Origin: an uncultured Bacteroidales bacterium | GTDB taxonomy: Bacteria; Bacteroidota; Bacteroidia; Bacteroidales; P3 | Length of the DNA stretch: 47,771 nt | NCBI GenBank assembly: GCA_900318665.1 | Contig: ONLQ01000014.1 | Location: forward strand, 1 to 47,771 | Direction: 5' to 3' | In this document: piece after piece, positions 1 through 47,771 of the stretch | Position numbering within the stretch: position 1 is the stretch's first letter | How the letters are laid out: every line of letters begins with the position of its first letter | Translations under genes and position numbers: made by a program | The notes under the pieces: generated by a model | Seen by the model: the letters and a program-made list of their open reading frames with translations, nothing else | The model's database searches: none | Told to the model about the DNA's origin: nothing

Positions 1-530
1 ACGAAATGTTGTCGGTAATCTGATAGGACGCACCGGGCACAATACCAAAACGCATTGCCATAAGGTCATATTTCTCCATATCAATCCACTCGCCATTATC
101 GTCGATACCATTCTTTTCGCTACCAACGGCAAAATTGCCTTGGAATTCGAAGAAGATTCTGATATCGCCATAACTCACAACATTATAGCGGAAGTACAAA
201 CCACCGCCATAGGTTGCGGTAGTAGTACGGTCGTCGGTATGGTGTTCCTCACCAGTGGTTGCAAGTGCGTAGGTTGCCAAAGTATGTTCCTTTTGACTTG
301 CATATTCAAAAAACGCGCCAACGCTCATAGCGTCATTCAAACGGAAACCAACGGTCGGCATAATGTTGAACGATGACTTATAGGTAATCGCATTGTCATC
401 CACTTTTGTTCCACCTACCTTAGTAGTATGTCCAGGGATGCCGAAACTGCCGCCGAGGCCGATTTCAAATTGTGCGCTGGCTGCCATGGTGGTCAGCACT
501 GCTGCAAGAAGTAATAATGCTTTTTTCATA
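1..530 (-). CDS. Outer-membrane beta-barrel protein, 5' part (3' end outside window)
   Basis: Reading the minus strand from the ATG at 530-528 gives 176 open codons running off the left edge. The protein begins MKKALLLLAAVLTTMAASAQ, a clear Sec signal peptide with cleavage likely after ASA. After it come short alternating hydrophobic and polar strands (FEIGLGGSFGIPG, FNIMPTVGFRLNDAMSVGAFFEYAS, YGGGLYFRYNVV), as in the 8- to 10-stranded OmpA/OprF-like porin family common in Bacteroidetes. This suggests an outer-membrane barrel; the substrate or role cannot be read from it. It is divergent from hydG and has a good Bacteroidetes promoter just upstream (565-596). The barrel call is firm, the function unknown. 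Confidence 0.8.
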
Positions 531-564
531 CTTTTTTAGATTAGTTGTTTCTTTTTACGAAAGG

Positions 565-596
565 CAAAGGTATATCTTTTTTTTCAAATAAACAAA
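565..596 (-). promoter_or_regulatory. Bacteroidetes-type promoter for the barrel gene at 1-530
   Basis: On the minus strand there is TACCTTTG at 572-565 (consensus TAnnTTTG) and TTTG at 596-593, separated by exactly 20 nt. This is the sigma-ABfr pattern known from Bacteroides. It lies 35 nt upstream of the ATG at 530. Confidence 0.7.
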
Positions 597-613
597 AAAA
601 GAAACATTTTGCG

Positions 614-621
614 TACCTTTG
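614..621 (+). promoter_or_regulatory. Probable -7 element of the hydG promoter
   Basis: TACCTTTG matches the Bacteroidetes -7 consensus and lies 58 nt upstream of the chosen hydG ATG. No clean TTTG -33 box is present at the usual distance; the upstream stretch is A/T-rich only. Because the box lies downstream of a possible TTG start at 545, it supports the ATG at 680. Confidence 0.5.
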
Positions 622-679
622 CAATGCTTTTCACCATTGGGGCGAAAAGCCATATTGCAAACAAAACCAAACCATCACA

Positions 680-2071
680 ATGCGCCACCATAACTTCATA
701 GATCGTGACAAACTTTACGGACTTTTGGACAACAACGCTCCCTCTGAAAGCCTGCTAAACGACATTTTAAACAAGGCACGCCGACTGAAAGGCCTTGACC
801 TGAACGACGTGGCCCACCTGCTCTGCGTGGAAGACGAGGCAGGCATCGGCAAGATTCTCGACACCGCCCACTACTGCAAGGAAGAGATTTACGGCAAAAG
901 GCTCGTTTTCTTCGCACCTATATATACAGGAAACGCCTGTGTGAACAACTGCGTGTATTGCGGCTTCCGCAAGGACAACCTGCAGTTGAAGCGCAAGGTG
1001 CTGACTATGGACGAGATAGAGCAAGAGACCATACAACTGCTTCGCATGGGACACAAACGCGCCCTGCTCATCTGCGGCGAGAGCCGTCGCAACGACACCA
1101 CCTATATGACCGAGGCGATACGTCGCACCTATGCCGCTCGCGACGAGAAAGGCAGCCGCATACGCCGTATAAACGTGGAACTGGCGCCTATGGAGGTTGA
1201 GGATTTCGCACGCCTCAAAGCCGAGCAGATTGGCACCTACGTCTGTTTCCAAGAGACCTACGACCCCGTGGCCTACAAGGAATTCCACCCCACAGGCACA
1301 CCCAAAGCCGACTACCTGTACCGACTTACGGTGATGGACCGCGCGCAGGAAGGCGGCATCAACGACGTGGGGCTTGGCGTACTGTTCGGACTGGTGGACT
1401 ACCGCTTTGAGATTCTCGCACTGATGGAGCACGCACGCCATCTGGAAGAGGACTACGGCTGCGGACCGCACACAGTGTCGTTCCCGCGCATCGAGCCTGC
1501 CGAAGGGACACCTTTCAGCCTGCCAGAGAATATCCCCCACCCTGTGAGCGACAAGGATTTTATGAAAATCATCGCCATAATCCGTATCGCAATGCCATAT
1601 ACCGGCATCATCATTTCGACACGCGAAAGCCCTGCCATGCGCGACAAACTGATAGAATACGGAGTGAGCCAGATAAGTGCCGCCAGCGAGACCAACCCCG
1701 GCGGCTATGAGGACCGCAGCACCGGCGCACAGTTCACCCTCGGCGACCACCGCTCGCTGGACGAGGTGATAAGCATAATGATAGACAAAGGCTACATCCC
1801 TTCATTCTGCACAGGTTGCTACCGCAAAGGGCGCGTGGGTGCCGACTTTATGGACCTCGCAAAGCCAGGTCTTATCAAAGAGTTCTGCAAGCCTAACGCC
1901 ATGTTCACCTTCCGTGAGTATTTGGAAGACTACGCATCGCCCGCCACCAAGGAGAAAGGCTTGCGCCTGCTGAAAGAACTGACCTCGAGTTTTGAGAAAG
2001 AGGCCACACGGGAAAAGGTTGCCGACACTCTTGAAAAGATAGGACAAGGGCAGAGGGATTTGTATTTTTAG
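680..2071 (+). CDS. hydG: [FeFe]-hydrogenase H-cluster radical SAM maturase HydG
   Basis: HydG is the tyrosine lyase that makes the CO and CN ligands, as an Fe-CO-CN synthon, of the [FeFe]-hydrogenase H-cluster. The 463-residue protein has the radical SAM motif CVNNCVYC (C87, C91, C94) in the ThiH/HydG-type CX3CX2C form. It also has a C-terminal CX2CX22C set (C377, C380, C403) that binds the auxiliary cluster and separates HydG from ThiH. Length fits the family. The ATG at 680 was chosen because residues upstream of it (reachable from a TTG at 545) are low-complexity and precede the promoter box. No hydE, hydF or hydrogenase gene is in the window, so hydG stands alone here. It ends at a strong terminator facing the convergent ATPase gene. 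Confidence 0.95.
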   Translation: MRHHNFIDRDKLYGLLDNNAPSESLLNDILNKARRLKGLDLNDVAHLLCVEDEAGIGKILDTAHYCKEEIYGKRLVFFAPIYTGNACVNNCVYCGFRKDNLQLKRKVLTMDEIEQETIQLLRMGHKRALLICGESRRNDTTYMTEAIRRTYAARDEKGSRIRRINVELAPMEVEDFARLKAEQIGTYVCFQETYDPVAYKEFHPTGTPKADYLYRLTVMDRAQEGGINDVGLGVLFGLVDYRFEILALMEHARHLEEDYGCGPHTVSFPRIEPAEGTPFSLPENIPHPVSDKDFMKIIAIIRIAMPYTGIIISTRESPAMRDKLIEYGVSQISAASETNPGGYEDRSTGAQFTLGDHRSLDEVISIMIDKGYIPSFCTGCYRKGRVGADFMDLAKPGLIKEFCKPNAMFTFREYLEDYASPATKEKGLRLLKELTSSFEKEATREKVADTLEKIGQGQRDLYF

Positions 2072-2131
2072 TGAACTGTAATCTGTGACCAGAGTTCTGT
2101 AACCTGTTTACTTGATTGGTGGTAAAATAAT

Positions 2132-2161
2132 AGGCGGCGTATGGGTTTCTATGCGCCGCCT
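2132..2161. terminator. Bidirectional intrinsic terminator between hydG and the DUF853 gene
   Basis: An 11-bp stem (AGGCGGCGTAT paired with ATGCGCCGCCT, one G-T pair) has a 7-nt loop. It is followed on the plus strand by a T-rich run and preceded by A-rich sequence that gives T's on the minus strand. It sits between two convergent genes. Confidence 0.8.
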
Positions 2162-2182
2162 GTTTTGTTGTTGTTTTGTCTT

Positions 2183-3760
2183 TTATTTCAGAAGGTTGCC
2201 GAGGATGCCTCTTGCCAATTCACGCGTCACGGTGCGTGTGGCGGCAGAGGTAGTGTTTCTCACCATTTTCTGCCCCACGGAAGTGCGCGACTTGGTTTTC
2301 TTGCCTACCATGGCATCGCTCAATGCGCTACCTGCGGCAGTGGCAGCCGTGGCCGTTACTGCCGTCAATGTGGCTTTGAGAATTTTGGACAGCAGGCCGG
2401 GCTTTGCCTTCTGCTTGGCAGCCTCTTTTTCCTGCTCGGCAAGGGCTTTCTGCTCCGCCATGGCGACTGCCCGTTCCTCGCTTTCCTTTAGCAGCACCTC
2501 GAAGGCACTCTCACGGTCAATGGGTGTGTCGTATTTGCCATAGATGCGGCTCTGCTTTATGGCATCGACACGCTGGCCCTCGCTTATAGCACCTATTTGC
2601 GACAAGGGGAACACGACCTTGGCACGCTGCACCACGCAAGGGGCTCCCTTGTCATCGAGAAAACTGACAAGTGCCTCGCCTGTCTCGAGATTCATGATGG
2701 CCTCGTCGGTCTTGAATGCCGGATTGGCACGGAATGTCTCGGCGGCTGCACGCACGGCTTTCTGGTCCTTGGGCGTGTAGGCTCGCAGAGCATGCTGAAC
2801 ACGGTTGCCCAACTGACCGAGGATGCTGTCGGGAATGTCGGTTGGATTCTGGGTGACGAAATAGATGCCGACGCCTTTGCTGCGGATTAGACGTATAACC
2901 TGTTCAATCTTATCGACCAACGCTTTAGAGGTGTCGTCGAAAAGCATGTGTGCCTCGTCGAAAAAGAACACAAGTTTCGGCAAGTCCATATCGCCAACCT
3001 CTGGCAGAGTGGAATAGAGTTCGGAGAGGAGCCACAGCAGGAAGGTGCTGTACAGTTTGGGCTGCATCATCAACTTGTCGGCAGCCAGCACACTCATCAC
3101 ACCCTTGCCCTGCTCGGTCTGCAGGAGGTCGTAGATGTCGAAAGAGGGCTCGCCGAAGAACTTGTCGGCGCCCTGTGTCTCGAGTTGCAAAAGTGAGCGC
3201 TGTATGGCGCCGATGGTGGCAGTAGAGATGTTGCCATACTGCGTGGTATATTCCTTGGCGTGCTGCGACACATAGTCAAGCATAGAGCGGAGGTCTTTGA
3301 CATCGAGCAGCAAGAGTCCACGCTCGTCGGCAATGCGGAACACGATATTAAGCACGCCATCCTGCGTGTCGTTGAGCCCCATGAGGCGCGACAGCAGTTG
3401 CGGTCCCATCTGCGACACGGTGGCACGAATGGGGTGTCCCTGCTCGCCATAGACATCATAAAAACGCACGGGGCACGGCTGAAACTGCGGGTCGCTGATG
3501 CCGAATTCCGCCATACGCTTCTCAATAAAGCCGCTAATCTTACCCGTCTGACTTATGCCCGAAAGGTCGCCTTTCATGTCGGCCATGAAGCAAGGCACAC
3601 CAGCCTGGCAGAAAGTCTCGGCCATGACCTGCAAGGTTACGGTCTTGCCTGTACCCGTGGCACCTGCTATAAGGCCATGACGGTTGGCCATTTTGCCTTC
3701 GATGGATAATGCGCCATCAGCACAATGGGCTATATACAATCCGTGTTCTTTGTCGTACAT
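2183..3760 (-). CDS. DUF853 (YjgR/HerA-like) P-loop ATPase
   Basis: This 525-residue protein belongs to the DUF853/YjgR family, HerA-type ATPases related to DNA-translocating motors; no cellular role is well established. Walker A is GATGTGKT (residues 33-40). Walker B is [11 protein letters not shown] (about 263-273). A sensor-like stretch [20 protein letters not shown] (about 301-320) follows. The C-terminal quarter is a charged, probably coiled-coil segment (about 425-460), then an Ala/Thr-rich stretch and a basic tail. It is the last gene of a minus-strand run, 12 nt after elbB, so the two are probably co-transcribed. Family assignment is firm; any link to ElbB function is unknown. Confidence 0.9.
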
Positions 3761-3772
3761 GTTTGCGTGTGT

Positions 3773-4474
3773 TTAGTTGTTACCTCTTTCCAACATCTTT
3801 TCCAACTCATCCACTAAATTGTCGGAGCCTTGGAAAATCTCGCTTATTCGGGTGGCTACCATATAGGCCGGAGTGGTGATGACCTTGTTCTCGCTATCGA
3901 CACAAACCTCGCCAGGCTCGCAAACCTCGTGGACTGCGCCAAAACCCGCGGCTATGCGGCTGGCCTGGCACTCATGTCCAAGGGTTAGATGCACGCCATA
4001 GCGTCCCAAAACCTTCGCCACCACGATAGGGGCTATGCACTCGGCGCAAACAGGTTTGTGGGCTCGATAGGTTTCGAGAATGGCATCTATAACACCATCT
4101 ATGATTGTCATGTGCGGACCATCGAAAGCATAGGTACTCAGGTTGCGGGCGGCCCCCATACCACCGGGCAGAGCAAGGGCATCGTAGTCGGCGGCACGAT
4201 ACTGGTCGAGGGGTTTTATATTACCTCGCGCTATGCGTGCCGACTCCTCGTAGATGTCGCGCTGCTCGATATCGACTAATGAGCCTTCCTCAGCATCGTC
4301 ATCCTCAGTCGGACGGTCGTCAACATGGCTCACCACTTCAAAAAGTCCTTCGGGAGCAAAGCACTGATACTGCCAGCCCTTACGGTCTATTGCCAACATT
4401 AGAGAGAGAGTTTCCTGCAACTCGCTACCATCGCGGTTGCCACATCCAGAAAGTATGATTGCTATATTTTTCAT
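3773..4474 (-). CDS. elbB: Isoprenoid biosynthesis glyoxalase ElbB (DJ-1/PfpI-like)
   Basis: This 233-residue protein of the class I glutamine amidotransferase-like/DJ-1 superfamily matches ElbB along its length. It has an N-terminal ILSGCGNRDGSE segment, the nucleophile-elbow region with a cysteine in PVCAECIAP, and LPGGMGAARNLS. E. coli ElbB (SCRP-27A) has been linked to isoprenoid synthesis and has weak glyoxalase activity; the true substrate is unsettled. It is 12 nt upstream of the DUF853 gene and 65 nt downstream of a GNAT gene on the same strand. A degenerate repeat (4487-4532) lies just before its start. Confidence 0.88.
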   Translation of the reverse strand: MKNIAIILSGCGNRDGSELQETLSLMLAIDRKGWQYQCFAPEGLFEVVSHVDDRPTEDDDAEEGSLVDIEQRDIYEESARIARGNIKPLDQYRAADYDALALPGGMGAARNLSTYAFDGPHMTIIDGVIDAILETYRAHKPVCAECIAPIVVAKVLGRYGVHLTLGHECQASRIAAGFGAVHEVCEPGEVCVDSENKVITTPAYMVATRISEIFQGSDNLVDELEKMLERGNN

Positions 4475-4539
4475 TTTAGGGAATTTGTGAACTGGAATCT
4501 GAGACCTGTATTCTGACTACTGATTACAGATAGCGGATT

Positions 4540-5067
4540 TCATTCTTTTACGTTATACACCGAAGAATAGATTTGCTGGCGGACCTCGTTGAACTCGTCA
4601 TCGTCGAGTAGCAACTTTGACATTATTATCATAGGGATACGAGTGTCATCGCCATAATATGACGGCTGGCTGTAGGGCTGCGGATTCTGCACGAAGCCCA
4701 TGCTGGCATAAAACTCTATGCGATGGTCGGACATCTCGTCGTGCGATGGCTCGACCTCAAGCACCACTTGATTGGTCTGCTGCGACATAAAGTTGAGGAA
4801 CACCGCTTTGCCGAGACCCTGGTTGCGCAGTTCTTCGGCAATAGCGAAATGCTCGATATATGTAAACTCTGGAAACTCCCAGTAGGAAAGGATTCCTATT
4901 GGCTCATCGTCGCCCTCGGTTGTGGCCACGAGAAAATGAAAATACTTGCTGTCTCTTTTCTTTAACCTCCCAAAAGGAGGTCGTTCTTCCTCTGGAAATG
5001 CCGACTCGAAGAGTTCCTTGGCAAAATGAGGATGGTCGCTGTCAGCGATAGGTGTAAAGGTAATCAT
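4540..5067 (-). CDS. GNAT-family N-acetyltransferase
   Basis: This 175-residue GNAT protein transfers an acyl group from acetyl-CoA to an unknown amine. The acetyl-CoA pyrophosphate loop is visible as RNQGLGKA (81-88), followed by the helix AVFLNFM. Strand 5 appears as QVVLEVEPS, with FYASMGFV downstream, as is usual in the family. The ATG at 5067 is the only reasonable start. It lies between a barrel gene (42 nt) and elbB (65 nt) on the same strand; the neighbours do not reveal the substrate. Confidence 0.85.
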   Translation of the reverse strand: MITFTPIADSDHPHFAKELFESAFPEEERPPFGRLKKRDSKYFHFLVATTEGDDEPIGILSYWEFPEFTYIEHFAIAEELRNQGLGKAVFLNFMSQQTNQVVLEVEPSHDEMSDHRIEFYASMGFVQNPQPYSQPSYYGDDTRIPMIIMSKLLLDDDEFNEVRQQIYSSVYNVKE

Positions 5068-5109
5068 CTATTATCTTTGTGTTTTATTGTCGGTTAATGC
5101 GATGCTGTG

Positions 5110-6009
5110 TTAGTCGAAGAAAGAGAAATTGTTAAGATTGACACGTAGCGACACCACATGCTGCATTGCAAAAGCGTCGCTCTCGTTATATTGTTTATAT
5201 ACAGTCTTGGTGTAATAGCAGGTGTAGCCTATGTCGGCACTGCCAACGCCCGAGATGGCGTAACTTAATGCCACGCCACCAAGCGCGCCATAGCCTATGC
5301 CGCCCTGGTTGATGTATTCGTAGGTACCCACCCCAGCATAGAGGTTGTCGGTGCCCCAGATATCGAGGATGCTATAATCATGGCCACCAATCTGCATAAA
5401 ATGCTCCTTGACCTTGGTGTTGTTGAAATTGAAACCCGCCGAGAGTTCCAATTCCAATCCACCGCCAAGGGCGAAACGCTTGAGGACTGCGAAGTCGATA
5501 TATATACGGTTTTCGCGGCCAACCATGTTGCAATTGATATACTGGCCCTGATTGGTGAGCACCGTGGCGCTGGCGGTGTTGTTGATATGAAACACGCCGG
5601 AGGCTGTAAGCGTACTATAGTCGAAGCGCAACAGCCAGCCGAGGCCGTTGTCGTAGTCGTAGCGAAAGCCCATGCCTATCTGATATGTCAGTTTATAGTA
5701 CATATCGGGATAGTCGGCAAGGGTTATCTGGCTGTAGTTGTCCACGCCTTGCAGATAGCCTTGATTCTTAAGACTGCCCCAAATCTGCTCGCCATAGGCC
5801 TGGCTGTGAAGCACGCGACTGATGGTATTGGGACGGCCGTCGCGGCCATCGTAGAAATTAGCCTGTTTGGCGTTGGGAATAAGCAGTCCGCCATCGACAA
5901 AAGCCGACAGACCGCTAAGTCCGTAGCGAGTGGGCACCTTTGAGGCCGAAGCCGACAGCAGGAAAAAGACAAAAAGAAAGAACAGGCCTCCGCGCAGAAC
6001 GGAAGGCAT
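5110..6009 (-). CDS. Putative outer-membrane beta-barrel protein
   Basis: I recognise no named family. From the ATG at 6009 the protein starts MPSVLRGGLFFLFVFFLLSASA, a signal peptide. About 275 residues rich in aromatic-ended short strands follow (LTYQIGMGFRYDYDNGLGW, LELELSAGFNFNN, GGVALSYAISG, HVVSLRVNLNNFSFF), ending in a terminal strand typical of barrels. An in-frame ATG at 6120, 12 nt after the sigma-factor stop, would add 37 charged residues ahead of the signal peptide. Those codons cover a palindromic repeat, so I prefer 6009. It is probably co-transcribed with the upstream sigma-factor and glycosyltransferase genes. Function is unknown. Confidence 0.75.
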   Translation of the reverse strand: MPSVLRGGLFFLFVFFLLSASASKVPTRYGLSGLSAFVDGGLLIPNAKQANFYDGRDGRPNTISRVLHSQAYGEQIWGSLKNQGYLQGVDNYSQITLADYPDMYYKLTYQIGMGFRYDYDNGLGWLLRFDYSTLTASGVFHINNTASATVLTNQGQYINCNMVGRENRIYIDFAVLKRFALGGGLELELSAGFNFNNTKVKEHFMQIGGHDYSILDIWGTDNLYAGVGTYEYINQGGIGYGALGGVALSYAISGVGSADIGYTCYYTKTVYKQYNESDAFAMQHVVSLRVNLNNFSFFD

Positions 6010-6083
6010 CGATATGCGGACTATGCCGCAACGACTCGGAGGGTCATCCTTCGACAAACCGCTCCCCTCCTCCATAAAGGAGG
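6010..6083 (-). repeat. Palindrome-containing repeat-like insert between sigma factor and barrel gene
   Basis: It contains the palindrome CCTCC-ATAAA-GGAGG (6069-6083), followed on the minus strand by a G-rich run. The layout resembles the CCCCCTCTT...AAGAGGGGG palindromes at about 24580-24604 and 24927-24951, so it may be a relative of that dispersed element. It is open in the barrel gene's frame and would encode an odd N-terminal extension. Confidence 0.35.
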
Positions 6084-6132
6084 TTTCGGCAGGATATGTC
6101 AATGAATGGCGATGGCTCATATTTTTGTAGGG

Positions 6133-6747
6133 TTATAAGGATTCTGACTGACTGCGTATGATAGACTCCAAAATCTGCCGTGCACGCAAAAGGTGGACCT
6201 TGACGGTGCCCATAGGCAGTTGCAACTGGTCGGCAATCTCCTCGTAAGAGAGTTCGTCGAAATAGCGCATCTCTATCACGCGGCGATAACTGGGCTTGAG
6301 TTGCGAGACCACGTCGCGCAGACGGCCAATACGCTGCGCGGCAATAAGTTCCTCTTCGGGAGTGCGGTTGGACGAAGGCACCGGCAGTTCGAAAGTCTCA
6401 TCGTTATTGGTCGGCGATACCGCCGACAGCGACTCCGTCTCTACGCGACGTTTGCGGAGGCGCATACGGTCGCGGAGGTTGTTGGTGCCAATGGCAAAAA
6501 GCCATGTGCTGAAAGCATTGGTTGGAGAATAGAGTTGCAGTTGGAAGAAAGCCTTGCCGAAGGTCTCCATGGTAAGGTCGTCGGCTTCTGCCGAATCCTT
6601 AAAGGCCTGGAAAAACATCTGATAGAGAGCGTCCTTATAGAAGGACATCAGAGTGGCATAGGCTTTTTCGTCACCATGGTCGCGAGCAGCGCATACCAGT
6701 TTGTAGTCGCGCTTGGCTTTATCGGTTTTGAGGTTGTTCTCGGACAT
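6133..6747 (-). CDS. ECF-type RNA polymerase sigma factor (sigma-70 family)
   Basis: This 204-residue two-domain sigma factor directs RNA polymerase to a specific promoter set. Region 2 spans about 30-100, with the typical AEADDLTMETFGKAF and AFSTWLFAIGTNNLRDRMR stretches. A Ser/Thr/Asn-rich linker covers 101-130. Region 4 is at about 143-195, with the helix-turn-helix LSYEEIADQLQLPMGTVKVHL. No anti-sigma gene follows; the next gene downstream encodes a barrel protein and the one 24 nt upstream a glycosyltransferase. This suggests an envelope-related regulon, but that is inference. Confidence 0.92.
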   Translation of the reverse strand: MSENNLKTDKAKRDYKLVCAARDHGDEKAYATLMSFYKDALYQMFFQAFKDSAEADDLTMETFGKAFFQLQLYSPTNAFSTWLFAIGTNNLRDRMRLRKRRVETESLSAVSPTNNDETFELPVPSSNRTPEEELIAAQRIGRLRDVVSQLKPSYRRVIEMRYFDELSYEEIADQLQLPMGTVKVHLLRARQILESIIRSQSESL

Positions 6748-6771
6748 GGACTGCTTGATGGCAATGCCTTA

Positions 6772-7947
6772 TTAAGGGTTACACCTTTTAGGATGTAACG
6801 TAATAATAGCCAAAATAGTATCTGCAACCAAGAAATAAAGTTCAAGCAAAGGCGAAAACCAGTGATAGTTGCGCAGCGAAAAACGCTTCTGGGCAAGCAT
6901 CACGCAGACAATCTGCCACACCAGTTTGACGAGCAGCAGCAGCGAGGGTATCAGCCACGGCACCGAAGGCAGAAAGAACATATAGATGCAAGCGGCATAG
7001 AATAGCACCAGCATGAGCGGGCGCATGGCTATGCGGAGACGCTGGAAGAAGGAATAGTAGCAACGAGTGGAGATGCGCTGGCGGCGGTGATAGTGCCACG
7101 AGCCGAACGTGGTTGCGGCCTCTTTCTTGACAAGCGCATCGTCGTTCAGCACGACGGCGGTGTTACCCTTGTGGCTGTTGCGATTGACGAAAATGTCGTC
7201 GCTACCCTCTGGCTCGGTATAGTGGCGGCTGAAGCCATCGTTCTCGAAAAAGAACGAGCGACGATAGGAGAGGTTGCTTCCCATGCCCGTATAAGCCTTG
7301 CCCGATGCGGCAACAGCAAGCATCTGGGCATTGCGCACAAGATTCTCATACTGCTGCAAGGCTCCAAGCAGACCCGGCTTGGTGTCGAGCACCGTGGGGG
7401 CTATGACCATCTTGGTGGAGTCATTCTTATAAGCCGACACGATGGCGTTGAGCCATTGGAATCCGAGCGGCTCGCAGTCAACATCGGTAAGAACGAGCAC
7501 GTCGTTTTTTGCCGACTGGATGCCAATGGCAAGCGGGAACTTCTTGCCCTGAAAGAAATTGACATCGTTCTTGATAGGCACACGGCGCAAGCCGGGGAAC
7601 GCGGGTTCGCACAACTGCAGGACAAAGCCCGTGTCGTCCTGCGACTTATAGTCAACCACGACAATTTCGTAGTTGGGATAGTTCTGCGACATAATGCAGG
7701 CAAGGTGCTGACGCAGTTTCTCGGCACCATTGTGGGCCACAATGACCACCGTCACGGGCAAATTAGGATTGTCGGCATACGGAGCCGCAGCATTATCCTC
7801 TCCTTTTTTAGACTTTTTGCCAGTACGCATAACCCCCATTTTCATGAAGGTAAGGCCATAACTCAACATAAGATAGAGGAAAGCCAGCGTAGCAACAATC
7901 AATACGGCAAGCGCATAATAATCAGTCAATAGATGTGCAAAATCCAT
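6772..7947 (-). CDS. Membrane-anchored family 2 glycosyltransferase
   Basis: The 391-residue protein has an N-terminal membrane helix (about 9-34), then a GT-A domain opening with LPVTVVIVAHNGAEKLRQHL. The nucleotide-sugar-binding strand is EIVVVDYKSQDDT, the DXD-like motif is DVD (155-157), and a basic HRRQR segment near 287 resembles the QxxRW region. Two or three helices (about 309-385) end the protein. It probably transfers sugar to a cell-envelope glycan from the cytoplasmic face of the inner membrane. The ATG at 7947 was chosen over one at 8091 because a GAAAGA ribosome-binding sequence and a TATTTTTG promoter box precede it, and the upstream residues are not family-like. It is the first gene of the minus-strand run that includes the sigma factor. 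Confidence 0.88.
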   Translation of the reverse strand: MDFAHLLTDYYALAVLIVATLAFLYLMLSYGLTFMKMGVMRTGKKSKKGEDNAAAPYADNPNLPVTVVIVAHNGAEKLRQHLACIMSQNYPNYEIVVVDYKSQDDTGFVLQLCEPAFPGLRRVPIKNDVNFFQGKKFPLAIGIQSAKNDVLVLTDVDCEPLGFQWLNAIVSAYKNDSTKMVIAPTVLDTKPGLLGALQQYENLVRNAQMLAVAASGKAYTGMGSNLSYRRSFFFENDGFSRHYTEPEGSDDIFVNRNSHKGNTAVVLNDDALVKKEAATTFGSWHYHRRQRISTRCYYSFFQRLRIAMRPLMLVLFYAACIYMFFLPSVPWLIPSLLLLVKLVWQIVCVMLAQKRFSLRNYHWFSPLLELYFLVADTILAIITLHPKRCNP

Positions 7948-7974
7948 TTCTTTCAAGACAATTGTATGGAATTG

Positions 7975-7982
7975 CAAAAATA
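7975..7982 (-). promoter_or_regulatory. Probable -7 element upstream of the glycosyltransferase gene
   Basis: TATTTTTG on the minus strand matches TAnnTTTG and lies 27 nt from the ATG at 7947. No good TTTG is seen at -33, so the call is moderate. Confidence 0.4.
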
Positions 7983-8150
7983 GCATTTTGCCCCGATATA
8001 TAAATATGTTGATAAATGTTTTTATTAACAATCGCCACAACGCCCTGTGAATAGCATTGCGCGAGGGTGTGACGGATGTAAATTTGAGCAATTAAGATGC
8101 TGATGCCGTGCCTGTCGGCAATAAAAGAGAGCAGAGAACGAAATAATATG

Positions 8151-8158
8151 TACTTTTG
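8151..8158 (+). promoter_or_regulatory. Probable -7 element of the tgt promoter
   Basis: TACTTTTG matches the Bacteroidetes -7 consensus and lies 47 nt before the tgt ATG, in the divergent tgt/glycosyltransferase gap. The -33 region is A-rich with no TTTG. Confidence 0.5.
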
Positions 8159-8205
8159 CATCACGACAAAAGACCATAGACATCGGGTAAACTCCTATTT
8201 TTGAA

Positions 8206-9369
8206 ATGACTAACGACAAAAACCGTTTTCAACTGCAAAGCACTTGTGGCAACGCCCGCGCCGCCATGCTCCACACCGACCACGGCGACATACCAACCCC
8301 TATCTTTATGCCCGTAGGCACCGCTGGCAGCGTGAAAGCGGTACACCAGCGCGAACTGCGCGAGGAGATTGACGCCAAAATCATCCTCGGAAACACCTAC
8401 CATCTCTATCTGCGTCCCGGCATGGACATTCTGCGTGCCGCCGGCGGACTGCACAAATTCAACGGCTGGGAGCGTCCGTTGCTCACCGACAGTGGCGGAT
8501 TTCAGGTGTTTTCGCTTGCCGACAGCCGCAAGATAAAGGAGGAAGGCTGCACATTCCGCAGCCATATCGACGGCTCTAAACATCTCTTCACGCCCGAAAA
8601 CGTGATGGACATTCAGCGCATTATCGGTGCCGACATCATGATGGCGTTCGACGAGTGCTGCCCCGGCGACGCCGACTACCGCTATGCCCGTCAGTCGATG
8701 GAACTGACCCATCGCTGGCTCGACCGCTGCGTGAAACGCTTCGACGAGACCGCTCCCCTCTACGGCCACCACCAGATGCTGTTCCCTATAGTGCAAGGTT
8801 GCCAATACGAGGACCTGCGCCGCATATCGGCCGAATATATCGCATCGAAAAACGCCGAGGGCTGCGCCATTGGCGGCCTGGCCGTGGGCGAACCCACCGA
8901 GGTGATGTACCGCATGATAGAGGTGGTGAACGAGATACTGCCCGCCGACCGTCCTCGCTACCTCATGGGCGTTGGCACGCCACAGAACCTGCTCGAGGCC
9001 ATAGAGCGCGGCGTCGATATGTTCGACTGCGTAATGCCTACCCGCAACGGGCGCAACGGGCTGCTCTTCACTGCCCACGGCACTATCAACATCAAGAACA
9101 AGAAATGGGAGGACTGCTTCTCCCCTATTGCCGACCTCGCATGGGACGGCATCGACAACCCTCATGTCCCCGAGGCCGACCGCGTCTATTCCCTGGCCTA
9201 TCTGCACCACCTAATCCGTGCCGAGGAGTTGCTGGGGCTACAAATCTGCTCTATCCATAATCTTGCTTTCTATCTGTGGCTGGTATCTACCGCCCGCGCA
9301 AGGATTATCGACGGCACTTTCCCGCAGTGGAAAGCCGCGATGTTAGACGAATTAGGCCGCCGGCTTTAG
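8206..9369 (+). CDS. tgt: Queuine tRNA-ribosyltransferase Tgt
   Basis: Tgt exchanges guanine 34 for a 7-deazaguanine in GUN-anticodon tRNAs (queuosine pathway). The 387-residue protein has LTDSGGFQVFSL with the general-base Asp (D95), DECCPGD, GGLAVGE, GVGTPQNLLE, and GVDMFDCVMPTRNGRNG with the nucleophile Asp (D274). The C-terminal zinc site of classical Tgt (CxCxxC plus a later His) is not complete. The stretch between FSPIADLAWDG and YSLAYLHHL holds no cysteine, though the His of SIHNLAFYL is present. I recall the same loss in other Bacteroidetes Tgts, but this needs an alignment. The stop codon is immediately followed by the REP-like cluster. Confidence 0.95.
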   Translation: MTNDKNRFQLQSTCGNARAAMLHTDHGDIPTPIFMPVGTAGSVKAVHQRELREEIDAKIILGNTYHLYLRPGMDILRAAGGLHKFNGWERPLLTDSGGFQVFSLADSRKIKEEGCTFRSHIDGSKHLFTPENVMDIQRIIGADIMMAFDECCPGDADYRYARQSMELTHRWLDRCVKRFDETAPLYGHHQMLFPIVQGCQYEDLRRISAEYIASKNAEGCAIGGLAVGEPTEVMYRMIEVVNEILPADRPRYLMGVGTPQNLLEAIERGVDMFDCVMPTRNGRNGLLFTAHGTINIKNKKWEDCFSPIADLAWDGIDNPHVPEADRVYSLAYLHHLIRAEELLGLQICSIHNLAFYLWLVSTARARIIDGTFPQWKAAMLDELGRRL

Positions 9370-9373
9370 GACC

Positions 9374-9464
9374 GGAGCGCGGGCGGGACGCCCGCAATAG
9401 GGAGCGCAGGCGTCCTCGCCTGCATGCGGGCGAAGACGCCCGCGCTCCAAAGAAAACGCCCGCC
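9374..9464. repeat. Cluster of GC-rich REP-like palindromes downstream of tgt
   Basis: Successive short hairpins are visible: GCGGGCG-GGA-CGCCCGC, GCAGGCG-TCCT-CGCCTGC and GCGGGCG-AAGA-CGCCCGC, with GGAGC before and GCTCC after the last pair. A partial arm (CGCCCGCC) ends the cluster. The same 7-bp arms with 3-4 nt loops and GGAGC/GGTCC edges flank the RAYT gene near 33 kb. They look like its non-autonomous repeats. Confidence 0.75.
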
Positions 9465-9470
9465 AATTTA

Positions 9471-9514
9471 GGAGCAAAAAACACCCAAGGCAGCCGAATG
9501 GCTGCCTTGGGTGT
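9471..9514 (-). terminator. Strong intrinsic terminator of the barrel gene at 9547-10470
   Basis: A perfect 15-bp stem (ACACCCAAGGCAGCC paired with GGCTGCCTTGGGTGT, 9481-9514) has a 4-nt loop. On the minus strand it is followed by TTTTTGCT. The T run occurs only on the minus side, so it serves the minus-strand gene and not tgt. Confidence 0.8.
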
Positions 9515-9540
9515 AGGACCGCGGGCGTCCTCGCCCGCGT
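9515..9540. repeat. Additional REP-like palindrome, other side of the terminator
   Basis: GGACC followed by GCGGGCG-TCCT-CGCCCGC, ending 7 nt before the barrel gene's stop. It belongs to the same family as 9374-9464; the terminator hairpin sits between the two. Confidence 0.65.
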
Positions 9541-9546
9541 TACCTG

Positions 9547-10470
9547 TTAGAAGTACGTCTTGTTCTTGCCTATGCCGTAGTGGTAGGCTATGCGTAGGCC
9601 GAACTCGTAGTAGCCAATCTTCTCTACCATGCTGGTGGAGGAGGGCTGCGAGGTCCACACGCGGCGGTTGCTGTTGAGGTTGAAGGCGTTCAACTCGCCA
9701 TTGGGCTTGCTGTCCACAACGGCGTAGCGGCCATAGACCCCAAGTGAGATGGCGTTGCGCTCGTCCAGCCTGAACTTATAGCCTGCTTCGGCAGCCAGCA
9801 GCACATAGAACGGCCATGCGGCATCGGTGCTCTGGAACGTGGTGCTCGACCTCGTGTCTTGCAGGCTTACCGGCACGTTAGGCAGCGAGATGCCCATCGT
9901 GGGGAGGCCCGTAATCTCGTAGGAGGTTCCCTCGTAGTAGAACGAGGCGTAGTTGGTCATAGCCACGATCGCCGACACGCCGAGGTTTAAATAGATGTTG
10001 TCGATATCCAGTGCGAGGCGCACGGGGATTTCGACATACGACATAGTACGCGTCTCGCTTACCTCGTTTGCCTTGCCAAGCATCTCGACGAGGGTGTTGG
10101 CGGGCGAGCCGAGGGCGCTGCCGCTGTTCGTCAGCGACAGCGGGCCGCTGAAACTGGTGGCGTAGTTCGTACATTCGTGGACGGAATTCATGTAGGTCAT
10201 CTTCAGACCGGCGGTAACACCCACCTTCTCGCTAAACCAGTAGGTGTAGTCGGCACCGAGACCTATGGCGTAACCTATTTTATTGTTCCATTCGGCATCG
10301 CCGCCCGCATAGGTCATAGCGGCCATTCCGGGTCCGTAGAGCGAGACTGTCACATCCTGATAGGGCTTCTCTGTCGGAGCCATGGTATTTGCCGTATTCT
10401 GAGCCTTCAGCGAACCCACACCCATAAGCGCAACGACCAACGAAGTTAATATGATTTGCTTTTTGTTCAT
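9547..10470 (-). CDS. Outer-membrane beta-barrel protein
   Basis: This 307-residue protein has signal peptide MNKKQIILTSLVVALMGVGS ending near LKAQ, followed by barrel-like strands (KIGYAIGLGADYTYWFSEK, VEIPVRLALDIDN, YLNLGVSAIVAMTNY, LLAAEAGYKFRLDER, YYEFGLRIAYHYGIGK). It resembles the porin-like outer_membrane_beta-barrel families of Bacteroidetes. No SusD, lipoprotein or transporter partner is adjacent. It lies 84 nt downstream of the giant T9SS-type protein gene on the same strand, with a hairpin in the gap, and may be co-transcribed. A structural role for that cargo is possible but unproven. Confidence 0.8.
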   Translation of the reverse strand: MNKKQIILTSLVVALMGVGSLKAQNTANTMAPTEKPYQDVTVSLYGPGMAAMTYAGGDAEWNNKIGYAIGLGADYTYWFSEKVGVTAGLKMTYMNSVHECTNYATSFSGPLSLTNSGSALGSPANTLVEMLGKANEVSETRTMSYVEIPVRLALDIDNIYLNLGVSAIVAMTNYASFYYEGTSYEITGLPTMGISLPNVPVSLQDTRSSTTFQSTDAAWPFYVLLAAEAGYKFRLDERNAISLGVYGRYAVVDSKPNGELNAFNLNSNRRVWTSQPSSTSMVEKIGYYEFGLRIAYHYGIGKNKTYF

Positions 10471-10508
10471 TGTCTCTCAAATTTTAGAGTTCTTTAATAG
10501 AGGTCCGT

Positions 10509-10537
10509 GGAAGCCTGTCAGTGAGCGACAGGCTTCC
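10509..10537 (-). other. Hairpin between the giant gene and the barrel gene
   Basis: A perfect 11-bp stem (GGAAGCCTGTC paired with GACAGGCTTCC) has a 7-nt loop. On the minus strand it is not followed by a T tract, so it may act as a weak terminator, processing site or mRNA-stabilising hairpin rather than a clean intrinsic terminator. Confidence 0.5.
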
Positions 10538-10554
10538 ATAGACTCTCGTTTCTT

Positions 10555-13500
10555 TTATCTTACCACGAGTTTACGTGTTGCCATTCTGCCATCGGACAGG
10601 ACTATACGCACGGTGTAGATGCCGGAGGGCAATGTTGAAGTCTGGATTTCGAATGTTGAATTCTGAACTCCAAATTCAAGCACCTTGCGTCCTTGAGCGT
10701 CAAAGACTGTGGCGGTAGCGCCTTGCAGGTTGGCAGCACCGTTGACGGTGATGTTCGCCTTGTTGCCGTGCATTACGGGGTTGGGTGCCACGGTGAGGGT
10801 GATAGCCTCCACGTCGTCGATGCCAGTAGTACCCACGCAAATCTCGTTACTCGTAGCCCAATACTGGTGCTCTTCGTCGGTAGAGATTTCGAGGTGGTAG
10901 CAGCCGTTGAGGATGGTGCCTTCCTCGGAGTAGGAATCCATGTCGATGCCTTCGCTAACGATGGCGCCGTCCTTATACCAGCGGTAGAAGATGTAGTCGA
11001 TATGGCCGGTGTCGCCCTCGAAGTGGTCAATTGTAAGAGCCACATCCATCAGGTTGTAGATGACAGGCAGCGGGGTGGTGTGAGGCAGCACGGCCAGCAC
11101 CAGGGTGATGTTGCTGTCGCAGTGCAGCACGGTCTCGATGGTGAGGGTGTCGGTGGTGTTCTCGGTGTAGTAGTTGTCGAGGAAGGTGAAGCCGCCCGAA
11201 GCCTGACGATAGATGGTGGTGTCGTGGTGGTAGTTGATGGTGAGGTGGAGAGTTACGGTGCTGTCGCAGTTGTTGTGGTTCTTATAGACAAAGGTAGGCT
11301 CTTCCTCGGGAGTAGCGGTGTAGGTGATGCCATGCCATACAAACTGGTCGCACTCGACGGCGGTGGTGTCGCCGGTGTAGATGTTCAGTTCGAAGTTGGC
11401 GGTTACAGCGCTGTCGCTGATAGCGGCGATGGTCAGCGTAGGATTGGTGCTGATGGTGTCGCCGGCCTCGTTGGTCCAGTTGACGAAGTGGTAGCACGGA
11501 GTGGCGGTGGCGGTGTAGGTGCCGCGGAGGAAGTGTTTCACCGTGGCGGGACCTTCGACGCTACCCTCAATGCTGTCGATATTGACAGTGATGTCGTACA
11601 CGTTGGTGTCGAACACAGCGGTGTAGTTGGTCATCACGTTGACCGAGACAGGATTCTCAGTAATCAGCGTGTCGGCTTCCGGTTCTTCGTTCATGTTGTC
11701 CATCCAGCCCACGAAGTGGTAGCCCGTGGCGGGAGTGGCGGTGATGGTAGCAGTGGTAGAGCCCTTGGCAACGGCGTGGACCACGGCGTTGGCACCGGTG
11801 GAGAGAGTGGAGTCAACCACGTCGATATAGGTAATCTCGGCGGTACCGCTGAAACTGTGAGGAGCCACAGAGGCATCGACATCGAAGCAGTTGACACCAA
11901 ATATAGCCTTGGCAGTGGTATCGACGGTAACGATGAACGAGAGGCGCGAGGTGGCGGGATAGAGGTCGACGGGGTCGGTTACGAAGTACTCTCTGTAGAT
12001 AGCGGCGAAGAGGCTGTCCACGTTCTGGTCAACCCAGTGAGAGACATGGTGCATCTCGGTGGCGGTGGCCACGAGGGTAACTCTCAGACCGTAGTCGATG
12101 ATGTAACGGTTCTCGAAGCCTTCCATTACAACCACGCCTTCGGGCAGTTGCTCGTAGTTGGTGAGTTGTACCTTCACGCTGCCCCAAGCGGTGTCACTGG
12201 AGGCGAGGGTGATGATGGGCTTGTGGGCGAAGGTGGCGGAGATAGTAGTGTCGCTCGTCACGGTGATGGTACGGTTGACAACCACGTTACTGTTGATGGC
12301 GGTATCGACGTCGTTCCAAGTCTGCATGTAGTGTTTGTCGGCAGGTGTGGAGGTGAGGTTGATATTGGCGCCATGAACCACATGGTATCTGCCCTCGGTG
12401 GCGGTAGTAATGATGCTGTCGCTCACCGTATCGACCACCAGGGTACCGTTGCCATTGGCGGCAATGGTGAGGGTGGCGGGCTGGAGGATGGTTACGGGGA
12501 AGGTAACGCTGTCGTAGGCCATGAGGCTACCGTTGTGGACCATGTAGATAGTGGTGGTACCCACGCCGTTGACGGTGATAGACATCGGGTCGTTGGCGTC
12601 GGCGAAACTGACAACGTTGGTGTTGGTGGAACCGAAGTGCAGGTCGGCATCCTCCTCGGCATAAGCCATGAGGAATTCGTCGTTGGCGGTGGTTCCGATA
12701 AGCATGATGGTGTCGGTGGTGAAGCCCAGGTAGGCAGTTACACCCTCGGCGGGCATCGTGTCGCGACGATAGCGCCATGCCAGTTCGGGAGCGTTCTTCT
12801 CGAATGTGGCCGAAACGGTCTGGTCCTCGGTCATGTTGAGGGCAGCGGTGCTGTCGGCACCGGGAGTTACGTTACGGCTCCATGCTGCGAGGTGGTAGTG
12901 CTTGTCGGGAGTAGCCTGGACGGTAACGTCGGTGCCGTAGTCAACATAGTATTTATTAGCCTCGGCGGCAGCGGTGATGTTGCCAGTGCCCATGTCGGCG
13001 CCAGTGGTGAAATAGGCTAAATTTGCAAACTGGTAGAAGTTCCCTTTGTAAAAATAATCATTTGCCCAATCGGCCAATTGTCCATCACGGAATAAATGGG
13101 CTTTGTAATATTCGCCCGTAAAGTCATAAATCAGGTAGGCATCGCCGACGGCGGGAGCACCCGTCCATGTGCGGGCCGTAGCCGAGTCAACTGGCACGAA
13201 ACCAAACGGCTGCAGGTCGGCCTCCATGACTGGGTCGTAACTTCCCTGCCATGTGGGAATCTGGTCGTTGGTGATATGCGTGGCAGCAACTCCGCCCTCT
13301 GGCATTACGACCTCTAACTCGCCGCCCTCGGTCTGGTTGAGGGTGAGGATGGGCTTGGCGGTGAAGGTAACGTTGGAGGTGGTGTTGCCGTTGACGGTGT
13401 AGGACTTCGTGGCAGCGATATTGCTGTTGATAGCAGCGTCGTTGTCGAAGTTCACGATATAGTGGACCGAGTCGGGCGTAGCCTTGACGGTGGCGATGGC

Positions 13501-16500
13501 ACCGGGCACTGCAGCATAGGCATTCTCGCTGATAGCGCGGATGCTGTCGGCAGCGGCATGGCCATAGACCTCGATGCGGACAACGCCTTCATATCCGATA
13601 GTGTTGTCCATAACGCCGGCACCAGGATGGTCGTAAACTGCTATCGAACTACTCGGGCAGGCAGGATAGACTGCGAACGGGGCTTGGCTAATGGTGTAAG
13701 ATCTGTTGCCAGAACTGAAGTAGTACACGCAACTGTCGATGCTGAAGCCATTCTCGGCCGTTACGGTTATAGAGCCTTCATTGCCTGCACCATACTCTGC
13801 AAGCCAGCCCTTTGAGGCACTGTACATCACCTGTCCTTCGATGGCGAGGGAGACGGTGTCGTTGGTGGTGGTAGTGCCTAAGGCGGAGCCGTTGGCATAG
13901 AGTGTGGTGAGCAGTCCGCCGTTGCTGGCGCCCATCTCGACAGTCATATTGCCGCCGTCGTTGTGGACGAGGGTGAGAGTGTCGGGGGCGAGGAGGTTAA
14001 CGGTGAAGTAGGCACTGTCGTAGGCCATCAGGCTGCCGTTGTGGACCATGTAGATGGTGGTGGTGCCAGCGCCGTTGATGGTGATGCTCAGCGGGTTGGT
14101 GGCGTCGGTGAAAGAGGCCACACTGGTGTCGGTGGAGCCGAAGTGGATTTCGGCGCCATCCTGACGGCGAGCCATGTAGAACTCGTCGTTGGCGGTGCTG
14201 CTGATGAGCATGATGGTGTCGGTCTCGAAGCCGTGGTAGGCGGTAACGCCCTGGGCGGGCATCTCGGCGCCACGATAGGTCCATGCCAGTTCGGGAGCGT
14301 TCTTCTCGAATGTAGCCGAAACGGTCTGGTCCTCGGTCATGTTGAGGGCAGCGGTGCTGTCGGCGCCGGGAGTTACGTTGTTGCTCCACTGGACGAGGTG
14401 GTAATGCTTGGCAGGAGTGGCCTGAACGGTGACATCGGTGCCGTAGTTGACAATATAGGTATTAGAGTCGGTAGTAGCCAAGATGCCTTCGGGAGCGTCA
14501 GAACCAGTGGCGTAGAAAAATCTGGTGCCAGATATCTTAAACGACCCAGCAATACTACTACGTTCAATTACATAAGAGCCTTCGGTACTGAATTGACCAT
14601 CCCAGAATTCCATGAATCTGATTTGGCTGCCATCGAAGGCATACATCAGGCGGTAACCTTCCTCTATATTTGCTGTTAAGCCCCATTCAAGGGCAGCATT
14701 GCTGCTTATGGCTGCGAAACCAGGCAGGTCTTCCTCAGTTACCGGGGTATTATCATTAGCCCATGATTGAATGGTGCTCTCGGGAATCTCAGTAACTTCA
14801 GCATCTTGCTGGTTGCCGAGGCCTGCAATTGTAACAGTACCGCCATCGTTTTGTGCGAGGGTGAGTACTGGCTTGTGGGTAAAGAAGGCAGTAGAGGTGG
14901 TGTTGGAGGTGATGCCGGTGTAGGTCTTCTCGACGGGGGCGTTGCTGTTGGTGTCGCTGTCGCTGTCGAAACGGACAATGTAGTGAGCCGAGTCGGGCGT
15001 GGCAATGACGGTAACGTCGCTGCCGTAGTCAACAATATAGGTGTTCTCCTCGGTGGCAGGCATGACGTTGGCGTTGCTGGTGCCGGTGGTGAAGCAGAGT
15101 GGCGTAGGACCCGTAGTCCAAGCATACATCACACCTTTTGCGTAATCATCATGTGACGCACCGTAATTAACTCCGTCGATGAAATTAAGGAAGTAGCAAT
15201 TGTTACCATCAAACTTATAAATCAGTTTGGCTGAGCCATTTTCGGGAGCGCCCGTCCAGGCTGCGGCCACGGCCGAGTCGACGGACACGAAGCCCATTGC
15301 CTGCAAGGCGGCTTCAGTGAATGATTCACCGTAATTGCCCTCCCAATCGGGCACCATGTCGGAGGTGAGTTGCGTGGCAGTCATTCCGCCCTGTGGCACG
15401 ATAGCCTCGATGCGGCCGCCCTCGGTGGGGTTGAGGGTGAAGAGAGGCTTGTGGGTGAAGGTAGCGGTAGAGGTGGTGTTGGAGGTGATGCGCAGGTAGT
15501 TTTTCTCGACGGGTGCATTGCTGTTGGTGTCGGCATCGCTGTCGAAGCGTGCAAGGTAGTGTGCCGAGTCGGGCGTGGCCTGGATGGTTACGTCGGTGCC
15601 GTAATCGATGACAAAGACGTTGGCCGTGTCGGTAGCCATCACGCCAACGATGGCGGAGGCGGGAACCTCGGGAGTGGTATAACCGTAAACCTCGATAGTC
15701 TTAACGCTGTTCATCGATGTATTGTAGGCTTCGCCTGCGGTGGTTTCTACAACAGAGCCTGCGTGGTTCAAAGCGATGCTGAATGGGGCTATGTCGTCTT
15801 CAAGTCTTTCGCCATCCTCCTGGACAAACACGCAGCGGGTGATGGTGTAACCCTCGGAAACATCGACGGTAACGGAGCCTTCTTCAACCCATCCATAGTA
15901 GGAGTTGTAGTAAACACCGCTGATATTGAGCGATACGAGGTCTTGTGCCGTCTGGTCGTAGGAGATTTCGCCAGTGGCGGTTACAGTGGAGAGGAGCAGA
16001 GGCAGTGGCTCGGCAGGCGCGGCGGCAGTGATGGTCATGCTGCCGCCCTCGTTGTTGACGAGTGTCAGCGTGGGCTTGGAGGAGAAGTTGGCCGTGGCGG
16101 TCATGTCGGCAGCAACGATGTAGGTCTTCTCGACGGCGGTGTTGCTGTTGAGGGCCTCATCCTCGTCGAAGCGGAGGAAGTAGTGAGCCGAGTCGGGCGT
16201 GGCCTGGACGGTGATGGTGGCACCTGGGATGGCCTCAAAGACGTTTGGCTGTGCGGTGGCAATCACGCTGTCGGAGAGGCCGCCAGCACGGTAGAACACT
16301 ATCTGCGAGACACGGGTGGTGCAACTCGTCAGGGTAACCTCGGCGGCATCGCCTTCCCAGATATTTTGCTGAGCGCTCTCGCTCCACCCTGTGGTGGGGG
16401 CGATATCTGCGGTGGGATAGTATGTATCTCGAGTCATCTCGATGCGGGTGAAGTTGCCAGAGTTACTGCTGAAAGTGAGGGTCTTCGAGGCGTTGTTCCC

Positions 16501-17469
16501 TGCCACATACATGTACAAGTAGTATGGAGGTTCAACCTGGTATGTATATTCGCTTAAAGAGCCGGTGGAGGTAACGGTGATGCCATCGACGGTGTGGGTC
16601 TTGTTCTCGTTGTTCCAGCCTTGCCATGTCTCGCTGGTCCATGTAGAGATGTTGGAGCCGGAGCCAGCAGCAACCTCGAAGATGCCGCCCTCGTTGTTGG
16701 CGAGGGTGAAGGTGGCGGGAGTGAGGACGGTGAGGTTGTAGGTTACGGAGTCGTAGTCGTAGTCGGCATCGAAGTCGTGGATAGCATAGACCACTGTCTG
16801 GCCGGCAGCGAGGAAGACGATGTTGCCCTCATTGTCGATGGAGGCAATGGTGGTGTCGGTAACGCCATAGCGCACAGGGAGGCTGTGTGGGTTGGCGAGT
16901 GTGGGGAAGGTTACGAGGTTGTGGAAGCCGCGATAGCCGCTCACGCCGCCATCGGGGACATCGTTCCATGCCAAATCGGCAGGGGCCTTCCACACGAGGC
17001 GCATGTCGGCATCGTGGTCGGGCATGGTGAAGAGCCAGTTGAGTGCCTGGTCCTGCGAGATGCCTTGCTCGACAACGACCATACAGGTCCAATCTTGATT
17101 TGAAACATCGAGCGTAACGGTTACGTCCGCTGCGGCGGTAAGTTCAAACGTATAAGAACTTCCCCCTTCATATACACCGAGGGATGTATTGAATTGGATG
17201 GGGTTTTCGGTATTATTGTTTTTACCGATAAGCATTTCGCCATTGTGAAACAGAAACTCGTGGGTTCCGGGTTGCACGTTCTCAAACGTGATGGTGAAAA
17301 TCCCGTTTTCGTAGGCCATCTCGTTTTCGGGTGCGTCGGTTACCCACCCGATGCCATGCATCCAGTTGCCTTGGCCGCTGCCAACAATATGATACGACGG
17401 CAGAGCCCACGCCCCGACGGACATAAGCAGGGCGAGTGCTAAAAGCAATGTGTGTTTTATTCTATTCAT
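10555..17469 (-). CDS. Giant secreted repeat protein with T9SS type A C-terminal sorting domain
   Basis: From the ATG at 17469 the protein has about 2304 residues. Signal peptide: MNRIKHTLLLALALLMSVGA. An N-terminal domain (about 24-135) resembles small beta-sandwich glycan-binding modules, though the match is weak. Then come about ten InlB-B-like repeats (core ATPDSAHY.. RFD.. NSN.. TATF, each typically followed by a TLxxNEGG strand) and Big-like segments. Two are near duplicates, with AYHGFETDTIMLI versus AYLGFTTDTIMLI. The C-terminal domain has VAPNPV, VFDAQGRKVLEF, LPSGIYTVRI and RKLVVR, the classic T9SS sorting signal, so the protein should cross the outer membrane and be surface-attached. 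The ORF could start at 17559, but those residues are basic and precede the signal peptide. Adhesion or matrix function is inference. Confidence 0.88.
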   Translation of the reverse strand: MNRIKHTLLLALALLMSVGAWALPSYHIVGSGQGNWMHGIGWVTDAPENEMAYENGIFTITFENVQPGTHEFLFHNGEMLIGKNNNTENPIQFNTSLGVYEGGSSYTFELTAAADVTVTLDVSNQDWTCMVVVEQGISQDQALNWLFTMPDHDADMRLVWKAPADLAWNDVPDGGVSGYRGFHNLVTFPTLANPHSLPVRYGVTDTTIASIDNEGNIVFLAAGQTVVYAIHDFDADYDYDSVTYNLTVLTPATFTLANNEGGIFEVAAGSGSNISTWTSETWQGWNNENKTHTVDGITVTSTGSLSEYTYQVEPPYYLYMYVAGNNASKTLTFSSNSGNFTRIEMTRDTYYPTADIAPTTGWSESAQQNIWEGDAAEVTLTSCTTRVSQIVFYRAGGLSDSVIATAQPNVFEAIPGATITVQATPDSAHYFLRFDEDEALNSNTAVEKTYIVAADMTATANFSSKPTLTLVNNEGGSMTITAAAPAEPLPLLLSTVTATGEISYDQTAQDLVSLNISGVYYNSYYGWVEEGSVTVDVSEGYTITRCVFVQEDGERLEDDIAPFSIALNHAGSVVETTAGEAYNTSMNSVKTIEVYGYTTPEVPASAIVGVMATDTANVFVIDYGTDVTIQATPDSAHYLARFDSDADTNSNAPVEKNYLRITSNTTSTATFTHKPLFTLNPTEGGRIEAIVPQGGMTATQLTSDMVPDWEGNYGESFTEAALQAMGFVSVDSAVAAAWTGAPENGSAKLIYKFDGNNCYFLNFIDGVNYGASHDDYAKGVMYAWTTGPTPLCFTTGTSNANVMPATEENTYIVDYGSDVTVIATPDSAHYIVRFDSDSDTNSNAPVEKTYTGITSNTTSTAFFTHKPVLTLAQNDGGTVTIAGLGNQQDAEVTEIPESTIQSWANDNTPVTEEDLPGFAAISSNAALEWGLTANIEEGYRLMYAFDGSQIRFMEFWDGQFSTEGSYVIERSSIAGSFKISGTRFFYATGSDAPEGILATTDSNTYIVNYGTDVTVQATPAKHYHLVQWSNNVTPGADSTAALNMTEDQTVSATFEKNAPELAWTYRGAEMPAQGVTAYHGFETDTIMLISSTANDEFYMARRQDGAEIHFGSTDTSVASFTDATNPLSITINGAGTTTIYMVHNGSLMAYDSAYFTVNLLAPDTLTLVHNDGGNMTVEMGASNGGLLTTLYANGSALGTTTTNDTVSLAIEGQVMYSASKGWLAEYGAGNEGSITVTAENGFSIDSCVYYFSSGNRSYTISQAPFAVYPACPSSSIAVYDHPGAGVMDNTIGYEGVVRIEVYGHAAADSIRAISENAYAAVPGAIATVKATPDSVHYIVNFDNDAAINSNIAATKSYTVNGNTTSNVTFTAKPILTLNQTEGGELEVVMPEGGVAATHITNDQIPTWQGSYDPVMEADLQPFGFVPVDSATARTWTGAPAVGDAYLIYDFTGEYYKAHLFRDGQLADWANDYFYKGNFYQFANLAYFTTGADMGTGNITAAAEANKYYVDYGTDVTVQATPDKHYHLAAWSRNVTPGADSTAALNMTEDQTVSATFEKNAPELAWRYRRDTMPAEGVTAYLGFTTDTIMLIGTTANDEFLMAYAEEDADLHFGSTNTNVVSFADANDPMSITVNGVGTTTIYMVHNGSLMAYDSVTFPVTILQPATLTIAANGNGTLVVDTVSDSIITTATEGRYHVVHGANINLTSTPADKHYMQTWNDVDTAINSNVVVNRTITVTSDTTISATFAHKPIITLASSDTAWGSVKVQLTNYEQLPEGVVVMEGFENRYIIDYGLRVTLVATATEMHHVSHWVDQNVDSLFAAIYREYFVTDPVDLYPATSRLSFIVTVDTTAKAIFGVNCFDVDASVAPHSFSGTAEITYIDVVDSTLSTGANAVVHAVAKGSTTATITATPATGYHFVGWMDNMNEEPEADTLITENPVSVNVMTNYTAVFDTNVYDITVNIDSIEGSVEGPATVKHFLRGTYTATATPCYHFVNWTNEAGDTISTNPTLTIAAISDSAVTANFELNIYTGDTTAVECDQFVWHGITYTATPEEEPTFVYKNHNNCDSTVTLHLTINYHHDTTIYRQASGGFTFLDNYYTENTTDTLTIETVLHCDSNITLVLAVLPHTTPLPVIYNLMDVALTIDHFEGDTGHIDYIFYRWYKDGAIVSEGIDMDSYSEEGTILNGCYHLEISTDEEHQYWATSNEICVGTTGIDDVEAITLTVAPNPVMHGNKANITVNGAANLQGATATVFDAQGRKVLEFGVQNSTFEIQTSTLPSGIYTVRIVLSDGRMATRKLVVR
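12490..12945 (-). repeat. Intragenic direct repeat, copy 1
   Basis: This segment is closely similar to 13998-14445, encoding AFEKNAPELAW-type, STANDEF and TTTIYMVHNGSLMAYDS blocks. Identity is high but imperfect; boundaries are estimated by eye. Confidence 0.75.
13998..14445 (-). repeat. Intragenic direct repeat, copy 2
   Basis: Second copy of the roughly 450-nt module, about 1.5 kb from the first, in the same orientation and reading frame. It suggests module duplication within the gene. Confidence 0.75.
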
Positions 17470-17600
17470 ATTATTTTGTGTTTTTTTTATCTTGGTCGGG
17501 TAAGGGAGTTGGCTTGGGCGAGATTTTTGCCGCTTGGCTTTCTGCTGCCTCGGCCGCACTCCTTTTTTATCTCTTTAACTATATCTTGCTTTTTTCACAG

Positions 17601-17641
17601 GGGGAGAGAGAATCGTCGTTGGAGATTTTTCGCCTCTCCCC
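17601..17641 (-). other. Imperfect hairpin in the gap between the two giant genes
   Basis: On the minus strand GGGGAGAG (17641-17634) can pair with CTCTCCCC (17608-17601) across a 25-nt loop. The pairing is 8 bp with no T tract after it, so it is weak as a terminator. The 186-nt gap (17470-17655) otherwise shows only A/T-rich sequence before the 17469 start. Confidence 0.35.
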
Positions 17642-17655
17642 TTATGAATCAATCA

Positions 17656-20600
17656 TCAATCAGTAGTTATTGTGAAATTAACACTTGCAGCATTATAGTT
17701 GGCATTGCCAGCGCAACGGATGGTTACTGTAACGTTACTGCCAAGGTTACCAAAACTCTTGTTAATATTAACCGTGGTGCCGGAAACACCTGTTGATACA
17801 TTACCGTTGTTGCTGGAAGCGGTAATGGTGCCAACGGAACCATAGACAGTTACAGAAGTGCTTTTCGAACTCACATGCCACCAGTTAATACTATATGAAG
17901 AGAGAGACATGCTGGGGTTGGCCTTGTTGATGACCACGCTGCCAAGGCTGGTGCGGCCTATACTGTCGTAGAGGACGTCGGGTTCCACCTTGTAGTAGAG
18001 CGTGCTATAAGTGCCAGCGTTGGTGGCGGTGGGCACGGTGGTGGACCAGTTGGTGCCATCGGCAGAGTAGTAGAGTGTGCCATGCTCAACCTCGCCAGCG
18101 ATGATGAGGTTGCGGGCATTGCCGTTGTAGGTCATGTTGGCAACACGCGAGGGTTCCACAGTAAGTGTGGGACGCGTGAGGGCTGCGCCGTTGCGGTCGA
18201 AACCCTGAGCGCCTTCGCCACCGTGGAACTCGATGGTGCCGTCGCCACTGGTGGAGAGGGTGGTGCCGACACCGCCAGAGACGAGGGCAGGCTGACCTGC
18301 GGCAGTGGCGGTGATGATGTTCTGACCCTCTTTGACGAAGGTAGCGCTGCCAAGGCAGGTGACGGTGGGATGGTCGGCGACGTTGGTAACATCAAGGTCG
18401 CGGAAGACCACCTCGACACCGTCGGGGATGATAATCTGAATGTCGGCATTGCGGCCGATACCGATGGTGCCGGTGATGGTATCGCCATTGGTGCAGCGGA
18501 TTACTGCGGGCAGCGACATAGTGCTGATGTCGCGCACAAGATGGGTGATGGCGAGCGATTTGACACGAGGTTTGTCGTGGTCAGTAGGCGTTGCCACAAT
18601 CGCGGCGCCGGCAGGAATGATGGCGGTGCTGTCGGCATTGACTACGATGGCCTCGCCGTCGGCGGTGATGGTCCAGCCTGCGGGAACGTGGTGCAGGGTG
18701 CGCATGGTGCGGCCGAAGAGCACGTTGAAGGCGGCGTCGCTATTGACGGTGAAGGTGTAGGAGAGGTTCTGGCTCACGATGTCGTCGTGGTTGTTGGTCC
18801 AGCGCTCGACAAAGCAGTACTCGTCGGGGGTGGCGGTGGCTGTTACCTCGACACCCGGGCGGACGCTGTAACGACCACTGTCAAGGTCGATGATGGCCTC
18901 GGGAGTGGTGCTGGGCTCGGAGACGTAGAGCGTATATCTCGAATCGCCAGTCTTGGAGACGAAGAGGCCCTGCGAGGTGATGGTGGCGGGCAGAAGGTTG
19001 TCAGCGGTGGTGTAGTAGGTGTTGCCATAGCCCATGCAGCGGACAACATAGTTGGAGCCGTTGGCGGCAGGGCTGAAGTTACCATTGTTGACGTTGCCTC
19101 TCATCACAATGAAGGGGCTGCCGTCGTTGGTGAGATAGAAGGGACCAATCTGCCATGTTCCCTCGGGGACATAGATGGTGTCGCCAACGCGGAGCATCTC
19201 GCCGCCGCGCAGTTCGGTGTAGCGGACATTGGCTATGGTGCTGCTGACGGTGTTCTCGACAGCCACGACGCCGTGGGCCGAGGAGGTGAGGGTCAGCACG
19301 GGGTTGGCGGCAAAGATGGCGGTGAGGGTGCGGTTGCCAAGGGCCTGGACAGCGACCTGGGCATCAGTGCTATAGGTGGTGTCGGCCTCTTTCCACTCGA
19401 CAAAGTGGTGTCCGCGGAGGGGGATGGCCCTCAGCACGCCGGAGGTCATATAGGGCATACGGTAGGCACCATTGCCGTCAGCGACAACGCCGGCGGGAAG
19501 GATGGTGTCGAGGGTGAATGTAATCTGGGTTACACCGTAAAGGGTGGTATTGAGAAGCACATCGTGGACGGGTGCGCCGTTCCAGATGGCGAAGTCGCCG
19601 CTGCGGGTCCAGCCGTTGCCGGCCTCGAACTCGTTGAAGTTGGCGGCGGCAATCTCGATTTTGGAGATGTTCTGACCAGCAGGGGCAGTGAATTTGAGAC
19701 TGCTCATTTCGCCTGCGCTGAGGACTGCACCGTTGAACGTGGCCCAGTCATCGGAGGAGAACATGGCCTCGTTGGCAGTGAGGGAGATTTGCTGGCTGAC
19801 GAAAGGATTGTTGGCATTGCTGCTGAAATCGGCAGTATGCAGCAAAGCCTCGTCCCACTCGACATCATTGGTGGCGAGCAGGGAGGCACCGCCCATCTGC
19901 TCGTGGCTGACGGCGATGGCGAGGGTGAAGGTGTCGAGCACGAAGGAGGCCGTGAAGGTGGAATCTTTGGTGAGGGAGACGCTGCGGGGATTGTCGGTGT
20001 TGCCGTCGCTCCACTGCGAGAAGCGGTAGCCGTGGTTGCCGGTGGCGCTAATCTCGTAGTCGCGGAAATGCTTGGCGGCATCGTTGTCGCCATCGACGGT
20101 ACCCATGGCATCCTGGCCGTCGGCAACTGCCACGGTGAGCACATAGGTGTTGGTGTCGAAGAGGGCGGTGAGGGTAAGTTCCTCGGAGCCCATGACGACG
20201 GTGTCTTTGCGATACTCGATGTTGGGACTACCGGTGCTCCATCCGGTGAGATGGTAGGCTGCGGCAGGAGTGGCAGTGGCAATGAACTTGGTGCCAGGGA
20301 CGACGCCGTAGGTATCGTTGCCGTAGGGGGTTACGCCAGCGTTGTTGGCTATCGTCACGGTGCCGGCATCAGCGGGGCTGGCAGCAACATAGAGATAGGG
20401 GTTCTGGGCAAAGGTGGCGCTGATGGCGGTGTCGGCAATAACGACGATGCGCTGCACGTCGGAGGCACGGTCGGCAACCTCAACGCCGTTGCTCCAGGCG
20501 CTGAGGTAATGGCCCAGAGCCCTCGTGGCACGGATGGAGACCATGGTGCCTTCGGGGACCTGATAGACGCCCTCGGAGACCTGCGTCAGACCTTCGGGCA

Positions 20601-23600
20601 TGGAGGCATCAACGCTATAGACATTGATATGGGTGATGCCGCCCTCCATGAGCGGGGTGCTGAACATTATATCGTTTTCGGCATAAGCCTTACCGTTTTT
20701 GAGGCGGATAGTTATAGAGTTGGAGAAATCGCTATGGTTGAAAACGACACTGTCGCCACCAGCGTTGTAGGCAACGGCGTGGTGGATGTCGGGAGCATTC
20801 TGATTATCGACAGGGAGGACCTGCACATAGGCGGGATCTGCGCTAACCCATTCGTTGCCGGCAGGGGTGTAGCCACCAGAGGTCTGGGCCTTGACGTTGG
20901 TGCCGATGGCAGAGGCCACGGTGAGATTGTCGAGGAGGGTTGCATTCTCGTTCTCAATAATCTCGATGGTACCCATATTGTCGTTGTTGACGGAGATGGT
21001 AACAAAGGGATTGGGCTCGAAGATGGCACGGACCACGGTGTCGCTCACGAGGGTGATGGTCTGGGTGGCGCCAGCAGGGTTGGCAACAGCCACGCCGTTG
21101 CTCCAGGCGCTGAGGTGATTGCCTGCGGTAGGGGTAGCGGTTGTCTGGAGTTCGCTGTTGTAGGCAAAGCGGAAGGTGCTGTCGTTGACAAGGATGCCAC
21201 CGCAGACCATGTCGAGTTTGACTTGGGCGCGGTTGGACCGAACCAGTTTAGAACCTGAGAATTCGCCAATGGTGGAGGGGTCGGGGTTGGTAGAACTGTA
21301 AGCAGACACAACGGAAGCACTTTTCGGGTGATTGGCGAAAAGGAGGTTTTGATAGCCGTCGGTGTTCTCGTCCATAGCAATCAAGAGGTTCTTCGTGTTG
21401 TCGTACTCGAAGGGGGTGTCGAGATTGATGGTTACCCAGCCAGTGTAGTCGGCAGGGATGGTCCAGTCGCCTTCGAAGACGATATCGGACTCGGTTACGG
21501 GTTCGAAATCGCTGTTGTTGGCAAAGGTCTCACGCTCAACGTTCTTCATAAACAGGGTGAAGTCGTTGGTGGCGCTGCTGTTAATACTATAGGTAAGGTA
21601 GAAACTGATGGCGTTGATGGTGCCGGAATATTGCACCTCGCTGCCAGTATAGATTTGCTGCACATAGGAGTATTCAACTCCCGATTCGTAGGGTGCGCCA
21701 GAGCCCGAATAGGAGTTCTCGCCAATGACAGGGTCGATGGAGCCGCCGACGGTAACGGTGCCGTACTGCTCATTGTTGGTGTTGACGACAACGGTGAAGG
21801 TGTCGGGAGCAAAGGAGGCGGTGTAGGTGGTGTTCTCGGTGAGGGTTACGGTGCGGGGATTGTCGGTGTTGCCGTCGTTCCATTCTTTGAAGATATAACC
21901 TTGGTTGGGTGTGGCGCTAATCTGGTAGTTGAGGAAGTGCTTGACTGCGGGGTTGCTGCCATCGACGCTGCCCATGGCATCCTGACCGTCGGCAACAGCC
22001 ACGGTGAGGACGTACTCGTTGGTGTCGAAATTGGCTATGATGGTGCTATCGCGGGTGATGGTGGCGCGCACGGTGTTGGTGGCGTTGATGGGGAAGTCGT
22101 TGCTCCAGCCGGTGAGGTGGTAGCCGGTGTTGGCAGTGGCACGAACATTGACTTGGTCGTTCATGTAGATGCTATACACGTTGGGAGCAGTTGCTACCAC
22201 ACGGAGGCTGTCGCCCACGCGGGTGAAGACAATCTGGTCAACATAGGCGGTGCACTTGGTAAGCACGAGTTCGCGCAGGTCGCCATGCCAGTCGATATTT
22301 TTTTCTCCCTCTGTGTAACTCCAACCCGTGGAAGGAGTGACATAGAAGTTGGAATAGATTGTCATATTATGCCCACTTACTTCCGCTTCGTATTCCTCAA
22401 AGTAAGGTTTAGTGGAGAGTAGTTGGATGTGCTCGAAATTCTTATCAGAACCGGAAGCGAAGGTAAGCGACTCGCTGTATCGTTCATAGAGATTAAGGTC
22501 GAAATAGCCCCTGTTGTTCTTTCCGGTATAACTATAATTACTGAGACTGGAAGCGGTGTCGCTGACAGAGATGGTGATGTTGTTGGAAGAGTGGGAGAAA
22601 TTACGCTCACGTCCCCACTCCTTCCAAATAGTGCTGTCCCAGATAGTGCCGACAAGCATCTCGACCGAGCCGCGCTGCTCGTCGTTGACACCGATGGTGA
22701 GGGAGTAGGTAGAGAGTTCGTAAGGGTAGTAAATCTTAACGTTGTTATTGCCCATTTCGTTGTACAAATCTCTCAACTTGCCAGTGAAAGTAGTACTACC
22801 GCTGGTGGGTGCTCCATTGTAAAATGTGACATAGGAAAATACGCCATTGGAGACGCTATAAATAAGCCATGAATCGCCCTGTGGTGCTTCCCAGGAGCAA
22901 GCCTCCTGGAAGGTAATGCTATTGAAATGCCCGTCATACAAGTTAGACAGGACATCAGCCGTCAATGGGTCGTAGTCGCCATCCCAGCCGTCCACATCTT
23001 CTACAAGAATTTGTCTGGTAACATAGGTTACGGGGTCGACGACGGGGTCGTTGGCAGGAGATGCAATCTGAATATAGTGATAATCTGTGATTTCATTTTG
23101 ACCGATTGCACTATAATCGTCCTCGTCAAGGCCGCCATAAATATTGCTGGGGTCAACTGGGAAGGTTATAATGTTGCTGGTAAAGGCATTGGATGGGTTG
23201 CCCTCGGGGCCCATGCTGCCGTGGTCGCCCTGAGGATCATCCAGGGCTGGATCACCCATGCCGCCATCGCCATAGATTATTTGGTCGCCACCAGAGCCGC
23301 CAGTGGCTATTACACTACCACCATAGATGGTAAGCGTGCCGGAGAAAGCAGGACCGCCGTCGCCGGCGTCGCCGCCGTTGCCGCCTTTGCCACCTTTCTG
23401 GCCCGGTTGGTCGCAGTCGCCACCGTTGCCACCACCACCGCCTTGGCCGCCTTGGCCGCCATTGGCAGTAATAGAGCCGCTATATATGGTTACATTGCCC
23501 GAGAAGGCGGAAAGACCGTCGCTGCCGGCGCCGCCATTTTCACCATCTGAGCAATTATCACCGTCCTCACCGAACGAGCCAAACTCACCTTCGCCACCAG

Positions 23601-23928
23601 TAGCTTCCACTGTGGTGCCGCCCATGACGATGACATTGCCTTCAATTGCGGAAAAGCCACGGGAATCAACAGTTACTATGAGTTTGCCGCCGCCGGTAAT
23701 GGTGAGCGTGGCGTTGTTGCGCATAATGATGCCGCGTTCAACGGTTACCGTTACGCCTTGATTGATGGTGAGCGTGGCGTCGGATTCGACGTAAATCGTC
23801 CCGTCATCGAGGTATTCGTTGGAGGTAGCAGTGTAGGTGCCGCCAGTCCAGTCTGCCCTTGCGGGCCCTGTGGCCGCTACCGTAAGGAGCAGCAAGGCCA
23901 CAAATGTCTTGAATAGTTTTTTTCGCAT
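17656..23928 (-). CDS. Giant secreted repeat protein with Gly-rich collagen-like region, no visible T9SS sorting domain
   Basis: This 2090-residue protein has signal peptide MRKKLFKTFVALLLLTVAAT ending near ARA. Residues about 30-110 are short parallel-type strands (TLTINQG, TLTITGGG, VIVMGGTTVEATGG) as in right-handed beta-helix or autotransporter-like surface proteins. Residues about 112-240 are Gly-rich with GGxGG and GQKGGKGGNGG runs. At least eight InlB-B-like repeats follow (core TGYHLTGWSN.. TVRATI.. STIIANF). Near the C-terminus are MBG-like strands (TYNGNARNLIIAG, GTLYYSADGTNW, YYKVEPD) and an ending FTITTD, which lacks a T9SS sorting signal. It is upstream of the other giant gene on the same strand and shares its repeat type. 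Anchoring and function are unknown; adhesion is a guess. Confidence 0.85.
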   Translation of the reverse strand: MRKKLFKTFVALLLLTVAATGPARADWTGGTYTATSNEYLDDGTIYVESDATLTINQGVTVTVERGIIMRNNATLTITGGGKLIVTVDSRGFSAIEGNVIVMGGTTVEATGGEGEFGSFGEDGDNCSDGENGGAGSDGLSAFSGNVTIYSGSITANGGQGGQGGGGGNGGDCDQPGQKGGKGGNGGDAGDGGPAFSGTLTIYGGSVIATGGSGGDQIIYGDGGMGDPALDDPQGDHGSMGPEGNPSNAFTSNIITFPVDPSNIYGGLDEDDYSAIGQNEITDYHYIQIASPANDPVVDPVTYVTRQILVEDVDGWDGDYDPLTADVLSNLYDGHFNSITFQEACSWEAPQGDSWLIYSVSNGVFSYVTFYNGAPTSGSTTFTGKLRDLYNEMGNNNVKIYYPYELSTYSLTIGVNDEQRGSVEMLVGTIWDSTIWKEWGRERNFSHSSNNITISVSDTASSLSNYSYTGKNNRGYFDLNLYERYSESLTFASGSDKNFEHIQLLSTKPYFEEYEAEVSGHNMTIYSNFYVTPSTGWSYTEGEKNIDWHGDLRELVLTKCTAYVDQIVFTRVGDSLRVVATAPNVYSIYMNDQVNVRATANTGYHLTGWSNDFPINATNTVRATITRDSTIIANFDTNEYVLTVAVADGQDAMGSVDGSNPAVKHFLNYQISATPNQGYIFKEWNDGNTDNPRTVTLTENTTYTASFAPDTFTVVVNTNNEQYGTVTVGGSIDPVIGENSYSGSGAPYESGVEYSYVQQIYTGSEVQYSGTINAISFYLTYSINSSATNDFTLFMKNVERETFANNSDFEPVTESDIVFEGDWTIPADYTGWVTINLDTPFEYDNTKNLLIAMDENTDGYQNLLFANHPKSASVVSAYSSTNPDPSTIGEFSGSKLVRSNRAQVKLDMVCGGILVNDSTFRFAYNSELQTTATPTAGNHLSAWSNGVAVANPAGATQTITLVSDTVVRAIFEPNPFVTISVNNDNMGTIEIIENENATLLDNLTVASAIGTNVKAQTSGGYTPAGNEWVSADPAYVQVLPVDNQNAPDIHHAVAYNAGGDSVVFNHSDFSNSITIRLKNGKAYAENDIMFSTPLMEGGITHINVYSVDASMPEGLTQVSEGVYQVPEGTMVSIRATRALGHYLSAWSNGVEVADRASDVQRIVVIADTAISATFAQNPYLYVAASPADAGTVTIANNAGVTPYGNDTYGVVPGTKFIATATPAAAYHLTGWSTGSPNIEYRKDTVVMGSEELTLTALFDTNTYVLTVAVADGQDAMGTVDGDNDAAKHFRDYEISATGNHGYRFSQWSDGNTDNPRSVSLTKDSTFTASFVLDTFTLAIAVSHEQMGGASLLATNDVEWDEALLHTADFSSNANNPFVSQQISLTANEAMFSSDDWATFNGAVLSAGEMSSLKFTAPAGQNISKIEIAAANFNEFEAGNGWTRSGDFAIWNGAPVHDVLLNTTLYGVTQITFTLDTILPAGVVADGNGAYRMPYMTSGVLRAIPLRGHHFVEWKEADTTYSTDAQVAVQALGNRTLTAIFAANPVLTLTSSAHGVVAVENTVSSTIANVRYTELRGGEMLRVGDTIYVPEGTWQIGPFYLTNDGSPFIVMRGNVNNGNFSPAANGSNYVVRCMGYGNTYYTTADNLLPATITSQGLFVSKTGDSRYTLYVSEPSTTPEAIIDLDSGRYSVRPGVEVTATATPDEYCFVERWTNNHDDIVSQNLSYTFTVNSDAAFNVLFGRTMRTLHHVPAGWTITADGEAIVVNADSTAIIPAGAAIVATPTDHDKPRVKSLAITHLVRDISTMSLPAVIRCTNGDTITGTIGIGRNADIQIIIPDGVEVVFRDLDVTNVADHPTVTCLGSATFVKEGQNIITATAAGQPALVSGGVGTTLSTSGDGTIEFHGGEGAQGFDRNGAALTRPTLTVEPSRVANMTYNGNARNLIIAGEVEHGTLYYSADGTNWSTTVPTATNAGTYSTLYYKVEPDVLYDSIGRTSLGSVVINKANPSMSLSSYSINWWHVSSKSTSVTVYGSVGTITASSNNGNVSTGVSGTTVNINKSFGNLGSNVTVTIRCAGNANYNAASVNFTITTD
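19922..20165 (-). repeat. Intragenic direct repeat, copy 1
   Basis: Encodes a YVLTVAVADGQDAMGTVDG to STFTASF module that closely matches the copy at 21790-22030. Boundaries are by eye. Confidence 0.65.
21790..22030 (-). repeat. Intragenic direct repeat, copy 2
   Basis: Encodes YVLTVAVADGQDAMGSVDG through TTYTASF, about 1.87 kb from the first copy, same orientation and frame. Confidence 0.65.
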
Positions 23929-24140
23929 AATGTTTTGTTGTTATTAATTATTATTATATTTGTATTCCTTATATATTAAAGAAAAGGGGATGATAGGCCG
24001 ATAACTGGATGCTGATAGGTTTTTCAGTGCGGCACGAGGAAAGCACACTCCCGAGGGAGGAGCCATGCGCAGGCAAGATGAAATAACGGGAAAATTGCAG
24101 TTTGAGCACGGAATGCCCTAACAACCCAGGCAGGCTGGGT

Positions 24141-24149
24141 GGGGGGGGG
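24141..24149. repeat. Nine-G homopolymer in the leader of the giant gene at 17656-23928
   Basis: G9 on the plus strand (C9 in the transcript) lies between the likely promoter (24206-24213) and the start codon at 23928. Homopolymers of this length can slip during replication. Flanking CCCAG/CTGGG arms (24125-24140 region) could fold beside it. Confidence 0.7.
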
Positions 24150-24205
24150 TGATATTCAGTAAGTTACACCACATTGTCATGGTTTATGACAAAAATTCAC
24201 GATTT

Positions 24206-24213
24206 CAAAGGTA
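24206..24213 (-). promoter_or_regulatory. Probable -7 element of the giant gene at 17656-23928
   Basis: TACCTTTG on the minus strand matches TAnnTTTG. Upstream is a long A/T-rich stretch without a clear TTTG. If used, it gives a leader of about 270 nt, which is unusually long and includes the C9 tract. Confidence 0.5.
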
Positions 24214-24301
24214 CGTTTTTTTTTAAATTCGTACACTATATTAGAAATAAACGGATTAGGGAGTGTGGGCGATTTGGCTTTTTGAGAAAAAATGGTCAAA
24301 A

Positions 24302-24336
24302 AAAAAGGTGTATATGTGGGTCATATACGCCTTTTT
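24302..24336. terminator. Bidirectional intrinsic terminator
   Basis: A 15-bp stem (AAAAAGGTGTATATG paired with CATATACGCCTTTTT, one G-T pair) has a 5-nt loop and T-rich sequence on both strands (a run of eight T's on the minus strand). It lies about 850 nt downstream of the glucan synthase stop and about 90 nt upstream of the giant-gene promoter, so it insulates the two. Confidence 0.7.
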
Positions 24337-24393
24337 GATAAGTATTGACAAATTTTTTTTTAAAACATTTTGTTGACAGTTGGAGGGGTGGCA

Positions 24394-24604
24394 GGGTCGC
24401 CTATCGGCGAGAAATCTTACAAATCTGTACAAATCTTGCAAATCTTTTTCTTGGGTCGCTGCGCTCAAAATTATAGAAAAATTTGGAGCAAAATTTTAAG
24501 AAAATATTTTTGTTTTTTTCAATCGCCCCTGCCTTGTTTTGTTCACTGCTTCGCTTTCAATCGCCCCCGCCTTGCAGGCACCCCCTCTTGGCCAAGAGGG
24601 GGAG
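24394..24604. repeat. Intergenic direct repeat, copy 1
   Basis: Begins GGGTCGCCTATCGGCGAG and ends at a CCCCCTCTTGGCCAAGAGGGGG palindrome. It is about 85-90 percent like 24777-24951 by eye, but carries an extra internal piece where TCAATCGCCCC is duplicated (24519 and 24558). No gene is supported here. Confidence 0.7.
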
Positions 24605-24673
24605 TCCCTGATACTACGTGTTTTTCGGAGGCGCAAGGTCTCGGAGAGACCGCACCACACCGTAGGTGTGATT

Positions 24674-24706
24674 AACCCCACACTAAACGCAGTGCAGTGT
24701 GGGGTT
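24674..24706. other. Long perfect hairpin in the intergenic repeat region
   Basis: The 11-bp stem AACCCCACACT / AGTGTGGGGTT has an 11-nt loop. Smaller hairpins lie on either side, for example GTGTGTC-GGAG-ACACAC at about 24728-24744. A related hairpin, with AACCCCA / TGGGGTT arms, recurs at 25064-25087. Confidence 0.6.
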
Positions 24707-24776
24707 ATGCGTGATGTACAGACATAGTGTGTCGGAGACACACCACTATTGTGCATAATAATTCGTGTTTTTCAGG

Positions 24777-24951
24777 GGTCGCCTATCGGCGAGAAATCTT
24801 GCAAATCTGTACAAATCTTGCAAATCTTTTTCTTGGTCGCTACGCTCAAAATTATAGAAAAAATTGGTTTCAAAATTTTAAGAAAATATTTTTTGTTTTT
24901 TTTTCAATCGCCCCCACCTTGCAGGCACCCCCTCTTTTCTAAGAGGGGGAG
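24777..24951. repeat. Intergenic direct repeat, copy 2
   Basis: Second copy of the element at 24394-24604, starting GGGTCGCCTATCGGCGAG and ending in CCCCCTCTTTTCTAAGAGGGGG. Short ORFs cross both copies but look like repeat translation, not genes. Confidence 0.7.
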
Positions 24952-25027
24952 TTGCTGGCGCTCATGGTTTTTCTACGTTTTAAATTACTTTTTTACTCTT
25001 TTTTGGTTTGCTAATCTTTTTGAGAGT

Positions 25028-25113
25028 GGCTCTCTCCGAGAGCCTTTGTACGGGTTATTTTCCAACCCCACACTATCGTATGGGGTTACTGAGAGTTGCT
25101 CCCTTCGGGAGCA
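25028..25113. other. Three small hairpins downstream of the glucan synthase gene
   Basis: GGCTCTC-TCC-GAGAGCC (25028-25044), a hairpin with AACCCCA/TGGGGTT arms (25064-25087) and TGCTCCC-TTC-GGGAGCA (25097-25113). The rest of 25114-25187 is A/T-rich low-complexity sequence. Confidence 0.55.
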
Positions 25114-25187
25114 TGTTGTCGCTCTCGGATTCCTTTCAATTTTCAATTTTTAATTTTCAATTTCCCGTCTTTTTAATTCTCAATTTC

Positions 25188-28100
25188 CTAAATTTGGATT
25201 TCTATGGTGTGTTCCTGGCCGTCGTCTTCGAGGCGGAAGGAGTTGGGGAGCATCTGATGGTCGGCGGGAGCGAGGTTGCTGAATGTGGCGGCAGTGTCGG
25301 CTGCGGGGATGGGGGCGCTGCCGGTGCGCGAGGCATGGATAATGTAGGTGGAGGAGCCGTAGCGGTAGCGGATGGTGAACTCGTTCCATGTGAGCGGGAT
25401 GCGGGGATTGACGGAGACGATGTCGCCATGCTTGCGCATGCCGAGGATGTTCTCGACGGCGGTCTTGTAGGCCCATGAGGCAGAGCCGGTGTACCACGTC
25501 CAGCCGCCACGTCCCGGATGCTGCGGATTGCTGTAGATGTCGGCAGCGATGCAGTAGGGCTCGACCTTGTATTTCAGCACGTCGGCGAGGGTGGAGGTGC
25601 GATGGATGGGGTTGATGATGGAATAGTCGTAGTAGGCCTGGTCGTAGCGCCCCTCTTTGAGGAGGGCCTGTATGTACCACATGGCGCCATGGGTATATTG
25701 GCCACCGTTTTCGCGCACGCCACGTGGGTAGTCCATAATATAGCCTGGGTGGTTTTTGGAGTGCTTGAAGGCGGGAGTGAGGAGTTGGATGATTTCGTGC
25801 TCGCGGTTGACGAGGCGCGTCTCGCACTCGCGGATGATGGACTGCTTCTGCTCGGGGGTGGCCACATCGGTGAGTATGGCCCAGGCCTGCGAGATGAGGT
25901 CAATCTGGCATTCGAGGTTGTTGCGCGAGCCCATGGGGTCGCCATTGTCGAAATAGGCACGGAGGAACCATGCGCCGTCCCAGGCGTTCTCCTGGAGTGC
26001 GTTGCGGAGGTCGTCGGCCTGCTGCTGGAGGGTCTCGATAAAGGCCTCGTCGGGCGATGGCATCATGCGTGTGAGTTCGATGAACTTGGGCACGAGATTG
26101 ATGATGAAGAATGCCACCCAGACGCTCTCGCCCTTGCCGCCGACACCGACGCGGCTCATGCCGTCGTTCCAGTCGCCACAGCCCATGAGGGGCAGGCGGT
26201 GGTCGCCACGGCGGCTCATGGCGCGGCTCATGCAGAGGCGCAGATGCTCGAAAAGTGTGGCCTTGGGGATGGGGCCGTCGTGCTGGGGGTCGCCAGTGAG
26301 GGCATAGGATGTGTAGCGCATGCCGCGCTCGGCCTCGCCGGGGTTGAGTTGCTCGGCCTGGCAGAACGGCACCATCTCGCCAAGGATGGAGCGATCGCCG
26401 GTGATGGAGACATATTTATAGGTTACGAAGACGAGCCAGAGGTAGTCGTCGCTGAAGGTGGTGCGGGCGCCGAGGCGCAGGCTCTCGTGCCACCAGTGTA
26501 GCACGTCGCCCTCGGGGAACTGGTGGGCGGCATGGTCGAGAATCTGACGGCGGGCATAGGCGGGGTCGCTGTAGAGGAGTCCCATGACGTCCTGCAACTG
26601 GTCGCGGAAGCCCGTAGCACCGCCCACCTGATAGAAGCCAGCGCGGGCATAGAGGCGTGCGGAATAGACCTGATAGAGGTACCAGCGGTTGACCATGAAG
26701 TCGAAACTCTTGTCGGGCGTATGCACCTGGATGATATCGAGATGGTCGTTCCAGAAACGGACCACGCGGTCGAACTCTTCGTTGATGGCAGGAAGGGTGA
26801 GCGGCACATCGACAGGCTGGGGACGCAGGCCCTCCTGCAGGCCTACGGGCAGCATATCGGCGGCAGCCACGACGAAGGCCAGTTCCTTGCTGCCGGAGGC
26901 AGGCAGTTGGACATCGAAGCCTATAATCTTGCGGTTGGGGTAGAAGATGCTGACATCGGTGATGGGCTCGGTGGCAGAGAGGCAGAGATGGGTGTTGCGA
27001 TAGGTCTCGTGATAGACGTTGCGCACATAGAGGGTGTTGAGGTCGTCGTGCCACTCGGAATGGAGATAGCGCGCGGTGCTCTCCTCGGAGGTGCCCATAA
27101 CGAGTTTGTAGGCCATATTGACATGGAGCGTCTGGGGTGCGGAGAGTTTGTTGGTGATGGAGACCTGGTAGTATTTGGCCATGGCCTCGGAGGCCACGAA
27201 GACACGCACGGAGACCCTGTAGCCCGCATATTCGGCCTCGAAGACGGAATAGCCCTGGCCGTGGCGTGCAAGGGTGGGCACGAACTGGCGGCGGTCGATG
27301 AGAAGCATTTCGGAGGCGGGGTCGCGCACGATGTCGTTGCTCCACGAGGTGAGTTTGAACTGCTGTGCGTTGTGGACAAAGGTGAAGCCGCTCATGGTGG
27401 AACTGATGACGCTACCAAAACGGGGGTTGGACAGCACATTGACCCACGGCATGGGGGTGTTGGGGTTGGTTACCACATACTCGCGGCCGTCGGCGGTGAA
27501 GCCACCATACTGGTTGTAGAAATTGAGGCTCTGGAGGTTGAAGGTGGAGGCGTGGAGCGGCTGGAGGTGTTCGAACTGCTCTTTGTCCTGATAGCACTGG
27601 TTCTCGGCCTCTTTCTGAGCCATCTGCTCTTCGAGCGAGAGGTCGGTGTTTGCCGTGAGGCTGACGCGCGCCACGGTGTGGAAGAGGATGCGCTCGGCCT
27701 CGCTGAGGTCGCTACCATTGATGACATAGGTGCGTCCCACGGGGTTTTTCTCGCTGCTGATGTGCTCGAAGGTGGCAAGGTCCATGATATAGCGCGTGAG
27801 CATATCTCGGCGCTCGCCCTCCTCGTCGTTGATGATGACCACGTCGAGGTGCATGCCGCGCATCTTGAAATACTCGTAGGCCTGGAGAATCTCCTTGGCA
27901 TAGGAGGCCTTGTCGAGGTTGTTGATTTCGAGGAGTAGGATGGCCAGGTCGCCCGAAACGCCAAAGCGCCAGAGTCCCGACTGCGAAAGCGTGTTATGAG
28001 CCATCATGTGCTGACGCTCGTTGCCGATTACGGCGTTGTGGAGCAGATACTTAAAAATGGTGTTGTAGAGCGACATCTGCGAGCCTTTAAGTAGAGACAT

Positions 28101-31100
28101 GGCGGTGCGCATATTGCTATAGACCGTAGCCATCTCGAAGGCGTTGCTGATGGAGAAAGCGTCGCGATAGAGTTGCACCATGCGGATGAGTTGCTCGCGG
28201 CTCTTGCCGAAGCCCACGATGAGATAGGCGCGAGCCTTGCGGCCTGCCTTGACATGCACGCGGCGGCGCATACTCATGATGGGGTCGAGGGTGGTGCCCA
28301 CGGTGCGACTGAGGTTCTGGTGGGTTACCATGACCTCGGCATGCTGAGTGCTGTTGCCACGGCCAAGGAAGCGCAGACGCGAGGTCTCGTACTGGACCTC
28401 GAAGCCGGCCTGCAACTGACTTGTCTCGTTGGCATCATCGACAAAGAACTTATGCACCATAAAATAGGTGGCATCGACATGCTCGCGTGCAGGCTTGGTG
28501 AAGATAAGTGCCTCGTTCTCACGGTCGAACTCGCTGTGCACCGTCATGCCGTTAAAGACACGGTGCGCCTCGTCGGCTCGACGCGGACAAAGGATAACCT
28601 CGCCATAGGTGGTTAGTTCGAGGTCAACGTCATGACCTGTGTGGTTTTCGAAGGTGTAGCGGCGTATTTCGGCATTGCGGTCCTTGACCACCGTAACCTC
28701 GGTGAGGGTCTCGATGCCGTTGTCCTCGCGCATATAGGTGATACGGTCGGAAGCAAAGGTGACACGGTATTTGTCGGGCTGCACAGCCAACGGCGCATAG
28801 GTGTTGCACCACAATTGGTCGGTCTGCAGATTGCGGATATAGAGGAACTGCCCGTAGTAGCCCGAGCCCACTTTGCGGTAGCGGTTGATTTGCACGTCTT
28901 TGTAGCGGCTGAAGCCACCACCACGGTCGTCGAGCACCACGGTGTAGGAGCCATTGCTCAAAGCGCCAGCCTCCGGCACATTGCTGACAGAGGTGTATTC
29001 GCGGGCGTCGCTCTCAACTTGGGTCTTATCGTACTGATAACGTTTGTATTTCGTTACCTGCAGGTCGATGTAGGGGCGTACCTGCACTTTCTCTTTGAGG
29101 AGGGTTTCCTTGGCACGCATCTGCGGCTCGGCCTCGAAATAGCGTTGCAGGCAGTGGTCGGAGAGATAGTTGGCCAGGGAGGCGAGAATCATGCCCTGAT
29201 GGTGGGCATAGTGGGCACGGACACACTGGTGGTCCTCCTCGTCGTAGGATTCGTAGAAGCCGTACTCGTCGTACATACCCAGACGCTTAAAAATCTGCAT
29301 ATTGTCGTAAACAGCACGGTCGTCGACAGATATGGCGAGCAGCGAACTGTAGGGGGAGATGACGATGCGGTCGGGCGTGGTGTTCTGGAATTTGAGATAG
29401 GGCACACCAAAGGCGTGATACTTATAGTTCTGAGCGTCGTCGAGTTCGTGGTAGGCCGTCTCGCTGATGCCCCACGGCAGCAACTCGTCGTGCGACACGT
29501 TGCGGATGAACTGGCGCTGGGCAAGGATGGCGAAACTATAGGTCTCGTCCATGAGGGTGTGCTTGTAGGTGGGCAGGAATATGAGCGGCATGAAATACTC
29601 GAACATGGTGCCATACCACGACGCCACGCCTTTGTAGCGACGGAACTGCACGAGGGTCTTGTCGAGGCAGAACCAGTGCTTGAACGGGGCATCGCCACGG
29701 GCAATGGTGAGGTAACTGGTGAGTCGGGCCTCGGAGGCGAAATTGTTGTAGTGGTAGGGCAGCAGGGTGTTGCTCTGGGTGTCGTAGCCGATGCTGAAGA
29801 CGTTGAGTTCGTGGTTGTAGAGGCGTGAGAAATCGGTATAGTCGATGAGGCGGACCACCTTGCTGAGCACGTCGCTGACGTCGGCACGGTCGCGGTTGTC
29901 CAAATCCTGTTTGAGCAGATGCTCCAAATAGCCTTTCACCACATAGAGGCACGCCACGAAGTTGCCGCTGTCGGCAGTGGAGATGAAGAAATTGGGCAGG
30001 GCCTTGAGGGTCTGGATGTGATACCAGTTGTAGAGATGGCCGTTCCATTTGGGCAACTGGGTTACGGTCTCGATGACACGGCCAAGGCGGCGCACGGTCT
30101 CGCGGGTGGTGGAGAAGCCGAGTTCGTTGGCGGCGATGAGGGCTGTGAGAGAATAGCCGATATTGGTGGGCGAGGTCTTGTAGTCGCTCTTGTTCTCACG
30201 CGTCAGTTGGTAGTTGTCGGGAATCAGGTAGTTGGTCTCTTCAGAAACCATGCTTTCGAAGAAATGCCATGTGTCCTTGGCCCACTTGCGCACCTCCTCC
30301 TGCTCGGTGGCAGAGAGATGCTTGGCGTCCTGCGGGAAGCGCTTGCCCAGCACGAACATTAGCACAGGGGCCATAATCCACGAAACGATGGTGAACAGGG
30401 CGGCGCCTATCAACAGTCCGTTGCCGACAGTGCTTCCCGTCCAGGTATTATTGACAAGATGATAGATGCAGATGACAGTCAGCAGAATGGCGACAACATA
30501 GTTGAACCAGAATTTCTGGCAGTAGTCGGCCAGCGTTCCCTTGGTGCTCTTGGCGGCCTCGTCGGACGGCACCCAGTTGAGCAGGTTCTTGTGGCTGAAA
30601 GCCATGCGGTAGCAGGAACGCAGAATGGCATCGGTGTACATATAGGCCTCTTTGGGCAGCAAGGCGAAAGAGACAAATGCCTTATGGAATACCACGGCAA
30701 TACCACGCATCAGCGTCATATAGTAGCGATAGCGACGGTTGAAACGCGGCATGTGGGTTATCTGACTCACAATGAAGAACACGATAGGCGTGGTGAGCGC
30801 CACCAGCACCAAGAGCAGGAACCACACGGGATTGATGTCGCCGAAGGCAAAGCCGAAAAGCAGTGCCAACAACAGCGAGAGGCTCAGCACGCTGCGGCGG
30901 AGATTGTCAAAAATCTTCCAGCGGCCTATGGTGTTCACTTGGTTTTTGACCTTCTCGCCAGCCTCGTTGCGCACCTTGTTGCCCAGCCACGAGATAATCT
31001 GCCAGTCGCCACGTGCCCAGCGGTGGTGGCGTTTGGCATCGTCAAGATAGTTTGACGGGCTGTCGTCAAAGAGTTCCACATCGTTGATAAGGCCGCAACG

Positions 31101-32990
31101 GATGTGGCAGCCCTCTATAAGGTCGTGGCTGAGAATGAGGTTCTGCGGGAAAGTGCCTTTCAGCACCTTTTGGAACACGGCGAGGTCGTAGATGCCCTTG
31201 CCGCAGAAACTGCCCTCGTCGAAGATGTCTTGATAGAGTTCGAAAGAGGCAGTGGTATAGACATCGAGGCCGCCAAGGCCCGAGAAGAGTTGCGCATAGC
31301 GCGACTTGTTGGTTACCTCGACATCAACATTGACACGGGGTTGCATGATGCCGTAGCCCTTATCGACACGCTTGCCGTCGGGCGAGAGGATGGCACGGTT
31401 GAGCGGGTGTGCCATAGAGCCGATGAGTTTCTGTGCGGAATAGAGCACGAGTTCGGTGTCGGTGTCGAGCGTGATGACGAAGGTTACGGGGTTGCGATGG
31501 TCGGCGACCACCACGGGGCTGCCCTTCTCGGAGACGGTGTGGGCACGCCACGAATCGATGGTTTGGCAGCGGAAGAAATCTTTTTTCTGACTCTCGGAGA
31601 GATGGCCCAGCAGAAGGTCGTTGAAATGGAGAATGGCGCCACGCTTGCGCTCGAAGCCCAGCCAGCAGCGTTCACCCTCGCTATAGAAACGGTTGCGATA
31701 GACAAAGTTGAATATATGGCGGCCGTATTTCTCGTTGAGTTCGCGCACCTTCTCCAAACCGGCATCGACAATCTCCTGGTCGAAAGGCATGTCCTTCTGC
31801 TGCTGTGCCGAGGCGTCGCCAATGAGGGTGAAATAGAGATTGGGCACAGCACCGTTGGAGAGATAATATACCTCCAACTGCTCGAGCATCTGGCGTGTCT
31901 TCTCACCATTCTTGAGAATGGTGGGCATGATGACCATGGTGGCATACTCATCGGGGATGACCTCGTCTTTGAATTTCAGTTTGAAGGTGCTGCGAGGCTT
32001 GTGGATGCGATAGAGCACATAGTTGAAAAGGTCGATGACAATCTGGCTCATAGGGATAATCATCAGCAGGCAGCACACCACCATTGCCACCCACCAGCCC
32101 CACGAAGTAGGGCCGTCGAAGCCGTCGCGCATAACACCCATGGCAAGCACGGCGAACAGGGCAGAGAGTCCCACGGTGGCAAGGACCACAATCCACACAT
32201 AGGTGTGGGCGCGGCGGTTCCAGGCCTTGGGCGGGAACAACTGCCAGCCCACATGCTCCTCGCGCCTGTCGGCCTCCTCGACAATCATCTTCACATAGTC
32301 GTGCTCCGCCATCTTGGCTTTCTTGGCCTGGCGCACAATCTGGGCACGGTAGTCGCTCTTGGTGACGTCGGTCATCTGGTCGTACATGCCGGCGGCCTCC
32401 TTGCAGAGAGCCTTCTCGGAAAAACTGATGCGGTCGTAGACCTCGGACATCTGCAACTTGGTGAGCCTTTTGAGCGAGTTGAAGAGGTTCATCATCAGCA
32501 GGTTGTCCTTGGCGGCCTGGTCGAGGTGCTCGGCATCGAGGCTGGCATCGGCAGGGTCGGCCTTATAGGTGCCGGCATCGCGCAGGTGGGCGCAAAGCGT
32601 GGAGAGGCGCTCAATCATCAACTCCTTCATAAGAGGCAGCAGCAGCGAAATCTCGTCGTAGGTGAGATAGTCGTTATACTGCTTCTGCATCTGCACAATA
32701 TAATCGAACAGCACATGCTTATCGACCTGGCAGTAACTCTTGTCGAGAAAATCGAGCAGCATGCGCTCAATCTTTTTGAGACGGCGGGGCTGCATGCGAC
32801 GGAACAGGCGGCTGCGCAAATCGACACGCAGCACCTTCTCCTGCTCGCTGAGCATATAATAGTTGTCAAGCACCCACTCGTTGGTGCTGCCAACCTGACG
32901 CTTGCTCTTGGTTTCTTCGACAAGCAGCATATAATAGTCGGTAACAACCTGCAAATGCTGTCTGAATCGATTGTAAATGCTTTTACTCAT
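25188..32990 (-). CDS. Cyclic beta-1,2-glucan synthase-like protein (GT84 plus GH94)
   Basis: The 2600-residue architecture matches NdvB/Cgs cyclic beta-1,2-glucan synthases, which polymerise glucose from UDP-glucose and cyclise it. Membrane helices lie at about 265-285, 298-325, 700-745, 828-845 and 858-881. The GT84 part (about 345-680) has FVITLDTDTEL and HHRWARGDWQI. A glycoamylase-like segment follows (about 940-1340, with TSPTNIGYSLTA and STADSGNF). The C-terminal GH94 domain has FPEGDVLHWWHE and GCGDWNDGM near residue 2270, the expected acid/base site. Length is a little below the usual 2800. Function as a true cyclic glucan maker is inferred; a linear beta-1,2-glucan role is possible. 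The start codon overlaps the RAYT gene end by 8 nt, so its native promoter is not obvious. Confidence 0.88.
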   Translation of the reverse strand: MSKSIYNRFRQHLQVVTDYYMLLVEETKSKRQVGSTNEWVLDNYYMLSEQEKVLRVDLRSRLFRRMQPRRLKKIERMLLDFLDKSYCQVDKHVLFDYIVQMQKQYNDYLTYDEISLLLPLMKELMIERLSTLCAHLRDAGTYKADPADASLDAEHLDQAAKDNLLMMNLFNSLKRLTKLQMSEVYDRISFSEKALCKEAAGMYDQMTDVTKSDYRAQIVRQAKKAKMAEHDYVKMIVEEADRREEHVGWQLFPPKAWNRRAHTYVWIVVLATVGLSALFAVLAMGVMRDGFDGPTSWGWWVAMVVCCLLMIIPMSQIVIDLFNYVLYRIHKPRSTFKLKFKDEVIPDEYATMVIMPTILKNGEKTRQMLEQLEVYYLSNGAVPNLYFTLIGDASAQQQKDMPFDQEIVDAGLEKVRELNEKYGRHIFNFVYRNRFYSEGERCWLGFERKRGAILHFNDLLLGHLSESQKKDFFRCQTIDSWRAHTVSEKGSPVVVADHRNPVTFVITLDTDTELVLYSAQKLIGSMAHPLNRAILSPDGKRVDKGYGIMQPRVNVDVEVTNKSRYAQLFSGLGGLDVYTTASFELYQDIFDEGSFCGKGIYDLAVFQKVLKGTFPQNLILSHDLIEGCHIRCGLINDVELFDDSPSNYLDDAKRHHRWARGDWQIISWLGNKVRNEAGEKVKNQVNTIGRWKIFDNLRRSVLSLSLLLALLFGFAFGDINPVWFLLLVLVALTTPIVFFIVSQITHMPRFNRRYRYYMTLMRGIAVVFHKAFVSFALLPKEAYMYTDAILRSCYRMAFSHKNLLNWVPSDEAAKSTKGTLADYCQKFWFNYVVAILLTVICIYHLVNNTWTGSTVGNGLLIGAALFTIVSWIMAPVLMFVLGKRFPQDAKHLSATEQEEVRKWAKDTWHFFESMVSEETNYLIPDNYQLTRENKSDYKTSPTNIGYSLTALIAANELGFSTTRETVRRLGRVIETVTQLPKWNGHLYNWYHIQTLKALPNFFISTADSGNFVACLYVVKGYLEHLLKQDLDNRDRADVSDVLSKVVRLIDYTDFSRLYNHELNVFSIGYDTQSNTLLPYHYNNFASEARLTSYLTIARGDAPFKHWFCLDKTLVQFRRYKGVASWYGTMFEYFMPLIFLPTYKHTLMDETYSFAILAQRQFIRNVSHDELLPWGISETAYHELDDAQNYKYHAFGVPYLKFQNTTPDRIVISPYSSLLAISVDDRAVYDNMQIFKRLGMYDEYGFYESYDEEDHQCVRAHYAHHQGMILASLANYLSDHCLQRYFEAEPQMRAKETLLKEKVQVRPYIDLQVTKYKRYQYDKTQVESDAREYTSVSNVPEAGALSNGSYTVVLDDRGGGFSRYKDVQINRYRKVGSGYYGQFLYIRNLQTDQLWCNTYAPLAVQPDKYRVTFASDRITYMREDNGIETLTEVTVVKDRNAEIRRYTFENHTGHDVDLELTTYGEVILCPRRADEAHRVFNGMTVHSEFDRENEALIFTKPAREHVDATYFMVHKFFVDDANETSQLQAGFEVQYETSRLRFLGRGNSTQHAEVMVTHQNLSRTVGTTLDPIMSMRRRVHVKAGRKARAYLIVGFGKSREQLIRMVQLYRDAFSISNAFEMATVYSNMRTAMSLLKGSQMSLYNTIFKYLLHNAVIGNERQHMMAHNTLSQSGLWRFGVSGDLAILLLEINNLDKASYAKEILQAYEYFKMRGMHLDVVIINDEEGERRDMLTRYIMDLATFEHISSEKNPVGRTYVINGSDLSEAERILFHTVARVSLTANTDLSLEEQMAQKEAENQCYQDKEQFEHLQPLHASTFNLQSLNFYNQYGGFTADGREYVVTNPNTPMPWVNVLSNPRFGSVISSTMSGFTFVHNAQQFKLTSWSNDIVRDPASEMLLIDRRQFVPTLARHGQGYSVFEAEYAGYRVSVRVFVASEAMAKYYQVSITNKLSAPQTLHVNMAYKLVMGTSEESTARYLHSEWHDDLNTLYVRNVYHETYRNTHLCLSATEPITDVSIFYPNRKIIGFDVQLPASGSKELAFVVAAADMLPVGLQEGLRPQPVDVPLTLPAINEEFDRVVRFWNDHLDIIQVHTPDKSFDFMVNRWYLYQVYSARLYARAGFYQVGGATGFRDQLQDVMGLLYSDPAYARRQILDHAAHQFPEGDVLHWWHESLRLGARTTFSDDYLWLVFVTYKYVSITGDRSILGEMVPFCQAEQLNPGEAERGMRYTSYALTGDPQHDGPIPKATLFEHLRLCMSRAMSRRGDHRLPLMGCGDWNDGMSRVGVGGKGESVWVAFFIINLVPKFIELTRMMPSPDEAFIETLQQQADDLRNALQENAWDGAWFLRAYFDNGDPMGSRNNLECQIDLISQAWAILTDVATPEQKQSIIRECETRLVNREHEIIQLLTPAFKHSKNHPGYIMDYPRGVRENGGQYTHGAMWYIQALLKEGRYDQAYYDYSIINPIHRTSTLADVLKYKVEPYCIAADIYSNPQHPGRGGWTWYTGSASWAYKTAVENILGMRKHGDIVSVNPRIPLTWNEFTIRYRYGSSTYIIHASRTGSAPIPAADTAATFSNLAPADHQMLPNSFRLEDDGQEHTIEIQI

Positions 32991-33789
32991 ATATGTATGT
33001 TGTGTTTGTTACGTTGTTGACTGATGGAGCGCAGGCGTCTTCGCCTGCAACAATGCGGGCGTCCCCGCCCGCGGTCCTGGCTGTTTTGCGGGCGGGGACG
33101 CCCGCGGTCCAGTTATGGCCCGCGCTTCCAAAGCGCCATTCCGACGGGGTTGCTACAAGACCTGCATTTACCGGATTGTTCTCTACATAGTCTATGGCAC
33201 TCTTTAAATGCTGGTCCGAACGGATGTATCTGTCGAAATACTCTGGCATCCATATCCTGCCTTTTCGCCCCAGCACCTTGCATATCACATGTGCCGTGTA
33301 GGACTTCCAGCCTTGCAGAATGGTGGATAGGGTGAAACCACCTAAGACTTCGATGACGACATGTACGTGATTGGGCATGATGCACCAACTCAACAACCGA
33401 TATCGTTTGCCATCATGGTAAAACAGGGCATCCTTCACTATCTGGGCAATCTTCTCTTCTGTCAAAAGACATTCGCCATACCCCATATCCTCATACTCGT
33501 CGATAAGTTTGCGCAGTCGTACGGCCTCACTGTCGCCTGATTGAATATCTTTTTCGTGCGTTTTATCATTACCTTCTTCATGAAGTTCGGTTTTCCACTG
33601 GTCTATGACGGCTCGCGGCACAGAGTCGTTGAGCCTGAACGTGATGGCCTGATAGGTCTTGTTCTCTATGTGCGGAAGATAGCCCCTGCTGTGGTTCTCT
33701 GGAGCGCAGGCGTTTTCATTTGGAGCGCAGGCGTCTTCGCCCGTTTTTGTTTTTGCGGGCGTGGACGCCCGCGGTCCTGTCTTATTCAT
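32983..33789 (-). CDS. REP-associated tyrosine transposase (RAYT, Y1_Tnp family)
   Basis: RAYTs are single-copy HUH-type nucleases related to IS200/IS605 TnpA. They cut and move short palindromic REP repeats. In this 268-residue protein the core spans about 36-225: RGYLPHIENKTYQAITFRLN, MPNHVHVVIE with the HUH pair H141/H143, and EYFDRYIRSDQHLKSAIDYV with candidate nucleophile tyrosines (Y188 or neighbours), then ENNPVNAGL. About 30 residues at each end are translated REP repeats (GEDACAP appears in both), so the true protein ends may be shorter. It abuts the glucan synthase start (8-nt overlap). Activity cannot be judged from sequence alone. Confidence 0.88.
   Translation of the reverse strand: MNKTGPRASTPAKTKTGEDACAPNENACAPENHSRGYLPHIENKTYQAITFRLNDSVPRAVIDQWKTELHEEGNDKTHEKDIQSGDSEAVRLRKLIDEYEDMGYGECLLTEEKIAQIVKDALFYHDGKRYRLLSWCIMPNHVHVVIEVLGGFTLSTILQGWKSYTAHVICKVLGRKGRIWMPEYFDRYIRSDQHLKSAIDYVENNPVNAGLVATPSEWRFGSAGHNWTAGVPARKTARTAGGDARIVAGEDACAPSVNNVTNTTYIYE
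33026..33110. repeat. REP-like palindrome array at the 3' end of the RAYT gene
   Basis: GGAGC, then GCAGGCG-TCTT-CGCCTGC (33031-33048), GCGGGCG-TCCC-CGCCCGC plus GGTCC (33055-33077), and GCGGGCG-GGGA-CGCCCGC plus GGTCC (33088-33110). Three hairpins in one array. Confidence 0.8.
33701..33777. repeat. REP-like palindrome array at the 5' end of the RAYT gene
   Basis: Two GGAGCGCAGGCG starts (33701 and 33722), the second leading to TCTTCGCCCG, then GCGGGCG-TGGA-CGCCCGC plus GGTCC (33755-33777). Same plus-strand orientation (GGAGC to GGTCC) as the 33026-33110 array, so the gene sits between direct copies. Confidence 0.75.
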
Positions 33790-33810
33790 TGTTCAATCGT
33801 CGTTTTGATT

Positions 33811-34890
33811 CTATCTCACTCGCACACGAGGGTCGAGCACGCCATAGAGAATGTCGGTAATTATGTTGATTAGCACCAGCAGTATGCAGACAAAAAGTAT
33901 CACACCCATCACCACTGGGAAATCGTATTTGTCCAATGCGTCAACCACCACGACACCCATTCCCTTCCAGTCGAACACATACTCGACAAACACCGCGCCT
34001 GCCAACAAGCCTGCCAGCCAGCCCGTGGCCGAGGTTATGATGGGATTCATTGCATTGCGCAGCGCATGACGGAAAAGAACACGCATACGGCTCATACCCT
34101 TGGCTCGCGCCGTGCGGACATAGTCTTGCGACAGCGCGTCGAGCATGGAGTTCTTGGTGAGTTGCGTAAGCGTTGCCAACGGACGGATGCCGAGCGTCAA
34201 GGCTGGCAGTATGAGGTTGCGAAGATTTACATACTGGCCTTCGCCGTAGTCGTCAATGCTGTAAAGGTTGCCAAACATGGAAAGATGCGTCCAGTCGGCA
34301 AGCACATAGGCAAAAAGCCACGCAATGAGTATGGCGGCAAAAAAAGATGGCAGCGACATGCCAAGCGTTGATAGGAATATCGCCAGGCGGTCTATCCATG
34401 TGTCCTTGTACACGGCCGAAAGGACTCCGAGCAGCACGCCGACGACCAAGGCAAACGTCATTGCGACAATGGCAAGAAGCGCAGTCTGCGGGAAGGCTGT
34501 GGCTATGACCTCGCTCACCTTGCGCTTGGTTTGATACGAGCGGCGCAGATAGGGCGCTTTGGCAACAAGAGTGGTTGTCCCAATGGTCGCAATGCGAGCA
34601 TACGGCGCATATTTGTCGGGGTCGAGATAGAAATAACTGTCGGCATCAACGCCGTTGTGGAGCGACAGCGGAGAGAGGTCATTGAGATAGGCGGCAAACT
34701 GCGTGCCGAGCGGCTTGTCGCGGCCAAGGTCGCGATTTATAATCTCAATACTCTCGGCATCAGCACGCTGGCCAAGCATCATGCGGGCCGGGTCGCCTGG
34801 CAGAATGTTGAAAAGGAAGAACACAAGCGTAACAACTCCAAGAATGACAAGGAGTCCGTAAAGCAGCCGTTTTAGTGTATAATTTAGCAT
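33811..34890 (-). CDS. ABC transporter permease, DppB/OppB-like
   Basis: This 359-residue membrane protein of the binding-protein-dependent transport family (peptide/nickel type) starts MLNYTLKRLLYGLLVILGVV. It has the FNILPGDPARMMLGQRA motif, six or so membrane helices and the EAA-type loop DYVRTARAKGMSRMRVLFRH. An extra periplasmic stretch of about 50 residues (72-122, with SYFYLDPDKYAPYARI) lies between helix 1 and helix 2. No ATPase, second permease or binding protein is nearby, so the substrate is unknown. The ATG at 34890 was chosen over 34974 because a near-perfect promoter (34903-34934) lies between them. Confidence 0.88.
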   Translation of the reverse strand: MLNYTLKRLLYGLLVILGVVTLVFFLFNILPGDPARMMLGQRADAESIEIINRDLGRDKPLGTQFAAYLNDLSPLSLHNGVDADSYFYLDPDKYAPYARIATIGTTTLVAKAPYLRRSYQTKRKVSEVIATAFPQTALLAIVAMTFALVVGVLLGVLSAVYKDTWIDRLAIFLSTLGMSLPSFFAAILIAWLFAYVLADWTHLSMFGNLYSIDDYGEGQYVNLRNLILPALTLGIRPLATLTQLTKNSMLDALSQDYVRTARAKGMSRMRVLFRHALRNAMNPIITSATGWLAGLLAGAVFVEYVFDWKGMGVVVVDALDKYDFPVVMGVILFVCILLVLINIITDILYGVLDPRVRVR

Positions 34891-34902
34891 TTTAATAAAC
34901 GG

Positions 34903-34934
34903 CAAAGATAGCAAATTATCCGCAAACAAACAAA
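34903..34934 (-). promoter_or_regulatory. Bacteroidetes-type promoter for the ABC permease gene
   Basis: TATCTTTG at 34910-34903 and TTTG at 34934-34931, 20 nt apart, match both consensus boxes. The transcript would begin only a few nucleotides before the ATG at 34890, giving a very short leader. Confidence 0.7.
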
Positions 34935-35023
34935 ACGAATAAGAAACAGCCTCACGCTGACAGTGCCATATCACGCCAACATAAAGGTTTTGAAATAATT
35001 AGAAAGAAAGTATGCCGATGCGG

Positions 35024-35749
35024 TTATCTTAAACCTCGCACCACCGATTTCTTTGCCACGAAGTCTTTGAGATAGAAGGGCTCGAAATAGGCCACGTCCT
35101 CCGTTTGGCCCGCTTTCAGTTTTTGCTCTGCAATGAGGGCCATGCCTGCCGCCGAGGTCTGGAAACGAATTGCCGAAGAAGATGGCAACGAACTTTCGTA
35201 AACAGCATTAGGATGCACCGATAGGATTTCCTTTGTTTTCTCGGCGCCATCGCCAATAAAAAGCACCTCTTGGCTGTCAAGAAACTCATCGTAGATTTGC
35301 GGCTCGATTATGTCGGCCTGCACGGCACGCACCTCCTCTATGGCGCCGCTATCCGTGCGACGATAAAAGGCCGTGTAACATTCCATGCGGCGGGCGTCTA
35401 TCATAGGGCAGACCAAGCCGTTGAAATGCGGCAACTGGCCGAAACACACCGCAGCCATCGACTGAAGCGTGGGGACCGACAGCAACGGACGTTGCAAGGC
35501 GTAGCAATAGCCTTTGGCCGACGAGACGCCGATACGCAGCCCCGTGTAACTGCCAGGGCCGCTGCTAACGCACACCGCGTCCAACTGACTGAAAGACAAA
35601 TGCTGCTGTTCCAACAACTGCCCCACCAGCGTGGAAAGCCGCGCGGAATGGGCATTGGGTTCGTCGCTATGCAGTTCGCCAAGCACTTCCCCACCCTGCG
35701 ACAGGGCCACGGAACAGACCTGCGTGGCGGTTTCTATCAAAAGTATCAT
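35024..35749 (-). CDS. tsaB: tRNA threonylcarbamoyladenosine biosynthesis protein TsaB
   Basis: TsaB partners TsaD in making t6A37 on ANN-decoding tRNAs. The 241-residue protein begins ILLIETATQVCSVAL and has the family segments NAHSARLSTLVGQLL, SSGPGSYTGLRIGVSSAKG and VPTLQSMA. It is the last gene of the housekeeping run, 20 nt downstream of the LolA-like gene, so co-transcription is likely. Confidence 0.93.
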   Translation of the reverse strand: MILLIETATQVCSVALSQGGEVLGELHSDEPNAHSARLSTLVGQLLEQQHLSFSQLDAVCVSSGPGSYTGLRIGVSSAKGYCYALQRPLLSVPTLQSMAAVCFGQLPHFNGLVCPMIDARRMECYTAFYRRTDSGAIEEVRAVQADIIEPQIYDEFLDSQEVLFIGDGAEKTKEILSVHPNAVYESSLPSSSAIRFQTSAAGMALIAEQKLKAGQTEDVAYFEPFYLKDFVAKKSVVRGLR

Positions 35750-35769
35750 AACTAATGGTTAATCAAGCA

Positions 35770-36423
35770 CTATCGCATATCAATCACCTCGACGGCAGGA
35801 TTGGCTTGCTGGTCGAACATGAAATCCTTGTCGGTTGTCTTTACACCCTGTTTGAAATTGCTAACACGGTATTCGCCACGAGAGCCGTCGTAGTTGTGGA
35901 GTTCCATGCTTTTGATGATGCTGGTTTTCTCGCCAACGAGAATACGGATTTTATGGTAACTCTTTGACTTCTTGGGCGTGAGGTCTATCACCGCCGTACC
36001 GTCGTCATCAACGCGGATTAGTTTCTCCTTGTAGTTCTTCTTGTAGTTGGACAGCAGTTTGGCAGGATTCATCAGGTCGTCGTCGCCATCGACGATTTTG
36101 CTTACCGTCACCTCGCCGACGTCTTTGTTCCAATGCCACACCGACTGGCCATCGCCATACAGCACCTGACGCTCCTGCTCGACACGGTATTTTCCCTTGC
36201 AATACAACACGTTGGCTGACATTCTCGCAGTTTCTTTCTTCTCGCTGTTCTTGTTTATCATCGTGACCGTGAAACTCACAGCCTTGCCGTTCAGTTTGTT
36301 AGATGCCGTTTTCAATATTGCCGAGGCTGCCTCGTCAATATCGCCTGCCTGCGTGTGGCTTATCTGCGCACGGAGAGGAATGAAAAACAGCAATGCCGCT
36401 ATGGCTAAAAGAATTTTTTTCAT
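35770..36423 (-). CDS. LolA-like outer-membrane lipoprotein carrier protein
   Basis: LolA proteins carry lipoproteins across the periplasm. This 217-residue protein (from the ATG at 36423) starts MKKILLAIAALLFFIPLRAQ, a signal peptide. The LolA-like beta strands are seen in NKLNGKAVSFTVTMI, GKYRVEQERQVLYGDGQSVWHWN, VTVSKI, MNPAKLLSNY and RILVGEKTSIIKSMELHNYDG. An upstream ATG at 36432 adds three residues. No LolB is adjacent, as expected in Bacteroidetes. It lies 44 nt after folE. Confidence 0.85.
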   Translation of the reverse strand: MKKILLAIAALLFFIPLRAQISHTQAGDIDEAASAILKTASNKLNGKAVSFTVTMINKNSEKKETARMSANVLYCKGKYRVEQERQVLYGDGQSVWHWNKDVGEVTVSKIVDGDDDLMNPAKLLSNYKKNYKEKLIRVDDDGTAVIDLTPKKSKSYHKIRILVGEKTSIIKSMELHNYDGSRGEYRVSNFKQGVKTTDKDFMFDQQANPAVEVIDMR

Positions 36424-36467
36424 AAGAGTCAATACGTTTGTATTTTTTAGTACCGTGCCGACAGGTT

Positions 36468-37082
36468 TTAATGCAGACTCACGCCTATAAGACGCATAAA
36501 TTCCTCGCGAGTCTTCGCGTCTTTCATAAAAGCACCGGTGAAGTCAGAGGTCGTTGTCACGGAGTTTTGCTTCTGCACGCCACGCATAGACATGCACATG
36601 TGCTGCGCCTCGATAACCACGGCCACGCCCAATGGATTGAGTGTGTGCTGTATGCAGTCCTTTATCTGCTTGGTGAGCCTCTCCTGGACCTGCAGACGGC
36701 GCGCATAGGCGTCAACCACACGGGCTATCTTGCTGAGACCCACAATTGTGCCATTGGGAATATATGCCACATGGGCTTTGCCGACAAAGGGCAGCATGTG
36801 ATGCTCGCAGAGCGAATAGATTTCTATATCCTTGACCACGACCATCTGTTTATAGTCCTCGTGGAACAGCGCCGAGCGCAAAATTTCCTCGGGGTTGAGG
36901 TCGTAGCCGTTGGTGCAGTAGAGCATGGCCTTAGCCACACGCTCGGGCGATTTGAGCAGCCCCTCTCGAAGCGGGTTTTCGCCCAGCAAGCGTATTATCT
37001 CCTTGTAGTGCGCCGCAAGTTTAGCAACACATTCATCGTCGTACTGGTCAACTTTAAGATAACCTTTTTCCATTGTATCCAT
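36468..37082 (-). CDS. folE: GTP cyclohydrolase I FolE
   Basis: FolE makes 7,8-dihydroneopterin triphosphate from GTP, the first step of folate and queuosine precursor synthesis. The 204-residue protein carries the zinc ligands in CEHHMLPF (C92, H95) and in [11 protein letters not shown] (C163), plus [20 protein letters not shown]. Start could also be the ATG at 37073. It is 32 nt downstream of rlmI in the operon. Confidence 0.96.
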
Positions 37083-37114
37083 GATAGTTATATCGTTTCT
37101 TGTCTAATTAGTGC

Positions 37115-38293
37115 CTATACCACCTGCAGCAAGAGACCTTTCAGATATTCGCCCTCTGGGTGATATATGCTCACAGGATGGTCGACCGCGTGTGGAAGGT
37201 TGCGGACAATGCGCACATCGCGATGCGCCATTGCTGCCGAAGAGAAAGCCATCGTCTGGAAATCGTCACGACTCACCGCCTGCGAGCAACTGAACGTGAA
37301 CAGCAGTCCGCCACTCTTGATTTTCTGCATGGCCTTGGTGTTGATATTGCGGTAGCCCTTCAAGCCTTGCTGCAAATTGCGATGGTTCTTGGCAAAGGCA
37401 GGCGGGTCGAGAATAATGATGTCAAAACTGTCGTCGATGCTGTCGAGATATTGCAACACATCGGCAACAACACCCTTGTGGGGTGCATCGTTGCCAAAAT
37501 TGAGCGACACATTGCGATTGCAAAGGTCTATGGCTTTGCGGCTTATGTCAACCGTCTCGACATATGACGCGCCACCACGCAACGCGCCAAGCGAGAAACC
37601 GCCCGTATAGCCAAAGCAGTTGAGCACATTGCGGCCTCTGGACAGCGTACCCACCAGATGCCGGTTTTCGCGCTGGTCAACAAAAAAGCCAGTCTTCTGC
37701 CCCTCGAAAAAGTTTATATACAGACGATTGTCGTCCTCCACTATTTCCCATTCATCGGGTTCTATGCCATATATATAGCCGTCGGTTTGTTCGCCAGACG
37801 ACAGCGTGGCCGACGATTTGTCGAACACCGAAAGCAGCCGCTCGCCAAAACATTTGGCAAAGATGGTGGCAAACATAGGCAACAGTCTGTGCATACCCTC
37901 GCTATGCGCCTGCATTACAAGCACTCCGGCATAGAAATCGCAGATGAGCCCAGGGAGAAAATCGCCCTCACCATTGACAAGGCGGAAAACGTTGCAATGC
38001 TCGTTGTCGAAAAAGCCCATACGACGGCGATAGTCAACAGCCTGCGATATTCGCTGGGCGAAAAATCCCTCGTCGATATTGGGAGTCTTGAAACTCAAAA
38101 CCTTGCAGATAATAGTATCGTCTTGATAGTGGCCCGCGGCAAGCCATGTGCCATCGGTAGCGCAGACATCGACCAAGTCGCCGTTTTTAGGGCTACCCTC
38201 TATGCGTTTCACGGCGCCAGAGAATATCCACGGATGGCGTCGTTGCAAGGCTTTTTCCTTGCCTGCGGCTATTATCAGTCTCGGTCGCGACAT
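37115..38293 (-). CDS. rlmI: Class I SAM-dependent rRNA (cytosine-C5) methyltransferase, RlmI type
   Basis: RlmI methylates C1962 of 23S rRNA. The 392-residue protein has an N-terminal PUA-like domain (about 1-80, with RRHPWIFSGAVKRIEG). Then come the EEHRMD_N-like linker and the Rossmann domain, with VLNCFGYTGGFSLGALRGGA, the motif IV LDPPAFAKN and the catalytic cysteine in FTFSCSQAV. Gaps to rpe and folE are 64 and 32 nt, so it sits in the housekeeping operon. Confidence 0.93.
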   Translation of the reverse strand: MSRPRLIIAAGKEKALQRRHPWIFSGAVKRIEGSPKNGDLVDVCATDGTWLAAGHYQDDTIICKVLSFKTPNIDEGFFAQRISQAVDYRRRMGFFDNEHCNVFRLVNGEGDFLPGLICDFYAGVLVMQAHSEGMHRLLPMFATIFAKCFGERLLSVFDKSSATLSSGEQTDGYIYGIEPDEWEIVEDDNRLYINFFEGQKTGFFVDQRENRHLVGTLSRGRNVLNCFGYTGGFSLGALRGGASYVETVDISRKAIDLCNRNVSLNFGNDAPHKGVVADVLQYLDSIDDSFDIIILDPPAFAKNHRNLQQGLKGYRNINTKAMQKIKSGGLLFTFSCSQAVSRDDFQTMAFSSAAMAHRDVRIVRNLPHAVDHPVSIYHPEGEYLKGLLLQVV

Positions 38294-38357
38294 AGGCTTG
38301 AAAGTGTTTTTAGATAGCGGAACTGCAATTTTATCAAGTACTTGGAGCCAGACAATC

Positions 38358-39005
38358 CTACACTCCTTTTATGGCGCGGATAGTTGCCTGCGGGTCGGGC
38401 GACTTGAACACCGCATTACCAGCCACAAGCACATCGGCACCCGCCTCGTAGAGCAACGGGGCGTTCTGCACATTGACACCGCCATCTACCTCGATGAGGC
38501 ATTGCGGGTTCTTGCGGTCGCACAAAGCACGCAACTGACGGACCTTGCTGTATGTATTCTCTATAAACTTCTGACCGCCAAAGCCCGGATTGACCGACAT
38601 AAGAAGCACCATATCGCATATCTGCACCGAATCTTCAAGAAGCGACACAGCGGTGTGAGGATTGAGCACCACTCCGCATTTCATTCCCGCGTCACGAATG
38701 GCGTGGAGAGTGCGGTCCAGATGGGTGCAGGCCTCATAATGGACCGTCAGAATATCGGCACCAGCCTCGCGAAAATCGGCCACATAACGACCCGGGTCCA
38801 TTATCATAAGATGCACGTCAAGAGGTTTTTGCGCGTGTTTCTTGATATGCTTGACAATAGGCTGTCCGAAAGAGATATTCGGCACGAAAATGCCATCCAT
38901 CACATCAACATGAAGCCAATCGGCCTCACTTTGGTTAAGCATCTCTATGTCGCGTTGCAAATTGCCAAAATCGGCCGAGAGCAACGAGGGTGAAACCATT
39001 TTCAT
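38358..39005 (-). CDS. rpe: Ribulose-phosphate 3-epimerase Rpe
   Basis: Rpe interconverts ribulose-5-phosphate and xylulose-5-phosphate in the pentose phosphate pathway. This 215-residue TIM barrel has MVSPSLLSADFGNLQRDIE, HVDVMDGIFVPNISFGQPIV, VHLMIMDPGRYV, LMSVNPGFGGQKFI and EVDGGVN, including the metal-binding His and Asp residues. It lies 61 nt after the YitT gene. Confidence 0.97.
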   Translation of the reverse strand: MKMVSPSLLSADFGNLQRDIEMLNQSEADWLHVDVMDGIFVPNISFGQPIVKHIKKHAQKPLDVHLMIMDPGRYVADFREAGADILTVHYEACTHLDRTLHAIRDAGMKCGVVLNPHTAVSLLEDSVQICDMVLLMSVNPGFGGQKFIENTYSKVRQLRALCDRKNPQCLIEVDGGVNVQNAPLLYEAGADVLVAGNAVFKSPDPQATIRAIKGV

Positions 39006-39066
39006 AACGAGTTATATTCTATTGGGATTTAACGCTTTCTATAAAGTCCGTGCAAAACAAACGGGA

Positions 39067-39957
39067 TTATAGTTTGAGTTTGTCAAAGTTCTTGCCATAG
39101 ACGCCCTGTGCCTTTGACACAGAAATGAAGGCAGTCTGGTCTATGCGGTGTATTATGCGCATGACGTGCGGCTTGTCGGTGCGATGCACCATCATCAGCA
39201 GCACCTTTTGCGGCTGCTTGCTGTAAAGGCCCTCGGCGTCAAGCAACGTGGCGCCACGCCCCACCTCTTTTGTAACAGCCTCGCCTATCTCGGCATTATG
39301 CGTCGAAAACACCATAATCTGATACGACTGCTTGTTGCCGTCTATCACCATGTCGAGCACATATGTGGTTGCTACCATGACGATATAGCCGAAAATGACT
39401 TTATTGAGGCTATGCGACACAAAGAACGTGCAGCCAATGATGACAAGGTCGAGCAACATGATGACCTTGCCTGGAGAAATATTGTAGAACTTACATACTA
39501 TCAGTGCGATAATGTCAGTACCGCCAGTGTTGCCACCCATAGAGAAACAAAGGCCCATGCCGAGGCCGCACAACGCGCCACCAATAATAGCACACAGGAA
39601 GTCGTTGTCTATCAATGCGGCGCCATCGATAATCTGCTCGATGTGGATTATGTCCTGCCAAAGGATAAGGAAAAGCGACGAAACGACAATGCCGTAAATA
39701 GTGTTTGCGCCAAACTTCGACCCCATTATACGAAATCCAAGCAAGAGGAATATCGAATTGATTACAAGGCTGATAATACCAACAGGGATATTGCCCGGAA
39801 GGAGGAAGTGCAGAATGGACGACATACCGGTGACGCCGCCAGACAAAATCTTGCTCGGCATCATAAACACCGACCATGCGAAAGTATAGAGCGAAAGGCC
39901 GAATGTTATAATGACGTAGGAAAGTATGATGTTGCGCTTTTTCTGAAATATCTGCAT
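39067..39957 (-). CDS. YitT family integral membrane protein (DUF161/DUF2179)
   Basis: This 296-residue protein has about five membrane helices in residues 10-215 (for example IILSYVIITFGLSLYTFAWS). A soluble C-terminal DUF2179 domain is marked by YQIMVFSTHNAEIGEAV, RGATLLDAEGLYS and LLMMVHRTDKPHVMRII. Family function is unknown. It sits between yggS and rpe, with 25 and 61 nt gaps. Confidence 0.92.
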   Translation of the reverse strand: MQIFQKKRNIILSYVIITFGLSLYTFAWSVFMMPSKILSGGVTGMSSILHFLLPGNIPVGIISLVINSIFLLLGFRIMGSKFGANTIYGIVVSSLFLILWQDIIHIEQIIDGAALIDNDFLCAIIGGALCGLGMGLCFSMGGNTGGTDIIALIVCKFYNISPGKVIMLLDLVIIGCTFFVSHSLNKVIFGYIVMVATTYVLDMVIDGNKQSYQIMVFSTHNAEIGEAVTKEVGRGATLLDAEGLYSKQPQKVLLMMVHRTDKPHVMRIIHRIDQTAFISVSKAQGVYGKNFDKLKL

Positions 39958-39982
39958 TGACTTTTGTTTTTCTAACCGTTAG

Positions 39983-40657
39983 TTAATCATTGACTTTGGC
40001 ATAATTGCGTTCGCCGAAGATGGCACTGCCCACACGCACCTCGGTGCTCCCCTCCTCTATGGCAATAGGATAGTCTCCACTCATGCCCATAGACACCTCT
40101 TTGAATTCAGGCTTATCAGCAAAATACTTATCCTTCAGCGTATTGTAGATGCCTTTCAGTGTATGAAACTCGGCTCTCACCTGCGCCATGTTGTCGGTAT
40201 TGGTGGCCATGCCCATAACACCAACGATGCGAACATGCGGCAGAGTGCCAACACACGCCAGTATCTCTTCTGCCTCCTGCATGTCAAGGCCGAACTTGGT
40301 CTCTTCCGTCGCGATATGGAACTGCAACAAGCAATCTATCACACGGTTATTCTTCGCAGCCTCTTTCTCCACGACCTTCAAGACCTCCATAGAGTCGATG
40401 CTGTGAATCTGCGACACAAAAGGCGCGATATATTTCACCTTGTTGGTTTGCAGATGCCCTATAAAATGCCATTCAATATCTTTGGGCAGAACGGCATGCT
40501 TGTCGCGCATCTCGAGAGCCTTGTTTTCTCCAAACACACGCTGTCCGGCATCGTAGGCCTCCTGCAAATCCTCAACGGGCTTGGTCTTCGACACGGCAAT
40601 CAGCCTAACTCCTTCGGGGATGGTAGATTTGACTTTTTTAAGATTTTCTTTAATCAT
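39983..40657 (-). CDS. YggS family pyridoxal phosphate-binding protein
   Basis: PLP homeostasis protein of the COG0325 family. The 224-residue protein has the PLP lysine in IAVSKTKP, GENKALEMRDKH, HFIGHLQTNKVKYI, GLDMQEAEEI, MGMATNT and MGMSGDYPIAIEEGST. The ATG at 40657 was chosen because the residues upstream (reachable from a start near 40906) are unrelated and run into the divergent gene. It is first in the minus-strand operon ending at tsaB. Confidence 0.93.
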   Translation of the reverse strand: MIKENLKKVKSTIPEGVRLIAVSKTKPVEDLQEAYDAGQRVFGENKALEMRDKHAVLPKDIEWHFIGHLQTNKVKYIAPFVSQIHSIDSMEVLKVVEKEAAKNNRVIDCLLQFHIATEETKFGLDMQEAEEILACVGTLPHVRIVGVMGMATNTDNMAQVRAEFHTLKGIYNTLKDKYFADKPEFKEVSMGMSGDYPIAIEEGSTEVRVGSAIFGERNYAKVND

Positions 40658-40678
40658 GACGTTACAATGCAACAAAAT

Positions 40679-40709
40679 AAAAGTAGCGCATTTGGCGTTT
40701 CTTACAAAG
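40679..40709 (-). promoter_or_regulatory. Possible promoter for the YggS-to-TsaB operon
   Basis: TACTTTTT (40686-40679) and TTTG (40709-40706), 19 nt apart, roughly fit the two-box consensus; the last base of the -7 box deviates. Confidence 0.4.
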
Positions 40710-40741
40710 AAACAATCGCTTGCCACTACCAGGAAAACAAA

Positions 40742-41302
40742 ATGCAAAAATACAAAAAAATAATCAAAGGCAACGCCCTTTTCTTGGACCGCGACGGCGT
40801 GGTCAACGTCCGCATAGATGGCGGATATGTACGCACTGCAGACGAACTGGTTTTCCTGCCCGGAGCCATCGACGCCATAGCACGGCTGTCGGCGCACTAC
40901 TCCCACATTTTCATTGTAACCAACCAGCAGGGCATCGGCAAAGGGCTGATGACGGAAGACGACCTTGCGTTAGTCCACAGGAAAATAACCGACGCGGTGG
41001 ACAGCGCCGGAGGCAAAATAGAGCACATCTACCACTGCCCCAGCAGAAAAGAGGCACACGATTTCTGCCGAAAACCCAATATTGGCATGGCGCTTAAGGC
41101 TCGGCGCGATTACCCCGACGTGGTACTGAAAAAAAGCGTCATGATTGGCGACGCAGCCTCCGACATGCTTTTCGGACGCCGAAGCGGTATGCAGACAATA
41201 CTCGTAGGCGAATGGCCCGAGATAGCACGCCAGCACCCCAGCCTGGTGGATTTCAGTTTTCCAACCCTCGCCGACGCAGCAAAAGCAATCTGCGAAGAGT
41301 AG
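40742..41302 (+). CDS. HAD-IIIA hydrolase, GmhB-like (heptose 1,7-bisphosphate 7-phosphatase family)
   Basis: This 186-residue phosphatase has HAD motif I FLDRDGVVN, motif II IVTNQQGIGKG, the lysine motif KPN and motif IV GDAASDM. The likely job is dephosphorylating a heptose or related sugar bisphosphate for LPS precursors. The GmhB zinc loop (CxH...CxC) is only partly present: CPSRKEAHDFCRKP keeps two cysteines and a shifted His. Start: ATG at 40742; a long 5' extension to 40163 only overlaps yggS. It ends 13 nt from porT. Confidence 0.8.
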   Translation: MQKYKKIIKGNALFLDRDGVVNVRIDGGYVRTADELVFLPGAIDAIARLSAHYSHIFIVTNQQGIGKGLMTEDDLALVHRKITDAVDSAGGKIEHIYHCPSRKEAHDFCRKPNIGMALKARRDYPDVVLKKSVMIGDAASDMLFGRRSGMQTILVGEWPEIARQHPSLVDFSFPTLADAAKAICEE

Positions 41303-41315
41303 CAAAATTTTTTTT

Positions 41316-42038
41316 TTATCCCTCGAAGGTGAAACTTAACATCACCGTTCGTGTCTTTAGGCCTACTATGCTTTGGGTGTAGAGTTCTTCGTCCTTTATC
41401 TGCAGGTCGGTTATGCCGAAGCATAGTTTGATGTCGATAGCGAATTTGACGTAGTGCAAGAAGAAATCGGCACCCACACCCATGCTATAGCACAAATTGT
41501 TAGCGCCGAGTTTCACGATGGCCTCGTGGTTCGCGTTCTTGTTCTTGCGCAACGAGGAGAAATCGAAAGCATAACTACCGCCAGCAGTAACATAGGGGCG
41601 GAAATTGTTGTAGCGCCACGCACGGAATTTCAATTCGAGCGGCAGTTCGCCATACACCGACTCAACGGTGCGGCTGTACTCTATTAGCGGGGTATTGGCG
41701 GCGTAGGTGCTGTCCCACAGGTAGTTTATCTTTCTCGTCAGCAGGACAATGCCCGGCAGCGCACGCAGATTGAAATAGCCTCCCAAACGTAGGTCGGCAA
41801 TCACAGAGATATGAAATCCAGCGTTATAATAAGAGCGCACGCCTCGCATTATCTGGCGAACCTGCTGGTCCTCCGAAAAATCGAGGTCGAACTTGCTTTG
41901 CGAATAACCCACCTGTATGCCGTAGTGCATAAGGCGGTTGTCGAATGCTGGCAGGTTGGAAATCTCGTTCTGCGCACGCAAACCTGCCACAGAGACAAGC
42001 AGCAATAGAGACAGTATTATGACCCTATGAGACATCAA
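41316..42038 (-). CDS. porT: PorT-like type IX secretion outer-membrane protein
   Basis: PorT/SprT is an outer-membrane barrel needed for T9SS function. The 240-residue protein has a signal peptide (MMSHRVIILSLLLLVSVAG, ending near LRAQ). Family-like segments follow: NLPAFDNRLMHYGIQVGYSQ, ADLRLGGYFNLRALPGIVLL, GELPLELKFRAWRYNNFRPY and VGADFFLHYVKFAID. Its start ATG overlaps the ansA stop by 4 nt, implying translational coupling. It fits the T9SS cargo domain seen in the giant protein. The family call rests on recognition, not a search. Confidence 0.82.
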   Translation of the reverse strand: MMSHRVIILSLLLLVSVAGLRAQNEISNLPAFDNRLMHYGIQVGYSQSKFDLDFSEDQQVRQIMRGVRSYYNAGFHISVIADLRLGGYFNLRALPGIVLLTRKINYLWDSTYAANTPLIEYSRTVESVYGELPLELKFRAWRYNNFRPYVTAGGSYAFDFSSLRKNKNANHEAIVKLGANNLCYSMGVGADFFLHYVKFAIDIKLCFGITDLQIKDEELYTQSIVGLKTRTVMLSFTFEG

Positions 42039-43048
42039 AGGCTTATTTCGCCACGGATATTCTCGCCCAGCAGACGCTTCACTTTGTCTTTGTCGCTACC
42101 ATAGTTGCCGAGGAGATACATCATCTTAGTGACGGCAGCCTCGACGGTAATGTCGTGTCCGCCAATGACTCCGATACGGTCCAGGTCGCACGAGGCAGCA
42201 TACTGGCGAAGTTTCACAGCACCCGATTTGCACTGCGTGACGTCAAGCACCACAACGCCGCGCTTTATGGCATCGGCCACGATATTGATAAACCATGCCT
42301 CGGTGGGAGCATTGCCCGAACCGTAGGTCTCGATGATGACACCCTGCAAGTCGGGCGAGCCAAACACCGAGCGGACCACCTCGGCGGTGATGCCTGGAAA
42401 CAGTTTGAGCACGGCTATGCGCTCGTCGAAACGCTTGCGCACCACAAAGTCATCGGTAGGCATGGGCTGCACAAGGTGCTTTTTGTAGGCAATATTAATG
42501 CCGGCACGCGCAATAGAGGGATAGTTATAACTATGGAAAGCGTCGAAATTCTCGCTGCTAACCTTGGTGCTGCGATTGCCACGATAGAGATGGTTTTCAA
42601 AGAAGATGCACACCTCTGGCACACAGACCTCCTGCGCCGAGGCTATCTCGAGAGCGCAGATAATGTTCTCGCGCCCGTCACTACGCAGCATTGCCAACGG
42701 CAACTGACTACCAGTGAGGACAACAGGCTTGGACAGATTGTCGAACATGAAACTCAAAGCCGAAGCCGTATAGGCCATAGTGTCGGTGCCATGCAGCACC
42801 ACAAAGCCATCGTAGTCGTTGTAGCGACGCTCCACAATCTCGGCAATATCGACCCAGAGCGACGGAGTCATGTTCGACGAGTCGATGATATGCTCAATCT
42901 GGCACGAGTCTATCTGGTATTTGCAGTATTTCAATTGCGGAACGGCATCCATGATGTGGTCGAGAGCAAAGGGCTGCAGCGAGCCGCTCTCGTCCTGCAC
43001 CATACCGATAGTGCCACCGGTGTATATTACTAAAACCTTGTTGTGCAT
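42035..43048 (-). CDS. ansA: Type I L-asparaginase
   Basis: Hydrolyses asparagine to aspartate and ammonia. The protein (337 residues from the ATG at 43048) has the nucleophile motif IYTGGTIGM, the second catalytic stretch VVLHGTDTMAYTASAL, and SQLPLAMLRSDGRENI. The absence of a signal peptide marks the cytoplasmic type I. A TTG three codons upstream is another possible start. It overlaps porT by 4 nt and lies 57 nt after a lipoprotein gene. Confidence 0.93.
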   Translation of the reverse strand: MHNKVLVIYTGGTIGMVQDESGSLQPFALDHIMDAVPQLKYCKYQIDSCQIEHIIDSSNMTPSLWVDIAEIVERRYNDYDGFVVLHGTDTMAYTASALSFMFDNLSKPVVLTGSQLPLAMLRSDGRENIICALEIASAQEVCVPEVCIFFENHLYRGNRSTKVSSENFDAFHSYNYPSIARAGINIAYKKHLVQPMPTDDFVVRKRFDERIAVLKLFPGITAEVVRSVFGSPDLQGVIIETYGSGNAPTEAWFINIVADAIKRGVVVLDVTQCKSGAVKLRQYAASCDLDRIGVIGGHDITVEAAVTKMMYLLGNYGSDKDKVKRLLGENIRGEISL

Positions 43049-43105
43049 CTTGTTCAATTTTGAGTTAGGAAAGTTGAAAACCGAGTCGCAGACAATCCGA
43101 GCATC

Positions 43106-43987
43106 CTACTTTGTAGAGATGACCAGATAGCGAGTGTTCTGCCAAAACAGCACGGGGTCGAGAATGCGCAAGTAGTCGGTAATCTTCGGATTGCCTTCTG
43201 CGGGCACCATCTCATAACTCGACTCTGGGTGGGACGAGACCACGATGGCGTCTTTCATGTCCACCTGTATGGTCGTGGTGGTGGTGATGTCAATCTTCTT
43301 GAAAAGGTTAGTAGGCAGGTCGCCGTTGAGCATCTGCTTGCGGCCCATGCCGAGGAAGCCGCCAGCCTTCTGCAGCACGCCCTCTTCTTTCAGTCGGTCA
43401 TATTTGCCGACAATATAATAGGCCTTGTTGGCATCGGCAATGTGAGCCGCTATGGCGCGGTCTTTAGCAGCGTTTTCTGCCGTCAGGTCGCTGACGTTCT
43501 TGTTCAGTTCCTTGATAACGGCCTTGTTGCTCTCTATCTCCGCCGTCAACTCGGCAATCTGACGTTCCTGCTCGCTGATGCGCTCTTCCAACTTCGCCAC
43601 AAACTCCTGAATGGCACCGTTTTCCTTGCCGTAGGCCTTGATTTTCTCGTTCAGATAGGCCACCTTCCTCTTGTTTTCGGAAAGCATCTGGTCGAGGCTG
43701 CTCAACTGCTGCGAGATTTCAACCTTCACATTGTAAGAAGCCTCCGGATTGTCGCGTTTCATCTCCTTCACGGCGCCATACTTCGACGAAATCGTCGTCA
43801 GCGCGTCCTCTATCTCATTCAATGCGTCAAACAGCGAGTTTATCTCGCCGTCCTTGGCATCAATAATGGCCTGCAACGAATCCTGCGTGTGCCTGGCTGC
43901 CGCCATCTGGGCCTCCTGCTCTTTCTGATTGCACGCAGCGAAGAGCAGCACAACTGCTGCAAAAACAACTGAAAGTGAACGTTTCAT
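43106..43987 (-). CDS. Lipoprotein with long coiled coil
   Basis: This 293-residue protein starts MKRSLSVVFAAVVLLFAACN, a lipoprotein signal with lipidated C19. Heptad-rich segments (about 24-75 and 95-180, for example VAKLEERISEQERQIAEL) give a long coiled coil. The C-terminal third is a compact domain (RLKEEGVLQKAGGFLGMGRK). I recognise no named family. An in-frame ATG at 44029 is rejected because a -7 box (44017-44024) overlaps it. It precedes ansA-porT with no gene between. Role unknown. Confidence 0.8.
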   Translation of the reverse strand: MKRSLSVVFAAVVLLFAACNQKEQEAQMAAARHTQDSLQAIIDAKDGEINSLFDALNEIEDALTTISSKYGAVKEMKRDNPEASYNVKVEISQQLSSLDQMLSENKRKVAYLNEKIKAYGKENGAIQEFVAKLEERISEQERQIAELTAEIESNKAVIKELNKNVSDLTAENAAKDRAIAAHIADANKAYYIVGKYDRLKEEGVLQKAGGFLGMGRKQMLNGDLPTNLFKKIDITTTTTIQVDMKDAIVVSSHPESSYEMVPAEGNPKITDYLRILDPVLFWQNTRYLVISTK

Positions 43988-44016
43988 GATATTTCCTGTT
44001 TTTATGTTTCGTTTTT

Positions 44017-44024
44017 CAAAGATA
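44017..44024 (-). promoter_or_regulatory. Probable -7 element of the coiled-coil lipoprotein gene
   Basis: TATCTTTG on the minus strand, 29 nt before the ATG at 43987. A TTTG sits at 44051-44048, but 23 nt away rather than about 20. Confidence 0.5.
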
Positions 44025-44143
44025 CTCATTTAGAAATATTAACGCCACAAATTATCATTTATTGCAATTCACAGCCATTCCCGCCCCGAAATCAGCACAC
44101 CATCACCACCCGTGTACGACCCGTGTGCTACCTGTGTGCTACA

Positions 44144-44162
44144 CCCCCCCCCAAAAAAAAAA
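44144..44162 (+). repeat. C9-A10 homopolymer tract upstream of a surface lipoprotein gene
   Basis: Nine C's run straight into ten A's, 29 nt upstream of the probable -7 box of the 44268 gene. The tract lies in or near the -33 to upstream region, where length changes could alter transcription. Confidence 0.65.
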
Positions 44163-44190
44163 CAGGTTTATGCAGAATTTCGTAAACTTG

Positions 44191-44198
44191 TATTTTTG
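44191..44198 (+). promoter_or_regulatory. Probable -7 element of the lipase-like lipoprotein gene
   Basis: TATTTTTG matches TAnnTTTG and lies 69 nt before the ATG at 44268. The -33 region has GTTTA, a near match to TTTG. Confidence 0.45.
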
Positions 44199-44267
44199 TT
44201 TTATAGGCAAACGCCACTGCCAACAAGCCAAAAACCACTATCAACCAACCAATTAAAGCCCACGCTC

Positions 44268-45698
44268 ATGAAAACACGTTTCCTCGCAAGCCTGTTCCTT
44301 ATAGCCCTCGCATTCGCCGCCTGCAACAAAGACGACGACAAAAACGCCAAAAACTCCAACACCACTCCCACCGTCCCGAAACAAAACCTCGTTGCCGAAC
44401 TCTCCACCGAGTCCTACACCCCCACCGAACTCTCCACCAACGTCACCGACGGACACATCTTCACATGGTATCTCGGCGATGAGACCTATATCAAGGCCTT
44501 TGCCGCCGCATTCCAAGTCATCAAAAACAACCGCCTCTTCATTCTCGACACCACTTTTGCCCACCGCAAAATCCTCATAGGCTACAAGCGCAACTGGGCC
44601 ATCGAGTCGCACGTGTTCACCTATCAGACCCTCTCCGCCAAAGGACAGCCCATCACCCTCTCCGCACGCGTATCCTTTCCCAACTCCACCGAAGGCCAGC
44701 CCCATCAGGTGCAAAGCCTCTCCCTCTGCACCCACTTCCTTATCCACGAGCACGCGCAGGCCCCCAGCCTCGAACTCTCGCCCTACACCATGCGCACCCT
44801 CTACAACTCCGCCGTTATCGAGCCCGACTTCGAAGGCTACGGCATCACCGCCGACCAGCCCTACCCAGGCTTCTCCTACGAAATCCTTGCCCGCCAGACC
44901 CTCGACTGTGCCCGCGCAGCCCTCCAGGTCATGAAAAACCACGGCGTGACATTCCGCCAGAACGGCCACAGCACCGTCTGGGGTTACTCACTCGGCACCC
45001 CCAACGCCATGGCCGTAGTCAAATACTACGACACCAAACTGCCACAAGACGAAAAAGACGCCATCCGCCTACAGTCAGGCTTCATGGGCTGCGGCCCCAT
45101 GCTCCTGCGCGACATGGTTGAATACTTCGACCAGAACCCCGACTTCGATGCCGGCGGCCTCGCCTATCTGCCCAGTTTCCTCGCCGCGCTCCCAGCCTCC
45201 GACTTCGGCGGCTACGACCTCATGGAATTCCTCCCCGCATGGATGCAAGACTACGTCATCACCGTCGAAGGAAAAGAAATGCAGTATATGGATGCCATTC
45301 GCCAGAACAAACTCACATGGTTCAGCCGTCCTACCTCGACCAAAAACGTCAAAGACAACCTCGCCGAGGATATGTGTACCCCCGACGGCCACCTCGACAT
45401 GACCAACCCAAAGACCAAAATCCTCCTCGACCTCATCGAGCGCTTAAGTTCGTGGGACAACTGGCTTCCACAAGAAGATGTCTATCTAACCCACTGCAAA
45501 GATGACAACTTCATACCCTACGCCCAGGCAGAGAAATTCTACGAGCAAAAGAAAGCCTCGTCCAAAATGCACTTCAAAGACGTCTCCTCCAAACCACTCG
45601 ACTCCATGATGGGTGCACACGCCGCCTCAACCGCCATGGACATCATCATCGCCATACTACACGAAGAACCCGCCGACTCTTACAAATACCTTCCATAA
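44268..45698 (+). CDS. Alpha/beta-hydrolase (secretory lipase-like) lipoprotein
   Basis: This 476-residue protein starts MKTRFLASLFLIALAFAACN, a lipoprotein signal with lipidated C19, then an acidic/Asn-rich linker as in surface-exposed Bacteroidetes lipoproteins. The serine hydrolase fold shows the nucleophile elbow GYSLG (S241), a candidate Asp in THCKDDNFIPY and His in MMGAHAAS near the C-terminus. It resembles secretory lipase/esterase-like proteins; the substrate is unknown. The ATG at 44268 was chosen over 44112, which lies upstream of the promoter box. A second lipoprotein gene follows after 45 nt. Confidence 0.8.
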   Translation: MKTRFLASLFLIALAFAACNKDDDKNAKNSNTTPTVPKQNLVAELSTESYTPTELSTNVTDGHIFTWYLGDETYIKAFAAAFQVIKNNRLFILDTTFAHRKILIGYKRNWAIESHVFTYQTLSAKGQPITLSARVSFPNSTEGQPHQVQSLSLCTHFLIHEHAQAPSLELSPYTMRTLYNSAVIEPDFEGYGITADQPYPGFSYEILARQTLDCARAALQVMKNHGVTFRQNGHSTVWGYSLGTPNAMAVVKYYDTKLPQDEKDAIRLQSGFMGCGPMLLRDMVEYFDQNPDFDAGGLAYLPSFLAALPASDFGGYDLMEFLPAWMQDYVITVEGKEMQYMDAIRQNKLTWFSRPTSTKNVKDNLAEDMCTPDGHLDMTNPKTKILLDLIERLSSWDNWLPQEDVYLTHCKDDNFIPYAQAEKFYEQKKASSKMHFKDVSSKPLDSMMGAHAASTAMDIIIAILHEEPADSYKYLP

Positions 45699-45743
45699 TC
45701 CCCTACTCCAAATGTCAATACTAACCAATAAACAAATACAAAA

Positions 45744-46250
45744 ATGAAAAAAATCCTCGCATTATGCCTCGTGGCACTCTTTGCCTTGCCCTTCGTCAGT
45801 TGCGAAAAAGATGACGACAAAGACAACAACAAGACCGAACAACGACAAGACACACCCGATGCCACCATGTTAGGCACACTATGGACCGCCGTTGTCAATG
45901 AAACCGACACCATCAATGACGAAGAAAGCGACACATCCTACGAAGTCAACTTCCAAGGAACCCTGTCATTCGAGTTCGTCAGCAAGACCAAGGCAAACAT
46001 CATCTATAATGTCGAGTGCTATATCGACGGCATACACACCCCACTGTTCGACATGACAGACACCGACGAGACGACCTACACCTACGATAACGCCACCAAG
46101 CAAGGCAGCATCACCTACGTCCACTACGACGAAGACGAAGAGCAAGACGTGACCGACATAATAGAATTCGCAATCGAAGATAACGAACTCCGAGCCGCCG
46201 TAAGCATCGACGGCGAAGAAAGCGAAATCCTGACATTCGTTCGCCAATAG
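45744..46250 (+). CDS. Small acidic lipoprotein
   Basis: This 168-residue protein starts MKKILALCLVALFALPFVSC, a lipoprotein signal with lipidated C20, followed by a very acidic stretch (EKDDDKDNN). The rest is a small beta-rich domain (LSFEFVSKTKANIIYNVECY, GSITYVHYDEDEEQDV). No named family is recognised. It shares its acidic post-Cys linker style with the upstream lipoprotein, so surface display is likely. It ends at a strong terminator. Confidence 0.7.
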   Translation: MKKILALCLVALFALPFVSCEKDDDKDNNKTEQRQDTPDATMLGTLWTAVVNETDTINDEESDTSYEVNFQGTLSFEFVSKTKANIIYNVECYIDGIHTPLFDMTDTDETTYTYDNATKQGSITYVHYDEDEEQDVTDIIEFAIEDNELRAAVSIDGEESEILTFVRQ

Positions 46251-46273
46251 TCCGCACCTGTCACAAAACCACC

Positions 46274-46322
46274 AAAAGACTAAACGAGAGCGCCCTAACG
46301 TACTCTCGTTTAGTCTTTTTTT
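46274..46322 (+). terminator. Intrinsic terminator after the lipoprotein pair
   Basis: A 13-bp stem GACTAAACGAGAG / CTCTCGTTTAGTC (46278-46290 and 46303-46315) with a 12-nt loop is followed by seven T's. It ends transcription before aguB. Confidence 0.85.
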
Positions 46323-46354
46323 CATCCCATTTCGGCTGAATGAGTTTTTTTTCG

Positions 46355-46362
46355 TACCTTTG
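46355..46362 (+). promoter_or_regulatory. Probable -7 element of the aguB promoter
   Basis: TACCTTTG, 30 nt before the aguB ATG at 46393, with TTCG (near TTTG) 20 nt upstream at 46331-46334. Confidence 0.55.
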
Positions 46363-46392
46363 CCTATTAAAGTACAAAACCAAAAATTTGCC

Positions 46393-47259
46393 ATGAAAGT
46401 CAAAGTTGGTATCATTCAGGCCGCCTGCGAAGCAGAAAACGCCATAAACATAGAACATTACACCGAGAAGATACGCAAACTCGCTGCCGAAGGCGCACAA
46501 ATAATCTGCCTCCAGGAGTTGTTTGCCTCGCTCTATTTCTGCGACGAAGAGCGCTATGTCAACTTCAAACTTGCCGAACCCATACCCGAAGGGCCCACCA
46601 CACAGCATTTCATGGCTCTCGCCAAGGAGTTGGGCGTAGTGCTGGTGTGCTCCATGTTCGAGAAACGTGCCGAAGGCCTCTACCATAACACCACGGCGGT
46701 GATTGATGCCGACGGGTCGTATCTTGGCAAATACCGCAAGATGCACATTCCCGACGACCCTGGCTACTACGAGAAATTCTATTTCACGCCTGGCGACCTG
46801 GGCTACAAGGTGTTCAAAACCCAGTTCGGCACCATAGGCGTGCTTATCTGCTGGGACCAGTGGTATCCCGAAGCCTCGCGTATCACCGCATTGATGGGCG
46901 CACAGATTTTGTTCTACCCCACGGCCATAGGCTGGGACGTGCGCCAGAACGAGGCCGACAACCGCGAGCAGTACGACGCATGGCAGACCATACAGCGCAG
47001 CCATGCCGTGGCCAACGGAGTGCCGGTGGTAAGCGTGAACCGCACGGGACGCGAGGGTGGAATGCAGTTCTGGGGCGGCTCGTTCATTACCAACGCTTTC
47101 GGCCGCGTGCTGTATCAGGCCCCGCACTATGACGAGGCGACACATATCGAGGAGTTAGACCTCGACCAAACCGACCACTACCGCCGCCACTGGCCCTATC
47201 TGCGCGACCGCAGAATAGACTCTTACTCGCCAATACTGAAACGGTATATTGACGAGTAA
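46393..47259 (+). CDS. aguB: N-carbamoylputrescine amidase AguB
   Basis: Nitrilase-superfamily enzyme converting N-carbamoylputrescine to putrescine. The 288-residue protein has the Glu-Lys-Cys catalytic set: ICLQELFASLYF (E), KYRKMHIPDDPGYYEKFYF (K) and IGVLICWDQWYPE (C). The family-typical WDVRQNEADNREQYDAW and GREGGMQFWGGSFITNAFG follow. The ATG at 46393 starts the family-conserved MKVKVGIIQAA. Its likely partner aguA follows after 63 nt. Confidence 0.93.
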   Translation: MKVKVGIIQAACEAENAINIEHYTEKIRKLAAEGAQIICLQELFASLYFCDEERYVNFKLAEPIPEGPTTQHFMALAKELGVVLVCSMFEKRAEGLYHNTTAVIDADGSYLGKYRKMHIPDDPGYYEKFYFTPGDLGYKVFKTQFGTIGVLICWDQWYPEASRITALMGAQILFYPTAIGWDVRQNEADNREQYDAWQTIQRSHAVANGVPVVSVNRTGREGGMQFWGGSFITNAFGRVLYQAPHYDEATHIEELDLDQTDHYRRHWPYLRDRRIDSYSPILKRYIDE

Positions 47260-47322
47260 TGCGGCAACCCGAGCATCTGAAAAATAGGCTGTAAAACAAA
47301 TATCCATACAAATATCCAAACA

Positions 47323-47771
47323 ATGACACCCAAAGAACTTGGATTCTTTATGCCTGCCGAATGGCATCGCCATGCCGCCACATGGCTAACTTATCCTCAC
47401 AACGAGGACTCTTGGCCCGGCAAAATTGAAACCATTTTCCCGTCGTACCACCTTTTTATCAAGACCCTTGCTGAAAGCGAGCGTGTGTATATCAACGTTC
47501 GCGACAAGGAGATGCAGGAGCAGGTGGCCTATTTCAAGAGCGAGGACAAGCTGATTGAGGCCCAGAGAATTGCGGAGCGGACCAACTTTGACGTGGAGAT
47601 GATGCGGGAGACGGGATTCTGCTCCGGCATCGAGAACTATTCCCGGCAGCTGAACTTCACGAAGGCGGGGGATCCGCCCTGTACCCTGATGGATTATTTC
47701 CCCCAGGAATTCCTGCTGATCATCGATGAGTCCCACATGACCATTCCCCAGATCGGCGGCATGTACAACGG
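47323..47771 (+). CDS. aguA: Agmatine deiminase AguA N-terminus running in frame into a UvrB fragment (chimeric ORF)
   Basis: The start (MTPKELGFFMPAEWHRHAAT) is a clear agmatine deiminase, with MPAEWHRHAATWLTYPHN and WPGKIETIFPSYHLFIKTL, and the enzyme fits right after aguB: agmatine to N-carbamoylputrescine. After about residue 61-66 (47503-47522) the protein changes to an internal piece of UvrB: QEQVAYFKSEDKLIEAQRIA, CSGIENYSRQL, TLMDYFPQEFLLIIDESHMT and PQIGGMYNG. The joined frame stays open to the window end. Real fusion of these two would make no sense, so a chimeric assembly join is likeliest. The aguA call is firm for the first 60 residues only. Confidence 0.85.
   Translation, partial: MTPKELGFFMPAEWHRHAATWLTYPHNEDSWPGKIETIFPSYHLFIKTLAESERVYINVRDKEMQEQVAYFKSEDKLIEAQRIAERTNFDVEMMRETGFCSGIENYSRQLNFTKAGDPPCTLMDYFPQEFLLIIDESHMTIPQIGGMYN
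47510..47771 (+). other. uvrB: UvrB internal fragment of probable foreign (Bacillota-like) origin
   Basis: The encoded stretch matches the UvrB region after the damage-binding hairpin, with SGIENYSR, LLIIDESH and IGGMYNG. Codon choice also shifts: AGA and CGG for Arg, CCG/CCC for Pro, ATC-ATC for Ile, unlike the CGC/CGT style of the neighbouring genes. The left edge is uncertain by about 15 nt because of shared sequence around GACAAGGAGATGCAGGAG. Confidence 0.85.

Follow-up and report, generated by a model that had tools for sequence, protein, structure and literature searches.

Chimeric contigs are described as a recognised problem in metagenome assembly, at least as that problem is treated in the accounts cited here (PMC3100316, PMC10174551, PMC9007738). 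The interspecies chimeric contig, a misassembly of short-read metagenomes, is the described case that most closely resembles the locus considered below: in both, the source of the DNA switches abruptly inside a gene, at a short stretch that is similar in the two sources, and at the end of a contig. The present case differs in its gene pair only, and its reading frame happens to persist across the switch.

Two protein families are involved. The agmatine deiminases (AguA, PAD_porph family) resemble the first ~61 codons of the frame at the right end of contig C31, which adjoin an aguB-like gene and lie downstream of it; C31 differs from a complete aguA in that the remaining ~80% of the gene appears to have been removed by the join. 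UvrB (excinuclease ABC subunit B) is represented by 88 residues of the tail that follows, corresponding to family positions 262-349. The tail differs from a complete UvrB in being an internal fragment only, and very probably a foreign one, with another uvrB present on contig C70 of the same draft genome. Judged from sequence alone, the AguA-UvrB frame is almost certainly neither a gene fusion nor a horizontal transfer. We consider it highly probable that the frame is an artefactual join of DNA from two organisms, made either by the assembler or through a chimeric library fragment.

The open frame at the right end of the contig

The window (the whole stretch of DNA analysed, 47,771 nt) is the entire contig C31, one of the 73 contigs in a 2.30-Mb draft genome that is estimated as 93.59% complete and 0.76% contaminated. 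An open frame of 149 codons (47323-47769, + strand) runs without a stop until it reaches the contig end at 47771, and within it ~61 AguA codons are followed by UvrB to 47771. The features of this end of the contig are:

46393-47259, + strand: whole aguB-like gene (N-carbamoylputrescine amidase; TIGR03381, Pfam CN_hydrolase), directly upstream of aguA
47323-47505, + strand: apparently native 5′ fragment of aguA (agmatine deiminase), ~61 codons (NCBIfam, Pfam, same-genus AguA match)
47503-47526, + strand: zone of ~21-24 nt compatible with both AguA and UvrB, the probable join word (per-codon comparison, likelihood profile)
47506-47771, + strand: internal uvrB fragment, family positions ~262-349, Lachnospiraceae-like and very probably foreign, cut by the contig end (NCBIfam, DNA match)

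The aguB-like protein matches TIGR03381 over residues 3-280 (E 5e-96) with a score of 321, which is below the curated cut-off of 410, and matches Pfam CN_hydrolase above the cut-off of that family (E 6.7e-57). Residues 2-80 of the neighbouring frame match the NCBIfam agmatine deiminase models NF010070 (E 1.3e-13) and TIGR03380 (E 4.1e-11), and Pfam PAD_porph is found above its cut-off at residues 10-81. The NCBIfam scores of both the AguA and the UvrB pieces are far below the curated cut-offs, as those of fragments should be, and the name agmatine deiminase is given to the aguA piece by its best-matching models; a full-length relative from the same genus, for which these models are likewise the best match, also scores below their cut-offs, with 299 bits against 483 and 273 against 382.

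When a same-genus AguA is used to search the genome from which the window is taken, its sole match is at 47323-47529, where residues 1-69 of 342 align at 78% identity. Residues 70-342 (~80% of the gene) have no match anywhere in the assembly, and the frame thus does not hold a full-length AguA. Matches to aguA occur in 56 of the 59 genus genomes searched, this one included, and consist of one nearly full-length piece in 52 genomes (with an internal TGA in one of them), two pieces in two genomes, the start of the gene only in the genome considered here, and in one further genome a weak match alone, probably to another member of the family; three genomes have no match. The genuine remainder of aguA was apparently lost at this contig break.

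Stretch 47503-47769, taken alone, matches the UvrB models NF003673 (E 8.1e-40) and TIGR00631 (E 2.7e-39) of NCBIfam over 88 residues (profile positions 262-349), and matches no Pfam family at E 0.01. With 89 residues and an NCBIfam score of 137 against a cut-off of 743, it is far from a full-length UvrB with its helicase and UvrB domains.

The position of the switch was defined by a codon-by-codon comparison with 30 same-genus AguA genes, taken from the search of 59 genomes, and 91 UvrB loci (the 80 best relatives of the tail and others, including a few duplicates of one gene, for example L025 and L102). Strong agreement with AguA is last seen at the codon GAC at 47503 (0.94), and the first codon explained by UvrB alone is TAT at 47530, while the codons at 47506-47526 are, more or less, compatible with both. 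Agreement with AguA is uneven along the gene (for example 0.99 at 47491 and 0.11 at 47482), and across 47530-47550 it is 0.08-0.26, apart from a single codon with 0.51. For UvrB the values ahead of 47506 are mostly under 0.5, and those across 47530-47550 are 0.56-0.91. The likelihood maximum places the first UvrB base at 47506, with the twenty best break points all within 47501-47523, and over 47440-47599 the models without a break fall short by 134.8 log units for UvrB alone and by 143.8 for AguA alone. The sequence-only reading had described the frame as AguA-like up to about 47503 and UvrB-like from about 47522, with neither gap nor stop between them, and the profiles, the per-codon comparison and the break point all bear this out.

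Both genes use the same frame through the similar stretch, which is why the frame stays open across the join. The same reading had suggested that a short stretch, GACAAGGAGATGCAGGAG, could be common to both sources. It does fit the zone of ambiguity, in that 47503/47506-47526 is compatible with both families, but an exact copy was found in neither. Apart from the window's own stretch (three loci), the exact 23-nt word is absent from the 148 loci searched; each of the 30 AguA genes differs from it at 5 or more positions, and the best UvrB loci differ at 2-3. From these near matches we infer a join word that would have been common to both genes.

Origin of the UvrB-like tail

The tail was compared with UvrB relatives separately from the rest of the frame, a check that had been proposed together with the claim of a join, and it is Lachnospiraceae-like. 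In the species-genome collection at least 578 stretches encode relatives of the tail. The best 80 of these have 72-81% protein identity and are titled Lachnospiraceae, are titled with genera or groups of Clostridia (some of the genus titles being ones that we take to belong there), or carry no group; no Bacteroidota title is present among these best 80 of at least 578. At the DNA level the tail is matched in 327 of 397 genomes from the family of L025, titled Lachnospiraceae, with a best match of 85% over 265 nt. The donor species was not found among these 397 genomes, that 85% match being the closest. By comparison, uvrB genes of the window's own genus have 66-72% identity to the tail in nearly all matches, and 78% over one 86-nt piece.

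A second uvrB is present in the genome on contig C70, and its protein is 57% identical to a UvrB of the Lachnospiraceae type across residues 8-599. Since its DNA identity to the tail is 68%, as in the genus relatives, we take the C70 gene to be the native copy. The search for the rest of the foreign uvrB returned, in the parts of the genome beyond the window, just the C70 gene and three matches that are weak, at E 2.6e-5 to 3.3e-4.

Base composition also changes at the switch, as had been claimed from codon use. Under a 5-mer model, the tail (47527-47771) scores below all 482 overlapping fragments of the same size from the held-out half of the window. The GC content at third codon positions is 0.72 in aguB, 0.53 in the aguA piece (60 codons, a length at which the value says little) and 0.83 in the tail. 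A classifier of contig ends, with positions 1-47322 of the window and 80 loci related to the tail (Lachnospiraceae and kin) as its training data, was applied to 136 of the 146 contig ends of the assembly: to the window's two ends were added 1-kb pieces from 139 others, five ends read as N, and five right ends were left out. No other end among the 136 is as Lachnospiraceae-like as the right end of C31, whether by terminal score or by contrast with the adjacent inner sequence. Such a classifier favours the other parts of the window, and detects just those tails that deviate toward a Lachnospiraceae-like composition. The two sides of the switch therefore point to different source organisms, with a genus-like AguA side, a Lachnospiraceae-like UvrB side and a switch in composition between them, and the view that the tail is Lachnospiraceae-like and foreign to this genome is strongly supported.

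The same junction in independent genomes had been named as an observation that would speak against a join, and none was found. A 148-nt query spanning the join has matches in 27 of 120 genus genomes, the window's own included, and only in its own genome does a match extend across the join; none does so in the 119 others. The query is short, and the lack of any match in the other 93 genomes is weak evidence when taken alone. The exact 36-nt junction was found in no viral contig, in a search from which records of the window's genome were possibly excluded.

Other contig ends of the assembly

The right end of C31 appears not to be the only one of its kind. At least two other ends (the left ends of C27 and C21) look chimeric, and the left end of C23 is probably a further case:

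Contig C27, 1-1000 (L175): left end, likely chimeric; GH53 piece at 1-~409 and native HD-domain gene, on opposite strands
Contig C21, 1-1000 (L169), - strand: left end, likely chimeric; native protein joined in frame to a PanB fragment
Contig C23, 1-1000 (L171): left end, probable chimera; phage-like piece and native protein with CHU_C domain

The left end of C27 ranks second among the 136 ends in Lachnospiraceae-like composition. A C-terminal piece of a glycosyl hydrolase family 53 (GH53) protein is encoded in its first ~409 nt (E 1.2e-19). Its HD-domain gene has homologues in 26 of the 30 other genus genomes compared, and every one of them ends at query residue 165-210 of 284. The left end of C21 was picked out visually among the terminal frames (134 ends, read in part) and not via the composition ranking. 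Its join is near residue 256-302 of the frame: 27 of the 30 other genomes carry homologues of the native part, within frames of 1597-1701 residues whose matches end no later than residue 302, and the PanB piece matches PF02548 at residues 273-332 (profile 27-86, E 9.2e-21). PanB is matched at a separate place in 28 of the 30 other genomes. For the left end of C23, residues 9-86 resemble phrog_17422, a phage protein family of unknown function (E 1.1e-8), and the genus matches, among those listed, start at residue 54 or later. The presence of further ends that look chimeric suggests that the fault is one of the assembly and not of the aguA-uvrB pair.

The right end of C59 (L273) has a low composition score as well; this contig stops inside a 5S rRNA gene, an ordinary repeat break.

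The relevance of these observations is to data quality only. A gene caller would list a non-existent AguA-UvrB fusion protein, no intact aguA would seem to be present in the genome, and scans for horizontal transfer would score a false case at the end of C31. With at least two further ends that look chimeric, genes at the contig ends of this assembly need to be checked before claims of fusion or transfer are made. A warning against assigning genes to the right of the join to this genome has no object, as the contig ends inside the uvrB piece.

Exact terminal matches between contig ends are also present. Two are of 99 nt (C5 left with C22 left, and C37 left with C28 right; one is an overlap and one an identical end on both contigs), and others are of 93 nt (C58 left with C36 right), 32 nt and 22 nt; the ends of C31 have no match of 20 nt or more to any scored contig end. 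De Bruijn assemblers leave exact overlaps of one recurring length, and the matches of 99, 99 and 93 nt are probably a trace of the assembler's k, which would be ~99-100.

Possible causes of the join

A join between species at the contig end, as the sequence-only reading had proposed, is strongly supported by a frame that belongs to two protein families with a defined break point, by the Lachnospiraceae-like affinity of the tail, by the separate uvrB, by the aguA remainder that was not found, by a junction unmatched in other genomes and by the other chimeric-looking ends. Within this reading, the likeliest cause is that a de Bruijn assembler made a false join at a short word. In an assembly of a mixed community, the contig would have been extended from aguA into the uvrB of a Lachnospiraceae-like bacterium over a bridge of ~21-24 nt that was common, or nearly common, to the two genes by chance, through similar residues read in the same frame. 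Iterative assemblers start at a k of ~20-21. Because the zone of ambiguity is 21-24 nt, the simplest account would be a join through a short k-mer during one of the early rounds at small k, carried forward through the later rounds to a last k that we infer to be ~99-100. That the join was made at the k-mer level, as had also been suggested, is likely, but the lack of an exact copy of the word in either gene family (148 loci searched) counts against it.

A second possible cause is a join that predates the assembly, in which the two DNAs were brought together in a chimeric library fragment by ligation or by template switching during PCR. It would give the same finished sequence as a join by the assembler, the foreign tail of ~265 nt is within the usual size of library fragments, and the short similar stretch at 47503-47526 would favour template switching as well. 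A single chimeric molecule, however, would be expected only rarely to outweigh the true reads, and at least two further joins and the exact 99-nt overlaps of contig ends fit a graph-based fault somewhat better. We regard a library fragment as unlikely, though still a serious competitor to the assembler as the source of the artefact.

A biological origin is very improbable. It would require a real in-frame fusion of aguA and uvrB, formed in this population by horizontal transfer of a piece of a Lachnospiraceae uvrB into aguA, and the frame that stays open through the join without stop or gap is what such a fusion would produce; same-strand joins preserve the reading frame in about one third of cases. 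Against a real fusion stand the position of the switch at a contig end, the lack of a match across it in the 119 other genus genomes, the aguA remainder that is not found elsewhere in the assembly, the presence of another uvrB and the unrelated joins at other contig ends. Also missing from the product, as far as the contig goes, would be the greater part of AguA and the initial ~260 residues of UvrB.

That the frame is an AguA that diverged after residue 61 and merely resembles UvrB can be dismissed, for although a short AguA stretch (IFPSYH...) does resemble UvrB (IFPASH...) and the UvrB profile match reaches ~25 residues upstream of the join, such a chance resemblance is refuted by the UvrB match at E 8.1e-40 over 88 residues and by the 85% DNA identity to a uvrB relative over 265 nt.
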